64,000 nucleotides of DNA from Demequina capsici (GTDB lineage: Bacteria > Actinomycetota > Actinomycetes > Actinomycetales > Demequinaceae): contig NZ_CP134880.1 of the NCBI RefSeq assembly GCF_032102965.1, forward strand, positions 1,240,001 to 1,304,000, given 5' to 3'. The notes beneath the pieces are model-generated. The model was not told the origin of the DNA and made no database searches. It saw nothing but the letters and a program-made list of their open reading frames with translations. Shown here piece after piece: positions 1 to 64,000 of the stretch. The translations under genes and the position numbers were made by a program. The first letter of the stretch is position 1. Each line of letters opens with the position of its first letter.

Positions 1-1010
1 TCCACGATCGGCTGGGGGTTCAGTCCCGCGATCTGCTCGGCGACGAAGATGCCCTGCTGGAAGCCGCGGTGCGCGAGCTGAAGGCCCGGGACGATGTCGC
101 CCACGGCGTAGATGCTGCCCACGCCGGTGTGGAGACGCTCGTCGGTGAGCACGAACCCTCGGTCCATGTTCAAGCCTTGCTGCTCGTAGCCGAGCGAGGC
201 GGTGCGCGGTCCGCGGCCGACGGCGACGAGCAGGATGTCGGCCTGCTGGGTGGTGCCGTCCTCGAGGGTGACCGTCACACCGTTCGCGTCCTGCGTGACC
301 GACTGGAAGCGCTTGCCGAGCGTGAAGCCGATGCCGCGCTTGCGGAACGCGCGCTCGAGGCCCTTGCTCAGCGACTCATCCTCGTTCGGCGCGAGGTGGG
401 GCAGCGCCTCGATGATGTGCACCTCGGAGCCGAACGACTTCCACACCGAAGCGAACTCGACGCCGATCACGCCTCCGCCGAGCACGATCGCGGACCGGGG
501 CACGAAGTCGAGCGACAGCGCCTGGTCGGACGTCATGACACGGCCGCCGATCTCGAGGCCGGGAAGCGAGCGGGCGTAGGAGCCGGAGGCGAGGACGATG
601 TTCTTGCCGGTGTAGCGCTCGCCGCGCACCTCGATCGCGTCCGGGCCCACGAGCGTGCCGTGGCCCTCGATGACGGTGACCTTGCGTGACTTGATCAGAC
701 CCTGCAGGCCCTTGTAGAGACGGTCGATGACGCCCTGCTTGTAGGCGTTCACGCCGTTCATGTCGACGCCGGCGAACGTGGTGGCGACGCCGATCGACGG
801 GCCGTGCGCGGCGGTCTCGGCGACCTCGGCAGCGTGCAGCAGCGCCTTGGTGGGGATGCAGCCGTTGTGAAGGCATGTGCCTCCGACCTTCGCCTCCTCG
901 ACCAGACCGACCGTGAGGCCGAGCTGGGCGGAGCGCAGCGCGGCGGCGTAGCCGCCGGAACCGCCTCCAAGGATCAGGACATCAAACGAGCGCGGGGTGG
1001 ACTCGGACAC
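1..1010 (-). CDS. lpdA: dihydrolipoyl dehydrogenase, C-terminus cut off by window edge
   Basis: E3 flavoprotein that reoxidises dihydrolipoamide in the pyruvate and 2-oxoglutarate dehydrogenase complexes, passing electrons to NAD+. About 336 residues are visible. The N-terminus carries the FAD Rossmann motif GGGSGGYAA (about residue 15) and the redox-active disulfide in GGTCLHNGC, Cys46 and Cys51 with the CxxxxC spacing of this family. A second GGGVIG nucleotide-binding motif lies near residue 185, and the FAD-binding VGDI segment comes just before the truncation. The GTG start at 1010 is chosen because an AAGGAG ribosome-binding site lies a few bases upstream. The dimerisation domain lies beyond position 1. 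Neighbouring pepA is a common actinobacterial arrangement, often with the E2 gene beyond lpd. Confidence 0.95.
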   Translation of the reverse strand, partial: MSESTPRSFDVLILGGGSGGYAAALRSAQLGLTVGLVEEAKVGGTCLHNGCIPTKALLHAAEVAETAAHGPSIGVATTFAGVDMNGVNAYKQGVIDRLYKGLQGLIKSRKVTVIEGHGTLVGPDAIEVRGERYTGKNIVLASGSYARSLPGLEIGGRVMTSDQALSLDFVPRSAIVLGGGVIGVEFASVWKSFGSEVHIIEALPHLAPNEDESLSKGLERAFRKRGIGFTLGKRFQSVTQDANGVTVTLEDGTTQQADILLVAVGRGPRTASLGYEQQGLNMDRGFVLTDERLHTGVGSIYAVGDIVPGLQLAHRGFQQGIFVAEQIAGLNPQPIV

Positions 1011-1103
1011 TATGAGCTCTCCTTGTAAGGAATTCGGTACCGCCCATCTTGCCACCTGGCGCGCTTCGCGCGAACCGCAAGGGCCTTGGCATACGCTGGC
1101 CTC

Positions 1104-1442
1104 ATGTCCTTCCTGTCCAGGATCTTCGGCTCCCGCAAGGCGGCGGGCCCGGCAGCGGGTTCGACGTCACGAAGCGCTCAGTCGCAGACTGTCGCGCACT
1201 TCAAGGATTTCGCGGCGTCGCGGCCGGGCTGCGAGGCGTTCATCGAGCCGGCGACGCGTGTGACGCAGACGACGATGGTCCTCGTCGCTGGCTCGGGGGA
1301 GTGGACGCGGCGCAAGGTGCCCGACGAGGTCACGGCCCGCAAGCTCGCGACCCAGCTCGGTGTGCCCGCTTTCGACGTCAATCTCTCGGGGTATCCGTCA
1401 CGCATGCGGGAGTGGAACGAGACGCACCGCAAGCCGCTCTGA
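1104..1442 (+). CDS. conserved actinobacterial small protein of unknown function
   Basis: 112 residues, not assigned to a characterised family. It is hydrophilic and basic at the N-terminus (MSFLSRIFGSRKA), with no membrane segment, no Cys and no obvious catalytic motif; the core reads as a small alpha/beta fold ending in NETHRKPL. The start is placed at ATG 1104 because a -10-like TACGCT (1092-1097) ends exactly 6 bases upstream, the leaderless layout seen at many genes here, and there is no Shine-Dalgarno. An in-frame ATG at 1086 lies upstream of that hexamer and is less likely. It diverges from lpdA and converges on pepA across a shared hairpin terminator. It resembles a short protein often found beside lpd/pepA in Actinobacteria, but no role can be stated. 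Confidence 0.75.
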   Translation: MSFLSRIFGSRKAAGPAAGSTSRSAQSQTVAHFKDFAASRPGCEAFIEPATRVTQTTMVLVAGSGEWTRRKVPDEVTARKLATQLGVPAFDVNLSGYPSRMREWNETHRKPL

Positions 1443-1485
1443 TCGGGCGGGTGGCCTGATGCTCGGGCCGAGGTCTGCGGACGCG

Positions 1486-1523
1486 ACGACGCCCGCCCTG
1501 CAGTGATGCAGGGCGGGCGTCGT
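1486..1523. terminator. bidirectional hairpin terminator between the 1104 gene and pepA
   Basis: Perfect 17-bp inverted repeat (arms 1486-1502 and 1507-1523) with a GTGA tetraloop, centred between two convergent stop codons. There is no T tract, as is usual in high-GC actinobacteria. Confidence 0.85.
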
Positions 1524-1534
1524 GCACGTTGCGG

Positions 1535-2992
1535 CTACGCCTGGGCGTGCGCCGTGAACAGCTCCAGCAGGGTGCGGACGGAGTGGCCGGTGGCGCCCTT
1601 GGTCGTCCAGCCCCACGGCGCGTCCTCGTTGAACGCGGGACGTGCGATGTCGAGGTGCGCCCACGGCGTGTCGCCCACGAACTCCTTGAGGAACAGACCT
1701 GCCGAGAGCATGCCTCCCATGGGGTCACCGATGTTCTTGAGGTCGGCGACCTGCGAGTCGAGGGCCTTGCGCAGGTGGCCGGGCAGCGGCATCGGCCAGA
1801 AGTCCTCGCCCGCGCGCTCGGCGGCCTCGACCACGGCGGTGCGGATGGCCTCGTCGCCCATGACGCCTGAGGTGCGCGAGCCCAGCGCGACGCCCTGGGC
1901 TCCGGTGAGCGTCGCGACGTCGAGCACCATGTCGGGCTTCTCCTCGATCGCCTTCGCGAGGCCGTCGGCCATGACCAGGCGACCCTCGGCGTCGGTGTTC
2001 ATGACCTCGACCGTCCTGCCGCCGTAGATCTTGATGACGTCGGACGGGCGCTGCGCGGTGCCGGACGGCATGTTCTCGGCGAGGCAGAGCCAGGCGGTGA
2101 CGGTGACGGGAAGCTGGGCACGTGCCGCGGCGAGCGTGGCGTGCAGCACCACGGCCGAGCCCGACATGTCGGACTTCATGGTCTCCATGCCCTTCGGCGG
2201 CTTCAGCGAGATGCCGCCGGTGTCGAACGTGATGCCCTTGCCCACGAGTGCGACGTGGCCCTTCGAATCGGCGGGCTTCCACTCGACCCGCACCAGGCGG
2301 GGCAGACGCGACGAGCCCATGCCGACGCCGAGGATGCCGCCGAAGCCCTCCTTCGCGAGCTGCTCGGGCTCCCACACCTGCACGTCGACGCCCACCTTGG
2401 AGCCGAGCTCCTGGGCGATCGCGGCGACCGCGCCGGGGTACATGTCGCGCGGAGGCGTGTTCACCAGGTCACGCACTCCGGCGATGGCGGCCACGAGGAT
2501 CGAGGCGCGGTCGATCGCGGCGTCGGAGGCGCTTGCGACGAGCCAGTCGGTGCCGGCCCAGGGCTCCTCGCCTTCGGCGGGCTCTGCGTCGGTCTTGTAG
2601 TCGCGGAACGTGTATGCGCCCAGCACGGCGCCCTCGGCGATGGCTGCGTAGCCGTCGTCGTCAGCGGCGGGGATGGCGACCACGACGGTGTCTGGGTCGG
2701 TGCCGCAGCACCGCGCGGCGGTGCCGGCGGCCTCGCGGAGGCTGCGCGCAGAGCCGTCGCCGACGCCGACGAGCACGACGCGGCGTGCGGACGTGCCGCT
2801 CCCGGGGAGCACGGTGGTGGAGCAGCAGGCGCCCTTGACGTCGAGCAGCTCGGCGGCGGCCTGCAGCGGCGCAACGGCCTCCGTAGGCAGCTGGGGGTGC
2901 GCGAGGATGGTGCCTTGCGCGTCGACGCCGAGGATGAGAGCGTCGGCCTCGATGGACGTGACGATGTCGCTTGTGGCGTTCAGTGATGTCAT
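1535..2992 (-). CDS. pepA: leucyl aminopeptidase (M17 cytosol aminopeptidase)
   Basis: Cytosolic di-metal exopeptidase that removes N-terminal residues during peptide turnover. 485 residues, the usual length. The C-terminal catalytic domain shows GKGITFDTGG (metal-binding Lys and Asp), a KSDMSGSA segment and the family signature NTDAEGRL, with the last acidic metal ligands and catalytic Arg. The N-terminal 170 residues form the less conserved macro-like domain. The ATG start at 2992 has TAGGCT (minus strand, 2999-3004) ending 6 bases upstream and no Shine-Dalgarno, so the mRNA is probably leaderless. It diverges from pyrD across only 32 bases. Confidence 0.95.
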   Translation of the reverse strand: MTSLNATSDIVTSIEADALILGVDAQGTILAHPQLPTEAVAPLQAAAELLDVKGACCSTTVLPGSGTSARRVVLVGVGDGSARSLREAAGTAARCCGTDPDTVVVAIPAADDDGYAAIAEGAVLGAYTFRDYKTDAEPAEGEEPWAGTDWLVASASDAAIDRASILVAAIAGVRDLVNTPPRDMYPGAVAAIAQELGSKVGVDVQVWEPEQLAKEGFGGILGVGMGSSRLPRLVRVEWKPADSKGHVALVGKGITFDTGGISLKPPKGMETMKSDMSGSAVVLHATLAAARAQLPVTVTAWLCLAENMPSGTAQRPSDVIKIYGGRTVEVMNTDAEGRLVMADGLAKAIEEKPDMVLDVATLTGAQGVALGSRTSGVMGDEAIRTAVVEAAERAGEDFWPMPLPGHLRKALDSQVADLKNIGDPMGGMLSAGLFLKEFVGDTPWAHLDIARPAFNEDAPWGWTTKGATGHSVRTLLELFTAHAQA

Positions 2993-3024
2993 GGTTCGAG
3001 CCTAGCCCCGACTACCTTGGACCC
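2993..3024. promoter_or_regulatory. 32-bp divergent leaderless promoter pair, pepA / pyrD
   Basis: Two -10 hexamers, TAGGCT on the minus strand (2999-3004) and TACCTT on the plus strand (3013-3018), are 8 bases apart, each 6 bases before its start codon. The -35 region of each promoter would fall over the other gene's start codon, so the two polymerases cannot bind at once. No experimental start sites are known. Confidence 0.65.
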
Positions 3025-4041
3025 ATGTACGACCTCGTCCTCAGGAATGTCATCTACCGGATGGATCCGGAGTTCGCTCATCGCTTCGCCGTGGTCGGGT
3101 TCCGCTACGGCGGGAGGCTGCTGCGGGCGCTCGGCGGGCGCCGGTCCTTTCCCGCCCCGCCCGCCTCCGCGGCGGTGCACGCGCTCGGGATGGAGTTCGC
3201 CGCGCCGCTGGGCCTCGCCGCCGGTATGGACAAGAACGGGGAGGCGGTGCGGGGTCTCGCCGCCGCCGGCTTCTCGCACATCGAGATCGGCACGGTGACG
3301 GCGCGCGCGCAGCCGGGCAACGACCGTCCGCGTTCCTTCCGGGAGAAGGACGTGCGCGGCTTGCGCAACAGGATGGGATTCAACAACGAGGGCGCCGACG
3401 CGGTGGCCCGGCGGCTCGCGCGGCTCCGGTCGGGTCGCAAGGGCGGGGACGTGATCCTGGGCGTCAACATCGGCAAGACGAAGGTGACTTCCCCCGAGGA
3501 CGCTCCGACGGACTACGGCTACTCGGCGCGTCTGCTCGCCCCGTACGCCGACTACCTGGTGGTCAACGTGTCCTCGCCCAACACGCCGGGCCTGCGGGAC
3601 CTGCAGTCCACGGAGGCCCTTCGGCCGATCCTCGAGCACGTGAGGGCGGCTGCGGACGATGCGGTGGGCGACAGGCACGTGCCGCTGCTCGTGAAGATCG
3701 CACCGGACCTTGCCGACGAGGACGTCGACGCCGTGGCGGACCTGGCCGTCGAGCTCGGCCTCGACGGCATCGTCGCCACGAACACGACCATCGGTCATGA
3801 CAGGGGGCCCGGGGGGCTGTCCGGCCCTCCGTTGCTTCCGCGTGCGCTCGAGGTGATCACGCGCCTGCGTGCGCGCGTGGGGCCCGGCATGTGCCTGGTG
3901 GGCGTCGGAGGCATCACGACCGTCGCGGACGCGCGCGCGATGCTCGCCGCGGGCGCGACCCTGCTGCAGGGCTACACCGCGTTCGTCTATGAGGGCCCGG
4001 CCTGGCCCGCGCGCATCAACGCGGCGCTCGGCTCACGCTGA
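3025..4041 (+). CDS. pyrD: dihydroorotate dehydrogenase (quinone), class 2
   Basis: FMN enzyme of pyrimidine synthesis, oxidising dihydroorotate to orotate with electrons passed to membrane quinone. 338 residues. The N-terminal amphipathic stretch ([13 protein letters not shown]) matches the membrane-associating helix of class 2 enzymes; NRMGFNNEG and the catalytic-serine segment [11 protein letters not shown] identify the family, followed by [12 protein letters not shown] and GVGGI near the FMN phosphate site. The start is ATG 3025, 6 bases after TACCTT, so leaderless; the in-frame ATG at 2971 would lie inside the opposing pepA gene. Its 3' end overlaps the convergent transporter gene by 9 bases. 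Confidence 0.95.
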
Positions 4042-5112
4042 GACGCTGAGCGCGTGGGCGCGCTCCCGACGCGGCAGGTGGTGGCGCAGGGTACCGGTCG
4101 CAGCGACGCCCCAACCCGCGGCCAGGAGTGCGTACAGGAGCACGGCCAGCCCGGTCATCGCTGCGGAGCCCGTGTGCTTGGCGAGCTGACTGGCTCCCGT
4201 CACGCAGGTGCCCACGGGGAACGTGAACGCCCACCAGGCGAGGGTGAAGGGGAGGCCGACGCGCGCCGTCCGCACCGTGACCGCGAGCGCGATGGCGAGC
4301 CACATGAGCGCGAAGCCCATCACCGGCACTCCGTAGAGGAGCGAGAACACCAGCAGTGCGTGGCTGTCGATGCCCAGGGGCTGGGCGGCGTGGTCGGCGA
4401 GCAGCCCGACCGCGGTGACGGACTGTCCGAGCGGACCCAGCACGATCCACAGCGTCGGTACCGCTGCGGCGGCACCCACCTGATGGTGCGCGAGGCGGTT
4501 CCAGAGAGAGGCGATCACCATGATCGCCGCGAGGCCGCTGAGCCCGAACATGGCGTAGCACGCGAGCGCGAGCGTTCGCGCCAGCTCGCCGCCCACGTAA
4601 GGGAGCAGCATGGCGCCGGTCGCGGCGGACACCATCGGCGGGACGACGGGCATCAGCCAGGCGCCTGAGGCGGCACCGGGCGCGACGCTGTGCCGGGTGA
4701 ACGCCAGCACGGGCACGCCGACCGCCGTCGCAAGACCGAGCGCGGTGCCGAGGATCCACAGCGTCGCATCGGCTCCCACCGCGACGCCCTGGCCCAGCAG
4801 CGGCTTCGCGACCACCAGGGTGGCCGCGCCGTAGGCGAGCAGGCCCATCGCCTGCGCGCCGTAGAAGTGCGCCATGCCCGGGTCGTCGAGGTACCGCCGG
4901 ATCGCGCCGCGGTCGTCGAGGTAGTGGCGTGTCGTGGTGGCCACCGCTGCCACGAGGACGACGGAGGCGAGCGCCCACGCCGTCCACGCGATGCCGGTGA
5001 GCACCGGGCTGGACACAGGGAGCGTCGCGGCGGCGGTGGCGAGGATCGAGGTGCCCATCACGACGGCGAACCAGTTGGGGGTGACGGCGGGAGCAGGTGT
5101 GCGCGGGCTCAT
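4033..5112 (-). CDS. TDT / SLAC1-type (TehA-like) membrane transporter
   Basis: 359-residue integral membrane protein with about ten hydrophobic segments, beginning with NWFAVVMGTSIL, typical of the tellurite-resistance/dicarboxylate transporter family (TehA, Mae1, SLAC1). Members move small anions such as malate, sulfite or chloride; the substrate cannot be told from sequence. The ATG at 5112 is chosen over a much longer open frame because it begins the membrane domain and follows a GGAGAC ribosome-binding site. It diverges from a LysR-type regulator whose putative operator lies in the shared 81-bp gap, so the regulator probably controls this transporter (inference). The last 9 bases overlap pyrD tail to tail. 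Confidence 0.85.
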   Translation of the reverse strand: MSPRTPAPAVTPNWFAVVMGTSILATAAATLPVSSPVLTGIAWTAWALASVVLVAAVATTTRHYLDDRGAIRRYLDDPGMAHFYGAQAMGLLAYGAATLVVAKPLLGQGVAVGADATLWILGTALGLATAVGVPVLAFTRHSVAPGAASGAWLMPVVPPMVSAATGAMLLPYVGGELARTLALACYAMFGLSGLAAIMVIASLWNRLAHHQVGAAAAVPTLWIVLGPLGQSVTAVGLLADHAAQPLGIDSHALLVFSLLYGVPVMGFALMWLAIALAVTVRTARVGLPFTLAWWAFTFPVGTCVTGASQLAKHTGSAAMTGLAVLLYALLAAGWGVAATGTLRHHLPRRERAHALSVSA

Positions 5113-5145
5113 GTCTCCAGCGTTCCAAGCGATCGCGGGCGCCGG

Positions 5146-5197
5146 TAGGGTGGATCCCGTGGGTATCCACAAGTCTGGATTGTGGGAGGCGGAGTGA
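5146..5197 (+). promoter_or_regulatory. leaderless -10 plus 12-codon upstream ORF coupled to the LysR gene
   Basis: TAGGGT at 5146-5151 is followed after 7 bases by GTG 5159, which opens a 12-codon frame (MGIHKSGLWEAE) whose TGA (5195-5197) overlaps the GTG of the regulator at 5194. If transcription starts at 5159, this would be a leaderless leader peptide translationally coupled to the regulator. The short frame could also be chance. Confidence 0.4.
5166..5186. promoter_or_regulatory. putative LysR operator (inverted repeat)
   Basis: TCCACAA, 7-base spacer, TTGTGGG: an imperfect 7-bp dyad (6 of 7 paired) between the divergent transporter and LysR genes, of the size and position expected for autoregulation by a LysR-type protein. 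It lies downstream of the proposed plus-strand -10. Confidence 0.5.
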
Positions 5198-6093
5198 ACG
5201 GCACCACGCTCGACGAGATGCGCATGATCGTGGCGGTGGAGGAGCACGGCAGCCTCACCGGCGCCGCGACGGCGCTGGGGGTGACCCAGCAGGCCGTGTC
5301 CCAGCGCATGCGCGCGCTCGAGCGCAGGTGGAGCCTCTCGCTGTTCACGCGCAGCGCGCGCGGCACCCGGCTCACGGATCACGGCACGCTCGTCGCCGAG
5401 TGGGCGGCGACCATGGTGGGTCACGCGGAGGCGTTCGACTCCGCCGTCGCGTCCTTGCGCAGCGACCGCGCAGCGCACGTGCGCGTCGGCGCGAGCCTCA
5501 CCATCGCCGAGCACCTGGTGCCCGGTTGGCTCGTCACGTACGCTGCCGATCCCTCCGCGGCGCACGTGGAGCTCACCGCCGTCAACTCCGTGACCGTCGC
5601 GCAGCGGGTGCGCGCAGGCAAGGACGACCTCGGTTTCGTCGAGTCGCCCGACCTGCCCGACGGGCTCGCGAGCCTCGTCTTCATGCGCGATGAGGTGGTG
5701 CTCGTCGTAGCCCCTGAGCACCCCTGGGCCCGGCGCACCTCCGTCAGCCCCGCTGAGGTCGCGCGCACGCCGCTGGTCAGCCGCGAGGCGGGCTCGGGCA
5801 CGCGGCTCACACTCGAGCGCGCCGTCGAGGCGATCACGGGCCTCGGCACGGTGGTCGCTCCCGCAGCCGAGCTCTCGACCACGGCCGCGGTGAGAGCGAC
5901 GATCATGGCAGGCGGGGGAGTCGGGGCGCTCAGCGCGCGCGCGGTGCGGGACGACCTCGACGCCGGACGCCTGCGGGCGGTGCGCGTCGACGGTCCGCCG
6001 ATGGTCCGGCCGTTCGCCGCGGTGTGGGACCCGCGGCGACGGCTCGCCCCCGGTGCGTCGAGGATCCTGGAGATCGCGTCGGCGGTCAGCTGA
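5194..6093 (+). CDS. LysR-family transcriptional regulator
   Basis: 299 residues. The N-terminal winged helix-turn-helix covers about residues 5-65, with GSLTGAATALGVTQQAVSQR as the recognition region, and is followed by a periplasmic-binding-protein-like effector domain (from about residue 90, SLTIAEHLVPGWLV). The GTG at 5194 is preferred because GGAGG lies 4 bases upstream and the TGA of a short leaderless upstream frame overlaps it; an in-frame GTG at 5182 is an alternative. Divergent orientation and the intergenic dyad suggest control of the TDT transporter; the effector is unknown. The stop overlaps the convergent nucleotidyltransferase gene by 8 bases. Confidence 0.9.
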   Translation: MNGTTLDEMRMIVAVEEHGSLTGAATALGVTQQAVSQRMRALERRWSLSLFTRSARGTRLTDHGTLVAEWAATMVGHAEAFDSAVASLRSDRAAHVRVGASLTIAEHLVPGWLVTYAADPSAAHVELTAVNSVTVAQRVRAGKDDLGFVESPDLPDGLASLVFMRDEVVLVVAPEHPWARRTSVSPAEVARTPLVSREAGSGTRLTLERAVEAITGLGTVVAPAAELSTTAAVRATIMAGGGVGALSARAVRDDLDAGRLRAVRVDGPPMVRPFAAVWDPRRRLAPGASRILEIASAVS

Positions 6094-6502
6094 AGGAGGT
6101 CCCCGAGCGCCGGATGGCCTCACGGAGGATCGCGATGTGGGGAAGGTCCTTGGGGCGGCCCAGCACGAGCTTGAACGCGAGCACCTCCTCGAGCGACCCG
6201 ACAAGGATGCCGTCGACGCGCGACGCGGTGGCGAACACCTCATCGGCCGGGCGTCCGAACCAGCCGGAGAACACCTCGACCGAGCCGTGGAGCCGGACCA
6301 CCTGGTCGCCGCGCGCCCCCGCCTCCGGCCTGCCGCACAGGGCGGCGTGACGCCACGCAGCGCCGCGGGCGACCAGATCCACGTCCCCGATGCGGTCCAC
6401 CAACCCGTGCGCCAGCATCGGTCCGGATCCCATGAGGATCACGTCGTCGAGGCCCATCCCCAGCGCGACGATCCTTGCTCGCACCTCATCCCAGTCGAGC
6501 AT
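6086..6502 (-). CDS. nucleotidyltransferase-like protein (AbiEii/MNT-type fold)
   Basis: 138 residues. The pattern GSGPMLAHG followed by GDVDLV fits the polymerase-beta-type nucleotidyltransferase signature (GS, then DxD metal ligands), and the later segment VLAFKLVLGRPKDLPHI resembles the K-x-x-R-x-K-D segment of AbiEii/DUF6036-type proteins. Members include antitoxin or toxin partners and stand-alone proteins; function here is unproven. The ATG at 6502 follows a very strong AAGGAGGTG ribosome-binding site. No HEPN or AbiEi partner is adjacent, only a possible 37-codon frame (6486-6599) upstream. The 3' end overlaps the LysR gene by 8 bases. Confidence 0.65.
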   Translation of the reverse strand: MLDWDEVRARIVALGMGLDDVILMGSGPMLAHGLVDRIGDVDLVARGAAWRHAALCGRPEAGARGDQVVRLHGSVEVFSGWFGRPADEVFATASRVDGILVGSLEEVLAFKLVLGRPKDLPHIAILREAIRRSGTSFS

Positions 6503-6599
6503 GCGCACCTCCTTGCAAGAATCGTCGCGCACCCGGGAACGCTGCCGCGGGTTGGCGCGTTGAAGACTGTGTACGCACCTGCCAGGCGTACAAGTGCAT
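6486..6599 (-). other. possible small ORF with strong ribosome-binding site, 37 codons
   Basis: On the minus strand, AAAGGAG sits 6 bases before an ATG at 6599 that opens a 37-codon frame starting MHLYAWQVRTQ. It ends at 6486, 17 bases inside the nucleotidyltransferase gene in another frame. The same bases (AACAAT) can instead be read as a -10 element for the nucleotidyltransferase, so translation is uncertain. Confidence 0.25.
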
Positions 6600-6623
6600 T
6601 GTTTTCTCCTTTGAACGTGCGTC

Positions 6624-6655
6624 GGCCCCCGGAACTGGGACATATTCCGGGGGCC
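6624..6655 (-). terminator. hairpin terminator of the aldo/keto reductase gene
   Basis: GGCCCCCGGAA and its complement (arms 6624-6634 and 6645-6655, 10-base loop) lie about 30 bases past the reductase stop. The hairpin is also directly upstream of the possible small ORF, so it separates the two units. Confidence 0.7.
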
Positions 6656-6685
6656 TTCGCATGCGTGCAGGAGATTCGGGGCCCG

Positions 6686-7702
6686 TCAGGCGCGCCGCGT
6701 CGCGGGGCTGGTCTGGGCGGTGAGCGCCGGGTCACGCGCCACCTTGTCTCCCAGCACCTCGTCGATCCGCGCCATCAGCTCGGCAGGGATGGACACGCCC
6801 GACGCCTTCGCGTTGTCGATCACCTGCTCCGGGCGGGAGGCCCCGATGATCGCCGCAGCCACGTTCCGGTTCTGGAGCACCCACGCGACGGCGAGCTGTG
6901 CCATCGTCAGGTCCAGCTCCTCCGCGATCGGCTTCAGCCCCTGCACGCGTGCCAGCAGGTCCTGATCGTCCAGGAAGCGCGCGATCATCCCCTTGCCGCC
7001 CTTCTCGTCCGTCCCGCGTGACCCCGCGGGTGCGGGCGCGCCGGGCAGGTACTTGCCGGTGAGCACGCCCTGCGCGACAGGGGACCAGACGATCTGCGAC
7101 AGCCCTGCCTCCTCGGACGCAGGCACCACCGCGTCCTCGATCACGCGCCACAGCATCGAGTACTGCGGCTGGTTCGAGATGAACGGCACCCGCAGCTCCT
7201 TGGCGAGCGCGGCACCGGCCCTGATCTGCTCTGCAGTCCACTCGCTCACGCCGATGTAGAGCGCCTTGCCCTGACGCACGATGTCCGCGAAGGCGAGCAT
7301 CGTCTCCTCGAGCGGCGTCTCGTGATCGTAGCGATGCGCCTGGTAGAGGTCGACATAGTCGGTCTGCAGGCGTCGCAGGGACCCGTTGATGGACTCCATG
7401 ATGTGCTTGCGTGACAGGCCGGTGTCGTTGGGGCCGCCGGGTCCTGTGGGCCAGTACACCTTGGTGAAGATCTCGAGGCTCTCGCGTCGCTCACCCTTGA
7501 GCGCCTCACCAAGGACGGTCTCGGCCGCAGTGTTCGCGTACACGTCGGCCGTGTCGAAGGAGGAGATGCCCACGTCGAGCGCGGCGTTGACGCACGCCCT
7601 CGCCTGGTCGTTCTCCACCTGCGATCCATGGGTGAGCCAGTTGCCGTAGGTGAGCTCCGTGATCTTGAGCCCCGAGTTGCCGAGGTAGCGGTATTCGATC
7701 AT
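6686..7702 (-). CDS. aldo/keto reductase (potassium-channel beta-subunit-like)
   Basis: Cytosolic NADPH-dependent carbonyl reductase with a TIM-barrel fold, 338 residues. The catalytic tetrad is visible: Asp and Tyr in FDTADVY (about residues 50-56), Lys in FTKVYW and His in LYQAHRYD. The NADPH phosphate-binding region is IIGASRPEQV near the C-terminus. Length and the WTAEQI and GSRGTDEKGGK segments resemble the YghZ/Kv-beta group (AKR14/AKR6) rather than short 2,5-diketogluconate reductases. The ATG at 7702 is 7 bases after TAGGGT (7710-7715, minus strand), so probably leaderless, although GGGGAG could also act as a ribosome-binding site. The physiological substrate is unknown. Confidence 0.9.
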   Translation of the reverse strand: MIEYRYLGNSGLKITELTYGNWLTHGSQVENDQARACVNAALDVGISSFDTADVYANTAAETVLGEALKGERRESLEIFTKVYWPTGPGGPNDTGLSRKHIMESINGSLRRLQTDYVDLYQAHRYDHETPLEETMLAFADIVRQGKALYIGVSEWTAEQIRAGAALAKELRVPFISNQPQYSMLWRVIEDAVVPASEEAGLSQIVWSPVAQGVLTGKYLPGAPAPAGSRGTDEKGGKGMIARFLDDQDLLARVQGLKPIAEELDLTMAQLAVAWVLQNRNVAAAIIGASRPEQVIDNAKASGVSIPAELMARIDEVLGDKVARDPALTAQTSPATRRA

Positions 7703-7753
7703 GCTCCCCACCCTAGGCCGTGGCCGGAGGCGAGCGACGGCCGCGGTGGTACG

Positions 7754-7787
7754 ACGAAGGCCCCTGGACAGATCCAGGGGCCTTCGT
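7754..7787. terminator. hairpin terminator downstream of the DUF3043 gene
   Basis: Perfect 15-bp stem, arms 7754-7768 and 7773-7787, loop CAGA. It lies 14 bases past the DUF3043 stop on the minus strand, without a T tract. Confidence 0.8.
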
Positions 7788-7800
7788 GACGACGCTTCGG

Positions 7801-8370
7801 TCAGCTGGGGTACTCGCCGCGCTTCACCTTGGGCTTGGGCACGCGCATGCGACGCAGGTTCATGGCCCGGGTGATGGCGTACAGGCGCCATCCGCGCGGC
7901 ATCCTGCCGACGCCGAACCGCGTCTCGAAGTGCTTCTTCAGCGACCGTGTGATCATCCAGACCTCGATCGCCATGCCCAGCAGGACGATGTAGAAGCCGA
8001 GGATCAGGATGGTGCCGATCGCGGAGCTGCCCACGAACAGGGTCAGCACCACGAAGCCGAGCATGACGGGCATGGCCCATTCGGCGGCGGACGAGCGCGC
8101 GTCGATGAAGTCGCGGATCCAGCGGCGTTCGGGGCCGCGGTGCTCGAGCGGCATGTTGCGGTCGTCGCCGCTCATGAGCGCCGCGTTCTCCTTCGCGCGC
8201 TGCGCGCGTGACGCCTCCTTGCGGGCCTTCGCGTCCTCCTTGGTCCCTCCCACCAGAGGCCGCCGGTTCGCGGCCTCCTGCTCCTTGCGCTTGGGAGTGG
8301 GGCGTCCCTTGCCGACAGGGATGGTGCTGTCCTCGTCGGGAAGGTCGATGGTGCTGTCCTTGCTGCTCAT
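7801..8370 (-). CDS. DUF3043 membrane protein
   Basis: 189 residues. A charged, Lys/Arg-rich N-terminal half (about residues 1-90, including GRPTPKRKEQEAANRRPLV) is followed by two hydrophobic segments (about 100-145) and a basic C-terminal tail. This architecture is the actinobacteria-restricted DUF3043 family of unknown function. The start ATG follows GGAGAGCA. The gene lies 35 bases downstream of nadA on the same strand and probably shares its transcript. Confidence 0.85.
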   Translation of the reverse strand: MSSKDSTIDLPDEDSTIPVGKGRPTPKRKEQEAANRRPLVGGTKEDAKARKEASRAQRAKENAALMSGDDRNMPLEHRGPERRWIRDFIDARSSAAEWAMPVMLGFVVLTLFVGSSAIGTILILGFYIVLLGMAIEVWMITRSLKKHFETRFGVGRMPRGWRLYAITRAMNLRRMRVPKPKVKRGEYPS

Positions 8371-8405
8371 TGCTCTCCGGTGGGTTGCCGCGTCAGTGCG
8401 GTGGG

Positions 8406-9611
8406 TCAGTCGTTCGCTGGTGCGGGGGCCGGAAGCGCGAGCATCCGGTCCAGCGCCACCTTGGCCTCTGCCTGGGTCTGCGTGTCGACGACGATGCGGT
8501 TGGGCACCTCGCCGGCGACGAGCGACTCGAGCGCCCACACCAGGTGCGGGAGGTCGATGCGGTTCATCGTGGAGCAGAAGCAGACGGTGTCCTCCAGGAA
8601 GTGGATCTGCTTGTCGGGGTGTGCGTTCGCGAGGCGACGCACCAGGTTCAACTCGGTGCCGATGGCCCAGGCGGTGCCGGGCTCGGCGGCCTCGATCGCC
8701 TTGATGATGTACTCCGTGGAGCCCACCATGTCCGCAGCGTTCACGACATCGTGCGCGCACTCGGGGTGCACGATGACTGTGATGTCAGGCACCCGCTCGC
8801 GCAGCGCGTCAACGTTCTCCTTGCGGAAGCGGCCGTGCACGGAGCAGTGGCCCTTCCACAGGATCATCCGCGCGGCGGCGAGCTGCTCGACGGTGTTGCC
8901 GCCCAGCGGCTTTCGGGGGTCCCACACGACGCAGTCGTCGAGGCTCATCCCGAGCTTCAGCACGGCGGTGTTGCGGCCCAGGTGCTGATCCGGGAAGAAG
9001 AAGACCTTGCCGTCGCCCTCCACGCCGCCGATCTGGTCGAACGCCCAGCGCAAGGCGGTCTCGGAGTTCGACGACGTGCACACCGCGCCGCGGTGGCGCC
9101 CGCAGAAGGCCTTCAGCGCAGCGGTGGAGTTCATGTACGTGATCGGGATGGTGCGGTCGGTGATGCCCGCCTCGGCGAGCTGCGCCCACGCATCCTCGAC
9201 CTGGTTGATGTCCGCCATGTCGGCCATCGAGCAGCCGGCTGCCATGTCGGGCAGCACCACCTGCTGCTCGTCCGACGTGAGGATGTCGGCAGACTCCGCC
9301 ATGAAGTGGACGCCGCAGAAGACGATGAACTCCGCCTCAGGACGGTTCTGCGCGTCGCGGGCCAGCTTGAAGGAGTCGCCCGTCACGTCGGCGAACTGGA
9401 TGACCTCGTCACGCTGGTAGTGGTGGCCCAGGACGAACACGCGGTCGCCCAGCTTCTCCTTGGCCTTGCGAGCCCGTTCCACGAGGTCGGGATCCGACGG
9501 TGCGGGAAGGTCTCCGGGGCAGTCGACGCCTCGCTCCGACAGCAGGTCACGACGCTGACCCAGCAGAAGGAGGGCGGGCGACTCGGCAGGTTCCGTGAAG
9601 GTCGCGCTCAT
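8406..9611 (-). CDS. nadA: quinolinate synthase
   Basis: [4Fe-4S] enzyme condensing iminoaspartate with dihydroxyacetone phosphate to quinolinate in NAD synthesis. 401 residues, the longer actinobacterial form. The N-terminal GHHYQRDEV segment binds substrate. Cluster Cys are in FCGVHFMAES, HPECAH and CFCSTM, and substrate contacts occur in YMNSTAALKA. The ATG at 9611 has GACAAT (9618-9623, minus strand) ending 6 bases upstream, so the mRNA is predicted leaderless. nadB and nadC, its usual partners, are not in the window. Confidence 0.95.
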   Translation of the reverse strand: MSATFTEPAESPALLLLGQRRDLLSERGVDCPGDLPAPSDPDLVERARKAKEKLGDRVFVLGHHYQRDEVIQFADVTGDSFKLARDAQNRPEAEFIVFCGVHFMAESADILTSDEQQVVLPDMAAGCSMADMADINQVEDAWAQLAEAGITDRTIPITYMNSTAALKAFCGRHRGAVCTSSNSETALRWAFDQIGGVEGDGKVFFFPDQHLGRNTAVLKLGMSLDDCVVWDPRKPLGGNTVEQLAAARMILWKGHCSVHGRFRKENVDALRERVPDITVIVHPECAHDVVNAADMVGSTEYIIKAIEAAEPGTAWAIGTELNLVRRLANAHPDKQIHFLEDTVCFCSTMNRIDLPHLVWALESLVAGEVPNRIVVDTQTQAEAKVALDRMLALPAPAPAND

Positions 9612-9688
9612 CTGTGCATTGTCTCACGCTCGCGAGATCGGGAATCTCGACGGTCAGGGGCGCTCGGAACTGCAGGCACACTGGTGGC

Positions 9689-10681
9689 ATGCGAGTGGTG
9701 CTGGTGATGGAGGGGTGGCCGGGCCTGCCCGCCGGCGGCCCGGGCGTCGACGTCGCGCGCGAGGCCTGGGGGGTCGCCGCGCCCGGGGTGGACGTCGAGG
9801 CCCTGGCGGTCGGTGATGGCGGTCCGCGGAGCCTGGACGCGGAGGCAGGCACCCAGGGGACGATCGCCGCGGCGGATGCCGTCGCACTCGACGACGCCGT
9901 GATGCTGGCGCCCGCCGCCGGTGCGCTCCGCTGGGATCCTCAGGCGCTCCGTCAGGCGCTGCTGACCGTCGCGGCGGACCCGTCGGCACCTCGACGCGTC
10001 GTGGTTCCCGTGGGTGATGCGCCGCCGGCAGGGGACGCAGCCGACCTCTGGGGAGAGTCGCTGGCCGCGACGCGACAGACGCTGTCGCCGCTCGAGATCG
10101 TCGCGCTGGTCGCCTCGGACCGGCCGCTGCTCGGCTTCCACGGCATGAGCGCCGCGGTGCGCGAAGGACGCGAGGCCGACGCGGCCCTCGCCGTCGCTGC
10201 GCAGCAGCAGGAGGACCGGTGGCGTGAGCGTGCGCTCGCCGCCGACGACATCGCCTCGGCGCACGCCATGCTGCTCGGACCGCGTCGCCTGTCGGACCAG
10301 CCGCGCACCGGTGCGGCGGGCGGTCTCGCGTACGCGCTCGCCGCTCTGGGCGCCCGGCTTGAGCCTGGCGCGCACCACCTTGCGTCGCGCGCGGGCGTGG
10401 CGGCGGCGATCGAAGGAGCCGACGTCGCGGTGGCGATCGTCGGGACGCTCTCGCATGCGGCGCTCGACCACGGCGTGAGCGCTCCGGTCGGCGCGCTGGC
10501 GGCCGCGCGGGGCGTGCCGGCAGTGGTGGTCACGTCCGACTCGCACGTCGGACGACGTGACCTGATGGCTGCGGGCATCCATGCGGCCCACATCGGCTCT
10601 CCGGGCATGGAAGGACTGCGAGACGCGGTGACCCGAGCAGCGCAGACATGGACCCCCGTGCGCGGATCCGGAGCGTGTTGA
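9689..10681 (+). CDS. glycerate-kinase-like protein, divergent and possibly inactive
   Basis: 330 residues, shorter than the 370-380 of GarK-type glycerate 2-kinases. The C-terminal half retains the diagnostic GAAGGLAYALAALGA and the late DVAVAIVGTL and GVPAVVV segments. The N-terminal PDSFKG-type motif is replaced by MEGWPGLPAGG and the usual ADGGEGT signature is reduced to GDGGPRS, so phosphate transfer may be lost. The ATG at 9689 lies 6 bases after CACACT (9677-9682) and no Shine-Dalgarno is present, pointing to leaderless translation. It diverges from nadA over 77 bases. The assignment rests on the C-terminal motifs only. Confidence 0.6.
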   Translation: MRVVLVMEGWPGLPAGGPGVDVAREAWGVAAPGVDVEALAVGDGGPRSLDAEAGTQGTIAAADAVALDDAVMLAPAAGALRWDPQALRQALLTVAADPSAPRRVVVPVGDAPPAGDAADLWGESLAATRQTLSPLEIVALVASDRPLLGFHGMSAAVREGREADAALAVAAQQQEDRWRERALAADDIASAHAMLLGPRRLSDQPRTGAAGGLAYALAALGARLEPGAHHLASRAGVAAAIEGADVAVAIVGTLSHAALDHGVSAPVGALAAARGVPAVVVTSDSHVGRRDLMAAGIHAAHIGSPGMEGLRDAVTRAAQTWTPVRGSGAC

Positions 10682-10853
10682 GGAGCCGGCCGGGCACAAC
10701 GTCGGAGCGTCGCGCGTTCACTTGAGCAGGGCCCGGCGGTGGAACCCCTCAGCTGCCGTCGGGTCCGCCTCTCCCTTCCGTGCTGGTGGGGGCTCTTCGG
10801 GAATCGACCCGCGCGTCGTACGCTTGTAGAGGTATCAACGAAAGGAAGTGGCC

Positions 10854-11207
10854 ATGACCGACACCGCCACCGAGACCCCCACCCACGGCGTCGCCATCAC
10901 CGACGCCGCTGCCGCGAAGGTCAAGAGCCTGCTGGAGCAGGAGGGCCGCGACGATCTCCGTCTGCGACTCGCCGTGCAGCCCGGCGGGTGCTCCGGCCTG
11001 ATCTACCAGCTGTACTTCGATGAGCGCACGCTCGACGGCGACGCGATCCGTGAGTTCGGCGGCGTGGGCGTCGTGGTCGACAAGATGTCGGTGCCGTACC
11101 TCGACGGCGCGACCATCGACTTCGCGGACACGATCGAGAAGCAGGGCTTCACGATCGACAACCCGAACGCCTCGAGCTCCTGCGCGTGCGGAGACTCGTT
11201 CGCCTGA
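10854..11207 (+). CDS. erpA: A-type iron-sulfur carrier (HesB/IscA/ErpA family)
   Basis: 117-residue carrier that accepts an Fe-S cluster from the assembly machinery and inserts it into target enzymes. The three ligand cysteines are present: one in PGGCSGL and two in SSCACGDSF. The ATG at 10854 follows AAAGGAA with 6 bases between; an in-frame GTG two codons upstream is the alternative. In this window likely clients include NadA, aconitase and the Rieske protein. The upstream gap (10682-10853) shows no clear promoter hexamer with good spacing. Confidence 0.92.
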   Translation: MTDTATETPTHGVAITDAAAAKVKSLLEQEGRDDLRLRLAVQPGGCSGLIYQLYFDERTLDGDAIREFGGVGVVVDKMSVPYLDGATIDFADTIEKQGFTIDNPNASSSCACGDSFA

Positions 11208-11223
11208 TCGGCGCGATCGTCTG

Positions 11224-11268
11224 ACGAAGAAGGACGGCGTGGGCCTCGGCCCCGCCGTCCTTCTTCGT
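11224..11268. terminator. bidirectional terminator between erpA and the desulfurase-like gene
   Basis: Perfect 16-bp stem (11224-11239 with 11253-11268) and a GC-rich 13-base loop between convergent stop codons; the distal arm ends CCTTCTTCGT. Confidence 0.85.
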
Positions 11269-11289
11269 GTCGGTGTGGAGTGCTCGGCC

Positions 11290-12465
11290 TCAGTGCTGGA
11301 CGCGGCCCCATGACGGCTGATGCTGGGCGCCGGCCCACGGCACCCCCAGCCCCGCGTCGGCGCGAGCCTCGCCGATGATGCGCGGGAGCAGCGCGAGGAA
11401 CCGGTCCACCATCGGCTCGTCCACGCCCGGGTGGAGACCGATCCTGACGTTGCCGGTGGAGGGGGACCCGATCGCCGCGAGCACGCGGCTCGGCTCGAAC
11501 CCGTCGTGCTCGCACGCCGACCCTGATCCGACGGCGATGCCTTCCTTGTCCAGGCGGGCCAGGACGGCCTCCCCGTCGACGCCGCTGCACAGGAGCGTCA
11601 CCAGATGTGGGGCGCGCTCCAACGGGTCCCCGACCACAGTCACTCCGGGCATCGTGGCAGCCGTGGAGCGGATCCACTCCGTCATCGCACGCATGCGGGC
11701 CTCGACGGCCTGCCGATGCTCCACGCGCTCCTGCAGGGCGACCGCCGCAGCGAGCACCAGCGGCACCGAGATCCCGCCGGCCTCCCAGCCGGAGCGTTCC
11801 GGCCATGCGGGGAGCCAACGGGTGCGGGAACGGATCGCCAGCACGCCGATGCCTGCGGGCCCGCCCCAGTCGGCCGGATTCGCGACCAGCGCATCCCACG
11901 CCGCCGGCGACTCCATGTGCCCGATGGACGCGGTCGCGTCGACCACCAGCGGCACCTCGTGAGCCTTGGCGATCTCATGAACGTCGTCGAGCCGCTGCGC
12001 GGTGCCCAGCTCGTGGTTGACGTGCTGCACGGCGGCGATGGTCACGTCGGGGTAGTCGAGCGCGGCGGCGAAGGCCTCGAGATCCAGGTGGCCCTGCTCG
12101 TCGACCGCGACAGTCTCCAGACGACCCTGCGCGTAGTAGTGGGCGGCATGGAGCGTCGCGTCGCGCTCGACGGCGGAGGCGACGATCCGCTCGCGGCCGC
12201 GCCGGGCGGTATGCACGGCGCCGATCGTCCGCTCCAGAGCGATGACGGCGCTGGGGGAGAACGCGACCTCGTGGGTGGGGCAGCCGAGCACCTCTGCGAT
12301 CGCCTCGCGCGCGCCTTCCACCAGGGCCTGCGCGCGCCGCGACTCGGCGTGGAGACGACGCGGATCCGCCCACCCGTCTGCGAATCCTGCGCGGATGGCC
12401 TCGAGGACCCTGGGTGTCATCGGAGAACTGCCGCTCGCGTCAAGATACGTGCGGGTCAGAGCCAT
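11290..12465 (-). CDS. cysteine-desulfurase-like protein lacking the PLP lysine
   Basis: 391 residues with the full NifS/IscS fold: DASGSSP at the N-terminus, the GT-Q segment (NHELGTAQ, residues 150-157), Asp176 that would pair with the PLP ring nitrogen, and the active-site Cys loop GSGSACEHDG (Cys318). Two cofactor residues are missing: the region that should read S-x-HK-x-x-GPKGIG reads NPADWGGPAGIG (residues 196-207), so the Schiff-base Lys is Asp199, and the PLP-stacking His of the EH motif is Arg101. It is therefore probably not a desulfurase; a scaffold or regulatory role is possible. The ATG at 12465 lies 6 bases after TACCGT (minus strand, 12472-12477). The open frame upstream of it is ignored because it enters ctaC. 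Confidence 0.8.
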   Translation of the reverse strand: MALTRTYLDASGSSPMTPRVLEAIRAGFADGWADPRRLHAESRRAQALVEGAREAIAEVLGCPTHEVAFSPSAVIALERTIGAVHTARRGRERIVASAVERDATLHAAHYYAQGRLETVAVDEQGHLDLEAFAAALDYPDVTIAAVQHVNHELGTAQRLDDVHEIAKAHEVPLVVDATASIGHMESPAAWDALVANPADWGGPAGIGVLAIRSRTRWLPAWPERSGWEAGGISVPLVLAAAVALQERVEHRQAVEARMRAMTEWIRSTAATMPGVTVVGDPLERAPHLVTLLCSGVDGEAVLARLDKEGIAVGSGSACEHDGFEPSRVLAAIGSPSTGNVRIGLHPGVDEPMVDRFLALLPRIIGEARADAGLGVPWAGAQHQPSWGRVQH

Positions 12466-12497
12466 GACAGAACGGTACCGCGCGCTATGCTGTGGAC
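12466..12497. promoter_or_regulatory. 32-bp divergent leaderless promoter pair, desulfurase-like / ctaC
   Basis: TACCGT (minus, 12472-12477) and TATGCT (plus, 12486-12491) are 8 bases apart, each 6 bases from its start codon. The gap length and hexamer spacing are identical to those at pepA/pyrD. Confidence 0.65.
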
Positions 12498-13364
12498 GTG
12501 TCCCCAAATACCAGTCCCCGTATGCTCAGGCGCACCCTGACTGCGGTCGTGCTCGCCGGCGCGGCAACGCTGCTCGCAGGCTGCTCGACCGGCATCGAGA
12601 ACGGTGCGCTTCCCTCGACCCCCGAGGTCACCAACCACACCGGCACCATCATCCGGCTGTGGAACGGCTCCTGGATCGCAGCCCTCACCGTGGGCGTGAT
12701 CACCTGGGGCCTGATCCTCTGGGCGGTGGCCGTCTATCGCAAGCGCAAGGGCGATGACAAGCTGCCCAAGCAGACGCGCGCGAACGTGCCGCTCGAGCTC
12801 ATGTACACGATCGTCCCCATCGTCATGGTCGGCGTGCTCTTCACCTGGACCGTGCGCGGCGTGTGGGAGATCAAGGACACCTCGGCCGAGCCGGACGTGG
12901 TGATCCAGGTCATCGGCAAGCAGTGGTCGTGGGACTTCAACTACCTCACTGACGACGTCCACTCGATCGGCGTGCAGGCGCAGCTGAACAACGGCACCGA
13001 CGTCGAGGACACCATCCCCACGCTGTACCTCCCGGTCGACGAGACCGTCGAGTTCCACCTGAACTCGCGTGACGTCATCCACTCCTTCTGGATCCCCGCC
13101 TTCCTCTACAAGGAGGACACGATCCCCGGCAAGACGAACGTCTTCCAGGTGGTGCCCCAGGAGGAGGGCACCTACGTCGGCAAGTGCGCCGAGCTCTGCG
13201 GCGAGTACCACGCCTCCATGCTGTTCAACGTCAAGGTCGTCTCCCGCGAGGAGTACGACGCGTACATCGAGTCGCTGCGCGCCAAGGGTCAGACCGGCGC
13301 CATCGGCCTCGACTACTCGCGCGACCAGGCAGTTCGGATCGGCATCGAGGAGAGCGGGGAGTAA
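12498..13364 (+). CDS. ctaC: cytochrome c oxidase (aa3) subunit II
   Basis: CuA-bearing subunit that accepts electrons from cytochrome c (here from QcrC). 288 residues. A lipoprotein signal ends in LLAGC (Cys29), two transmembrane helices follow (about 50-75 and 95-115), then a periplasmic cupredoxin domain with the CuA ligands His in DVIHSFWIP and [15 protein letters not shown] 12498 is chosen because TATGCT ends 6 bases upstream; GTG 12492 is in frame but directly abuts the hexamer. It is first in the ctaC-ctaD-ctaF unit and overlaps ctaD by one base (TAATG). Confidence 0.95.
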
Positions 13365-15076
13365 TGGCCACCGTCGCATACGAGGAGCCAGGCGCTCTCG
13401 ACACCGTCCGCACGATCCCGGCAGCCCCCAGCCGTTCCGGGTCGCAGGTCATCAAGTGGATCACCTCCACCGACCACAAGACCATCGGGTACATGTACCT
13501 GATCACGTCGTTCTTCTTCTTCATCGTGGGCGGCATCCTCGCCCTGCTGATCCGCGCCGAGCTCTTCGAGCCCGGCATCCAGATCGTGCAGTCGGCGGAC
13601 CAGTACAACCAGCTCTTCACGATGCACGGCACGATCATGCTGCTGCTGTTCGCGACCCCGCTCTTCGCAGGCTTCGCGAACGTGATCATGCCGCTCCAGA
13701 TCGGCGCGCCCGACGTGGCGTTCCCGCGCTTGAACATGTTCGCCTACTGGCTCTACCTGTTCGGCGGTCTGATCACGATCTCCGGCTTCTTCACTCCGTC
13801 CGGCGCCGCCTCCTTCGGATGGTTCGCCTACGCGCCCCTGTCGAACGAGGTGTACTCGCCGGGCGTCGGAGGCAACCTGTGGGTGTTCGGCCTGGCCCTC
13901 GCCGGATTCGGAACCATCCTGGGCTCGGTCAACTTCATCACGACGATCGTGACGATGCGTGCCCCCGGAATGACGATGTTCCGGATGCCGATCTTCACCT
14001 GGAACACGCTCGTGACCTCCATGCTGGTCATCATCGCGTTCCCGCCGTTCGCGTCGGCCCTCTTCGCGCTCGGTGCCGACCGCGTGCTTCACGCGCAGGT
14101 GTTCAACCCTGACAACGGCGGCGCCATCCTGTGGCAGCACCTGTTCTGGTTCTTCGGTCACCCCGAGGTCTACATCATCGCGCTGCCGTTCTTCGGCATC
14201 GTGTCCGAGATCTTCCCGGTGTTCAGCCGCAAGCCGCTGTTCGGCTACCACGGGCTGGTCTACGCCACGATCGCGATCGCCGCGCTGTCCGTCTCCGTGT
14301 GGGCGCACCACATGTACGTGACGGGTGCGGTGCTGCTGCCGTTCTTCTCGTTCATGACCATGCTGATCGCGGTGCCGACGGGCGTGAAGTTCTACAACTG
14401 GATCGGCACCATGTGGCGAGGCAAGATCGTCATGGCCACGCCCATGCTGTGGTCCGTCGGCTTCCTCATCACGTTCCTCTTCGGTGGCCTGACAGGCATC
14501 ATCCTGTCCTCGCCGGTCCTTGACTTCCCGATCTCCGACACGTACTTCGTCGTGGCTCACTTCCACTATGTGGTGTTCGGCACGGTGGTCTTCGCGATGT
14601 TCGCCGGCTTCTACTTCTGGTGGCCCAAGTTCACCGGCAAGATGCTGAACGAGACGTGGGGCAAGGTCCACTTCTTCCTGCTGTTCATCGGCTTCCACAC
14701 CACGTTCCTCATCCAGCACTGGCTGGGTGCGGCGGGCATGGCGCGACGCTACGTCGACTACCTCCCGGAGGATGGCTTCACCTGGATGAACCAGGTCTCC
14801 ACCGTGGGCGCGTTCCTCACGGCCATCTCCACGCTGCCGTTCCTGTGGAACGTGTACATCACGCACAAGCGCGCGCCCAAGGTGACGGTCGACGACCCGT
14901 GGGGCTTCGGTGGCTCGCTCGAGTGGGCCACCTCCTGCCCCCCGCCGCGTCACAACTTCACGTCCATCCCGCGCATCCGATCCGAGCGCCCCGCGTTCGA
15001 CCTGCACCACCCCGAGGTGGCCGCGATCGACCACGCGCACGATCACGACAAGCCCGTCAAGGTCGCGGCGAAGTAG
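13364..15076 (+). CDS. ctaD: cytochrome c oxidase (aa3) subunit I
   Basis: Catalytic heme-copper subunit reducing O2 to water and pumping protons. 570 residues with twelve transmembrane helices. Visible landmarks: MHGTIM with a heme a ligand His; [10 protein letters not shown] with the CuB His and cross-linked Tyr; WAHHMYVTG with two more CuB His; and [12 protein letters not shown] with heme a3 and heme a ligands. The start ATG overlaps the ctaC stop by one base after GGGGAG, indicating translational coupling. The His-rich C-terminal tail ([12 protein letters not shown]) is cytosolic. Confidence 0.97.
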
Positions 15077-15088
15077 GAGGCACCTGAG

Positions 15089-15490
15089 ATGAAGATCGAG
15101 TCCAACCTCTTCCTGCTCCCAGGAGCATTCTTCCTGTTCATCGGCATCGTCTACGGGGCGCTCACGCACTTCGAGGAGATGGTCGGCTTCCCCGCGATCC
15201 TGTTGACCGCGGGTCTGGCGCTCATGGTCGGCATCTACTTCAAGATGCTGGAGCGCCGTCACGGCGTCCGTCCCGAGGACAGGGACGACGCGGAGATCGC
15301 CGAGCTGTCGGGCGACCAGGGTCTGTACGCGCCCTGGAGCTGGTGGCCGATCGTCCTCGCCGGTGGCGGCGCGATCGGGTTCCTGGCGCTCGCCGTCGGG
15401 TGGTGGCTCATGGTGCCGGCGGCGATCGTCGGCACGGTCGGCCTGGTCGGCTGGGTCATGGAGTTCTCGACGGGACGCTTCGCGCACTGA
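15089..15490 (+). CDS. ctaF: cytochrome c oxidase subunit IV, actinobacterial type
   Basis: 133-residue protein with about four transmembrane helices (LFLLPGAFFLFIGIVYG at the start; two near the C-terminus), the small subunit specific to actinobacterial aa3 oxidases. It starts 12 bases after ctaD with a GGAGGCACCTGAG leader. It completes the plus-strand oxidase unit; subunit III lies with the bc1 genes on the opposite strand. Confidence 0.92.
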   Translation: MKIESNLFLLPGAFFLFIGIVYGALTHFEEMVGFPAILLTAGLALMVGIYFKMLERRHGVRPEDRDDAEIAELSGDQGLYAPWSWWPIVLAGGGAIGFLALAVGWWLMVPAAIVGTVGLVGWVMEFSTGRFAH

Positions 15491-15504
15491 CCCGTCGTAC
15501 GCGC

Positions 15505-15537
15505 GGAGGGCCCGGTTCCGTGGGAGCCGGGCCCTCC
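15505..15537 (+). terminator. terminator of the ctaCDF operon
   Basis: 11-bp GC stem (GGAGGGCCCGG, 15505-15515, pairing with 15527-15537) located 15 bases after the ctaF stop. Confidence 0.75.
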
Positions 15538-15589
15538 GGCGTCTGCCCGTGGCGCGCTTGTTCCACGAGAACGCTTCCGAACGTGTCCG

Positions 15590-15645
15590 GGTGAGCCAGT
15601 GCCGCTTCTGAGAGACTCGTGCGCCTGAGGGGTGAGCCAGTGCCG
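15590..15645 (+). repeat. 15-bp direct repeat before the GNAT-esterase gene
   Basis: GGTGAGCCAGTGCCG occurs at 15590-15604 and again at 15631-15645, 41 bases apart, in the short gap upstream of the 15667 start. The second copy is 21 bases before the start codon, so it could be a regulator-binding site or a duplication. Confidence 0.6.
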
Positions 15646-15666
15646 TTCGCCCGCGAAAGGAACCCC

Positions 15667-17085
15667 GTGCACATCCGCCCGATGACCCCGGAAGACGACC
15701 TCATGCCGTTCCTGGTGCTCACCATGAACTGGGAGGCCGGCCGCGACTGGGACGAGGCCCGGGTGCTCGCGGCTCCCGCGATCGCCCACTACATCGAGGG
15801 GTGGATGCGCGACGGCGATGCAGGGCTGCTGGCCGAGCATGCCGACACGCCCGTCGGCTGCGCGTGGTGGCGCCTGGCCGACGCCTCGGACCCTGGCTAC
15901 GGCTTCGTGGCCGAGGATGTCCCGGAGATCGGTCTCGCCGTCGTCCCGGAGCTCCAGGGCAGGGGCGTCGGCAGGAAGCTTCTCGAGACGCTGATCGCGC
16001 GTGCGCGGGCCGAGGGCCTGCCCGGCCTGAGCCTGTCCGTCGAGGACGGCAACGACGGCGCGAGGCGTCTGTACGAGTCGCTGGGCTTCGTCGCCGTCGG
16101 GCGCGCGGGCAGCTCGGACACGATGCTTCTGGGTCTGGTCCCGCCGGAGCCGTTCCGCGGGCGCCTCGCGGACCCGGAACTCGAGGAGTGGGTGGAACGG
16201 AGCCGGCGCGAGGCGCCAAGGACACCCCTGCTGAGCGAGCTCAGGGCACCCCGCGAGCGTCGGCCCGGGCCGGAGGTGGCGTCGGCCGTGGATGCGACCA
16301 TGGGGACGCCGCACCCCTTGCCGGTGAGGCGCTACGTCCCGGCCGACGCTGACGCCGCCTGCGTCGTGTACGTGCACGGCGGTGGCTTCGTCCACGGCGG
16401 GCTGGACTCGCATGATCGCGTGTGCAGGCGCCTCGCGACGCTTGCCGCTGTGGAGGTGATCGCCGTGGACTACCGGCTCGCGCCTGAGCACGCCGCGCCG
16501 GCCGCCGTCGACGACGTCTGCGCCGTCGTCCGTGCACTGGCCACCGATGAGCCAGGCCGGCCCGTGGCTCTGGCCGGGGACAGCGCGGGGGCGTTGATCG
16601 CCTACCTCGCCGCCCGCCGCCTCGTGGATGCGGGAGTGCCGGTGGCGCGCCTGCTGCTCGTGAACCCGAACGTCGATCCACGCCTGCGGATGCCGAGCGT
16701 GCGCGCCAAAGGCTCCGGTTGGGGTCTCACCGAGGCGGGCCTGCGCTGGTTCCTGGCGCAGTGGGTCGGGGAGGGACCGGTGGAGGCGCTGGCGCCGCTG
16801 GAGCTCTCGGCCCAGGGGATGCCGCCCACGCGGATCGTCGTCAGCGAGCATGACCCGCTGCGGGACGAGGGCGTGGCCCTGAGCGAGCATCTCGCCGCCG
16901 CGCAGGTGCACGTGTGCCTCGACGAGCTCGCGGGGATGGTGCACGGCTTCCTCACGCTCGACGACGTGTCACCCGCCGCGCGTGCGAGGGGAGACGATGT
17001 GCTCGCCGCGTGCAGACGCGAAAAGGGCGGGTCTCCCGAAGGAGACCCGCCCCGAGCCAGTGGCGGCGCCCCAGCGCGCTCGTGA
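15667..17085 (+). CDS. fusion of GNAT acetyltransferase and HSL-type alpha/beta hydrolase
   Basis: 472 residues, two domains in one frame. Residues about 1-160 are a GNAT domain with the acetyl-CoA loop QGRGVG preceded by EIGLAVVPEL. Residues about 190-450 are a hormone-sensitive-lipase-type esterase with the oxyanion motif HGGGF, nucleophile GDSAG, catalytic Asp in SEHDPL and His in MVHGF. GTG 15667 is used because GAAAGGAA precedes it; an in-frame upstream ATG-like start at 15619 is weaker. Substrates are unknown: the pairing suggests N-acetylation and ester or amide hydrolysis of a common small molecule (inference). The last 20 codons contain the sod terminator hairpin and may be dispensable. 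Confidence 0.85.
   Translation: MHIRPMTPEDDLMPFLVLTMNWEAGRDWDEARVLAAPAIAHYIEGWMRDGDAGLLAEHADTPVGCAWWRLADASDPGYGFVAEDVPEIGLAVVPELQGRGVGRKLLETLIARARAEGLPGLSLSVEDGNDGARRLYESLGFVAVGRAGSSDTMLLGLVPPEPFRGRLADPELEEWVERSRREAPRTPLLSELRAPRERRPGPEVASAVDATMGTPHPLPVRRYVPADADAACVVYVHGGGFVHGGLDSHDRVCRRLATLAAVEVIAVDYRLAPEHAAPAAVDDVCAVVRALATDEPGRPVALAGDSAGALIAYLAARRLVDAGVPVARLLLVNPNVDPRLRMPSVRAKGSGWGLTEAGLRWFLAQWVGEGPVEALAPLELSAQGMPPTRIVVSEHDPLRDEGVALSEHLAAAQVHVCLDELAGMVHGFLTLDDVSPAARARGDDVLAACRREKGGSPEGDPPRASGGAPARS
17025..17052 (-). terminator. sod terminator embedded in the opposing coding region
   Basis: 12-bp stem (17025-17036 with 17041-17052); on the minus strand the loop is TTCG and the stem is followed by TTTT, a canonical Rho-independent terminator for the sod gene, whose stop is 80 bases upstream. 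It encodes residues about 453-462 of the GNAT-hydrolase fusion on the other strand. Confidence 0.8.
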
Positions 17086-17132
17086 GGCGCAGGTGCCGCC
17101 CGGCTCTGCCACACCCGAGGGTGCAGTGACGG

Positions 17133-17753
17133 CTAGAGGACCAGCAGGCCCTCGGTCGACGTGGCCTTCGCGAAGCGGGCCTGGACGTTCGCCCAGTCCA
17201 CGACGTTCCACCATGCCTTGACGTAGTCGGCCTTGACGTTCTTGTACTGAAGGTAGAACGCGTGCTCCCACATGTCGAGCATGAGCAGCGGGACGAGCCC
17301 CACGGGCACGTTGCCCTGCTGGTCGTAGAGCTGCACGATGATGAGCTTCTTGCCGATGGTGTCCCAGGCGAGGATCGACCAGCCGGAGCCCATGATCGTC
17401 ATGGCGTTGTTGGTGAAGTGCGCCTGGAACTTCTCGAACGATCCGAAGTTGTCGTCGAGCGCCGAGGCCAGCTCGCCCGTCGGCTTGTCGCCGCCCTCGG
17501 GGGACATGTTGGTCCAGAAGATCGAGTGGTTCGTGTGACCGCCCAGGTTGAACGCGAGGGCCTTCTCGAGGCCGGCGATCGCACCGAAGTTGTCCGTGTC
17601 GCGCGCCTCCGCCATCTTCTCCAGCGCGGTGTTGGCGCCGACGACGTAGGCGGCATGGTGCTTGCTGTGGTGCAGCTCCATGATCTGGCCAGCGATGTGC
17701 GGGTCCAGTGCTCCGTAGTCGTACGTGAGATCCGGCAGGCTGTACTCGGCCAT
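17133..17753 (-). CDS. sodA: superoxide dismutase, Fe/Mn family
   Basis: 206 residues, cytosolic, dismutes superoxide. Metal ligands are visible: His in [11 protein letters not shown], His in HTNHSIFW, and Asp and His in LDMWEHAFY. Tyr and Trp of the active site (SGWSILAW) are conserved. The start ATG follows AAGGAGGAAGA, a strong ribosome-binding site. The gene lies between the two halves of the oxidase/bc1 region, a sensible place for defence against superoxide from respiration. Whether Mn or Fe is used cannot be read reliably. Confidence 0.95.
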
Positions 17754-17910
17754 TCTTCCTCCTTGTCAGGCCCCTGGACGGGGCGATCGGGTCATGCGAG
17801 CGCGACAGCCGGAGCCGCCGTGCTTCCGTTCTACTTCAACCCGCGGCGTGCCGCAGATGTTCCAGGTCCTGGCAGGTGCGTGGACGCGCCCGCCACGGGT
17901 CCTGGCAGAC

Positions 17911-17960
17911 GAGAAGCCCAGGGGAGCGGCGTGGTGCGCACTGCTCCTCCTGGGCTTCTC
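17911..17960 (-). terminator. terminator of the ctaE-qcrCAB unit
   Basis: GAGAAGCCCAGG (17911-17922) pairs with 17949-17960, with an inner GGAGC/GCTCC stem; it sits 15 bases past the qcrB stop on the minus strand. Confidence 0.75.
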
Positions 17961-17974
17961 GGTCGATCGTGACG

Positions 17975-19645
17975 TCAGTCCTTGGCGACCTCAGCGAGCT
18001 CCTGCTCGCCCTCGTGTGCCTGTTCGCCATGGCCGTGGTGCTGTGCCGCCGCGTACTCCGCAGGAGTGACAGGCTCGATGCGGTCCTCGAAGTAGAAGCG
18101 CGACAGGCGAGCCTTGAACCGCTGCCACCGGGCGCCGGGGCGACGCACGCCACGCTCGTTGTACTCGGGGTCCGCCTCGAACGGCGTGAGGTTGTCGAAG
18201 TTGACCCTCAGCCAACGCTCCTGCTCGTCGAGCGGCTCGTGCACCTCGATGTACTCGCCGTGCTCGTGACGGACGATGCGGCCCGTCTCGTGCCCGTGGA
18301 GCACCAGCTCGCGGTCCTTCCGCTGGAGGCCGAGCGCGATGCGCTTGGTGATCCAGAAGGCCGTGGGCGGCACGACGAAGATCGCGACGCGGAACGTCCA
18401 CGTGAGGTCGTTGAGCGACAGATGGAACAGGTTCGCGATGATGTCGTTCGATCCCTCCATGGCGAGGATCATGTAGAACGAGATCAGCGCGACGCCGATG
18501 CCGGTGCGGGTAGGCGCGTTCCGCGGACGGTCGAGCACGTGCTTCTCGCCACGGTCGCCGGTGGCCCACGCCTCGATCCACGGGTACAGCGCGAGGAAGC
18601 CGAAGAACAGGCCCGGGATGATCACCGCGGGCGTGAGGATGTTCATCGTCAGCGTGTAGCCGAAGATCGTCCACTCGAACGGGAAGCCGCCGAGCCAACC
18701 GGGCATGAGTCGCAGAGCGCCGTCGACGAACAGGATGTACCAGTCAGGCTGGGTTCCAGCAGACACCGGCGACGGGTCGTACGGACCGTAGTTCCACACG
18801 GGGTTGATCGTGAAGAAGGCACCGAGGATGGCGATGATGCCGAACACGACGAAGAAGAATCCGCCCGCCTTCGCGGTGTAGACCGGGAACAGGGGGAGCC
18901 CGACCACGTTCTTGTGGGTGCGCCCGCCGCCTGGGTACTGCGTGTGCTTGTGGAGGAACACCAGGAACAGGTGCAGCGCCACCATCGCGAGGATCAGGCC
19001 AGGGACCAGCAGGATGTGCGCGGTGAAGAGGCGCGGGATCAGCACCTCGCCTGGGAACTCGCCCCCGAACAGCCAGAAGGAGATGTACGACCCGAGGATC
19101 GGGATCGACTTCACCACGCCGTCGATGATGCGCAGGCCGTTGCCGGACAGGACGTCGTCGGGCAGCGAGTAGCCGGTGAAGCCTGCCGCGAGCGACAGGA
19201 TCATCAGCGTGAAGCCCACGAGCCAGTTGATCTCGCGAGGCTTGCGGAACGCTCCGGTGAAGAACACGCGGGCCATGTGGATCAGGATCGCAGCGGTGAA
19301 CATCAGCGCGGCCCAGTGGTGGATCTGGCGCATCAGCAGGCCGCCAGGCACCTCGAACGACATGTGCAGCGTCGACTGGAACGCCTTCGACATCTCGACG
19401 CCCTGCATGGTCTCGAGCGGACCGTTGTAGATCACGGGGGTCATCGACGGCTCGAAGTACGCCGTGATGAAGACGCCCGAGATCAGCAGCACGATGAACG
19501 AGTACAGCGCGATCTCGCCCAGCATGAACGACCAGTGGTCGGGGAAGAGCTTCCGTGAGAAGAACTTGACGAGGGCGCCGATGCCGGTGCGCTCGTCGAC
19601 GTAGTTGGCGGTGCCCGCGGCAGCCTTGTTGAGCTTGGCGCCCAT
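17975..19645 (-). CDS. qcrB: cytochrome bc complex cytochrome b subunit
   Basis: Menaquinol-oxidising subunit of the bcc complex, 556 residues with about eight core helices plus a long cytosolic C-terminal extension typical of actinobacteria. Two pairs of heme-ligand His lie in RQIHHWAA/LIHMARV and FTAHILL/ALHLFLVFLHKH; the Qo-site PDWY motif (GTQPDWYILF, the actinobacterial form of PEWY) is present. The ATG overlaps the qcrA stop by one base (TGATG), indicating coupling. It forms a supercomplex with CtaCDFE (established for actinobacteria). Confidence 0.96.
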   Translation of the reverse strand: MGAKLNKAAAGTANYVDERTGIGALVKFFSRKLFPDHWSFMLGEIALYSFIVLLISGVFITAYFEPSMTPVIYNGPLETMQGVEMSKAFQSTLHMSFEVPGGLLMRQIHHWAALMFTAAILIHMARVFFTGAFRKPREINWLVGFTLMILSLAAGFTGYSLPDDVLSGNGLRIIDGVVKSIPILGSYISFWLFGGEFPGEVLIPRLFTAHILLVPGLILAMVALHLFLVFLHKHTQYPGGGRTHKNVVGLPLFPVYTAKAGGFFFVVFGIIAILGAFFTINPVWNYGPYDPSPVSAGTQPDWYILFVDGALRLMPGWLGGFPFEWTIFGYTLTMNILTPAVIIPGLFFGFLALYPWIEAWATGDRGEKHVLDRPRNAPTRTGIGVALISFYMILAMEGSNDIIANLFHLSLNDLTWTFRVAIFVVPPTAFWITKRIALGLQRKDRELVLHGHETGRIVRHEHGEYIEVHEPLDEQERWLRVNFDNLTPFEADPEYNERGVRRPGARWQRFKARLSRFYFEDRIEPVTPAEYAAAQHHGHGEQAHEGEQELAEVAKD

Positions 19646-20691
19646 CAGCCCTGAACCTCCTCGGCGGTGTCATCGCCCTTCAGACGGTCCCAGAAGCTCG
19701 GTCCGACAGGCTCGTGGAAGTCGCTCTGCGCGATGATGTAGCCCTCGTCGTCGACGGCGATCGGCAGCTGCGGCAGCGGGCGCTTGGCCGGGCCGAACAC
19801 CACCTTCGCGCCGTTGGCGACGTCGAACGTCGACTGGTGGCACGGGCACAGCAGATGATGCGTCTGCTGCTCGTACAGCGCGACAGGGCAGCCGACGTGG
19901 GTGCAGATCTTCGAGTAGGCGATGATGCCGTCGAAGGACCAGTTCTCGCGGCCGGGCTGGACGTTGAGATCGGCCGGGTTGAGGCGGACCAGGAGCACCA
20001 CGGCCTTCGCCTTCTCCTCCAGCTTGCCTTCCTCGAGGTCGTTCAGACCGTCGGGGATGACGTGGAAGACCGATCCGATGGTGACGTCGGAGGCCTTGAT
20101 CGGGTCGCCTGAGGGGTCCTTGGTCAGGCGGACGCCCTTGGCCCACATGGTGCTGCGGAACTTGGACACGTTCCAGTCGGCGCCCATCGAGCCGATCTGG
20201 GGCACGAGCAGCGACAGGGGAGCGATCGCGAGCGCCGTGATCAACGAGCCCTTGAGCAGGCTGCGGCGCTTGGGGCCTGCGAGGCCGGAGTCGACGACGC
20301 CGTCCTTGAGGTCCTGGACCGCGCCGTCTCGCGCCTCGTCGGAGGAGCGCATGGGGTGGCGCTCCTCGACCATCTCGTGGTCGCGCATGAGCGTCTTCGC
20401 CCAGTGGATGGCGCCGGTGCCGATGCCGAGCATGGCGACGGCGATGCCGAGGCCCAGGACGGCGGTGAAGCTGCGCACGGTGCCGACGGTGTCGCCGAGG
20501 TCCATACCGAAGTAGCCGACGAGCGCGAGGATCGTGCCGAGGATCGACAGCCCGAACAGGAACGCCGTCTGACGCTCGGCGCGGTCGGCGGCCTTGGGGT
20601 CGACGTCGGCCTTGCGTGGTCGGTGGTAGGGCAGGCCCGGGTCCTCGAACGTCGAGTCGGAGGAGGGCTCGGTGTGCTTGTCGATGCTCAT
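19645..20691 (-). CDS. qcrA: Rieske iron-sulfur subunit of the bcc complex
   Basis: 348 residues. A cytosolic N-terminus is followed by three transmembrane helices (two near 45-100, one near 165), the actinobacterial three-helix form, and then a Rieske domain with CTHVGCPV and CPCHQSTFD supplying two Cys and two His for the [2Fe-2S] cluster. The RRSLLKGS twin-Arg-like segment before the third helix fits Tat-assisted membrane insertion known for this family. Its start overlaps the qcrC stop by four bases (ATGA). Confidence 0.95.
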   Translation of the reverse strand: MSIDKHTEPSSDSTFEDPGLPYHRPRKADVDPKAADRAERQTAFLFGLSILGTILALVGYFGMDLGDTVGTVRSFTAVLGLGIAVAMLGIGTGAIHWAKTLMRDHEMVEERHPMRSSDEARDGAVQDLKDGVVDSGLAGPKRRSLLKGSLITALAIAPLSLLVPQIGSMGADWNVSKFRSTMWAKGVRLTKDPSGDPIKASDVTIGSVFHVIPDGLNDLEEGKLEEKAKAVVLLVRLNPADLNVQPGRENWSFDGIIAYSKICTHVGCPVALYEQQTHHLLCPCHQSTFDVANGAKVVFGPAKRPLPQLPIAVDDEGYIIAQSDFHEPVGPSFWDRLKGDDTAEEVQG

Positions 20692-21470
20692 GAGGAGCGC
20701 GCTCCGATCCAGATGGTGCTTCCGATGAGGAGGCCGATTCCGACGATCCAGGCCCACCAGCCCTCGGCGACGGGGCCGATGGCTCCGAGCGAGAGTCCGC
20801 CGGGGGATCCGTCGCGCTGCGCGACCAGGTACGCGATGATGTCGCGCTTGTCCTCGGGGGTGATGTTGGCGTTGTTGAACACCGGCATGGACTGCGGGCC
20901 GGTGAGCATCGCCTCGAAGATGTGCGTGGGCGTCGTCTTCATGAGCGACGGCGCGAACTTGCCCTCGGTGAGCGCGCCGCCGCCGCCGACGGAGCCGTGG
21001 CACATGGCGCAGTTGGTGCGGAAGAGCTCCATGCCCTTGGCGGGGTCGCCGAGCGACGGGTCCACCTCCTCCGCGGTCGGGATCGACGGGCCGGAGCCGA
21101 GCGACGCGACGTACGCGGCGAGCTGCGAGATCTCCGTGGCGGAGAATGCGACCGGCTTGGCGGGCGCCTGCGGTCCGGAGGCCTGCATCGGCATGCGGCC
21201 GGTGCCCACCTGGAAGTCGACGGCCGCCGCGCCGACGCCGACGAGCGACGGTGCCACGCCGTCCTGGCCTTGGGCGTCGATGCCGTGGCAGGTGGCGCAG
21301 TTGGAGGAGAAGAGCTTCTGGCCGGCCTCGAGATCGGAGGACGACGCGGTGGTCGCCTCAGCGGTCTGCGACGTCGCGATGGCCCCGATGCAGGTGATCA
21401 GTGCGAGGAGCAGCATGACCAGGAGGAATGGCGCCGCCTTGTGGTAGCGCTTCGTTGCGAGTGCGTGCAT
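20688..21470 (-). CDS. qcrC: diheme cytochrome c subunit of the bcc complex
   Basis: 260 residues: N-terminal signal-anchor helix (about 12-33), two cytochrome c domains with CATCH (Cys58, Cys61, His62) and CAMCH (Cys154, Cys157, His158), and a C-terminal transmembrane helix (about 235-255). It replaces soluble cytochrome c and hands electrons straight to CuA of CtaC. It lies between ctaE (14 bases upstream) and qcrA (ATGA overlap). Confidence 0.95.
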   Translation of the reverse strand: MHALATKRYHKAAPFLLVMLLLALITCIGAIATSQTAEATTASSSDLEAGQKLFSSNCATCHGIDAQGQDGVAPSLVGVGAAAVDFQVGTGRMPMQASGPQAPAKPVAFSATEISQLAAYVASLGSGPSIPTAEEVDPSLGDPAKGMELFRTNCAMCHGSVGGGGALTEGKFAPSLMKTTPTHIFEAMLTGPQSMPVFNNANITPEDKRDIIAYLVAQRDGSPGGLSLGAIGPVAEGWWAWIVGIGLLIGSTIWIGARSS

Positions 21471-21484
21471 TGTCGTGGGGGCCC

Positions 21485-22114
21485 TCACTGAACCAGGTAG
21501 ACGACGGAGAACAGGGCGATCCAGACCACGTCGACGAAGTGCCAGTAGTACGACACGACGATGGTGGTGGTGGCCTCGTGCGCGGTGAACTTCTTCGCGG
21601 CGAAGGAGCGCGCGAGGACGAACAGCATCGCGATGAGTCCACCGAGGACGTGCAGGCCGTGGAAGCCGGTCGCCAGGTAGAACACCGAGCCGTACGGGCT
21701 CGACGAGATCGTGAGGCCATCGGAGATGAGGCCTGCGTACTCGTAGACCTGGCCCGCGATGAAGAACGAGCCCATCAGGTATGTGAGGACGAACCACTCG
21801 TGCATGCCCCAGCTCTTGACCTGCCAGATCGAGCCGGTGCGGCGGCGCTGGTAACGCTCGGCCGCCCACACGCCCGCTTGGGCGGTGAAGGAGCTGAGCA
21901 CCAGCACGGTGGTGTTCACGAAGGCGAACTTGACGTTGAGGAGGGGTGTGATCTGCTCCCATACGTCCGGGACCTGGGCCCGGAGTGTGAAGTACATCGC
22001 GAACAGCCCGGCGAAGAACATCAGCTCGGAGCTGAGCCACACGATGGTTCCAACGGCCACCTGGTTCGGCCTGGTGGCATGTATGGGTGACGGCACAGTC
22101 GTGGCGTGGGACAT
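21485..22114 (-). CDS. ctaE: cytochrome c oxidase subunit III
   Basis: 209 residues, five transmembrane helices, the short actinobacterial form that lacks the first two helices. Family segments are [15 protein letters not shown] and the C-terminal [12 protein letters not shown] and [11 protein letters not shown]. It is first gene of the minus-strand unit ctaE-qcrC-qcrA-qcrB, separated from the other oxidase genes. The -10-like TTTAAT (22122-22127, minus strand) ends 7 bases before the ATG at 22114, within a GGTCCT dyad; AGGACC could also serve as a weak ribosome-binding site. Confidence 0.95.
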
Positions 22115-22115
22115 A

Positions 22116-22138
22116 GGTCCTATTAAAGCCTAAGGACC
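22116..22138. promoter_or_regulatory. dyad over the ctaE -10 region
   Basis: GGTCCT (22116-22121) and AGGACC (22133-22138) flank the AT-rich TTTAAT hexamer of ctaE. An inverted repeat around a -10 is a typical position for a repressor of the respiratory unit, but no regulator is identified. Confidence 0.4.
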
Positions 22139-22203
22139 GTTGACGCGACACCAGTAAACGCCGTACACGCCGATGCCCGTGGGGGCGTGCCAGAATGGGC
22201 GGC

Positions 22204-22617
22204 ATGAGCGACCTGCAGACCAGGGACGAGAACGCCCTCTCCACCGCCACTGCGCGGATCCTGCTGTACTCGGACGACCGCAACGTGCGCGAGAAGGTGC
22301 GTTTCGCGGTCGGCTCCTCCATCGACGGACGCGAGCTCGACTGGCTCGAGACGGCCACGCACGAGGCGACGATCAGCGCGCTCGACGCGGCGGCGTTCGA
22401 CCTCGTCATCCTCGACGGCGAGGCCGCGAAGGTCGGCGGCATGGGCATCGCCCGGCAGATGAAGCACGAGCTGTTCACCTGCCCTCCGATCCTCCTGCTG
22501 GTCGGACGACCCGGTGACGCCTGGCTCGCGACCTGGTCCGAGGCGGACGCCGCAGTGGCGCACCCGCTGGACCCGTTCGTGGTCCGCGAGGCCGTCGTCG
22601 AGCTGCTGACCAAGTAG
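22204..22617 (+). CDS. stand-alone receiver-like protein with non-canonical switch residues
   Basis: 137 residues, one response-regulator receiver fold and no output domain. The acidic pair Asp24-Asp25 and the phospho-acceptor Asp71 (LVILDGEA) are kept. The Thr/Ser after strand 4 is Gly101 and the invariant Lys before the cis-Pro is His120 (VAHPLDPF), so normal phosphorylation-driven switching is doubtful. ATG 22204 lies 7 bases after CAGAAT (22191-22196), predicted leaderless. It diverges from ctaE and ends 9 bases before trpD. No histidine kinase is nearby. Confidence 0.75.
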   Translation: MSDLQTRDENALSTATARILLYSDDRNVREKVRFAVGSSIDGRELDWLETATHEATISALDAAAFDLVILDGEAAKVGGMGIARQMKHELFTCPPILLLVGRPGDAWLATWSEADAAVAHPLDPFVVREAVVELLTK

Positions 22618-22626
22618 GGCAGACGG

Positions 22627-23667
22627 GTGGCGACGCTCCAGGCACTGCTGTCCCGCCTCGTCGAGCACGAGGACCTCACCGCCGAGGAGACGGCGAGCGT
22701 GATGGACCAGATCCTGACCGACTCCGCGTCGCCGGTGGCGATGGCGGCGTTCCTCGCCGCGCTCCGCGTGAAGCGCGAGACCGCCGAGGAGGTGGCGGGG
22801 CTGGCCTCCGCCATGCTCCAGCACGCCGTGCGCTTCTCGGTGCCTCAGCGTTCCGTGGACATCGTGGGCACGGGCGGCGACGGTGCGTACACCGTCAACG
22901 TCTCCACGATGGCCTCGCTGGTGATGGCGGGGGCGGGCCTGACCGTGGTGAAGCACGGCAACCGTGCGGCGACCTCCAAGTCGGGGTCAGCAGATGTGCT
23001 CGCGGAGCTCGGCGTGCGGCTCGACCTGCCCGTGGAGCGCGTGAAGGAGCTGGCGACCGAGGTGGGCATCACCTTCTGCTTCGCGCAGGTGTTCCATCCG
23101 TCAATGCGCTTCGCCATGCCGATCCGCAAGGAGATCGGGGTGCCGACCACCTTCAACATCCTCGGGCCGCTCACGAACCCGGCACAGCCGGAGTCGACCG
23201 CCATCGGCTCGTCCAGCATGCGCGTGTCGCCGGTGCTGGCGGGTGTGATCGCCTCCCAAGGACGCGAGGCGCTCGTCTTCCACGGGGACGACGGTCTCGA
23301 CGAGCTCGCGCCGACCGGAGGGGCGACGGTCTGGGAGGTGCGCGGCGGTGAGGTGACCGAGCTGCGTCTCGACCCGGTGAGGGACCTGGGCCTCCCGCCG
23401 ATCACCATCGAGGATCTGCGGGGTGGCGAGCCTGCCGAGAACGCCGACATCGCACGCCGCGTCCTCGCCGGCGAGTCCGGTGCTGTCCGCGACACGGTGA
23501 TCCTCAACGCGGCTGCGGGCATGGTGTCCGACGGGACGTTGCCGGGCACCTCGAGCGGCACCCTCGTCGAGCGCTTCGCCGCAGGCATGGGCATCGCTGC
23601 GAGGGCGATCGACGAGGGCTTCGCGAGCGACGTGCTCGACCGTTGGGTGGCCGCCACGCAGTCATGA
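22627..23667 (+). CDS. trpD: anthranilate phosphoribosyltransferase
   Basis: Second step of tryptophan synthesis, joining anthranilate to PRPP. 346 residues. PRPP-binding GTGGDG, the Mg/PRPP loop KHGNRAATSKSGSADVL, and NILGPLTNPA are present. Start GTG 22627, 9 bases after the receiver-like gene, with only GCAGACGG before it, so it may depend on translation of that gene. No other trp gene is nearby; in actinobacteria trpD is often separate and next to ctaE, as here. Confidence 0.95.
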   Translation: MATLQALLSRLVEHEDLTAEETASVMDQILTDSASPVAMAAFLAALRVKRETAEEVAGLASAMLQHAVRFSVPQRSVDIVGTGGDGAYTVNVSTMASLVMAGAGLTVVKHGNRAATSKSGSADVLAELGVRLDLPVERVKELATEVGITFCFAQVFHPSMRFAMPIRKEIGVPTTFNILGPLTNPAQPESTAIGSSSMRVSPVLAGVIASQGREALVFHGDDGLDELAPTGGATVWEVRGGEVTELRLDPVRDLGLPPITIEDLRGGEPAENADIARRVLAGESGAVRDTVILNAAAGMVSDGTLPGTSSGTLVERFAAGMGIAARAIDEGFASDVLDRWVAATQS

Positions 23668-23683
23668 GCTCCGCGCGGGGGCT

Positions 23684-25405
23684 TCAGCTGCCGCCGCGGC
23701 GGCTGTCCGTCACGTTCGCGTGATCCGCGCGGCGCGCCTGCACCCACGAGGCGTGCCGGCCGGCCCCGTCGAGGGGTTGCGCCCAGTCGCCGTCGATATG
23801 CAGCAGCCTCGTGCCGGGGCGTTCGAGCCAGCGGGCGAGCATCTCCTGCTCCTCGATGAGAGGCTCCACGACGTCGAGCGACGCCCACGCATCCCGCAGG
23901 GTCCCTGCGGTCTCCCACACCCCGTGCGACACGTGTGCGGATCCCGCGAGCAGCCCGCCTGCCACGGACACGAGGTCCCAGCCCTCGCCCTGCGCTCGTG
24001 CCGCGACGAGGCTGACGCTGCGCAACGCGGCGAGACGCTGCGCGCGCATGGATGCCTCGATGAGCGCGCTCACGCCGTCCCGTAGCTCCGCGGCGCGTTC
24101 GTAGTCGAGCCGCTGCGCGTGCTCCTGGATCTGCGCCGACAATGCGGCGACCACGGGGGAGGGGTCGTGTCGCATCGCGTCGCGCGCGGCGCTCACGGCG
24201 TCGTCATAGTGCGACTCCTGCCCGCGCAGGCACGGTGCCGAGCACTGGCCGAGGTCCTTGAGCAGGCACGCGCGCGCGTGGGGGCGCGGCACGAGCGGAA
24301 GCCGTGTGGTGCACGTGCGCAGCGACAGCGCGATCTGCAGCGCCTCGATCGCGCCCCGTGCGTCTCCGGCGCCGCGCATGGGGCCGAGAGCCGCGCCCGC
24401 GCCGGCGATCGAGCGTGACACGGACAGTCGTGGATACGGTTCGGCCGTGAGCTTGACCCAGGCGGTGCGCTCGGGCCGTGCGGACCTTCGGTTGTAACGC
24501 GGTCGATGCTCCTCGATGAGCCGCACCTCGCGCACGTTGGCCTCGATCTCGGTGGCGCACACGTGGGTGTCCACCGCGACGGCGAGCTCGAGCATCTCGC
24601 GGATCTGGCGCCGCTGCTCGCCGCGCGTGAAGTAGCTCTTGACGCGGGCGCGCAGATTCTTGGACGTCCCTACGTAAAGCCGCTCGCCCCGCGGCCCACG
24701 GAAGATGTACACGCCCGGCTTGGCGGGCACCGAGTCTGCGAGGACGGCCTTGCGTCGCAGCTTCTCCGGCATCGGGTTGCGGAGGCTGTCGAGGTCCTCG
24801 CGGTGGGTGATGCCGAAGCGCGCCAACCGCTCCAGCATGCCGTGAAGGATCTCGGAGGTGGCGCGGGCGTCGTCGAGCGCGCGGTGGTTGGGCGTCACCT
24901 GTGTGCCGAACACGCGTGCGAGCGTGCCGAGCTTCTTGTTGGGCGCCTCCTCCTTGGTGGTGGCGCGGCGTGCGAGCAGCAGCGTGTCCACCACCTCGTT
25001 GCCTGGCCACGGGTACCCGTGCAACCGGCACGCCGCCTTGAGGAAGCCGACGTCGAAGCGTGCGTTGTGAGCGACGAGCACCGCATCGCCCAAGAACTCC
25101 AGGAACGACGGCAGCACCGTCTCGATCCTGGGCGCGGCCATCACCATGGCGTCGGTGATCCCGGTCAGCGCCACGATCATCGGCGGGATCGGCCCGCCCG
25201 GGTCGACCAGGGTCTGGAACTCGCCGACGACCTCGCCCCCAACCGTCTTGACCGCACCGATCTCCGTGATCGCCGACGTCTCCGGCGAGCCTCCGGTCGT
25301 CTCGAGGTCCACGACCACGAATGTCGTCGCCGACAACGGCTCGCCGATCTCCTCCAGGCTGCGCTGGGTGCCGGCGAGGAGCGGCGCGAGATCGGGGGTC
25401 GTCAT
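23684..25405 (-). CDS. DEDDh exonuclease fused to UvrC-like GIY-YIG nuclease
   Basis: 573 residues. Residues about 28-195 are a DnaQ-type 3'-5' exonuclease (VVVDLETTG, HNARFDVGFL and HRALDDA supply the DEDDh residues). Residues about 215-300 are a GIY-YIG domain (KPGVYIFRG then LYVGTSKNLRARV). A UvrC-like middle region with a Cys-containing segment (LKDLGQCSAPC) and a UVR coiled-coil (LDYERAAELRD) follow. The UvrC endonuclease-V-like half is absent. The fusion is known in actinobacteria and has been proposed to act in an alternative excision-repair route; activity here is inferred. ATG 25405 is 6 bases after TACCTT (minus strand, 25412-25417). It converges on trpD. Confidence 0.88.
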   Translation of the reverse strand: MTTPDLAPLLAGTQRSLEEIGEPLSATTFVVVDLETTGGSPETSAITEIGAVKTVGGEVVGEFQTLVDPGGPIPPMIVALTGITDAMVMAAPRIETVLPSFLEFLGDAVLVAHNARFDVGFLKAACRLHGYPWPGNEVVDTLLLARRATTKEEAPNKKLGTLARVFGTQVTPNHRALDDARATSEILHGMLERLARFGITHREDLDSLRNPMPEKLRRKAVLADSVPAKPGVYIFRGPRGERLYVGTSKNLRARVKSYFTRGEQRRQIREMLELAVAVDTHVCATEIEANVREVRLIEEHRPRYNRRSARPERTAWVKLTAEPYPRLSVSRSIAGAGAALGPMRGAGDARGAIEALQIALSLRTCTTRLPLVPRPHARACLLKDLGQCSAPCLRGQESHYDDAVSAARDAMRHDPSPVVAALSAQIQEHAQRLDYERAAELRDGVSALIEASMRAQRLAALRSVSLVAARAQGEGWDLVSVAGGLLAGSAHVSHGVWETAGTLRDAWASLDVVEPLIEEQEMLARWLERPGTRLLHIDGDWAQPLDGAGRHASWVQARRADHANVTDSRRGGS

Positions 25406-25546
25406 GGAAGGAAGGTACGTCACGCGGCTGACACCCACGCGCCGCTGCGTGGCGCGAGCGTCCACAGGCCGTGGCCGCACGTGGCGCGCCGCGGCGATAC
25501 GGGCGCCGCCGTCCCGTTGTCAGACCCTGCGCCTAGCGTGTCCATC

Positions 25547-25786
25547 ATGTTGATCGATTGCGATACGTGCGAGATGCGCGGCCGCGCGTGCGGCGACTGC
25601 GTGGTCAGCTTCCTGACCATCCCTGTGAGGCCCGGTGCTGCGCCGGCGCCCATCGCGTCCGTGGAGGCGCCTGTCACGTCCGAACCGGTCCACATGGACG
25701 CGGACCAGCTCAAGGCGGTCGCGAACCTCGCGGCTGGAGGGCTCGTCGCGCCGCTTCGGCTCGTGGAGCGGCGGCGCGCGGGATGA
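25547..25786 (+). CDS. small CxxC/CxxC protein, unknown function
   Basis: 79 residues. Cys5, Cys8, Cys15 and Cys18 form CDTC-x6-CGDC, a compact zinc-ribbon- or knuckle-like pattern, followed by a Pro/Ala-rich linker and a hydrophilic C-terminus (MDADQLKAVANLAAGG). Start ATG 25547 is 7 bases after TAGCGT (25534-25539), leaderless. It lies head to head with the exonuclease fusion gene and tail to tail with the acyl-CoA synthetase. Conserved among actinobacteria as far as recognised; role not known. Confidence 0.7.
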   Translation: MLIDCDTCEMRGRACGDCVVSFLTIPVRPGAAPAPIASVEAPVTSEPVHMDADQLKAVANLAAGGLVAPLRLVERRRAG

Positions 25787-25796
25787 CCGGCCGGGG

Positions 25797-27587
25797 TCAG
25801 GCCTTGCGCGTCGTGTAGAGCTGCTCGATCCGGTCCGCGAAGTCCTTGAGCACGGTTGCCCGCTTCACCTTGAGAGACGGGGTCAGGTATCCGTTGTCCA
25901 CCGAGAACTCGTCGAGCAGGATCTCGTACTTCCTGATCGACTCGGCACGGGAGACGGCCTTGTTCGCGCGTTCCACGGCACGGTCCATGTGCTCGCGCAC
26001 CACCGGGTGGGCCGCCGCCTCGGCCACCGTCATCACGGGCAGGTCCTTGCCCTTCAGCCAGCCGGGCAACGCCTCGGCGTCAAGCGTCACGAGCGCGGCG
26101 ATGAACGGCTTGCCATCGCCCACCACCACGCACTGGTCCACGAGCGGGTAGGCGCGAAGCCGGTCCTCGAGCACGGCGGGCGCCACGTTCTTGCCGCCCG
26201 CAGTCACGATGATCTCCTTCTTCCGTCCGGTGATCGTCAGGAAGCCCTCGTCGTCGATCGTGCCGATGTCGCCCGTGGCGAACCAACCGTCGACCATCGC
26301 CGCCGCGGTGGCGTCAGGATTGCGGTGGTATCCGGTGAACAGCATGTCTCCGCGCATCAGGATCTCGCCGTCGTCGGCGGCCTTGGCCTCCATGCCCGGC
26401 AGGATCCGGCCGACCGTACCGATCTTCGTGACGTCGGGGCGGTTCACGTGGGAGGCCGCGTTGACCTCGGTGAGACCGTAGCCCTCCATCACGTGAAGGC
26501 CCAGGCCGCCGTAGAAGTGTCCCAGCCGCTCGCCCAGAGGCGCGGACCCTGAGATGGCCCAGCGTGCGTTCCCTCCCAGCACGTCCACGATCCGGGAGAG
26601 CACCAGCCTGTAGGCGAGGGCATGGGTCGCTCGGAGCATGGGCGAGGGCCCGCGCGACGTGCCTCGCGCCCGCGAGTAGTCGATCGACTGCTTGGCCGCC
26701 CACCGGAAGATCTTCACCTTGCCGCCGGCGGCAGCGGTCTGCTCCGCGGAGTTGTACACCTTCTCGAACACGCGAGGCACCGCGAGCAGCAGCGTCGGCT
26801 TGAAGGTGCCGAGGAGCGGCACGAGCTTGCGCGAGTCCGGGCAGTATCCGATCACGGTGCCTGAGGCGAGCAGCACCACCTCGACAAGCCGCGCGAGCGA
26901 GTGCGCGAGCGTCATGAACAGCACCGTCGACGCTCCCTCGCTCAACAGGACCGGAGCGAGCTCCTGCTGGATCCCGACCGTGTGCCTGACGTAGCTGAAG
27001 TGGGTCAGCTGCACACCCTTCGGCCGTCCCGTCGTGCCCGACGTGTAGATGATCGTCGCCAGGTCGCCGTGGCCCGCCAGCGCGATGCGACGGTTCAGCT
27101 CCGCGTCGGGCACGTCGACGCCCTCTGCCGCCAGCTGGTCCACCACGCCGTCGTCGATGACCAGGACGTCCTTGAGCGGGCTCTCCGGGTCGGCCGCCAC
27201 CGAGAGCGCCAGCTCCGCGTGGTGCGAGGTCTCGACGACGATCATCGACACCTCGGCGTCGGACGTGATCCAGTCGATCTGCGAGGCCGACGAGGTGTCG
27301 TAGATGGGCACCGGCAGCGCGCCCGCAGTCCACAGCGCCACGTCGATGATCGACCATTCGTACCGGGTGCGGGCCATGATGGAGACCGTCTGACCCGGTT
27401 GGACCCCTCGCGCGATGAAACCCTTGGCTACCGCGTTGACGAGCGCCTGCGCCTCCCCGCCCGTGAGGTCGTGCCAGACGTCGTCCTCGTCGGTGTAGCG
27501 GAGCACCGTCCTGTCGGCGAGGCGCTCCCATGCGGCTCGGATCATCAAGGGGATGTTCGGCGCGTACTCCTGCGCGGCGGTCTCCAT
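25797..27587 (-). CDS. long-chain acyl-CoA synthetase (AMP-forming)
   Basis: 596 residues, ANL superfamily. ATP/AMP motifs are YTSGTTGRPKGV (P-loop), EGYGLTE, TGDIG and the hinge and catalytic-Lys region GRKKEIIVTAGGKNV. It activates fatty acids to acyl-CoA for lipid synthesis or turnover; it is of the FadD15 type often found near plsC in actinobacteria, and plsC lies 1 kb away here. The ATG at 27587 follows GAGGGAGCACCCG. It diverges from the glucokinase gene across an 81-bp gap containing a dyad. Confidence 0.92.
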   Translation of the reverse strand: METAAQEYAPNIPLMIRAAWERLADRTVLRYTDEDDVWHDLTGGEAQALVNAVAKGFIARGVQPGQTVSIMARTRYEWSIIDVALWTAGALPVPIYDTSSASQIDWITSDAEVSMIVVETSHHAELALSVAADPESPLKDVLVIDDGVVDQLAAEGVDVPDAELNRRIALAGHGDLATIIYTSGTTGRPKGVQLTHFSYVRHTVGIQQELAPVLLSEGASTVLFMTLAHSLARLVEVVLLASGTVIGYCPDSRKLVPLLGTFKPTLLLAVPRVFEKVYNSAEQTAAAGGKVKIFRWAAKQSIDYSRARGTSRGPSPMLRATHALAYRLVLSRIVDVLGGNARWAISGSAPLGERLGHFYGGLGLHVMEGYGLTEVNAASHVNRPDVTKIGTVGRILPGMEAKAADDGEILMRGDMLFTGYHRNPDATAAAMVDGWFATGDIGTIDDEGFLTITGRKKEIIVTAGGKNVAPAVLEDRLRAYPLVDQCVVVGDGKPFIAALVTLDAEALPGWLKGKDLPVMTVAEAAAHPVVREHMDRAVERANKAVSRAESIRKYEILLDEFSVDNGYLTPSLKVKRATVLKDFADRIEQLYTTRKA

Positions 27588-27616
27588 CGGGTGCTCCCTC
27601 GTCTGTCCGGCCGGTG

Positions 27617-27636
27617 TCCACACGATACTCTGTGGA
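27617..27636. promoter_or_regulatory. perfect dyad over the glucokinase -10
   Basis: TCCACA, 8-base spacer, TGTGGA. The spacer holds most of a plus-strand -10 (TACTCT at 27626-27631), about 35 bases before the glucokinase start. The position suits an operator shared by the two divergent genes; no regulator is identified. Confidence 0.5.
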
Positions 27637-27668
27637 GTCGGGGAGACGACCACAGGAGAGCGAGGACC

Positions 27669-28631
27669 ATGCACGCCATCGGAGTCGACATCGGCGGCAC
27701 CAAGATCGCCGTAGGGGTCGTGGACCCCGATGGCACGATCGTGACCAAGCTGCGACGCGACACGAAGCCTCAGGATCCTGCGTCGATCGACGCCGCGATC
27801 GCGGACGCTGTCAAGGAGCTCGGGAAGGACTTCGAGTTCCACGCGGTCGGGCTGGCGGCGGCGGGCTTCGCGAGTTCTGATCGCAACCACATGACCTTCG
27901 CGCCGAACATCGCCTGGCGTGAGTACCCTCTCGGCGACAACGTGCGCGCGCTGATCGGTCGGGACGACCTTGCGGTCGTCGTCGAGAACGACGGCAACGC
28001 CGCCGGCTGGGCGGAGTACGTGTATGGCGCAGGCCGCCACACCCAGAACATGACCATGCTGACGATCGGCACCGGCATCGGAGCCGCACTGATCGTCAAC
28101 GGCGAGCTGGTGCGCGGGGCGTACGGCTTCGCGGCGGAGCTGGGCCACATGCGCGTCGTCCCCGACGGCCACCCGTGCGGCTGCGGCCGGCGCGGCTGCT
28201 GGGAGCAGTACGGCTCGGGCTCCGCGCTCACCCGCGAGGCCCGCCGTGCCGGCGTCGAACGGGAGGTCCGCGCCGCGGCCCTGCTCGCACGCAGCGGCGG
28301 CGACGCCTCGAGGATCTCGGGTCCCGATGTGACCGCTGCCGCCATGGAGGGCGACGAGCTCGCCATCGAGCTGCTGCACGACCTGGGCACCTGGATCGGC
28401 ATCGGGTGCGCGTCGATGGCCGCGATCCTGGACCCCGAGGTCTTCGTCGTCGGAGGCGGCGTCGTGGCGGCGGGGGACCTGCTCCTCGAGCCGGCGCGCC
28501 AGGCGTACAACGATCACGTCCCGGCGCAGGCTCTGCGTCCGGTCACTCCCATCCTCGCCGCTGAGATGGGCAACGACGCCGGCATCGTCGGTGCGGCGGC
28601 GCTGGCCCGTGAGGCCGTCGTCGCCGGCTAG
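27669..28631 (+). CDS. glkA: ROK-family glucokinase
   Basis: ATP- (or polyphosphate-) dependent phosphorylation of glucose at entry to glycolysis. 320 residues. N-terminal phosphate loop DIGGTKIAVGVVD, catalytic ENDGNAA, GTGIGAAL, and the ROK zinc-binding signature HPCGCGRRGCWEQYGSG are present. Start ATG 27669 is preceded by GGAGAGCGAGGACC. plsC follows after 11 bases, and pfp and a DAHP synthase gene lie further downstream on the same strand. Confidence 0.95.
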   Translation: MHAIGVDIGGTKIAVGVVDPDGTIVTKLRRDTKPQDPASIDAAIADAVKELGKDFEFHAVGLAAAGFASSDRNHMTFAPNIAWREYPLGDNVRALIGRDDLAVVVENDGNAAGWAEYVYGAGRHTQNMTMLTIGTGIGAALIVNGELVRGAYGFAAELGHMRVVPDGHPCGCGRRGCWEQYGSGSALTREARRAGVEREVRAAALLARSGGDASRISGPDVTAAAMEGDELAIELLHDLGTWIGIGCASMAAILDPEVFVVGGGVVAAGDLLLEPARQAYNDHVPAQALRPVTPILAAEMGNDAGIVGAAALAREAVVAG

Positions 28632-28642
28632 GAGGAGTCTCC

Positions 28643-29368
28643 ATGTACTACGGACTGTTCAAGCATGTGCTGCTCGGCCCGCCTGTGAAGGCCTACTACA
28701 GGCCCTGGGTCGAGGGAGCCGACAACGTGCCCGCCGAGGGCGGGGCGATCCTCGCGTCGAACCATCTGTCGTTCTCGGACTCGATCTTCCTTCCGCTCGT
28801 GCTGAAGCGGAAGGTCGTCTTCCTGGGCAAGGAGGAGTACTTCACCGGCTCCGGCGTCAAGGGCTACGCCACCAAGGCGTTCATGGAGGGCGTCGGCACG
28901 ATCCCCGTGCATCGCGGAGGCGGGCGTGCCTCGGAGGCGGCGCTGCGGACCGGCATGCAGGTGGTCCAGGGCGGCGAGCTGCTGGGGATCTATCCGGAGG
29001 GCACCCGCAGCCCCGACGGTCGGCTGTACCGTGGCAAGACCGGCGTGGCGCGGCTCGCGATCGAGGCCGGGGTGCCGATCGTGCCCGTCGCGATGATCGG
29101 GACCGACATCGCCCAGCCGATCGGACAGCGGGTGCCATCGCGCACGGACATCGGCGTGCGCATCGGGCCGCCGATCGACCCGTCGGAGTACAGCGCCCGT
29201 CAGGACGACCGCGAGGCGCTGCGGGAGCTCACCGACACGGTCATGGCGGCCATCGCCGGGCTGTCCGGCCAGGAGATCGCCGACCGTGATGCCGCGCAGT
29301 ACAAGCGTGAGCTCGACAAGGCCGCGAGGATCGCAGCCGAGGACCTGGGTCCGAGCTCCGCGTCCTAG
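28643..29368 (+). CDS. plsC: 1-acyl-sn-glycerol-3-phosphate acyltransferase
   Basis: 241 residues. It adds an acyl chain to lysophosphatidate in phospholipid synthesis at the membrane face. NHLSFSD is the catalytic NHxxxxD motif, GTIPVHRGG binds the glycerol phosphate, and YPEGTRSPDG is the EGTR block. Ribosome-binding site GGAGGAGTCTCC precedes ATG 28643. It is probably co-transcribed with glkA (11-base gap). Confidence 0.93.
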   Translation: MYYGLFKHVLLGPPVKAYYRPWVEGADNVPAEGGAILASNHLSFSDSIFLPLVLKRKVVFLGKEEYFTGSGVKGYATKAFMEGVGTIPVHRGGGRASEAALRTGMQVVQGGELLGIYPEGTRSPDGRLYRGKTGVARLAIEAGVPIVPVAMIGTDIAQPIGQRVPSRTDIGVRIGPPIDPSEYSARQDDREALRELTDTVMAAIAGLSGQEIADRDAAQYKRELDKAARIAAEDLGPSSAS

Positions 29369-29380
29369 GCCCTTCGGGCC
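29368..29380 (+). terminator. possible weak terminator after plsC
   Basis: Five-bp GGCCC/GGGCC stem with a TTC loop, starting at the last base of the plsC stop codon. It is short, so confidence is low. Confidence 0.3.
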
Positions 29381-29405
29381 GTCTGCACCGGGGAGGGTCC
29401 GCCCC

Positions 29406-29411
29406 TAGAAT
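29406..29411 (+). promoter_or_regulatory. -10 element of the PPi-phosphofructokinase gene
   Basis: TAGAAT, 38 bases before the start codon; predicted transcript start near 29418 gives a leader of about 30 bases with the AAAGGA ribosome-binding site. Confidence 0.55.
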
Positions 29412-29449
29412 GGCCGAGGAAATCTCGACCGAAATCGAAAGGAATCGCC

Positions 29450-30652
29450 ATGTCGGTTCGCCGTGTCGCCCTGCTCACCGCCGGTGGCTTCGCCCCCTGC
29501 CTGTCCTCCGCTGTCGGAGGTCTGATCGAGCGCTACACCGAGATCGCGCCCGAGATCGAGATCATCGCCTATGAGCACGGCTACTGGGGACTGCTGCTCG
29601 GCAAGAAGACCGTCATCGACGACGAGGTGCGCAAGCACGCAGGCCTTCTCCACGAGTTCGGCGGCTCGCCCATCGGCAACTCGCGCGTCAAGCTCACGAA
29701 CGCGGCCGACTGCGTGAAGCGCGGGCTCGTCCAGGAGGGTCAGAACCCCCTCGAGGTCGCCGCGGAGCAGCTCAAGGCCGACGGCGTCGACGTGCTCCAC
29801 ACGATCGGCGGCGATGACACGAACACCACGGCCGCGGACCTCGCCGCCTACCTGGCGGACCACGACTACGGTCTCACCGTCGTGGGCCTGCCCAAGACCA
29901 TCGACAACGACGTGGTGCCGATCCGTCAGTCGCTCGGAGCCTGGACCGCTGCCGAGGAGGCGGCGAAGTTCGGCCGCAACATCATCGGCGAGCACCGCTC
30001 CGGCCCTCGCATGCTGATCATCCACGAGGTCATGGGCCGCGCATGCGGCTGGCTCACCGCAGCCGCCGCGAAGTCCTACCGCGAGGACCTGGACACTCGG
30101 ACCTTCCTGCCCGGGATCGGCCTGACCAAGGAGCGCTGGGACATCCACGCGGTGTACGTGCCCGAGTCGAAGATCGACCTCGATGCTGAGGCTGCGCGCC
30201 TGCGCACCGTCATGGATGAGGTGGGCAACGTCAACATCTTCCTCTCCGAGGGCGCGGGCGTCCCCGAGATCATCAAGGAGATCGAGGAGTCCGGCGGTGT
30301 GGTCGAGCGCGACCCGTTCGGTCACGTGAAGCTGGACACCATCAACCCGGGCCAGTGGTTCGCGAAGCAGTTCGCGGAGCGCCTGGGCGCAGAGAAGGTC
30401 ATGGTCCAGAAGTCGGGCTACTACTCGCGTGCCGCGGCTGCCAATGCCGAGGACCTGCGTCTCATCAAGTCGATGACGGACTACGCCGTCGAGTGCGCGC
30501 TGCGTGGCGAGGCCGGCGTGATCGGGCACGACGAGGAGGACGGCGACCGGCTGAAGGCGATCGCGTTCCCGCGCATCGCAGGACACAAGCCCTTCGATAC
30601 CGCTATTGCCTGGTACACCGAGCTCCTGTCGGACATCGGTCAGGCCGGATAA
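29450..30652 (+). CDS. pfp: pyrophosphate-dependent 6-phosphofructokinase
   Basis: 400 residues. It interconverts fructose 6-phosphate and fructose 1,6-bisphosphate with PPi as phosphate donor. The GGDDTN motif (residues 120-125), where ATP enzymes have GGDGS, and the Lys in PKTIDND (148-154) mark PPi specificity. The early LLTAGGFAPC and later MGRACGW segments are typical of this actinobacterial clade. Start ATG 29450 follows AAAGGAATCGCC. The DAHP synthase gene starts 3 bases after its stop. Confidence 0.93.
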   Translation: MSVRRVALLTAGGFAPCLSSAVGGLIERYTEIAPEIEIIAYEHGYWGLLLGKKTVIDDEVRKHAGLLHEFGGSPIGNSRVKLTNAADCVKRGLVQEGQNPLEVAAEQLKADGVDVLHTIGGDDTNTTAADLAAYLADHDYGLTVVGLPKTIDNDVVPIRQSLGAWTAAEEAAKFGRNIIGEHRSGPRMLIIHEVMGRACGWLTAAAAKSYREDLDTRTFLPGIGLTKERWDIHAVYVPESKIDLDAEAARLRTVMDEVGNVNIFLSEGAGVPEIIKEIEESGGVVERDPFGHVKLDTINPGQWFAKQFAERLGAEKVMVQKSGYYSRAAAANAEDLRLIKSMTDYAVECALRGEAGVIGHDEEDGDRLKAIAFPRIAGHKPFDTAIAWYTELLSDIGQAG

Positions 30653-30655
30653 CGG

Positions 30656-32005
30656 ATGACCGAGGCAGCCCTCCAGGCGGCAGGCGTCGACTCGTACCTC
30701 GCGTGCGAGGCGAAGCAGCAGCCAGCCTGGCCAGACCAGGATGCCCTCGAGCGCGCCACGGCACGCCTGAGGGAGGTCCCCCCGCTGGTCTTCGCCGGTG
30801 AGGCTGACGTGCTGCGAGGACACCTCGCAGCCGCCGGTCGAGGTGAGGCTTTCGTTCTGCAAGGCGGCGACTGCGCCGAGATCTTCGCAGAGGCGACCGC
30901 GGACAGGATCCGCAACAAGATCAAGACCATCCTGCAGATGGCGGTCGTGCTGACCTATGGCGCATCGACGCCGGTCATCAAGATCGGCCGTATGGCGGGT
31001 CAGTACGCGAAGCCGCGGTCCTCGGACACCGAGACCCGCGACGGTGTGACGCTGCCCGCGTACCGCGGCGACATCGTGAACTCGTTCGCGTTCACGGAGG
31101 AGGCCCGGGTCCCGAACCCGGATCGACTCCTCGACGCGTACCACGTGTCGGCGTCGACGCTGAACCTCATCCGGGCGTTCACCACGGGAGGCTTCGCCGA
31201 TCTGCGGCGCGTGCACCAGTGGAACAAGGGCTTCGCCGCCAACCCGGCGTACGCCCGCTACGACCAGATGGCTGGGGAGATCGACCGCGCTGTCCGCTTC
31301 ATGGCGGCGGCGGGCGGGGAGTTCGACGCGCTGCGCACCGTCGAGATGTTCTCGAGCCACGAGGCGCTTCTGCTGGACTACGAGCGGGCGCTCACGCGCA
31401 TCGACTCGCGGTCCGGGCTGCCGTACGACTGCTCGGCTCACCTTCTCTGGATCGGGGAGCGCACGCGAGAGCTGGACGGCGCTCACGTCGAGTTCATGTC
31501 CAGGATCCACAACCCGATCGCGGTGAAGCTCGGCCCGACCTCGACCGCGGCCGATGCTCTGGCGCTTTCCGAGCGGCTCAACCCGAACGGCATCGAGGGG
31601 CGGCTCACGTTCGTCGCTCGCATGGGCGCGGACAAGGTGCGTGACGTGCTGCCGGGCATCGTCGAAGGCGTGCGGGACTCGGGTGTGCCCGTGACCTGGC
31701 TGACCGACCCGATGCACGGGAACACGTTCACGTCCGAGTCGGGCTTCAAGACGCGCAGCTTCGACACCATCCTCGACGAGGTCGCCGGGTTCTTCGAGGT
31801 GCATCGTGCGCTCGGCACCGTGCCGGGAGGCCTGCACGTAGAGCTCACCGGTGACGATGTCACCGAGGTGCTCGGCGGCACCGAGGAGATCGACGACGAG
31901 GGTCTGGCGTTCCGGTATGAGACGAAGGTGGATCCGCGTCTGAACCACCAGCAGTCGCTGGAGATGGCGTTCCTGGTCGCGGAGCTTCTCAGCGCCCGCA
32001 GCTAG
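30656..32005 (+). CDS. aroG: 3-deoxy-D-arabino-heptulosonate 7-phosphate synthase, class II
   Basis: First enzyme of the shikimate pathway (erythrose 4-phosphate plus phosphoenolpyruvate). 449 residues, the plant-like class II length. VLQGGDCAE carries a metal-binding Cys; KIGRMAGQYAKPRS, MSRIHNPIAVKLGPT, TWLTDPMHGNTF and the final HVELTGDDVTE are class II signatures. ATG 30656 follows the pfp stop at once with no good ribosome-binding site, so translation is probably coupled. Substrates come directly from glycolysis and the pentose pathway. Confidence 0.95.
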   Translation: MTEAALQAAGVDSYLACEAKQQPAWPDQDALERATARLREVPPLVFAGEADVLRGHLAAAGRGEAFVLQGGDCAEIFAEATADRIRNKIKTILQMAVVLTYGASTPVIKIGRMAGQYAKPRSSDTETRDGVTLPAYRGDIVNSFAFTEEARVPNPDRLLDAYHVSASTLNLIRAFTTGGFADLRRVHQWNKGFAANPAYARYDQMAGEIDRAVRFMAAAGGEFDALRTVEMFSSHEALLLDYERALTRIDSRSGLPYDCSAHLLWIGERTRELDGAHVEFMSRIHNPIAVKLGPTSTAADALALSERLNPNGIEGRLTFVARMGADKVRDVLPGIVEGVRDSGVPVTWLTDPMHGNTFTSESGFKTRSFDTILDEVAGFFEVHRALGTVPGGLHVELTGDDVTEVLGGTEEIDDEGLAFRYETKVDPRLNHQQSLEMAFLVAELLSARS

Positions 32006-32014
32006 CGGAACCGC

Positions 32015-32060
32015 AGACGAGGAGGGGCCCGCATCGTGAGATGCGGGCCCCTCCTCGTCT
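32015..32060. terminator. bidirectional terminator between aroG and the PASTA kinase
   Basis: Perfect 21-bp stem (32015-32035 with 32040-32060) and a GTGA tetraloop, between convergent genes. It is the longest hairpin in the window. Confidence 0.9.
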
Positions 32061-32075
32061 GACCGGTGACCGGCG

Positions 32076-34064
32076 TCAGTTGTCGTAGATCAGGTAGACC
32101 GTCGAGCCCTGCTCGACCTGTGTGCCGGGAGCCACGTTCTGGTCGACGATCACCGAGTCGTTCTTAAGGTCGCCGGTGATGAAGGAGAAGAACCGCGGGC
32201 TGTACTGGACGACGATGTTCGCGTCGTCGGCGGCCTGCTGCGCTGCCTTCGCCTTCATGTTGATGAAGTCCGGCACCTCGACCAGAGGCAGGCCATCGGA
32301 GACGGTGATGGTGATCGCGCCTGTGCGGAAGCCGTCGGCGCCGGCGGCGGGCGTCTGGGCGTACACGATGCCCTTGTCGACCTTGTCGGTGCGGTCGTAC
32401 TGGACCGTGACCGTCATCGCGTAGTCGTTCTGGAGCGTCGCGACCGCATCGTCCTCGGTCATGCCGGACACGTTGGGGACGGTGATCGGCTCGGGCCCCT
32501 GGGAGACGGTGAGCGTGACGGCCGTGTCATGGCGCACCTCCTGACCCTGGTCGGGGCTCACGGACAAGACGGTTCCGCTCGCGACCGTGTCGGAGTACTG
32601 CTGCGCGATGGCGGGACTGCCGAAGCCGGCATCGGTGACAGCGCCGACTGCGTCATCCTGTGCGGTTCCGACGACGTCGGGGACCGTCGCCATCTGCGGT
32701 CCGGCGGAGATGGTGAGGGTGATCTCGGAACCGTTGAGCACCCTCGCCTCGGCTTCGGGCGACGTGGAGATGACGAGCCCCGCATCGACGGAGTCCGAGT
32801 AGTCGGTCTGCGAGGGCAGCACCGTGTAGCCGGCGGTCTCGAGGGTGTCGGTGGCTGCGGCCTCCGTCTGGCCCGTGACGTCGGGGACGACGGAGTAGGC
32901 GCCTGGGCCGATCGCGTTGTACCACCACACGCCGAGCAGTGCGAGGACCGCGACCGCGGCAGCGAGCGCCCCGATCCATACGGCGGGCCGGGTGCGGCCC
33001 CGGTCAGGGGTGACGAGCGCGGTCGCCTCGTCCACGATCTCGGCCTCGACGGGTGGTTCATCCTGGAGCGTCGCCAGTCCCACCGGGAGCACGACGGTGG
33101 TGCCTTGAGGCACGGCGTCCAGCACGGTGGTGGCGTCGGGGTCATCCGTGTCGATCGGGATCGCGCCGGACGGGGGAGTCGCGCGACGATCGAGCGTCGG
33201 ATCGTCGAGGGTCGCGCGGACCTCGCGGAGCTCGACGAGCGCCGCGGCGGCGTCGGTGGGGCGATCCTTCGGGTCCCTGGCCGTCATGCGCTGCACGAGC
33301 GCGTCGATCTCGGCGGGGAGCCACGGCACGAAGGCGGAGGGCGAGGGCATGTCGCCGTGCACGTGCTGGGTGGCGACCTCGATGGGGGAGCCGCCCACGA
33401 ACGGCTGCCGTCCGGTGAGCATCTCGAACAGCAGGATGCCGACTGCGTACACGTCGGTGCTGGCGTCGGCGGTGCCGTGGGACACCAGCTCGGGTCCGAG
33501 GTAGGCGACCGTGCCCATGATCACGCCTGCGGAGGTGGCGCCTGCGGTGGAGTCCTCGATGGCGCGTGAGAGGCCGAAGTCGGCCACCTTGGGTCGACCG
33601 TCGGAGTCCAGCAGGACGTTCTCCGGCTTGATGTCGCGGTGCACGAGTCCGAGCCGGTGCGCGGCGGCCAGGGCGTCGAGCACCTGGTCGCCGATCGCGA
33701 GCGCCTCGCCGACGGTGAGCGTGCGCTCGTGAGCGATCCGCGCGCGCAGGTTCTCGCCCTCGACGTACTCCATGGTCAGGTACGAGATGTCCCCGTCGAC
33801 GCCCTGGTCGTACACGCGCACCATGCCAGGGTGGGTGAGCCGGGCTGCGGCACGGGCCTCGCGTCGGAACCGGGACGCGAATCGAGCGGAGTCGGCGTCC
33901 TCGCCGAGCCTGGGACTCATCACCTTGATCGCGACCTCGCGCTCGAGTCGGCGATCGAAGGCGACGTAGACCGTGGCCATGCCCCCCGCGGCGACGCGCG
34001 CGCGCACCTCGTAGCGGCCGTCGATCAGGCGGCCGAGCAGGGGATCGGTGAGGGTCTCAGACAC
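32076..34064 (-). CDS. PASTA-domain serine/threonine protein kinase
   Basis: 662 residues. The cytosolic kinase has a Gly-rich loop with Lys47 (VAIKVM), HRDIKPEN (142-144) and DFG (162-164). A linker and one transmembrane helix (about 350-372, WIGALAAAVAVLALLGVWW) lead to four extracellular PASTA repeats of about 66 residues that sense peptidoglycan fragments in the PknB/Stk family. GTG 34064 is chosen because TAGAAT (minus, 34071-34076) ends 6 bases upstream, a leaderless layout; the GTG two codons earlier directly abuts the hexamer. Position beside aroG, an Rv2175c homologue and a polyprenyl synthase matches mycobacterial pknL, although PknL has no PASTA repeats. Confidence 0.93.
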   Translation of the reverse strand: MSETLTDPLLGRLIDGRYEVRARVAAGGMATVYVAFDRRLEREVAIKVMSPRLGEDADSARFASRFRREARAAARLTHPGMVRVYDQGVDGDISYLTMEYVEGENLRARIAHERTLTVGEALAIGDQVLDALAAAHRLGLVHRDIKPENVLLDSDGRPKVADFGLSRAIEDSTAGATSAGVIMGTVAYLGPELVSHGTADASTDVYAVGILLFEMLTGRQPFVGGSPIEVATQHVHGDMPSPSAFVPWLPAEIDALVQRMTARDPKDRPTDAAAALVELREVRATLDDPTLDRRATPPSGAIPIDTDDPDATTVLDAVPQGTTVVLPVGLATLQDEPPVEAEIVDEATALVTPDRGRTRPAVWIGALAAAVAVLALLGVWWYNAIGPGAYSVVPDVTGQTEAAATDTLETAGYTVLPSQTDYSDSVDAGLVISTSPEAEARVLNGSEITLTISAGPQMATVPDVVGTAQDDAVGAVTDAGFGSPAIAQQYSDTVASGTVLSVSPDQGQEVRHDTAVTLTVSQGPEPITVPNVSGMTEDDAVATLQNDYAMTVTVQYDRTDKVDKGIVYAQTPAAGADGFRTGAITITVSDGLPLVEVPDFINMKAKAAQQAADDANIVVQYSPRFFSFITGDLKNDSVIVDQNVAPGTQVEQGSTVYLIYDN

Positions 34065-34143
34065 AGGCACATTCTAGTTCGGGGACATGGAGCGGCCGTG
34101 AAGGCGTGCGGATGCGGCCGCGGTCACGGTCACAACGAGCATG

Positions 34144-35493
34144 TCAGCCGAATTGCTCCATGAGCGCCAGGACGCTGGCGACGTACCTCTGGGTATCGGA
34201 CGCCATGCCGTACTTCCTCACGGAGGCCGCTCCCTGGTAGTAGCCGGCGATCGCGGTCTCGAGCGAGCTGCTGGTGCGGGTGAGCTGGCGCAGGATCGCC
34301 ACCCCGGCGGTGACGTTGTCCTGGGCGATCAGCAGGTTGAGGTCGGTCCCCACCAGGTCTGAGGCCCAGGCGCCGGACGTGGGGATCACCTGCATGACGC
34401 CCACGGCGTTGGCAGGGGAGACGGCGCGCATGTTGAAGCCGGACTCCTGGTAGGCGACGGCCTGGGCGAGGGCGGTGTCGACGCCCATGGCGCGTGCCGT
34501 GCTCACGACCATGGCCTGCATCTCGTTCCTGGACGGCACCTGCATCGACAGCAGCGTGGCCTTGTTCTGGTTCGCCGATGCGACGACGTCGGAGGCGTAG
34601 GTCCTGCCTGCGAAGGTGTCGCCGACGAGCCCGGTCGGCACCGCTCCGGGGATGGTGAGGACCTGCCCGATGCGGATCAACGACGGATTCTTGATGCCGT
34701 TCGCGGTGACGATGGTCGACACGGCCACGCCGTACTTGGATGCGATGCTGGACAGGGTCTCGCCGCTCGCGACGGTGTGCGACTGGGTGGTCGCGCCGAA
34801 GGAGGCGATGTTGCTGGCCGTGGCGAGCGTGGCGGTGCTGCCCGCTGCGGTGGCGTTGCCCACGGCGGTGGCACCGGGGATGGTGAGCGTCTGGCCGATC
34901 CGGATCGTGGCGGACGCGCCGAGCGAGTTCGCCGTCGTGATCGCGGACACCGAGGTGCCGTAGGTGCGAGCGAGGTTCCAGACGGTGTCCCCGGCGACGA
35001 CTGTGTGGGTAGCGGTGGTTGCGGCCGGGGTGCTGGTCGTGGCGGTGCTCGCGCTGGCGAGGCCCGGGATGGTGAGCTTCTGACCGATGCGGATCGTGGC
35101 GGACGCGCCGAGCGAGTTGGCTGAGACGACGGCGGCGACCGTGGTTCCGTACGTTCTGGCGAGGTCCCAGACCGTGTCGCCCGGGACGACGACGTGTGTG
35201 GCGCCGATCGCGACCGACGTCGCGGGGGAGGTGCCGGTCGGGATCGCAAGGGTCTGGCCCACGTAGATGGTGGCCCTCGCATCGAGCCGGTTGGCGTCGA
35301 CGATGGCGGACACGGTCGTGCCGTACGCGGCAGCGAGGCCGCTGACCGTCTCGCCCGACGAGACGCGATGGCGTTCGTCCGCGTTCGCCGGAAGCGCGGC
35401 GAACGTCGAGATCGCAAGGGCGGCGAGCGCTCCGATCGCGGTACGGCGGCTGCCGCGCGGCAGGCCGCGGCTGGTGATTCGAACGCTGGGCAA
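34144..35493 (-). CDS. secreted LysM-repeat lytic transglycosylase
   Basis: 449 residues. A signal peptide ends at LPANA|DE (about residue 38); four LysM repeats follow (each H-x-V-x-x-G-[ED]-T ... IRIGQ-x-L-x-IP), then a C-terminal SLT goose-lysozyme-like domain with catalytic Glu in AVAYQESGF and AVGVMQVIP. It should bind and cleave peptidoglycan outside the membrane. TTG 35493 is chosen because GGAGG lies 5 bases upstream; the first open TTG (35505) overlaps that site. It lies between the PASTA kinase and the Rv2175c-type gene and is preceded by a phased GTGAC array, so cell-wall-linked control is likely (inference). Confidence 0.88.
34901..35118. repeat. 29-bp direct repeat from duplicated LysM repeats
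   Basis: An identical 29-base stretch occurs at 34901-34929 and 35090-35118, 189 bases apart, encoding [13 protein letters not shown] in LysM repeats 2 and 3. It indicates recent duplication or gene conversion within the array. Confidence 0.85.
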
Positions 35494-35506
35494 GACGACC
35501 TCCAAT

Positions 35507-35557
35507 GTGACATCTGATACCGGTGTGACAGATGTGACTCAAGTGACTGTATGTCAC
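35507..35557. promoter_or_regulatory. 9-bp-phased GTGAC repeats, MtrA-box-like
   Basis: GTGAC begins at 35507, 35525, 35534 and 35543, all on one 9-bp phase, with a degenerate GATAC at 35516, plus one inverted GTCAC at 35553. In the sense of the LysM gene it reads GTCAC every 9 bases, like the tandem GTCACAgcg sites of MtrA in mycobacteria. It lies between divergent genes. Confidence 0.55.
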
Positions 35558-35607
35558 GATCAGGTGTCCGGCAAGAGGGACCGGCCCGCGTTCTATACCC
35601 TGGTGCG

Positions 35608-35958
35608 GTGAGCACCGACGTCGAATGGCTGTCCATCCCTGAGTTCGCGTCGCGCATCTCCGTGCGCGACGCACGAGTGCGCGACCTGCTGCGCGACCGT
35701 GCGCTGATCGCCGTGCGGCGGGGTGAGAACAGCGCGCTCATGCTGCCCGCGGACTTCATCGTGCCCGGCGATCACGCGCCGCACGTGCTCGCGACCCTCA
35801 AGGGCACCCTGACCGTGCTCTTCGACGCCGGGTTCGACGACGATGCCGCGATGGAGTGGCTCTTCACCTTCGCAGAGGAGCTGGGTGCGACCCCCATGGC
35901 GGCGCTGCGTGAGGGCCAGCGCGCTCCCGTGCGACGGCTGGCTCAGGCGCTCCTCTAG
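35608..35958 (+). CDS. Rv2175c-family DNA-binding protein
   Basis: 116 residues. The N-terminal half is an excisionase-like winged helix-turn-helix (WLSIPEFASRISVRDARVRDLL); the C-terminal half (LKGTLTVLFDAGFDDDAAMEWLF) is the conserved domain of the Rv2175c family. In Mycobacterium, Rv2175c binds DNA and is phosphorylated by PknL (established); here the homologue sits 1.5 kb from the kinase gene, on the other side of the LysM gene. GTG 35608 lies 8 bases after TATACC, probably leaderless. Confidence 0.85.
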   Translation: MSTDVEWLSIPEFASRISVRDARVRDLLRDRALIAVRRGENSALMLPADFIVPGDHAPHVLATLKGTLTVLFDAGFDDDAAMEWLFTFAEELGATPMAALREGQRAPVRRLAQALL

Positions 35959-35977
35959 CGGCCGCGCCGCCGCGGCG

Positions 35978-37063
35978 TCACGAGCTGCGGGTCACGAGGC
36001 GCGTGCACAGGTCCCTCAAGGCGGTCACGCCGGGATCCTGGAGCCCAAGACCCTCGAGCGCGGCCAGGGCAGGCCCGGTGAGCGCAGCGATCTCCCACTC
36101 CGCGGCGTCGAGGCCGCCTGCGTCCACGATCGCGTCCACGGCACGGCCGATCTCTCCGGGCGTCGCATCACGCCTGCCCAGCGCGCCCGCGATCGCCGTG
36201 CGGTGGCTCTGGGTGCCATGCGTCCATGCGTGCCAGACCAGCAGCGTGCGCTTGCCCTCACGGACGTCGTCCCCGGCCGGCTTGCCCGTCACCGCAGGGC
36301 TGCCGACCAGCCCGAGCACGTCGTCGCGGAGCTGGAAGGCGATCCCGAGCGGGACGCCGATGCTGCGCATCGCGTCGATCCGTGACGCTTCCGCACCGGC
36401 AAGGGCGGCGCCGAGCGCGAGCGGGTGCTCCGCCGAGTACGAGGCGGTCTTGCACCGCATCGTGGCGAGGATGTCGGCCCTCTGCTCACCGACCGACTCC
36501 AGCGGCGCCGCGGCGATGCGCATGTCCAGATACTGGCCCGCCGTCACCAGCTCCTCCATCGACGCGAAGAGCGACGCGGTGCGTCCCGGGTCAGGCAGGA
36601 CGACGAGCGCCGAGTCGAGGGCCCGATGCGCGGTCATGAGCGCGATGTCGCCGGCAAGGACGCCCGCGGCACGGCCGAGCTCGCCTGCGGCGTCCTCACC
36701 GAGGTGCGCATGCAGGGTGGCGAATCGACGATGCGCGGCGGGCTCTCCGCGTCTCGTGTCGGAGCCGTCGAGCACGTCGTCGTGGATCAGCGCCGCCGTC
36801 TGGAACCACTCGAGCGCGGCTGCGACGGAGACGGCCGCCCGATCGTCGTCCGCGCCACCGTTCGCTCCGAAGGACGCCATCGTGAGCAGCGCGCGCAGCC
36901 GCTTCCCACCTTTCGAGGATGCCTCAAGAACCTCGATGACCTCGGTGCCCGCGACTCCTGCCGGTGCGACGGCGTCGGCGGTGTCCGCGAGCACCTCGCT
37001 CATGCGCATCTCGACGCGTGCACGCAGAGCGTCGAAGGGCGGAAGGCTCGGGTTCGCTGGCAC
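35978..37063 (-). CDS. polyprenyl diphosphate synthase (geranylgeranyl type)
   Basis: 361 residues, all-alpha isoprenyl synthase. The first Asp-rich motif is HDDVLDGSDTRRG (about residue 94), the second is QLRDDVLGLVG, a DDxxG form often seen in actinobacterial GGPP synthases. Product chain length cannot be fixed from sequence. Substrates derive from the MEP pathway started by dxs at 61 kb. GTG 37063 is 6 bases after TAGTCT (minus, 37070-37075): leaderless. It corresponds to idsA2 in the mycobacterial neighbourhood. Confidence 0.9.
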   Translation of the reverse strand: MPANPSLPPFDALRARVEMRMSEVLADTADAVAPAGVAGTEVIEVLEASSKGGKRLRALLTMASFGANGGADDDRAAVSVAAALEWFQTAALIHDDVLDGSDTRRGEPAAHRRFATLHAHLGEDAAGELGRAAGVLAGDIALMTAHRALDSALVVLPDPGRTASLFASMEELVTAGQYLDMRIAAAPLESVGEQRADILATMRCKTASYSAEHPLALGAALAGAEASRIDAMRSIGVPLGIAFQLRDDVLGLVGSPAVTGKPAGDDVREGKRTLLVWHAWTHGTQSHRTAIAGALGRRDATPGEIGRAVDAIVDAGGLDAAEWEIAALTGPALAALEGLGLQDPGVTALRDLCTRLVTRSS

Positions 37064-37183
37064 GCGTCAAGACTAGGGGCCACCGGCCTCGATCGTCGTC
37101 CCCAGACCGTGCTTCGCGCACGCCCGTCCCCTGATGGTGTCCGGCCTGCGGCGGTGCGCGCCCGCGTGCGATGTCCTCGACGC

Positions 37184-38200
37184 ATGAAGCCAACGATCCG
37201 AGTCTCCGAACCTGCCGAGCTGATCGCGCTCGTGCCGCGGCTCCTGGGATTCGAGCCACGCGACTCCATCGTCGTGCTGGGCGTCGACCAGGCCGACCGC
37301 GTCACCATGATGGCTCGGCTGGACCGCGAGGACTGCCTTCTGTCCGACGTGGCCACGGCGCTCGCCTGCGCGATCGCGTCGGAGGTGGACAGGACCCGCT
37401 CGTGCGCGCTCGTCGTGCTCGAGTATGCGGAGCACCCTGTGCCGTGGGGCACCGAGGCGTCTGAGGGTCTCTGCCTCGCCCTGCGGGACTCCGTCGTGAT
37501 CCGCGACACGTGGGTGATCCACGCGGGCCGCTACTGGGCGCCGGGATGCGACGACCCGCTGTGCTGCCCGCCAGGCGGGCGTCCGGTGGACGTGCGCGAG
37601 GGCGCCTGCGGCGATGAGGTCGCGCGGGAGCCGGAACGGGACAGGCCGCTGTCCGAGCGCCGGAGGAGCGCCCGGCGCGCGCGTGCACGATTCCTTGCAC
37701 GCAGGGCGCGGGACGAGGGCGCGTGGCGGGATGTCGCGCTCGACGAGTGGACGCGCGCGATGCGCGGCACCAGACCGTCAGCGTCCACGGCCGGACGGCT
37801 CGGCGCGGCGCTGGGGGTGCCCGCCGTGCGCGATGCAGTCATCGTGACAGCGTTCGGCGGCTCATCCGAGCAGGTCCACGCGGTCCTCCACGAACGGATC
37901 GACTCCGACGCGTCGCGTTGCCTGGATGAGGTCATGCACGGATCGCGGAGGCCCGTGGGTGACGTCGCGCGTGCTCTCGACGACGCGCTCGCGGATGTCC
38001 AGGAGCTTGTGCGGGAGCACGAGCGCGCCGCTGCGCTCGCCGTGAGGGCACTGCTCGCGTGGTGGCAGGGCGACGCGGAGAAATGCCTCGTCACCGCGCG
38101 ATTCGCACTTGCTGCGGACCCCGCATCACGCCTTGCGGCGCTCGTCCAGGAGACCGCGTGGCGTGGAATCAGGCCGGGATGGCTCCGCGCGACGGGGTGA
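37184..38200 (+). CDS. DUF4192 protein
   Basis: 338 residues. The N-terminal LIALVPRLLGFEPRDSIVVLGV segment and the Cys cluster CDDPLCCPPGG (about residue 123) are hallmarks of actinobacterial DUF4192, whose function is unknown. The middle is rich in Arg and Glu, and the C-terminus has helical TPR-like segments (LLAWWQGDAEKC). No Shine-Dalgarno and no convincing -10 hexamer precede ATG 37184. It lies upstream of sigA on the same strand. Confidence 0.85.
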   Translation: MKPTIRVSEPAELIALVPRLLGFEPRDSIVVLGVDQADRVTMMARLDREDCLLSDVATALACAIASEVDRTRSCALVVLEYAEHPVPWGTEASEGLCLALRDSVVIRDTWVIHAGRYWAPGCDDPLCCPPGGRPVDVREGACGDEVAREPERDRPLSERRRSARRARARFLARRARDEGAWRDVALDEWTRAMRGTRPSASTAGRLGAALGVPAVRDAVIVTAFGGSSEQVHAVLHERIDSDASRCLDEVMHGSRRPVGDVARALDDALADVQELVREHERAAALAVRALLAWWQGDAEKCLVTARFALAADPASRLAALVQETAWRGIRPGWLRATG

Positions 38201-38268
38201 CAGGAGCGTGTCGACGTGCGCGGCCTGCGCCGTGGAGATGTGGGAAGCGATCCGCTTGCGTCGGGCGT

Positions 38269-38274
38269 TATACT
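38269..38274 (+). promoter_or_regulatory. -10 element upstream of the primary sigma gene
   Basis: TATACT, the hexamer nearest to consensus seen in the window, about 130 bases before the proposed GTG start. The transcript would carry a leader of roughly 125 bases. No good -35 is seen at 16-18 bases. Confidence 0.5.
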
Positions 38275-38344
38275 TTAATGGATTTGCGCGAGGCGGTCAC
38301 CGTCCTCATCGCTCAGCCCCCACACCACGCGAGAGGTCGTCGGT

Positions 38345-38452
38345 GCCGCCTTGTCCAAGGTGAGCCCGTCGTCACCGCGTGGTCCACGAGGCTGGACGAG
38401 GAACGGTGACGCTACCACGCAGCAGGCCGGCCGCCTTGGACGTTGTCCAAGG
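38345..38452 (+). repeat. duplicated palindrome in the sigA leader and 5' coding region
   Basis: GCCGCCTTG-TCCAAGG at 38345-38360 recurs at 38430-38452 with a 7-base insert (GACGTTG), which converts it into a perfect 8-bp hairpin (38434-38441 with 38445-38452). The left arm of the second copy can also pair with 38353-38360, enclosing the start codon. Confidence 0.7.
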
Positions 38453-39629
38453 CGACACGACGAAGGAGAACGCCACGACCACCGCAGCCAAGAAGCCCAC
38501 CGCGAGGAAGACGGCGTCCAAGGCCACCGCCACGACCAGGAAGGCCGCGCCCAAGGCGGCGGAGGCGCTGGACGCTGACGACGCCGAGCAGGAGGTCGAT
38601 CTCGCCGATGAGGCCGGTCCCGACGAGGTGAAGGACGACGAGGACGAGGGGCCCGACCGTGGATTCGTCCTGGGCGGCGCCGACGACGACGCGCCCGTCC
38701 AGCAGGTCACGACCGCCGGTGCCACCGCAGACCCGGTGAAGGACTATCTGAAGCAGATCGGCAAGGTCGCGCTCCTCAACGCCGAGCAGGAGGTCGACCT
38801 CGCGAAGCGCATCGAGGCGGGCCTGTTCGCGGAGGAGAAGCTCGGCTCGGGCGAGAAGATCGCGCCCAAGCTGCGTCGCGAGCTCGAGTGGATCGCGAAC
38901 GACGGTCGTCACGCCAAGAACCACCTGCTCGAGGCGAACCTGCGTCTGGTGGTGTCCCTCGCGAAGCGCTACACCGGTCGCGGGATGCTGTTCCTCGACC
39001 TGATCCAGGAGGGCAACCTCGGCCTCATCCGTGCCGTCGAGAAGTTCGACTACACCAAGGGCTACAAGTTCTCCACCTACGCGACGTGGTGGATCCGTCA
39101 GGCCATCACGCGCGCCATGGCCGACCAGGCGCGCACCATCCGCATCCCCGTCCACATGGTCGAGGTCATCAACAAGCTCGCTCGCGTGCAGCGCCAGATG
39201 CTCCAGGATCTGGGCCGCGAGCCCACGCCTGAGGAGCTCGCCAAGGAGCTGGACATGACGCCCGAGAAGGTCGTCGAGGTCCAGAAGTACGGCCGCGAGC
39301 CCATCTCGCTCCACACCCCTCTGGGCGAGGACGGCGACTCGGAGTTCGGAGACCTCATCGAGGACTCCGAGGCCGTGGTCCCTGCGGACGCCGTGGGCTT
39401 CACGCTCCTCCAGGAGGAGCTGTCGAAGGTCATGGACACCCTGTCCGAGCGCGAGGCGGGCGTGGTCGGCATGCGCTTCGGGCTCACCGACGGCCAGCCG
39501 AAGACGCTCGACGAGATCGGCCGGGTCTTCGGCGTCACCCGTGAGCGCATCCGCCAGATCGAGTCCAAGACCATGTCGAAGCTGCGTCACCCGTCACGCT
39601 CGCAGGTGCTGCGCGACTACCTGGACTGA
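38406..39629 (+). CDS. sigA: primary sigma factor of RNA polymerase (sigma-70 group 1)
   Basis: 407 residues. An Ala/Lys-rich then acidic N-terminal tail is followed by region 1.2 ([16 protein letters not shown]), region 2 with the RpoD core ([17 protein letters not shown] and [10 protein letters not shown] for -10 recognition and melting), region 3 and region 4 ending [10 protein letters not shown]...LRDYLD. The N-terminus is uncertain: GTG 38406 with GAGGAA close upstream is used; a GTG at 38379 is also in frame. The lack of a long region 1.1 is usual for actinobacterial SigA/HrdB. It is expected to read the NANNNT -10 elements noted across the window. Neighbouring topoisomerase genes follow the Streptomyces hrdB region order. 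Confidence 0.95.
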
Positions 39630-39646
39630 TCAGGGCCCGAACGCGG

Positions 39647-39686
39647 CGAAGGGGCGGCTCACCGGCTGGTGAGCCGCCCCTTCGCG
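39647..39686. terminator. bidirectional terminator between sigA and the EamA gene
   Basis: Perfect 18-bp stem (39647-39664 with 39669-39686), loop GGCT, placed between convergent genes 17 bases after the sigA stop. Confidence 0.88.
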
Positions 39687-39721
39687 CTTCCGGCAGGGCA
39701 CCGTCCGACTCGCAGCCCCGA

Positions 39722-40711
39722 TCAGGGAGCCTCCGGCGGCACCGCGAGAGCGAAAGCGTCATCCGAGTCGGGCGATACCGCACGCTCACGCGCGGTCTGC
39801 GCCATCACGATTCCCACCAGCACTACGGCAGCACCCACCAGTGGGAGAGGCGCGAGCGTCTCGCCGAGCCACAGCCACGCGACGATGAACGCGAACAGCA
39901 CCTCAGACGTCGCCAGGATGCCGGACGCGGTCGCGCTGATGTGCCTCAACGACATGAAGATCAGGGTGAACGGCGCGAAGGCGCCAAGCGCGACCATCCC
40001 CACGAGCGGAACCCACATAGGGGCGTGGATCGCGTCGAGCGAGCCCCCGAACGAGACGTTCTCGGCGAACGTCCCCGGCGCGATCCGCCACCACTGCGAG
40101 AACATCAGCCAGAACGCGGTCGCGAACGCGGACGCCCAGAAGGCGACCGCCATCGGCGGCCGGTCGGCCACGGAGCGCTCGCCCGAGATGAAGTAGAAGG
40201 CGTACGCGCAGGCCGCGGCCAGGCCCGCGGCGACGCCGACGCCCGAGAGGGTCGAGTCCCACACCTCCGCCACGATCGCCAGGCCTACGAGCACGGCCCC
40301 GATCGCCCACCACAGCCGGGGATGTACCTTCTCCTTGAACACGACCCGCGCGACGATGGCGACGATCACGACCGCCATGTACTCGAACAGGAGCGCCACG
40401 CCGACCGGCAGATGCTTGATCGCGACCGCGTAGAGCCACTGCACCATGGCCAGCCCCGCGATGCCCAGCGCCGCGAACCGCCCGGCGTCGCGCCACGTGA
40501 GGCGGAGCTGTGCGCGGTCCGTGATCGCCAGCACCGTGCCTGCGATGACAGCCGTGCCGAGCACGCGGAAGAGCGTCAGCTGCTCGGGCGTGATCCCGGC
40601 CTGCATGACCACCTTCGTCATGGACCCGTTGAAACCGAACAGGAAGGCCCCCGTGAGCACGAAGAGCGCGCCGAGCGCGGGCGAGCGGCGGGCGGTCATG
40701 GCATCGGTCAC
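39722..40711 (-). CDS. EamA/DMT-family transporter
   Basis: 329 residues with ten predicted transmembrane helices in two EamA repeats (first LGALFVLTGAFLFGFNGSMTK, second AAGLAAACAYAFYFISGERSV). Members export amino acids or metabolites such as threonine, homoserine or cysteine; the substrate is unknown here. GTG 40711 is preceded at 6 bases by TAGTCT (minus, 40718-40723), hence leaderless. Confidence 0.88.
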   Translation of the reverse strand: MTDAMTARRSPALGALFVLTGAFLFGFNGSMTKVVMQAGITPEQLTLFRVLGTAVIAGTVLAITDRAQLRLTWRDAGRFAALGIAGLAMVQWLYAVAIKHLPVGVALLFEYMAVVIVAIVARVVFKEKVHPRLWWAIGAVLVGLAIVAEVWDSTLSGVGVAAGLAAACAYAFYFISGERSVADRPPMAVAFWASAFATAFWLMFSQWWRIAPGTFAENVSFGGSLDAIHAPMWVPLVGMVALGAFAPFTLIFMSLRHISATASGILATSEVLFAFIVAWLWLGETLAPLPLVGAAVVLVGIVMAQTARERAVSPDSDDAFALAVPPEAP

Positions 40712-40873
40712 GGGCTCAGACTAGGACCGCCGAAGCATGCCGGTGCGCGTCCGGTGGACCTGTCGTGGCAGGGCGCGCCATCTGCCGCCGCGCACGAGCC
40801 GCGCGCGGCGTGGCGCTAGCATCGGAGCGAGACGCCACCACCCCATACGGCGTCGAGAACAGGAGTTCCTCAC

Positions 40874-41224
40874 GTGACGATCCTGCGCACCGTGCTGCTG
40901 ATCCTGCACTTCCTGGGCCTGGCTGCGTTGCTGGGCGGCTTCCTCTACTCCATGTCCGACAAGGTGAAGCGGTTCGCGCCCGGCATGATGCACGGTGCCC
41001 TGACGCAGCTCGTGACAGGCATCGCGCTCGTCGGCGTCGCGTATGCGCGCGGCCACGGGGACGACGTCGACAACGCGAAGATCACGGTGAAGCTGCTGGT
41101 CGCGCTCGTCGTGACCGTGCTCATCATCATGAACCGTAAGAAGGACGCCGTCCCGGTGCCCGTCTGGGGCACTGTCGGAGGGCTCACGATCCTGAATGTC
41201 ATCGTCGCGGTCGCGTGGCACTGA
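40874..41224 (+). CDS. small four-helix membrane protein, unknown function
   Basis: 116 residues. Helices at about 5-25, 40-58, 70-86 and 97-114; loops carry DKVKRFAPGMMHGAL and ARGHGDDVDNAK. This resembles conserved small actinobacterial membrane proteins with no assigned role. GTG 40874 follows AGGAG with 8 bases between; a TAGCAT near 40816 may be its -10. It is followed 7 bases later by a GNAT gene. Confidence 0.7.
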   Translation: MTILRTVLLILHFLGLAALLGGFLYSMSDKVKRFAPGMMHGALTQLVTGIALVGVAYARGHGDDVDNAKITVKLLVALVVTVLIIMNRKKDAVPVPVWGTVGGLTILNVIVAVAWH

Positions 41225-41231
41225 GCCGCGC

Positions 41232-41693
41232 GTGAGGCAGGCCGTCGCGGCGGACGCGGCGGAGATCGTGCACCTCGGTGCGCTGATGTACAAGGCTGTG
41301 GGCGCCAAGCCGACGCCGCAGTGGGCTGCGGAGTCGACACGCACCGTTCGCCTGAGGCTCGGTGAGGACCTGATCGGGATGGTGATCGATGCGCCCGAGG
41401 GCGGGCTCGCCTGCTGCGGCCTGGTGAACATCGGCCCACGTCTGCCCAGGCCGGGCGCAAGGTCGCATCAGGTGGGCTACGTCCAATGGGTGTCGACGGC
41501 GCCGCAGCACCAGCGCAAGGGCTACGCGCACGCCATCATGACCGCGCTGCTCAAGGAGACGGACGCGCGCGGCATCGAGGTCGTCGAGCTGCACGCCACG
41601 CCGATGGGCCGCGAGATCTACGAGGAGCTCGGGTTCTTCGTCAAGAGCGACAACATCGCGATGACGAGCGTGCGTCACCGCCCGCCGTCCTGA
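41232..41693 (+). CDS. GNAT-family acetyltransferase
   Basis: 153 residues from GTG 41232. It has the acetyl-CoA loop QHQRKGYAHAIMTALL (QxxGxA type), a central strand VGYVQWVSTAP and the C-terminal YEELGFFVKSDNIAM typical of GNAT folds. No substrate-specific feature is recognised. An upstream in-frame ATG (41196) lies inside the preceding membrane-protein gene. It may be co-transcribed with that gene. Confidence 0.85.
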   Translation: MRQAVAADAAEIVHLGALMYKAVGAKPTPQWAAESTRTVRLRLGEDLIGMVIDAPEGGLACCGLVNIGPRLPRPGARSHQVGYVQWVSTAPQHQRKGYAHAIMTALLKETDARGIEVVELHATPMGREIYEELGFFVKSDNIAMTSVRHRPPS

Positions 41694-41759
41694 CGCGGGT
41701 CATCGGCGCGGCGGCGTGCCCCGGGACGCGGGTGTCGGACGGGTCCGTAGACTCTGTCC

Positions 41760-43856
41760 GTGAGTTCTGACTACTCGGCACGCCATCTCTCCGTCCTCGA
41801 AGGTCTCGAGGCGGTGCGCAAGCGACCCGGCATGTACATCGGCACGACCGATTCCCGCGGCCTGATGCACTGTCTCTGGGAGATCATCGACAACTCCGTC
41901 GACGAGGCGCTCGGAGGCTTCGGCAGCCGCATCGAGGTGATCCTGTATCCGGACGACTCCGTCGAGGTACGTGACAACGGCCGTGGCATCCCGGTCGACG
42001 TCGAGCCGAAGACCGGGCTGACCGGCGTCGAGGTCGTCATGACGAAGCTGCACGCGGGTGGCAAGTTCGGCGGCGGCTCGTACGCCGCGTCGGGCGGCCT
42101 TCACGGAGTGGGCGCGTCGGTGGTGAACGCGCTGTCCGAGCGCCTCGACGTCTGGGTGGACCGTGGGGGAGAGACCCACCACATGGCCTTCCGCAGGGGC
42201 GAGCCCGGCTACTTCGCCGACCCCGCCGCGGGGCCCACCCCGCAGGCGGAGTTCTCGCCGTTCGTCACGGGCTCCAAGCTGGAGACCACGGGCAAGGTCG
42301 CGAAGGCGCGCACCGGTACGCGCACGCGCTACTGGGCAGACCGTCAGATCTTCAACAAGTCGGCGTCGTTCTCGTTCGAGGATCTGCTCACGCGTGCGCG
42401 CCAGACAGCCTTCCTGGTGCCGGGGCTGGAGCTGGTGGTCCGCGACGAGCGCAACCCGCTGGAACCGTCCGAGCAGACGTTCAGGTTCGAGGGCGGCGCA
42501 AAGGACTTCGTCGACTTCGTCGCTCCTGACGCCGCCGTGACCGCCACGTGGGAGCTGCGCGGCGAGGCGACGTACACCGAGACCGTCCCGGTCCTCAAGG
42601 CGAATGGACACCTGGAGAGCGAGGAGGTCGAGCGCAACTGCGTGGTCGACGTCGCGCTCCGCTGGGGCAAGGGCTACGACAACGAGGTCCGCAGCTTCGT
42701 CAACATCATCTCCACCCCCAAGGGTGGCACCCACCAGGCCGGTTTCGAGCAGGGCCTGGTGAAGGCGATGCGCAAGGTGATCGAGACCAACGCCCGTCGC
42801 CTCAAGCTGACAGGCAAGGACGGTGCCGAGCGCATCGAGAAGGACGACATCATGGCCGGCCTCACCGCCGTCGTCACGGTGCGGATCCCTGAGCCGCAGT
42901 TCGAGGGCCAGACCAAGGAGGTGCTCGGCACGACGCCCGTGCGTGCGATCGTCTCCAAGGTGGTCGAGACCGAGCTCGGCGCGATCATGTCCTCCTCCAA
43001 GCGTGACGACAAGACGCAGGCCACCATCGTGATGGAGAAGATCGTCGCCGAGATGCGTGCGCGCGTCGCTGCGCGCAAGCAGAAGGAGATCTCGCGCCGC
43101 AAGAACGCGCTCGAGACGTCGTCCCTTCCCGCGAAGCTCGCCGACTGCCGCAGCAACGACGTCGAGTCGTCCGAGCTGTTCATCGTCGAGGGGGACAGCG
43201 CGCTCGGCACAGCGAAGCTCGCCCGCAGGTCCGACTTCCAGGCGCTCCTGCCCATCCGCGGCAAGATCCTGAACGTGCAGAAGGCCTCCGTGACCGACAT
43301 GCTGCACAACGCCGAGTGCGCCAGCATCATCCAGGTGCTCGGCGCGGGGTCGGGACGCACGTTCGACCTGGAGCAGGCGCGTTACGGCAAGATCATCCTG
43401 ATGACGGACGCCGACGTGGACGGTGCGCACATCCGTACGCTCCTGCTCACGCTGTTCTTCCGTTACATGCGTCCCATGGTCGATGCAGGACGCGTGTACG
43501 CAGCGGTGCCGCCGCTGCACCGCGTGGAGGTCATGGGATCGGCCCGCCGCGAGCGCGAGTACATCTACACGTACTCCGAGAAGGAGCTTCAGGAGACCCT
43601 GCGGGACCTCAAGCGGGCGGGCCGCAGGTACAAGGAGGACATCCAGCGCTACAAGGGCCTGGGTGAGATGGACGCGGACCAGCTCGCGGAGACGACCATG
43701 GACCCGGAGCACAGGACGCTCCGCCGCATCACTGCGGCCGACGCCCAGGCTGCGGAGCGGGTCTTCGAGCTGCTCATGGGCAACGACGTCGGTCCGCGCC
43801 GTGACTTCATCGTGGCCGGCGCGGCCGACCTGGACCACTCGAGGATCGACGCATGA
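41760..43856 (+). CDS. parE: type II topoisomerase subunit B (topoisomerase IV / ParE type)
   Basis: 698 residues. GHKL ATPase domain (EIIDNSVDEA, DNGRGIPVD, GGLHGVGASVVNAL), transducer, then TOPRIM domain (EGDSALGTAKL, LPIRGKILNV, MTDADVDGAHI) and C-terminal GLGEMDADQLAETTMDP. It pairs with the ParC-type gene 1.8 kb downstream; the pair lies near sigA, as the second gyrase-like pair does in Streptomyces, and is likely the chromosome decatenase. GTG 41760 is 6 bases after TAGACT (41748-41753), leaderless. A GyrB assignment cannot be excluded by sequence alone. Confidence 0.9.
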   Translation: MSSDYSARHLSVLEGLEAVRKRPGMYIGTTDSRGLMHCLWEIIDNSVDEALGGFGSRIEVILYPDDSVEVRDNGRGIPVDVEPKTGLTGVEVVMTKLHAGGKFGGGSYAASGGLHGVGASVVNALSERLDVWVDRGGETHHMAFRRGEPGYFADPAAGPTPQAEFSPFVTGSKLETTGKVAKARTGTRTRYWADRQIFNKSASFSFEDLLTRARQTAFLVPGLELVVRDERNPLEPSEQTFRFEGGAKDFVDFVAPDAAVTATWELRGEATYTETVPVLKANGHLESEEVERNCVVDVALRWGKGYDNEVRSFVNIISTPKGGTHQAGFEQGLVKAMRKVIETNARRLKLTGKDGAERIEKDDIMAGLTAVVTVRIPEPQFEGQTKEVLGTTPVRAIVSKVVETELGAIMSSSKRDDKTQATIVMEKIVAEMRARVAARKQKEISRRKNALETSSLPAKLADCRSNDVESSELFIVEGDSALGTAKLARRSDFQALLPIRGKILNVQKASVTDMLHNAECASIIQVLGAGSGRTFDLEQARYGKIILMTDADVDGAHIRTLLLTLFFRYMRPMVDAGRVYAAVPPLHRVEVMGSARREREYIYTYSEKELQETLRDLKRAGRRYKEDIQRYKGLGEMDADQLAETTMDPEHRTLRRITAADAQAAERVFELLMGNDVGPRRDFIVAGAADLDHSRIDA

Positions 43857-44257
43857 CCGAGGACGAGCTCAGGCCCGTGTGCCCTGTGCACCCGTACGGA
43901 TACCACCACGCTGCGCGCGTCCAGCCCGTCGGGTCGCGACACGTGCTGCGCCACCACTCGCTGGTCGGGCTGCCGCGCCGGTGCCCGATGCTCGAGGAGG
44001 AGCTGCTCGAGGCGGACAGGGAGATCGACATGCAGGACGACCTCGCCGTGATGCAGCGGACGGCGGCGCCCGCCCGCGCCGTGCTCGTGGCAGTCGGAGT
44101 GCTTGTGGCGCTCGTGCTGCTCTACACGGTGCCGTCTGCCGCCGTCGCGATCCCGGTCGGGACGGTCACCGCGCTGGCGCTCGAACGGATCGGCTCCGCG
44201 GTGACCCGTGAACGGATGGCGCGCGTCGCGGACTGGCGCCGGCGAGTGGGCCGCTGA
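43853..44257 (+). CDS. hypothetical protein coupled to parE
   Basis: 134 residues, not recognised. The N-terminal 70 residues are His-rich (HPYGYHHAARV, RHVLRHHSL) with Cys10 and Cys45; the C-terminal half has one long hydrophobic stretch (about 73-105), probably one or two membrane helices, then a basic tail. Its ATG overlaps the parE stop (ATGA), so translation is coupled. It may be conserved only in close relatives. Confidence 0.65.
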   Translation: MTEDELRPVCPVHPYGYHHAARVQPVGSRHVLRHHSLVGLPRRCPMLEEELLEADREIDMQDDLAVMQRTAAPARAVLVAVGVLVALVLLYTVPSAAVAIPVGTVTALALERIGSAVTRERMARVADWRRRVGR

Positions 44258-44321
44258 CGGAGCTACTCATGGGACCATCGACCAGGCATGTCCGGTACCT
44301 CGGTGGTGAACAATGGGCGAC

Positions 44322-45590
44322 GTGACCGACGCTTCCACTTCCGGGACAGAGATCGACTCCGTCGAGCTGGGCCGCCGCTCCGGTGCGATCATGCGCACGG
44401 GCCTGATGATGCTCGAGGCAGGCACGGCGAGCTACCGCGTGAAGCAGGCGATGCAGGCCGTCGCCAGCTCGCTGGGCGTGGAGCAGGTGCAGGAGCAGGT
44501 GACGCTCACCGAGATCACGCTGACGTCGCGCGTGGGCCATCGCTTCCGCACGGAGGTGGCCGAGCTGCGCAAGGCCGGCGTGAACGCGGACCGCATCGCG
44601 GCCATGGACCGGTTCCGGCGCGAGCTGCCTGCCACGAGCACGCCCGGTGACATCCACCGCTCCCTTGATGCGATCGAGCGCACTCCTGCGCGCTACAGCC
44701 CGCTGTTCAACGCCGCCGCCGCGGGTGCCGCCTGTGCGGGGTTCGCCGCTCTCAACCATGCCCACGTGATCGAGATCGTGACGGTGTTCGTCGCCGCTGG
44801 GGCAGGCCAGTACCTGCGCCGTCTGCTGGCGCACAAGGGCTTCAACGCCTTCGGCACCACCATGATCGCCGCGTTCCTCGCCACCAGCCTGTACCTCGGA
44901 GTCCTGGGTCTGATCGGGCTCGTGGGTCCGGGGCTCGAGGTGCATGCGTCGGGCTACATCTCCTCGGTGCTGTTCCTGCTCCCTGGCTTCGCCCTGATCA
45001 CAGGCACGCTCGACATGGCCAAGCTCGACTTCTCGGCAGGCCTGTCGCGAGTCGCCTACGGCACGATGATCGTGCTCGGGGCGGCGGTGGCTGTCTGGGC
45101 GGTGTCGCTCATGAGCAGCCTCGACACGTCGCAGCGGGAGGCGACCCTGCCTCTCGTGGTCCAGGTGCTCATCTGGGCTGTGGCGAGCTTCGTCGGCGTC
45201 CTGGGATTCGCCCTGATGTTCAACTCGCCGTGGTCGATGGCGCTGAACGCGGCCTGGATCGGCATGGTCGCGTACGCGATCCGGAATCTGCTGGTCCATT
45301 CCGGCATGGCCATCCAGATGGGCACGGCGGTGGCATGCATCCTGATCGGGATCCTCGCTGCGGTGTTCTCACGGGGAGGTCGCTGGCCCGTGATCACGTT
45401 GCAGGTGCCCGCTGCTCTGGTGCAGATCCCCGGGGTGCCGGCGCACGAGGCGATCGTGGCTCTCAACGAGGCTCGCTACATCGACGCGGTCTCCGGCATC
45501 CTGCAGGTAGTGCTCGCCGGCATCGCGATCCTCGTGGGCCTGGTGATCGCGAAGCTCATCACCGATTGGGAGTGGTCGTTCGAGCGCTGA
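44322..45590 (+). CDS. ThrE-type threonine/serine exporter
   Basis: 422 residues. The N-terminal soluble domain (about 1-130, SGAIMRTGLMMLEAGTASYRVKQ) resembles ThrE_1/DUF1212; about ten transmembrane helices follow, covering the ThrE_1 and ThrE_2 halves fused in one protein, as in Corynebacterium ThrE. GTG 44322 is chosen because AACAAT (44309-44314) ends 7 bases upstream; an ATG at 44313 overlaps that hexamer. It converges on the parC gene. Confidence 0.85.
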   Translation: MTDASTSGTEIDSVELGRRSGAIMRTGLMMLEAGTASYRVKQAMQAVASSLGVEQVQEQVTLTEITLTSRVGHRFRTEVAELRKAGVNADRIAAMDRFRRELPATSTPGDIHRSLDAIERTPARYSPLFNAAAAGAACAGFAALNHAHVIEIVTVFVAAGAGQYLRRLLAHKGFNAFGTTMIAAFLATSLYLGVLGLIGLVGPGLEVHASGYISSVLFLLPGFALITGTLDMAKLDFSAGLSRVAYGTMIVLGAAVAVWAVSLMSSLDTSQREATLPLVVQVLIWAVASFVGVLGFALMFNSPWSMALNAAWIGMVAYAIRNLLVHSGMAIQMGTAVACILIGILAAVFSRGGRWPVITLQVPAALVQIPGVPAHEAIVALNEARYIDAVSGILQVVLAGIAILVGLVIAKLITDWEWSFER

Positions 45591-45592
45591 GC

Positions 45593-45621
45593 CTCGCCGC
45601 CGGCGCCGTGACCACGGCGAG
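45593..45621. terminator. possible terminator between thrE-like gene and parC
   Basis: Seven-bp stem CTCGCCG (45593-45599) with CGGCGAG (45615-45621) in the 40-bp gap between convergent stops. Confidence 0.4.
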
Positions 45622-45630
45622 CCCGCCGGG

Positions 45631-48078
45631 TCAGCCGATGCCGAGCACAGGCGCCGCGAGCGGGGCGCCGGAGCCGTCTCGTCGACCGTGCTCCGCCGGG
45701 AGCTCGACGGCCTGACCCGCGCCAGACGTCGCACGAGCGGGAGAGGCTCCCACGTACGCGATCAGCAGCGTGTCCTCGCCCTTCAGGAAGCGATGAGCAC
45801 GGACGCCGCCCGTGGCGCGCCCCTTGCCGGGATATTCGGAGAACGGGGTGACCTTCGCGGAGCCAGGCGTGGTGCCCGGCAGCGCGCTCGACGGCCCGGA
45901 GATGGTGACGACCACAGGTTCCTGGGCGTCGGGCGTGACGATGCCGAAGAAGAGCGCCTGCGCATCGCCCAGGTTGATGCCCGCGATGCCACCGCCGGCA
46001 CGACCCTGCGGACGGACCCCGGACGCGGGGAAGTGCAGCAGCTGCGCGGCGGTGGAGACGAACACGACCTCGGTGTCGTCACCGGCGAGGCCCGCGCCGA
46101 TCACGCGGTCGCCCTCCTTGAGCCCGATGACGTCCCACAGGTCCTTGCTCGGCTCGTCGCCCGGCGTGACGCGCTTGACGACGCCGTTGGCGGTGCCGAG
46201 CGCGAGCGGCGTCTCGGATCCGAGCGGCACGATGGTCACGACCTCCTCGCCCTTGTCCAGCTGGAGGAGCTCCGCCAGCGGAACTCCTCCGCCGAGCGAG
46301 GGCGGCTCGGCGGACGGCGCCAGCGCGGGCACGTCGAGCAGCGACAGGCGGTGCAGCCGACCCGAGGACGAGACGACTGCGATGTCGGCCCGCGCGGACG
46401 CAGGGATGACGGCGCGCAGCACATCATGCGCCGAACGCCTGCCGTCACGAGCGATCGGGGATTCGTCGGAGGTGCGGGCGATCAGCCCTGTCTCCGACAG
46501 CAGCGCGAAGCAGGGGGTGTCCTCGATCTGCATGGACAGCGCGGGCGTCCTGGCCGACGCGGCGGTGCCTGCGGCGCCCGCCACGCCAGTCGTGGCGGGA
46601 CCTCCCGCCTCCGCGAGCAGGATGGTGCGTCGAGGCGTGCCATGCTCGGCGGCGACGGCGTCCATCTCGCGGCCCACGACGTCGCGGAGCACGCGGTCCG
46701 AGCCCAGGATCTCCTCGAGCTCGGCGATCTCGGCCAGCAGCTGCGCCTTCTCGTTCTCCAGCTCCAGGCGGGAGAAGCGGGTGAGGCGGCGCAGGCGGAG
46801 CTCGAGGATGTAGTCGGACTGGATCTCAGAGAGGTCGAAGGCCGTCATGAGGCTCTGCTTGGCCGCCGCGGCGTCGTCCGACGAACGGATGATCTGGATG
46901 ACGTCGTCGATGTCGAGGATCGCGATGAGCAGGCCGTCGACCAGGTGCAGCCGATCCTTGCGTGCCGCGAGGCGGAAGGCGGAGCGGCGTCGCACGACGT
47001 CCAGGCGGTGGTCCACCCAGACGCGCAGCATCTCCTTGAGGCCGAGCGTGCGCGGCTGGCCGTCGACCAGAGCGACGTTGTTGATGGAGAACGACTCCTC
47101 GAGGGGCGTCTGCTTGTACAGACGCTCGAGCACAGCATCGGGGTTGAAGCCGTTCTTGATCTCGATGACGAGCCGGGTGCCGTGGTGCCGGTCGGTGAGG
47201 TCCGTGACGGCGGAGATGCCCTCGAGCTTGCGGTTCGAGACGCCGTCCTTGATCTTCTCGATGACCTTCTCAGGACCCACGAGATAGGGCAGCTCGGTGA
47301 CGACGATGCCCTGGCGTCGAGCGGTCACCTTCTCCACCTTGGTCGTGGCGCGCGTCCTGAATGCTCCCTTGCCGGTCTCGTAGGCCTGCTTGATGCCCTC
47401 GAGGCCCACGATGCGACCGCCGCCGGGAAGGTCGGGACCGGGCACGAAGCGCATGAGCTCGTCCAGCGTCGCCTGGGGGTTGCTGAGCAGATGGCGGGCG
47501 GCTGACACGACCTCCACGAGGTTGTGCGGCGCCATGTTCGTGGCCATGCCCACCGCGATGCCTGACGCGCCGTTCACCAGGAGGTTCGGGATGGCTGCGG
47601 GAAGCACGGACGGCTGCTGCAGCTTGTTGTCGTAGTTCGGCACGAAGTCGACGACGTCCTCGCCCAGGTCCGCGATCATCGCCATCGCCCCGGGGGCGAG
47701 CCGAGCCTCGGTGTACCGCGACGCGGCCGGCCCGTCGTCCAGCGACCCGAAGTTGCCGTGACCGTCCACCAGCGGCAGCCTGAGCGAGAACGACTGCGCC
47801 ATGCGCACGAGCGCGTCGTAGATCGCGCTGTCGCCGTGCGGGTGGTACTTGCCCATGACCTCGCCGACGACGCGGGAGGACTTGACGTGGGCGCGGTCGG
47901 GTCGCAGGCCCATGTCGCCCATGGTGTAGACGATGCGCCGCTGGACGGGCTTGAGCCCATCGCGGGCGTCGGGCAGCGCGCGGGAGTAGATCACCGAGTA
48001 GGCGTACTCGAGGAACGAGCTCTCCATCTCGGTGCTGACGTCGATGTCGACGATCTGGCCATCCGGCGCGGTTGCCAT
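45631..48078 (-). CDS. parC: type II topoisomerase subunit A (topoisomerase IV / ParC type)
   Basis: 815 residues. Breakage-reunion domain with the quinolone-region segment [19 protein letters not shown] and catalytic Tyr in ASRYTEARL, a coiled-coil tower, and a C-terminal beta-pinwheel. The exact GyrA box (QRRGGKG) is not present; the corresponding stretch reads [12 protein letters not shown], favouring a decatenating rather than supercoiling role (inference). ATG 48078 follows CAGGAGAGAG; GACAAT (48116-48121, minus) is a likely -10 giving a leader of about 30 bases. Partner: parE at 41.8 kb. Confidence 0.9.
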
Positions 48079-48201
48079 CTCTCTCCTGTCCGGTGGTGGT
48101 CAAGGGCTGCAGAGCATTGTCCCCCCGTCGGCGGGGGCCACGAGGGCACGCCACGCGGCGGAGGTCGCCATGCAAGGCGCAGAGGTGGAACAATAGCGCG
48201 C

Positions 48202-48768
48202 ATGCCGCACACGCTCGAGGAATCCGTCGCCGTCGCGGGATACTACCCGGCGCTCGCCACCACGGTGCTGCGTTCGGCCATCGCGGGGGAGCGGGTCCGC
48301 GCCCACTTCGTGCAGACGGAGACGACGTTCGACACCTCTGAGGTGCGCCGTCACATGACGGTTCTCGTGCTCACGGACACCCGCCTCATGCGAGTGCACA
48401 TGGACGACGGCCTCGGACCCACCGGCGAGTCGACGCATGAGGCGCAGGCCACCGTGGAGACCTCGCTCGTGAGCAACATCCGCACCATGGCGCTCACGCA
48501 CGTCGTGCACCACCCCGAGTCGTTCCGAGAGGGCGACCTGCCGAGCGAGCTCGTGCTGGCCGTCGGCAACGGCATCCACAGCCGCATCGAGCTGGAGCCC
48601 GCCACGTGCGGCGACGAGAACTGCGAGGCGGACCACGGCTACACCGGGGGCATCACCGGTGACGACACGCTCGTGAGGGTCTCGGCGATCGCGGACGGTG
48701 AGGACGCCATCCGCGCGCTGCAGGACTTCGCGACCACTCTTCAGCGGAGGCTCGGGGAGAACGCGTGA
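48202..48768 (+). CDS. DUF5998 protein
   Basis: 188 residues, soluble, matching in content the actinobacterial DUF5998 family of unknown function. The central region (TVLVLTDTRLMRVHMDD) resembles a PH-like beta strand pattern, and CGDENCEADHGY holds two Cys and a His that might bind metal. ATG 48202 is 7 bases after AACAAT (48189-48194), leaderless. Its stop overlaps the GTG of the phosphodiesterase gene (GTGA), so the two are co-translated; this pairing suggests a shared role. Confidence 0.8.
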   Translation: MPHTLEESVAVAGYYPALATTVLRSAIAGERVRAHFVQTETTFDTSEVRRHMTVLVLTDTRLMRVHMDDGLGPTGESTHEAQATVETSLVSNIRTMALTHVVHHPESFREGDLPSELVLAVGNGIHSRIELEPATCGDENCEADHGYTGGITGDDTLVRVSAIADGEDAIRALQDFATTLQRRLGENA

Positions 48769-49934
48769 CGTTCGACGCGAGGCTGGCGGCTGTCGGCCTC
48801 GAGAAGCCTGATTACGGCGGCAGGGAGCTGGGCGCGGTGCTGCCCGCCGCGCTCGCCGCGGTCGGCGCGAGCCATGCCGTCACGGGTCGTTCGGCGGACG
48901 CCGACAGGATCCGGCTGGGGGTGCCCAGGGGACGTCACGTCATCGTGGTGATCCTGGACGGGCTCGGCCACCAGCAGCTCGACGAGCGCCGCGGCCATGC
49001 GCCCTTCCTTCGCTCTATGGTGTCCGGGCGCATCACCGCAGGCTTCCCGACCACGACGGCCACGTCTCTCGGGCTGTTCGGCACGGGCGAGCCGTCCGGG
49101 CGCACGGGTATGGCGGGCTACTCGGTGCGCAACCCGCGCACGGGGGAGCTGGCCAACCTGGTCTCCTGGGACGGCGCGTATCGCGCGGAGGAGTGGCAGC
49201 CGCGTCCCTCGCTGCTCGAGGAGGCGGCTCGGGAGGGCCTGACGGTCACCACGCTGGGCAAGGCGCGCTTCGCGGGTTCCGGGCTCACGCACGCGGCGCT
49301 GCGTGGCGGTGCGTTCATCGGCGCGGAGCGGCTCGACGACCGCATCGACGTCGCGATCGGGGTGGCGCGTCGTCCTGGCATCTCCTACCTGTACTGGGGT
49401 GAGATCGACGCCGCCGGCCACCGCTACGGGTGGGGGTCGTCCGAGTGGGTCGCCGCGCTCGAGGACGCCGACCGCGAGCTGCAGCGGCTCGCACGCTCCC
49501 TGCCGCCGGACGCAGTGCTGCTCATCACCGCAGATCACGGCATGGTGGACATCACGGGCGCACCCCGCTGGGACGTCGCGCACGAGCCCGGGCTGAAGGA
49601 GGGCGTCGCGCTCGTCGCCGGCGAGCCACGGGCGTTGCACCTTCACCTGGAGCCAGGCGTGAGTCCCGACGCCGTCGTGGCCCGTTGGCAGGACATCCTC
49701 GGCGTGCACGCTGCGGTGGGCACGCGGGACGACATCGTCGAGGCACGGCTGATAGGCCAGCTCGATCCGGCAGTCGCCGATCGCTTCGGGGACGTGGTCG
49801 TGGCGATGGCCGGCCGTGCGACGGTGGTCGACTCGGCCACCCAGCCGGCGAAGTCTCTGCTGCTCATCGGCGTGCATGGCTCGCTGACCCCGGAGGAGCT
49901 GTACGTGCCGCTCCTCACCGTCGCCGCCCGCTGA
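48765..49934 (+). CDS. nucleotide pyrophosphatase/phosphodiesterase, alkaline phosphatase family
   Basis: 389 residues, alkaline-phosphatase superfamily. Metal ligands and nucleophile are visible: VILDGLGH, nucleophile Thr in FPTTTATSLG, DAAGHRYGW and ITADHGMVD. No signal peptide, so the enzyme appears cytosolic, unlike secreted NPPs. The substrate may be a nucleotide or phosphodiester; not determinable. GTG 48765 overlaps the DUF5998 stop by four bases. Confidence 0.88.
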   Translation: MTFDARLAAVGLEKPDYGGRELGAVLPAALAAVGASHAVTGRSADADRIRLGVPRGRHVIVVILDGLGHQQLDERRGHAPFLRSMVSGRITAGFPTTTATSLGLFGTGEPSGRTGMAGYSVRNPRTGELANLVSWDGAYRAEEWQPRPSLLEEAAREGLTVTTLGKARFAGSGLTHAALRGGAFIGAERLDDRIDVAIGVARRPGISYLYWGEIDAAGHRYGWGSSEWVAALEDADRELQRLARSLPPDAVLLITADHGMVDITGAPRWDVAHEPGLKEGVALVAGEPRALHLHLEPGVSPDAVVARWQDILGVHAAVGTRDDIVEARLIGQLDPAVADRFGDVVVAMAGRATVVDSATQPAKSLLLIGVHGSLTPEELYVPLLTVAAR

Positions 49935-49942
49935 CCGGCCGA

Positions 49943-49963
49943 CTGCGGCCGCAGGGGCCGCAG
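49943..49963. terminator. possible terminator between the phosphodiesterase gene and sepH
   Basis: Eight-bp stem CTGCGGCC (49943-49950) with GGCCGCAG (49956-49963), between convergent genes, 8 bases past the phosphodiesterase stop. Confidence 0.5.
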
Positions 49964-49990
49964 GGGCGGACTGCGCGGGGAGACGGCCTG

Positions 49991-51043
49991 TCAGTCGTGC
50001 TTGGCGCCGAAGACGATCTCGTCCCAGCTGGGCACCGAGGCACGGCCCTTGCGGGGACGACGCTCCCCGTTGGCCGGAGTGCGAGGCGAAGCCGCCGAGG
50101 GCGCCGAGGCGGGGCTCGCGCCTGACGTCGTCGGTGCGGTCGGCCTCGGCTTGGCGGTCGAGGCCGACGAGCCTCGGCGCGGCGCACCGAAGCCCGTCTC
50201 GGCCTGTCGCGCCTTCGCCGCAGGCCCGAAGCCCTCAAACCCGCCGTCCTCGTCGTGGTCGTCGAGCTCGTCGACAGGAAGCGGGTCACGGGTCCCACGA
50301 CGCTCGGCGAGGTCCTGCAGGAGCAGCTCTGTCGCGTTCGCAGGCTCGGAGGTCTCGGAGTCCGCCGCCGTGGGCTGAACCGGGCGCGAAGGGTGCAGGG
50401 GCCGAGCGGCCTCGACATCGTCCTGCGCGCGGACCGCAGCAAGATGCCGCTTGGGGATCGGCACGTCGAGCAGCTCCGTCTCGGTGAGCCACCGGGACTC
50501 GTCGTCCTGCGCGGTGAGCGAACGGGCCTGGTGGTCGAACGTCCACAGCGCGCGGACGGAACGGTCGTCCGCACGGAAGTCCACGCAGACCTTCCACGGC
50601 TCGTCCACCTCGCGCCAGGCGTCCCACGCGAGCGCCTCCGGATCGATCCCGCGCTGCGCCAGCCGGTCGGCGACCAGGTCTCCGAGAATGGGTGCCCCGG
50701 CGTCAGAGCCGATGCGGGTGTCGCGTGCGAGAGCGACGATGTACTCCCGCTCGGCGATCACGGGCGCCTCGAACTTCGTGAGCGCGGCGAGCGGCTCGCC
50801 CGTCAGCTCCGCCAGCTCGGCGGCCGTGAGGCCCCCGCGGATGCGCTGCTGGATCTCCTTGGGGGACATGCTGCTCGAAGCGGCGGCCGGTGCCGGCGCG
50901 GTCTCGCGAACGCGCGCCGCCGCATGCCGCACCGCCTGGCGCAGCTCGTCGGTCACGGCGACGCGGAACTCGTGGCCGTCGGAGTCAGCGAGCACGAGCT
51001 GCTGACCGTCGTCGGCTGGTCCCACAAGATGGAGCTCGGTCAT
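49991..51043 (-). CDS. sepH: septation protein SepH (DUF3071)
   Basis: 350 residues. The N-terminal DUF3071 domain (MTELHLVGPADDGQQLVL) contains a helix-turn-helix (IQQRIRGGLTAAELAELTGE) needed for FtsZ binding in SepH of Streptomyces (established). A long Pro/Ala/Ser-rich linker leads to the short conserved C-terminus VPSWDEIVFGAK. It should promote FtsZ ring assembly at the septum. ATG 51043 lies 6 bases after CACCCT (minus, 51050-51055); GAGGGC may alternatively act as a ribosome-binding site. Confidence 0.93.
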   Translation of the reverse strand: MTELHLVGPADDGQQLVLADSDGHEFRVAVTDELRQAVRHAAARVRETAPAPAAASSSMSPKEIQQRIRGGLTAAELAELTGEPLAALTKFEAPVIAEREYIVALARDTRIGSDAGAPILGDLVADRLAQRGIDPEALAWDAWREVDEPWKVCVDFRADDRSVRALWTFDHQARSLTAQDDESRWLTETELLDVPIPKRHLAAVRAQDDVEAARPLHPSRPVQPTAADSETSEPANATELLLQDLAERRGTRDPLPVDELDDHDEDGGFEGFGPAAKARQAETGFGAPRRGSSASTAKPRPTAPTTSGASPASAPSAASPRTPANGERRPRKGRASVPSWDEIVFGAKHD

Positions 51044-51108
51044 GCCCTCAGGGTGCCACGCGCGTCCGCGACTGCGTCGCACGCCACGCGGTGCGGCAGG
51101 ATGGGCGC

Positions 51109-51918
51109 ATGACCGACGCTCTCGTGCTCCTCGACATCGCCACCCGCCTCGCGAACGAGGCCGGTGACCTCGTCGTGAAGGGCCGCGCGACCGCGCAGAT
51201 CGCGGGCACGAAGTCGTCATCGGCGGACATCGTGACCGAGATGGACCTGGCATCCGAGCGGCTCCTGCGGCAGCGCATCCGCGAGCTGCGACCTGATGAC
51301 GGCATCCTGGGCGAGGAGGGTGACGACGTCCCGTCGCGGTCCGGGATCACCTGGGTGCTCGACCCGATCGACGGGACCGTCAACTACGCGTACGGCCTCC
51401 CGTACTACGGAGTGTCCGTCGCCGCGGTGGCGGGTCCGCCGCGCACGCACGAATGGACGCAGCTCGCAGGAGCGATCCGCACAGGCACAGGTGAGCTGTG
51501 GGCTGCCGCGAGGAACGAGGGCGCATGGCGTGACGGTGTGCCGATCCGGCGCGAGTCCGCGCCGCCTCTCGAGACGACGCTCCTCGCCACCGGCTTCCAG
51601 TACGTGCCCCATCTTCGGGCGCAGCAGGGGCAGGTGGTCGCGCGCATGCTGCCCGTGGTCCGGGACATCAGGCGGCTCGGAGCGGCCGCCCTGGACCTGT
51701 GCCATGCGGCCGCGGGGGTCGTCGACGCCTACTACGAGCACCGCATCAACGCATGGGACATGGCGGCGGGCGCTCTCATCGCCACCGAGGCAGGCCTCAA
51801 GGTGGCGGGGCTCGATGGCGGTCCTGCGGACGAGCGGCTCGTGATCGCCGCGCATCCTGACGTCTGGGACGACCTCGCCGACGCCCTGCGTGCGGCGGGA
51901 GCCGACCGCGTGGGCTGA
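51109..51918 (+). CDS. suhB: inositol-1-monophosphatase family phosphatase
   Basis: 269 residues. Metal-binding motifs: GEEGDD, LDPIDGTVNYAYG (the WVLDPIDGT signature) and INAWDMAAGALI. It dephosphorylates inositol 1-phosphate or related sugar phosphates. ATG 51109 is 6 bases after CAGGAT (51097-51102) with no Shine-Dalgarno: leaderless. It corresponds to suhB in the mycobacterial sigA-dut neighbourhood. Confidence 0.92.
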   Translation: MTDALVLLDIATRLANEAGDLVVKGRATAQIAGTKSSSADIVTEMDLASERLLRQRIRELRPDDGILGEEGDDVPSRSGITWVLDPIDGTVNYAYGLPYYGVSVAAVAGPPRTHEWTQLAGAIRTGTGELWAAARNEGAWRDGVPIRRESAPPLETTLLATGFQYVPHLRAQQGQVVARMLPVVRDIRRLGAAALDLCHAAAGVVDAYYEHRINAWDMAAGALIATEAGLKVAGLDGGPADERLVIAAHPDVWDDLADALRAAGADRVG

Positions 51919-52024
51919 ACGGCGCGCAGGCGAGGGTGACCTGGGTGGCGCCGCGCCGTCTTTTGATGCACAATGCGTGCGCCTGCGGGAACAAAACTCC
52001 ACCGTGGGGCATTCACTCCGCACT

Positions 52025-52030
52025 GATAGT
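52025..52030 (+). promoter_or_regulatory. possible -10 of the DUF4193 gene
   Basis: GATAGT, 23 bases before ATG 52054, with GAAGGGA between them. The gap 51919-52053 is AT-richer than its surroundings (TTTTGATGCACAAT near 51960), so a second promoter is possible. Confidence 0.35.
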
Positions 52031-52053
52031 GCAGCGAAGGGACCGATGCCAGG

Positions 52054-52353
52054 ATGGCCACCGATTACGACGCCCCCCGGAAGACCGACGACGAGATCTC
52101 GGCGGACTCCATCGAGGAGCTGAAGGCGCGCCGCGCCGACAAGAGCTCGGGTGTGGTCGACGAGGACGAGACCGAGGCTGCCGAGGGATTCGAGCTGCCA
52201 GGTGCTGACCTGTCCGGCGAGGAGCTCTCCGTGCGAGTCCTCCCGCCGCAGCAGGACGAGTTCACCTGCATGAGCTGCTTCCTCGTGCACCACCGCAGCC
52301 AGCTCGCCGAGTTCCGTGGCGAGGACCCGATCTGCTCGGAGTGCGCGGCCTGA
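52054..52353 (+). CDS. DUF4193 zinc-ribbon-like protein
   Basis: 99 residues. An acidic, Asp/Glu-rich N-terminal half is followed by a C-terminal pair of Cys motifs, CMSC and, 20 residues later, CSEC, a likely zinc ribbon. The family is actinobacterial, highly conserved and uncharacterised. Start ATG 52054, with GAAGGGA 11 bases upstream. It precedes dut by 20 bases. Confidence 0.9.
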   Translation: MATDYDAPRKTDDEISADSIEELKARRADKSSGVVDEDETEAAEGFELPGADLSGEELSVRVLPPQQDEFTCMSCFLVHHRSQLAEFRGEDPICSECAA

Positions 52354-52373
52354 GGGCCAGGCGAGCCGCTCCG

Positions 52374-52835
52374 ATGACAGACGTCGACGTGCTCCTCAGC
52401 ACGACCTCCCCGGACGTCCCGACCCCCGCGTACTCCCATCCGGGAGACGCGGGGGCCGACCTCACGACGCGCATCGCGGTGACGCTCGCCCCTGGCGAGC
52501 GCGCCACGGTGCCGACCGGCGTGCGCATCGCGCTTCCCGATGGTTACGTCGCCTTCGTCCACCCTCGCTCCGGCCTCGCGTCGCGGCACGGCGTCACCGT
52601 GGTGAACGCGCCCGGCACCGTCGACGCCGGCTATCGCGGCGAGATCGCTGTGACGCTTCTCAACACCGACGCCGGCGAGCCCATCTCGTTCGAGGTGGGG
52701 GACAGGATCGCCCAGCTGGTCATCCAGCGTGTGGAGCGGGCCCGATTCGTCGAGGTGGAGACCCTGCCCGGGTCGCATCGAGGCGAGGGCGGCTTCGGCT
52801 CCACCGGCGTGGACACCGCGGGAGCGCCCGCATGA
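52374..52835 (+). CDS. dut: dUTP diphosphatase
   Basis: 153 residues, trimeric dUTPase that removes dUTP and yields dUMP for dTMP synthesis. All five motifs are present: PGDAGADL, PRSGLAS, GTVDAGYRGEI, RIAQLVIQ and the mobile C-terminal RGEGGFGSTG. ATG 52374 is preceded by no clear ribosome-binding site. Its stop overlaps the start of the OB-fold gene (ATGA). Confidence 0.95.
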   Translation: MTDVDVLLSTTSPDVPTPAYSHPGDAGADLTTRIAVTLAPGERATVPTGVRIALPDGYVAFVHPRSGLASRHGVTVVNAPGTVDAGYRGEIAVTLLNTDAGEPISFEVGDRIAQLVIQRVERARFVEVETLPGSHRGEGGFGSTGVDTAGAPA

Positions 52836-53119
52836 CGGGAGCGATGCTGCTCGAGCGCGTGACGCCCGCGTGCGACCTTGAGCCGCGCAGCGTGGCACGC
52901 GTCGCAGGACGCATCGTGGCCGTGCAGGTCGAGCCCGCGGACGCCGCACCCACCGTGGTCGCGCGCATCGATGACGGCACGGGCTTCGTGCACGCCGTCT
53001 TCATGGGTCGACGGGAGGTGCCGGGCATCGAGCCTGGCCGCACCGTCGACGTCGAGGGCAGGGTCTGCGAGACGACAGCGGAGCCACGCATCTACAACCC
53101 GCGTTACGAGCTCCGATGA
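52832..53119 (+). CDS. OB-fold nucleic-acid-binding protein
   Basis: 95 residues, a single OB-fold: VARVAGRIVAVQVEP, VVARIDDGTGFVHAVFMGR and EPGRTVDVEGRVCE follow the five-strand pattern of tRNA_anti/RecG-wedge type domains. Small stand-alone OB proteins at this locus are conserved in actinobacteria beside DUF3159. It has four-base ATGA overlaps with both dut and the DUF3159 gene, so all three are translated together. Confidence 0.82.
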   Translation: MTGAMLLERVTPACDLEPRSVARVAGRIVAVQVEPADAAPTVVARIDDGTGFVHAVFMGRREVPGIEPGRTVDVEGRVCETTAEPRIYNPRYELR

Positions 53120-53790
53120 CGGCCGACGACGGCGAGCGTCAGCCGGGGCTCGCCGCGCTGCTGTCGTCCGAGGAGTTCTCGCTCCACCAGGCGATAGGAG
53201 GATGGCGAGGGTTCGCGGAGTCGGTCGCACCCGGACTCGTCTTCGTGGTCGCCTTCCTTGTGTGGGGCGGCTTCAGGGTGCCGGTGATCGCCTCGGTCGC
53301 GACGGTCGTCGTCCTGGTGGTCGCTCGCCTGGTCGGGCGCACCCCGATCACGCAGGCGCTGTCCGGCGTCGTCGGCGTCGCGCTCGGTGCGGTGTGGGCC
53401 TGGCGCGCAGGCGATGCGGGGGAGTACTTCCTGCCAGGTCTGTGGATCAACGCGGCCTGGGCCGCAGGGGTCCTTCTCACGATGGTCGTCAGATGGCCCC
53501 TCGTCGGGGTCGTCGTGGCCTTGCTGCGTGGCGGGGGCATGGCGTGGCGCAAGGTCCCTGCCGCGATGCGTCGGTACCAGTGGGGCACGGCGCTGCTCGC
53601 GGGCATGTTCGTGCTGAGGCTGCTGGTGCAGGTGCCCCTCTATCTCGCGGACCGGGTCGCCGTGCTGGGAACCGCGAAGCTCGCGATGGGACTGCCTCTG
53701 ACGGCGCTGACGCTGTGGGCTATCTGGTTCCTGGTGCGGACCGTAGAACGTCCTGAAGAGCCTGAGGCTCCGCTTCCGCCGACACGATGA
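53116..53790 (+). CDS. DUF3159 membrane protein
   Basis: 224 residues with about six transmembrane helices (VAPGLVFVVAFLVWGG first; TALTLWAIWFLV last). The SLHQAIGGWRGFAESVAPG segment near the N-terminus is the family hallmark; function unknown. ATGA overlap with the OB-fold gene. Its last 71 bases (53720-53790) overlap the convergent TrkA-like gene on the other strand, so both C-termini are encoded by the same DNA. Confidence 0.88.
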   Translation: MTADDGERQPGLAALLSSEEFSLHQAIGGWRGFAESVAPGLVFVVAFLVWGGFRVPVIASVATVVVLVVARLVGRTPITQALSGVVGVALGAVWAWRAGDAGEYFLPGLWINAAWAAGVLLTMVVRWPLVGVVVALLRGGGMAWRKVPAAMRRYQWGTALLAGMFVLRLLVQVPLYLADRVAVLGTAKLAMGLPLTALTLWAIWFLVRTVERPEEPEAPLPPTR

Positions 53791-54394
53791 AGAGCAGCTC
53801 GTCCCCGGCCTCGAGCGTGTCCTCGGGGGTGGGGGCGATCGTCCTGTCGCCGCGGATGATGCACGACAGCACGGTGTCGGCGGGCCACGGGATCTCCCGC
53901 ATGAGCGCCCCGACCACGGGTGAGGTCTTTGGCAGCGTCACCTCGATGATGGACGCGCCCGACTGGTGGAACGTGAACACCTTCACCAGGTCGCCGACCG
54001 CCACCGCCTCCTCGACCATCGCGGTCATGATGCGCGGCGTAGACACCGCGACGTCGACGCCCCACTGAGTGTCGTACATCCACTCGTTGCGGGGGTTGTT
54101 CACGCGGGCCACCGTGCGGGGCACCGCGAACTCCGTCTTCGCGAGGAACGACACGACGAGGTTGGCCTTGTCGTCACCGGTCGCGGCCACGACGACGTCC
54201 ATCTCCTCGACCCCCGCCTCGCGCAGCGCAGCGAGCTCGCACGCATCGGCGAGCATCCACTCGGCCTGCGGCACCTGGGCCACGCGCATCGCCGTCGGCT
54301 GGTTGTCCATCAGCAGCACGTCGTGACCGTGCGAGATCAGGTCGGAGGCGATGGAGCGGCCCACCGAGCCCGCGCCGCAGATCAGCACCTTCAT
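53720..54394 (-). CDS. TrkA/RCK potassium-uptake regulatory protein (second copy)
   Basis: 224 residues. RCK_N Rossmann domain (CGAGSVGRSIASDL, then LMDNQPT with the acidic nucleotide-binding residue) and a C-terminal RCK_C/TrkA_C domain (from about residue 135, GASIIEVTLP). It corresponds to CeoC of mycobacteria. Start ATG 54394 overlaps the stop of the upstream trkA copy (ATGA), with GGGAGGCG as ribosome-binding site. No TrkH/KtrB channel is in the window, but an APC permease diverges from this unit. Confidence 0.9.
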   Translation of the reverse strand: MKVLICGAGSVGRSIASDLISHGHDVLLMDNQPTAMRVAQVPQAEWMLADACELAALREAGVEEMDVVVAATGDDKANLVVSFLAKTEFAVPRTVARVNNPRNEWMYDTQWGVDVAVSTPRIMTAMVEEAVAVGDLVKVFTFHQSGASIIEVTLPKTSPVVGALMREIPWPADTVLSCIIRGDRTIAPTPEDTLEAGDELLFIVSAEAEPQALQDVLRSAPGTR

Positions 54395-55056
54395 CGTTCG
54401 CCTCCCGGGCGTCGGGCGGCGACGCGCTGGGCGGCGGCCGCGACGGCGTCGGGGACGGCGAAGTAGGCCTCGTCGCCCGACTGGATCAGGGTCGTCTGGT
54501 CGGGAAGGACGCACTCGCCGAACCGCACCACGTACGCGAGCCGGGCCTTCATGGCGGCCTCGAGGGTGACATAGGTGGCGCCGATCCACTCCGCGTTGAC
54601 CGCGATGCGGCGCACGGCGACGCCCACGGCGGGGTCGTGGAAGACCTCGTCCACGCCACCCGGGAGCATGCGGTCCACCATCTGGGCGGCGGTCCAAGGG
54701 ACCGGCGCGACCGTGGGGATGCCTAGCCTGCGGTACACCTCGGCGCGTCCTGGATCGGCGATCCTGGCGACGACGTTGTCCACCCCGTACGTCTCGCGGA
54801 CCACGCGGGCGGCGAGGATGTTCGAGTTGTCGCCGCTCGAGACCGCGGCGAACGCGTAGGCGTCCTCGACCCCCGCCGACGCGAGCGTCTCGCGGTCGAA
54901 GCCGATGCCGGTGATCTTCTGGCCCTTGAAGTCGGCGGGCAGGCGACGGAATGCGTCGGCTGCCTGATCGATGATCGCCACCGAGTGCCCCCGGGCCTCG
55001 AACTCCATCGCCAGGGACGCGCCGGTGCGTCCGCACCCGAGGATCACGATATGCAC
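54391..55056 (-). CDS. TrkA/RCK potassium-uptake regulatory protein (first copy)
   Basis: 221 residues: Rossmann motif GCGRTGASLAMEFEARGH with acidic VAIIDQ, and a C-terminal TrkA_C domain. It corresponds to CeoB. RCK proteins bind NAD(H), ATP/ADP or c-di-AMP and gate K+ transporters (family knowledge). GTG 55056 lies 8 bases after TAGCGT (minus, 55065-55070). It diverges from the APC permease gene at 55098, whose start also lies 8 bases after a TAGGAT. Confidence 0.9.
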   Translation of the reverse strand: MHIVILGCGRTGASLAMEFEARGHSVAIIDQAADAFRRLPADFKGQKITGIGFDRETLASAGVEDAYAFAAVSSGDNSNILAARVVRETYGVDNVVARIADPGRAEVYRRLGIPTVAPVPWTAAQMVDRMLPGGVDEVFHDPAVGVAVRRIAVNAEWIGATYVTLEAAMKARLAYVVRFGECVLPDQTTLIQSGDEAYFAVPDAVAAAAQRVAARRPGGER

Positions 55057-55097
55057 AAGCCCACACGCTATACCCGTCAGCCCTAGGATGGTGCGAC
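55057..55097. promoter_or_regulatory. 41-bp divergent promoter region, trkA pair / APC permease
   Basis: TAGCGT (minus, 55065-55070) and TAGGAT (plus, 55084-55089), each 8 bases from a GTG start. The compact layout suggests joint control of the potassium-related genes. Confidence 0.5.
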
Positions 55098-56999
55098 GTG
55101 CGACGGTTTCTGAACAGCCTGAAGGGCCTCGTGTTCGGCCGCCCGGTGTCCTCCGACCATGCGGCTCCGGTGATGCTGCGCACCCGGATGGCGCTCCCCG
55201 TGTTCGGGGCGGGGCTGCTGTCGGCCGTCGCCTACGCGCCCGACGCGATCATCGACTCGCTCCGCAGGGGCGGCCAGCAGGCCGCGTCGATGAGCGTCGG
55301 CATCGGCGTGGTCGTGATCCTGATGCTGCTGGCCCTCGCGTACCGGGACAACGTGCGCAGCCGGCCCGACGAGCGCGCGGACTACGGCCTGGTCCGTGAC
55401 GTGCTGGGGGCGGGGCCCGGCGTCGTGACCGGCGCCGCGCTGCTGATCGACTACCTGTTCACCGTCGCCGTGTCCGTATCGGCCATCACGGGCGTCATCA
55501 CCTTCACCGTCCCCGAGCTGCGCGGCTGGGCCCGGGTGATCGGCGTGGGCGTCATCGCGGTCATGACGCTCGCGAGCCTGCGAGGGATCCGCGACCGGAC
55601 CCGCGTCCTCCTGACCGTCTGGTTCGGCTTCCTGGTGGTCATCGGGATCCTCATGCTCGTCGCGCTCGTGTTCCCGGCCACCGACGTGGTCGCGCCCGAC
55701 GCGGTGCACGACCCCACGAGGTCCGTCCTCGTGGCGTTCGCCGGGGCGATCTCCTCGGGCGCGGTGATGGTCACCGGCATCGAGCACCTCGCGTCGTCCG
55801 GTCCGTTCCACGCCCCTCCGCGCGGCGTCCGCGCGGGCCGCACCGTGCTTACCGCGGCCGCCGCCGCGAGCGTCGCCTTCCTGACCGTGATCTGGCTGGC
55901 GTGGCGGTTCCGCGTCACGGGCTGGGTGCAGGGCCCGGTGCTGCTCCAGGTGACCGAGAAGGTCACGGATCAGGCTCTCGCGGTCTGGATCGTCGGGCTG
56001 TCCGCAGCGGCGATCCTGTATTCGGCGGCCTTCGCCGTCTTCCGCCGCTTCTCCAACCTCGCCTCTCTGCTGGCGCGTGACGCTTACCTGCCGCGCCAGC
56101 TGTCCATGGCCAACGACCGGCTGGTCTTCCGCGGCGGCGTGCTGCTCGTCGCTGGAGCGTCCGCCCTCGTCGTGATCGCAGCGAACGCGAACCTGCTGGC
56201 GCTGGTCCACATGTACGTGATCGGCGTCTTCTCCTCGATCGTGCTCAGCCAGCTGGCGATGGTGCGGCACTTCGGCGAGGCGCTCACGCGCGAGGCCTCG
56301 CGCAGCAAGCGCCGCCGCCTCCAGGCACGGCGCACCCTGCACGGCACCGCCGTGGTGGTCGCCTCAGCCGTCCTGATCGTGGTGGCGGTCTTCAACTTCG
56401 TCGCCGGCGCGTGGATCGCGCTCGTCGCGATCGTCGGTCTCGTGGTGCTGATGCGGTCCATCAGCACCCACTACGCCCGCATGCGCGAGGACGTGAGGCT
56501 CACGCCTGACGACCGATCAGACGCGCTGCCCAGCTCCACGCACGGGGTGGTCCTGGTCGCCCAGCTGCACCGTCCGGCCATGCGCGCGCTCGCCGTGGCG
56601 AAGGCCGCCCGGCACGCGCGGCTCGAGGCGGTGGCCGTCGCGATCGACAGGACGGCCGCCGCCCAGCTCCAGCGCGAGTGGGGGAGGCGCCGCATGGGCA
56701 TGCCGCTCATCGTCCTCGACTCCCCGTTCCGCGACCTCGTGGGACCCGTGCTGGAGTATGTCCGCTCGCTTCATCGCGAGAGCCCGCGCGACGTGGTCGT
56801 CGTCTATGTGCCCGAGTACGTCGTGGGCCGCTGGTGGGAGCGCTTCCTGCACAACAAGGCCTCGCAGAGGCTGCGGGATCAGCTGCTCAGCGTGCCGAAC
56901 GTGGTCGTGTCGGCGGTGCCGTGGCAGCTGGAGTCCGCCCGCGTGCGGTCCGCTCAGGTGCGGGCCTCCCGCGCGGCCGAAGGGCAGGAGCAGTCGTGA
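55098..56999 (+). CDS. APC-superfamily permease with KimA-like cytosolic tail
   Basis: 633 residues: about twelve transmembrane helices (to about residue 460) and a cytosolic C-terminal domain of about 160 residues containing VVVVYVPEYVVGRWWERF, LHNKASQRLR and NVVVSAVPWQL. That tail pattern is shared with KimA-type K+/H+ symporters of the APC superfamily (family knowledge), and the gene diverges from two TrkA/RCK genes. Potassium import is therefore more likely than amino-acid uptake, the usual automatic label. GTG 55098. The mycobacterial counterpart is Rv2690c. It overlaps the methyltransferase start by four bases. Confidence 0.85.
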   Translation: MRRFLNSLKGLVFGRPVSSDHAAPVMLRTRMALPVFGAGLLSAVAYAPDAIIDSLRRGGQQAASMSVGIGVVVILMLLALAYRDNVRSRPDERADYGLVRDVLGAGPGVVTGAALLIDYLFTVAVSVSAITGVITFTVPELRGWARVIGVGVIAVMTLASLRGIRDRTRVLLTVWFGFLVVIGILMLVALVFPATDVVAPDAVHDPTRSVLVAFAGAISSGAVMVTGIEHLASSGPFHAPPRGVRAGRTVLTAAAAASVAFLTVIWLAWRFRVTGWVQGPVLLQVTEKVTDQALAVWIVGLSAAAILYSAAFAVFRRFSNLASLLARDAYLPRQLSMANDRLVFRGGVLLVAGASALVVIAANANLLALVHMYVIGVFSSIVLSQLAMVRHFGEALTREASRSKRRRLQARRTLHGTAVVVASAVLIVVAVFNFVAGAWIALVAIVGLVVLMRSISTHYARMREDVRLTPDDRSDALPSSTHGVVLVAQLHRPAMRALAVAKAARHARLEAVAVAIDRTAAAQLQREWGRRRMGMPLIVLDSPFRDLVGPVLEYVRSLHRESPRDVVVVYVPEYVVGRWWERFLHNKASQRLRDQLLSVPNVVVSAVPWQLESARVRSAQVRASRAAEGQEQS

Positions 57000-58183
57000 C
57001 ATCGAGGATCGAGGTCGAGGTCGGTGCGCCCGCCCACGGCGGCCACTGCGTGGCACGGTACGACGGGCGTGCGGTCTTCGTGCGCCATGCGCTGCCGGGG
57101 GAGAGGGTGATCGTCGAGGTCGCGGACGATGCGCCCGATGCCCGCTTCTGGCGCGGGGACACGGTCGAGGTGCTCGAGGCGTCTCCCGACCGCGTCGAGC
57201 ATCCGTGGCCGGAGGCGGCCGCAGGAGGAATCGGCGGCGCGGAGCTGGGACATGTGTCGCTGCCCGCGCAGCGTCGTTGGAAGCACGCGGTGCTGGTCGA
57301 GGCGTTCGCACGCTTCGCTGGCGTCCCGTTCGCCGGTCAGGTGAACGCGGCTCCGGGCGACGACGCGCGCGGAGGCCTTGCGTACAGGACCCGGGTGAGC
57401 GCGACCGCAGGCGACGACGGCCGCCCCACGATGACCGTGCCCGGCACCGGGGAGCGCCGATCCCTCGTGGAGATGCCGCTCGCGGTGTCGGAGGCCGAGA
57501 CGGCGCTCTTGAAGGCGCGAACCGAGCCCGGGGCGCGTATCGATGTCACCGCGACGTCGACCGGCGAGGTCGTGGTGACGACCACGGGCCGCGAGGCGCG
57601 CAGGCTGTGGTTGCATGAGCGTGTCGCGTACGCGCGCGGCGAGGTCGCATACCGCGTCCGTGCCTCCGATTTCTGGCAGGTTCATCGTGCCGCGCCAGGC
57701 GTGCTCGTGGACGCGGTGATGTCACGGATCCTGCCGGACGGACCGGTGCTCGACCTCTACTCCGGCGCGGGCCTGTTGGCGCTGCCGATCGCGCGGCTCG
57801 GCCGGCCTGTGGTCGCCGTCGAGGCGCCGGACTCAGGCAAGGCGCCCCCCGCGCTCGCTGCGAACCTCAAGGCGCGAACGGAGGCGGACGCGGTCGGGGA
57901 CGATGTGCGCAGGTACCTGACCCGGAGCGCGCCCGCGCGCGAGTGGGACGCCGCGACGATCGTGCTCGACCCGCCGCGTTCCGGCGCCAAGGCGCGCACC
58001 ATCGACGCCATCGCGGCGTTGGGCGCGCCGCGCATCGTGTACGTGGCGTGCGACCCTGTGGCGCTCGCCCGCGACACGGCACTGCTCAGGTCGCATGGTT
58101 ACGACCTGCGCGAGGCCGACGCGTTCGACCTGTTCCCCATGACTCATCACGTCGAGACCGTGGCCTCGTTCGACCTTCGGTGA
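56996..58183 (+). CDS. TrmA/RumA-family RNA (uracil-5-)-methyltransferase
   Basis: 395 residues. N-terminal TRAM domain (APAHGGHCVARYDG, HALPGERVIVEV), then SAM-dependent methyltransferase with VLDLYSGAGLLALPIA, DPPRSGA and the catalytic Cys in YVACDPVALARD. The [4Fe-4S] cysteines of RumA are absent: the region reads WPEAAAGGIGGAELGH and the whole protein has only two Cys. It probably methylates a uridine in rRNA or tRNA. GTG 56996 overlaps the permease stop (GTGA) and has GCAGGAG upstream. Mycobacterial counterpart: Rv2689c. Confidence 0.9.
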   Translation: MTSRIEVEVGAPAHGGHCVARYDGRAVFVRHALPGERVIVEVADDAPDARFWRGDTVEVLEASPDRVEHPWPEAAAGGIGGAELGHVSLPAQRRWKHAVLVEAFARFAGVPFAGQVNAAPGDDARGGLAYRTRVSATAGDDGRPTMTVPGTGERRSLVEMPLAVSEAETALLKARTEPGARIDVTATSTGEVVVTTTGREARRLWLHERVAYARGEVAYRVRASDFWQVHRAAPGVLVDAVMSRILPDGPVLDLYSGAGLLALPIARLGRPVVAVEAPDSGKAPPALAANLKARTEADAVGDDVRRYLTRSAPAREWDAATIVLDPPRSGAKARTIDAIAALGAPRIVYVACDPVALARDTALLRSHGYDLREADAFDLFPMTHHVETVASFDLR

Positions 58184-58233
58184 CGCGTCATCGAGGCGGC
58201 GGCGCCACCTCCGCAACCGCCACGGACCATGAC

Positions 58234-58239
58234 TAGGAT
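58234..58239 (+). promoter_or_regulatory. -10 element of aconitase gene
   Basis: TAGGAT, 40 bases before ATG 58274; predicted transcript start near 58246 gives a short leader with GGAGGAG. Confidence 0.55.
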
Positions 58240-58273
58240 GGGGCCGATCAAGGACGAGCACTGGAGGAGCCGC

Positions 58274-60970
<2,697 letters not shown>

Positions 60971-60973
60971 TCC

Positions 60974-61003
60974 GTGCCGGGACATCCCGGCCTGGACCGG
61001 CAC
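60974..61003 (+). terminator. probable terminator after acnA
   Basis: GTGCCGG (60974-60980) pairs with CCGGCAC (60997-61003), starting 4 bases past the stop and before the dxs -10. Confidence 0.5.
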
Positions 61004-61018
61004 AGGGACGACGCCGCG

Positions 61019-61024
61019 TAAAGT
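61019..61024 (+). promoter_or_regulatory. -10 element of dxs
   Basis: TAAAGT, 34 bases before GTG 61059; predicted start near 61031. Confidence 0.5.
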
Positions 61025-61058
61025 GGTGTGACCCCTGTGCCCGGAAGAAGGAGAGAGC

Positions 61059-62918
61059 GTGCTGGAGCGCATCGAGTCACCGCAGGACCTGCGGGGTCTC
61101 TCATACGAGGAGCTTCACGGCCTCGCCGAGGAGATCCGGGACTTCCTGGTCGACTCGGTCTCGCGCACCGGCGGACACCTGGGCCCCAACCTGGGCGTCG
61201 TCGAGCTCACGCTCGCGCTGCACCGGGTCTTCGAGTCGCCGCACGACAGCATCGTGTTCGACACGGGGCACCAGTCGTACGTGCACAAGCTGATCACCGG
61301 ACGCCACGACTTCTCGGACCTGCGCCAGCGCGGGGGCCTGTCGGGCTACCCCTCCCGGGCCGAGAGCGCGCATGACGTCGTCGAGAACTCGCACGCATCG
61401 ACCGCCGTGTCGTGGGCGGCGGGCATCGCGCGCGGCCGGGCGCTTCGCGGCGAGAGCGACCGCACCACGGTCGCCGTGATCGGCGATGGCGCGCTCACCG
61501 GCGGCATGGCCTGGGAGGCGCTCAACTCGCTTGCCGACCGGTCGGACCGCGTGGTGATCGTCGTCAATGACAACGGCCGCTCCTACGCGCCGACGATCGG
61601 CGGCCTCGCCCGCAAGCTCGACGGGATCCGCGTGGACCCGCGCTACGAGCGCTTCCTCGGCTGGGGCAAGCGCACCTTCGAGAATCGCGGCCGGTTCCGC
61701 ACCTTCACCTATCAGACGGTGATGCACGGCAAGCGCGCGCTCAAGGGGCTGCTCACCGAGCAGGGTCTGTTCGAGGATCTGGGGCTGAAGTACATCGGTC
61801 CGATCGACGGCCACGACCAGCGTCACCTCGAGCTGGCGCTGCGGCAGGCGAAGGACTACGGCGCCCCCGTGCTCGTGCATGTGCTGACGCAGAAGGGCCG
61901 CGGCTACGAGCCCGCCGAGCAGGACGTCGCCGACCGCTTCCACGCCGTCGGCCCGATCCATCCTGAGACGGGGCTGCCGATCGTGCCCTCCCGCTTCGGA
62001 TGGACGAAGGTCTTCGCGGACGAGATGCTGAGGGCCGGCAGGGAGCGTGACGATGTGGTGGCGCTCACCGCTGCCATGCTCGCGCCCGTCGGCCTGCAGC
62101 CCTTCGCCGACGAGTTCCCCGACCGCGTGATCGACGTCGGCATCGCGGAGCAGCATGCCGTCACCAGCGCCGCAGGCCTCGCGTTCGCCGGGATGCACCC
62201 CGTCGTGGCGGTGTACGCGACCTTCCTGAACCGCGCGTTCGATCAGCTGCTGATGGACGTCGCGCTTCACAAGGCGGGCGTGACCTTCATGCTCGACCGC
62301 GCGGGGATCACCGGAGACGACGGGGCGAGCCACAACGGCATGTGGGACATGGCGCTGCTGCGCCATGTCCCGGGCCTGAGACTGGCCGCGCCGCGTGACG
62401 AGGCGACGCTGCGCTCCGCGTTCAGGCAGGCGCTCGACGTCGACGACGCGCCCACCGTCGTGCGCTACCCGAAGGGGGCCGTCGGAGACGACGTTCCCGC
62501 GCTCCGTCGCGTGGAGGACATCGAGATCCTCGCCGAGCTCGGCGAGGGTCCGGCGCAGGTGGTCGTGCTGGGCGTAGGAGCCATGGCGCCCACGGCGATC
62601 GAGGTGGCCGGCAAGCTTGCGGCCGAAGGCCGGACCGTGCTCGCCGCGACTGCCACCTGGGTGCGACCCGTGCCCGACGGCCTCCTGGAGGTGCTCGGAG
62701 ACGCCGAGCTCGTCGTGACCGTCGAGGACGGCCTCACCGACGCGGGCGTGGGCCAGGAGTGGGCCGAGTTCGCGCGGCTCGCCGGCCGCACCGCCCGGTG
62801 GTCCCACCACGGAGTGCCGCGGGAGTTCCTCGATCACGCCAGCCGTGCGCAGGTCGTGGAGCGCGTGGGCCTGAACGCCTCCGCGATCGCCGAGCGGGCC
62901 GGCGCGCTGCTCGCCTGA
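61059..62918 (+). CDS. dxs: 1-deoxy-D-xylulose-5-phosphate synthase
   Basis: 619 residues, thiamine-diphosphate enzyme joining pyruvate and glyceraldehyde 3-phosphate at the entry to the MEP isoprenoid pathway. ThDP motif GDGALTGGMAWEALN...NDN, N-terminal His in DTGHQSYVHK, glutamate activator in DVGIAEQHAV, and transketolase pyrimidine domain DRAGITGDDGASH. GTG 61059 follows GAAGGAGAGAGC. The product supplies the polyprenyl synthase at 36-37 kb and menaquinone. It converges on rnd with only 3 bases between the stops and no hairpin. Confidence 0.97.
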   Translation: MLERIESPQDLRGLSYEELHGLAEEIRDFLVDSVSRTGGHLGPNLGVVELTLALHRVFESPHDSIVFDTGHQSYVHKLITGRHDFSDLRQRGGLSGYPSRAESAHDVVENSHASTAVSWAAGIARGRALRGESDRTTVAVIGDGALTGGMAWEALNSLADRSDRVVIVVNDNGRSYAPTIGGLARKLDGIRVDPRYERFLGWGKRTFENRGRFRTFTYQTVMHGKRALKGLLTEQGLFEDLGLKYIGPIDGHDQRHLELALRQAKDYGAPVLVHVLTQKGRGYEPAEQDVADRFHAVGPIHPETGLPIVPSRFGWTKVFADEMLRAGRERDDVVALTAAMLAPVGLQPFADEFPDRVIDVGIAEQHAVTSAAGLAFAGMHPVVAVYATFLNRAFDQLLMDVALHKAGVTFMLDRAGITGDDGASHNGMWDMALLRHVPGLRLAAPRDEATLRSAFRQALDVDDAPTVVRYPKGAVGDDVPALRRVEDIEILAELGEGPAQVVVLGVGAMAPTAIEVAGKLAAEGRTVLAATATWVRPVPDGLLEVLGDAELVVTVEDGLTDAGVGQEWAEFARLAGRTARWSHHGVPREFLDHASRAQVVERVGLNASAIAERAGALLA

Positions 62919-62921
62919 CGA

Positions 62922-64000
62922 TCAGGCGTCGACCACGCCGTCCGACGCGTCGGTGCCGGCAGCATCGAGCTCGGCCGCGCGGACGAACGTCTGCGCCAGC
63001 ACGGGCGCCACCAGGTCCAGCTGCCACTGCCGCGCTCCGCGGGAGGCCAGCAGGTTCCTGATCTCTGCCTCCCCGCCGCCACGGTGCTCCCAGCAGGCGC
63101 GGCGCACCGCATCAGGCTGCATGAGGTTCTCGGCAGGCATGCCGTGCTTGTCCACGAGCCCCTGGATCGCCTCCTTGGTGAGCGCGAGCCGTGTGGCGGC
63201 GTCGGGACGCTTGTCGCGCCAGGCACGAGGCGGAGGAGGGCCGTCGCTCGCAGGACCACGTCGAGCCGGCAGATCCTTGTCGGGAAGCGCGAGCGCGCGC
63301 TCGATGGTGGGCCACCAGCGGGCCGCAGCCCGCTTCGTCCCCCGCGACCGCCACTCGGGAAGCGCCACCAGATCGTCGTAGGACGCGGGGCGAGCCTGCG
63401 CCGCCGAGACGATCGCCGCATCGCGGAGGACGCGCCCTGGCGACATGTCGCGACGCTGCGCCTCCCGATCACGGCTCAGCCACAGCTCGCGCACGATCCC
63501 CAGCCCGCGAGGATCCCGCACCTGGTGACAGCCTGACGTGCGCCGCCACGGGTCAGGACGCGCCTCCGAGGGCTGCGCGACCCGCGCCGCCTCGAACTCC
63601 TGGAGCGCCCAGTCCAGCTTGCCCGCCGCCTCGAGCTCGGAGCGGAGATGGTCGCGCACCTCGACGAGCACCTCGACATCCAGCGCCGCATACACGAGCC
63701 AGTCATGGGGGAGCGGTCGCGTGGACCAGTCCTGCGCCGAGTGCTCCTTCGCGAGGGCCAGGCCCAGCACCCTCTCGACGACAGCGGCGAGCCCTACCTT
63801 GGGCCAGCCGAGCAGGCGCGCGGCGAGCTCCGTGTCGAACACCTTGGCGGGTGTGATGCCAAGATCGCGCATGCCCGGCAGATCCTGGCTCGCGGCGTGG
63901 AAGACGAACTCCTCCGCGCCCACAGCCTCCTGGAGGGAGGAGAGGTCGGGCAGGGCGGCGGTGTCGACGAGCGCGATCCCCGCGCCGGCGCGCTTGAACT
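62922..64000 (-). CDS. rnd: ribonuclease D, N-terminus beyond window edge
   Basis: At least 359 residues visible. DEDDy 3'-5' exonuclease: Exo II (FHAASQDLPGM), FDTELAARLLG and Exo III (YAALDVEVL, Tyr four residues before Asp) are present; Exo I lies past position 64000. A C-terminal HRDC domain (about 63200-63500: WLSRDREAQRRDMSPGRVLRD) and a second helical domain follow. The frame stays open to the window end (FKRAGAGIALVDTAA upstream), so the ATG-like codon at 63923 is internal. It processes tRNA and stable-RNA 3' ends in this family. dxs beside rnd is also seen in mycobacteria. Confidence 0.92.
   Translation of the reverse strand, partial: FKRAGAGIALVDTAALPDLSSLQEAVGAEEFVFHAASQDLPGMRDLGITPAKVFDTELAARLLGWPKVGLAAVVERVLGLALAKEHSAQDWSTRPLPHDWLVYAALDVEVLVEVRDHLRSELEAAGKLDWALQEFEAARVAQPSEARPDPWRRTSGCHQVRDPRGLGIVRELWLSRDREAQRRDMSPGRVLRDAAIVSAAQARPASYDDLVALPEWRSRGTKRAAARWWPTIERALALPDKDLPARRGPASDGPPPPRAWRDKRPDAATRLALTKEAIQGLVDKHGMPAENLMQPDAVRRACWEHRGGGEAEIRNLLASRGARQWQLDLVAPVLAQTFVRAAELDAAGTDASDGVVDA

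Follow-up and report, generated by a model that had tools for sequence, protein, structure and literature searches.

A cysteine desulfurase homologue tied to the cytochrome oxidase locus of Demequina capsici: probably an order-wide and recurrent PLP-less version of the enzyme

Divergently from the cytochrome oxidase gene ctaC, the genome of Demequina capsici encodes a cysteine desulfurase homologue, here called X, which to judge from sequence comparisons is probably an order-wide, and probably recurrent, PLP-less version of the desulfurases tied to the cytochrome oxidase locus. The gene lies in the window, by which we mean the whole 64,000-nt stretch of contig NZ_CP134880.1 that was analysed; the genome is a single contig of 3.08 Mb. 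We give about an even chance to the reading that X is a PLP-free pseudo-desulfurase which acts via its Cys318 loop and is co-expressed with the aa3 oxidase, taken jointly with the view that selection has continued to act on its fold, the Cys318 loop, Asp176 and Arg341. The features of the locus are collected in Table 1.

Table 1. Features of the X locus, in window coordinates
Feature	Position	Strand	Basis
X gene, cysteine desulfurase homologue without PLP lysine or histidine	11290..12465	-	ORF translation, Pfam, model
Arg101 codon, replaces PLP-stacking histidine (E. coli IscS H104)	12163..12165	-	alignment
Asp176 codon (E. coli IscS D180), retained	11938..11940	-	alignment, orthologue counts
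Asp199 codon, replaces PLP lysine (E. coli IscS K206)	11869..11871	-	alignment
Cys318 codon, sole conserved cysteine	11512..11514	-	orthologue counts
Arg341 codon (E. coli IscS R354), retained	11443..11445	-	alignment, orthologue counts
ctaC, aa3 oxidase subunit II, divergent from X	12498..13364	+	family models; GTG start at 12498
ctaD, aa3 oxidase subunit I	13364..15076	+	family models
ErpA-type iron-sulfur carrier gene, convergent with X	10848..11207	+	117.3 bits vs. curated cut-off of 117
Terminator-like hairpin in the erpA-X interval	11239..11255	+	1 found, 0.3 expected
nadA, quinolinate synthase, often nearby in X loci	8406..9611	-	family models
X-ctaC intergenic gap, 32 nt	12466..12497	.	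same length in 44/44 same-genus loci
-10-like box TATGCT, 6 nt before the ctaC GTG	12486..12491	+	TANNNT in 44/44
-10-like box TACCGT, 6 nt before the X ATG	12472..12477	-	TANNNT in 44/44

Fold and cofactor site of X

X is a protein of 391 AA that, by ORF translation, starts at an ATG at 12465. It matches the class-V aminotransferases over its full length (PF00266, E 7e-38, residues 6-356), and proteins like it are named cysteine desulfurases in databases. X stayed under the curated cut-off of every NCBIfam desulfurase model that it matched, the best being FeS_nifS with 174 bits vs. 531, and the domain search gave no TusA domain in the window protein. The structure predicted for X, built on 66 related proteins, had a mean pLDDT of 91; the Foldseek library used for this model was pdb_via. 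Compared with known structures, the model scored highest with human Nfs1 (Z 48.5), followed by the IscS proteins of M. tuberculosis (48.0), E. coli (47.9) and A. fulgidus (46.5), and the predicted match to IscS and Nfs1 spans nearly the whole length.

The translation contains R101, N150, G154/T155/Q157, D176, the segment N196-P-A-D199-W-G-G-P, and C318 within GSGSAC. When X is aligned with E. coli IscS, R101 falls on H104, D199 on K206, D176 on D180, C318 on C328, and R341 on R354, which we take to have a role towards the substrate carboxylate. Translation and alignment confirm what a sequence-only reading of this DNA had proposed, namely that the PLP lysine is replaced by Asp199 and the PLP-stacking histidine by Arg101; its residue numbers were also found to be correct, and the parts that it described as kept (the Cys318 loop, the GT-Q segment and Asp176) are in place. 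The only lysines of window X are K167 and K307.

In E. coli IscS, residues S203, H205, H104 and T76 have roles in holding PLP. Window X carries N196, A198, R101 and V74 at these positions and is thus without all four PLP-contact residues. Among 118 distinct Lys-less X proteins, from which the E. coli and A. fulgidus IscS references were also left out, Ser was present at the S203 position in 4, His at the H205 position in 0, His at the H104 position in 19, and Thr at the T76 position in 45 (E. coli IscS numbering). The 39 Lys-bearing X proteins have Ser at S203 and His at H104 in 39/39 each and Thr at T76 in 37/39; their residue at H205 is His in 25/39 and Arg in 14. As Thr persists in so many Lys-less proteins and the H205 histidine is seen in only 25 of the 39 Lys-bearing ones, the phosphate site is an unclean marker.

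Another lysine as the carrier of PLP was ruled out for 79 of the 136 long Lys-less X proteins, which have no lysine anywhere, and such a substitute therefore cannot serve in most of the group. An alternative conserved lysine was not found among the 118 Lys-less proteins either, no column holding more than 8% lysine. Even the Lys-bearing proteins of the family are poor in lysine, with a median of 2. Cys318 is present in 136/136 Lys-less and 91/91 Lys-bearing X proteins covering the position, and the next most conserved cysteine reaches 47%. With the lysine gone order-wide, most PLP-contact positions changed and Cys318 as the sole conserved cysteine, the sequences strongly support the earlier suggestion of a pseudoenzyme.

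Might X hold PLP non-covalently and still be weakly active as a desulfurase or lyase, a partner or some other base standing in for the lysine? The 45 Lys-less proteins in which Thr survives at the T76 position would suit such a mechanism. So would A. fulgidus IscS, which was first described as an unusual desulfurase (the title of PDB 4hvk calls it so) and which, having Asp199, is drawn with PLP bound in a figure legend of PMC9769115. Asp199 alone hence does not exclude PLP, and because of this drawing the absence of PLP from X is a point that we infer. Yet window X is without the Lys, the His, the Ser, the second His and the Thr of the PLP site, and later work on Archaeoglobus, in the excerpts at hand, reports no activity. 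The residues of X argue strongly for absence of the cofactor, and we regard non-covalent binding as very unlikely.

Several other active-site residues are retained by the Lys-less proteins: Asp176 in 136/138 and Arg341 in 136/136 of those covering the position, and Asn150 in 117/118. Retention of Asp176 and Arg341 might indicate that X still has a ligand of some kind. This leads to a distinctly unlikely alternative in which the emptied pocket of X takes up another small molecule and X is a sensor or a PLP-independent enzyme. It would fit the conservation of these three residues despite the loss of the PLP residues, and also the pairing of Asp199 with Arg101 in 89/89 cases in the alignment with the 118 Lys-less proteins. 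The pair is not fixed, however, as in family f51 Asp199 goes with Ser, Thr or Pro at residue 101 in 9/9 Asp rows, and residue 199 itself is variable (D, S, T, A, G, M, E). The same f51 rows led us to reject an obligatory Arg101-Asp199 salt bridge as a general feature. In two f51 loci (L272 and L275) X has His for Asp176 too, and Cys318 is still there.

Distribution and origin of the lysine loss

X was found in 47/47 genomes of the window's family. All 48 family copies are without the lysine: 46 have Asp at residue 199 and the other 2 Ser, and at residue 101 Arg is found in 46 and Ala and Ser in 1 each. The lysine is also absent in 50/50 X copies from other families of the same order. Alignment with IscS and close relatives, which had been proposed as a check, thus revealed a loss that is conserved in orthologues, mostly at the ctaC locus. 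The sequence-only reading had further held that orthologues retaining the HK motif would point to a sequencing error or recent decay. Such orthologues do exist, but neither is implied by them: those found all belong to other orders, and as the loss is old and conserved, it is not refuted by them. A sequencing error or recent decay is excluded by the missing lysine in all 48 family copies, and chance by the conservation in the family and the order. Two genomes of another genus of the family (loci L052, L054 and L055) have a divergent form of X in which residue 199 is Ser and the loop is richer in Cys (GCGCTC, GVGCSC); one of these genomes also carries the Arg/Asp form.

Lys-less X proteins occur in Demequina, Cellulomonas, Oerskovia, Isoptericola, Cellulosimicrobium, Promicromonospora, Sanguibacter and others. 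The motif EH...SA(H/R)KWGGP is retained in Streptomyces, Kitasatospora, Micromonospora, Actinoplanes and others, with the locus nearly always the same. At 80 named loci the combination of residues 101/199 was Arg/Asp in 40, His/Lys in 39 and His/Ala in 1. Pooling of the distinct orthologues gave 229 proteins, 91 Lys-bearing and 138 Lys-less. Both the query and the genomes chosen enriched this pool for Lys-less relatives, the search profile being based on Lys-less proteins. Residue 199 in the 138 Lys-less members is D in 98, S in 22, A in 6, T in 6, G in 4, E in 1 and M in 1. For these counts identical sequences were taken once, after removal of the IscS of this genome and of the IscS-type rows L211-L220.

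Outside the order the lysine is kept in 45 of the 48 X proteins sampled, which comprised the 28 best-scoring loci listed and 20 chosen for other families. A further 24 genomes yielded 17 Lys-less X proteins, including all 13 read from family f51; because these genomes had been selected by weak score and odd family, they bias upward the proportion of Lys-less X outside the order. Two of the loci are probably misnamed or misbinned: L103, recorded as Sphaerisporangium cinnabarinum, has an X that groups with Cellulosimicrobium, and L130, on an 'Acidobacteria' MAG contig, has an actinobacterial-looking X-ctaC locus.

The columns around residues 96-103 and 194-203 were omitted from all trees. Support for the separation of X from IscS is 100/100. 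In a tree of 66 chosen rows, which left out the long rows L208, L054 and L055 among others, a single clade (100/97.8) unites the 41 Lys-less X proteins of the order; Lys-bearing X surrounds this clade, and IscS lies outside. When 115 rows, the long ones included, were used for a quick tree, Lys-bearing X fell inside the Lys-less ones, a placement that we take for a long-branch rooting artefact. A. fulgidus IscS joins E. coli IscS (100/99), away from X, and its Asp199 is for this reason independent of the loss in X; common descent of the two losses is rejected by the same node.

For a tree of 92 rows, parsimony gave 7 changes in the presence of Lys (bootstrap 6-8), of which the strongly supported branches force 2, and a single Lys-less clade was not rejected (p-AU 0.119). 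Judged from these sequences, the lysine was likely lost repeatedly among X proteins. Intermediate states are found as well: His is kept with Ser, Ala or Gly at residue 199 in families f15, f17, f18 and f5, and part of f17 combines Arg or Gln with Ser or Thr. The existence of such states suggests that the Arg101/Asp199 state of the window is probably a later step. As orthologues of Streptomyces, Micromonospora and others keep both His and Lys, the ancestor of X was probably a real enzyme, and the sequences point to a probable class-I (IscS/NifS-type) cysteine desulfurase encoded beside ctaC.

The dN/dS ratio was estimated from 29 of the 48 family copies. It was 0.06-0.09 in the six lowest-dN pairs of the 25 listed and 0.06-0.32 over the 25 lowest-dS pairs, with a median of 0.36 over the 238 pairs with dS<1. 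This median is probably due mainly to saturation in a GC-rich group; the selective constraint on X may be only moderate. We consider it extremely unlikely that X is decaying and about to be lost: the window copy has no premature stop, the least-diverged pairs have low dN/dS, Cys318 is invariant, and both locus and promoter are preserved. Points that would accord with decay are the lysine's probable loss on several occasions, the long branches of some tree rows, the moderate dN/dS of most pairs, and the profile search, in which many genomes of the order and class were without X among the matches listed.

The oxidase locus and other sulfur genes

The neighbours of X are as the sequence-only reading had stated, with X between erpA and the ctaC operon (matches to ErpA-type, CtaC and CtaD proteins), and the CtaC and CtaD of the window are of the actinobacterial type. 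Among the 223 loci with enough flanking sequence, 216 have X and ctaC in divergent orientation; within a distance of 1.3 kb this holds for 133/136 Lys-less and 83/87 Lys-bearing loci, 6 more having too little flank. An ErpA-like gene is present in 71 of the 72 X loci with at least 4.5 kb downstream of X. In the window erpA is convergent with X and not co-transcribed with it. At one locus (L084) X appears to be inverted between erpA and ctaC and so is no longer divergent from ctaC.

The only promoter-like match in the interval 10700-12700 falls in the X-ctaC gap (0.1 expected from shuffles). The constant gap length was recorded for 44 same-genus loci (L009-L051 and L056); in other families the gap is mostly longer. 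The core of the 32-nt gap is GC-alternating with the two boxes mirrored, which makes it a candidate for a textbook divergent leaderless promoter pair. A TANNNT box 6 nt before the start codon is the look of leaderless genes. Because of this resemblance, X and ctaC are very probably co-expressed in this genus from a paired, probably leaderless promoter, and the compact promoter that had been ascribed to both genes gains support from the 44 loci. Searched genome-wide, the motif of this promoter gave one exact copy and no other match within 3 mismatches, and the reversed control gave 5 matches; with a single copy and such a control, no regulon is shown.

The same genome encodes a SufS-type protein, with a SufU-type gene adjoining, and an IscS-type protein, both with intact His, Lys and Cys motifs, so that sulfur supply in general may do without X. 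Their presence brings up another explanation, which we hold to be possible if on balance unlikely: X could be a non-catalytic partner or decoy of SufS or IscS, forming mixed dimers or competing for acceptors (SufU or others) and thereby tuning sulfur flow, with Cys318 incidental. X has the same fold as the IscS-type protein of the genome and 33% identity to it, candidate SufS-, SufU- and IscS-type partners are all encoded, and the whole Cys loop is kept. An incidental Cys318 agrees poorly with the invariance of this very residue, beyond that of the loop, and a partner of these enzymes would hardly be expected from the clear separation of X from IscS in the tree or from its linkage to ctaC and not to suf or iscS.

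Two X proteins, a Lys-bearing one of Streptomyces (L129) and a Lys-less one (L135), have a C-terminal TusA domain, and these fusions fit a sulfur-relay role. In the latter (L135, 4977-6434, the same protein as in L186) the lysine is replaced by Ala and the C-terminal TusA domain is retained; from its sequence, this fusion could only relay sulfur that it received from another protein. The only TusA-domain match in the genome of the window (G000:C1:2999152-2999358) lies inside a long open frame with a stretch resembling pyridine-nucleotide-disulfide oxidoreductases, followed by a rhodanese-like part, both named by eye.

Proposed role and known counterparts

Since the cofactor parts are lost and both the cysteine and the oxidase locus are kept, X probably does a sulfur or Fe-S job and is not the usual enzyme. 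X of the window's order is without the Schiff-base lysine and has changed at most other PLP-contact positions. In the mechanism that we propose, X would probably keep the dimeric desulfurase shell and the Cys loop. Cys318 would be a thiol or persulfide acceptor for sulfur received from elsewhere. Alternatively, by analogy with Archaeoglobus IscS, it might be a cysteine ligand in Fe-S cluster assembly with SUF or A-type machinery. X would be made together with the aa3 oxidase from the paired, probably leaderless promoter in this genus, and SufU, the ErpA-like carrier and the bc1-aa3 cluster proteins are candidates for its partner. Freedom from PLP, dimerisation, the task of Cys318, co-expression, the choice of partner and a link to oxidase or bc1 maturation would all belong to this proposal, and so would the persulfide carrier or scaffold role and the part in ctaCD maturation that the sequence-only reading had raised.

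A bolder version, which we think rather unlikely, has X as the founder of an actinobacterial family that needs no PLP and is reserved for the bc1-aa3 branch, serving a cluster-bearing respiratory protein with sulfur or with a Cys ligand. If so, X never needed cysteine desulfuration in vivo, and for this reason the lysine would have been dispensable again and again while Cys318 and the linkage to ctaC were not. For the pseudo-desulfurase reading that we prefer, X may be regarded as a natural separation-of-function mutant, which asks what the Cys loop does without taking sulfur from cysteine. The strict linkage of X to the oxidase would point to a hitherto unknown sulfur or Fe-S step in actinobacterial respiration.

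In the open-licence literature (titles and the beginnings of abstracts, among the matches listed) we found no paper on such a family in actinobacteria or in other bacteria. A desulfurase that is inactive but has a working cysteine is, as a concept, already known from Archaeoglobus: according to excerpts of PMC7585200 and PMC9769115, A. fulgidus IscS is inactive as a desulfurase owing to a Lys-to-Asp change, and its Cys321 ligates the cluster of IscU. Excerpts of PMC7585200 also describe Methanosarcina acetivorans IscS1 as being without the catalytic lysine. This protein is likened to X by description only; it has lost the lysine as X has, but is archaeal and paired with IscU1.

The class I desulfurases (IscS, NifS, Nfs1) share with X the fold (Z up to 48.5), the GSGSAC loop and the active-site Asp and Arg, whereas X is without their Schiff-base Lys, His104, Ser203 and His205. 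Streptomyces L129 has the same locus beside ctaC and belongs to the same family by the tree; unlike window X it keeps His and Lys and carries the TusA domain, and with 269 bits it is also under the NifS cut-off of 531. Most similar to X among the PDB entries by sequence is A. fulgidus IscS (PDB 4eb5, 4hvk, 4r5f), which resembles it in fold (Z 46.5), in the Asp at the aligned position 199, in the retained Cys and in a DATAS motif. It differs in keeping His, Ser196 and Thr70, and thus more of the PLP site than window X, and in having Leu where X has Arg341. Finally, A. fulgidus IscS is seen in 4eb5 as a complex with IscU, whereas X adjoins ctaC.
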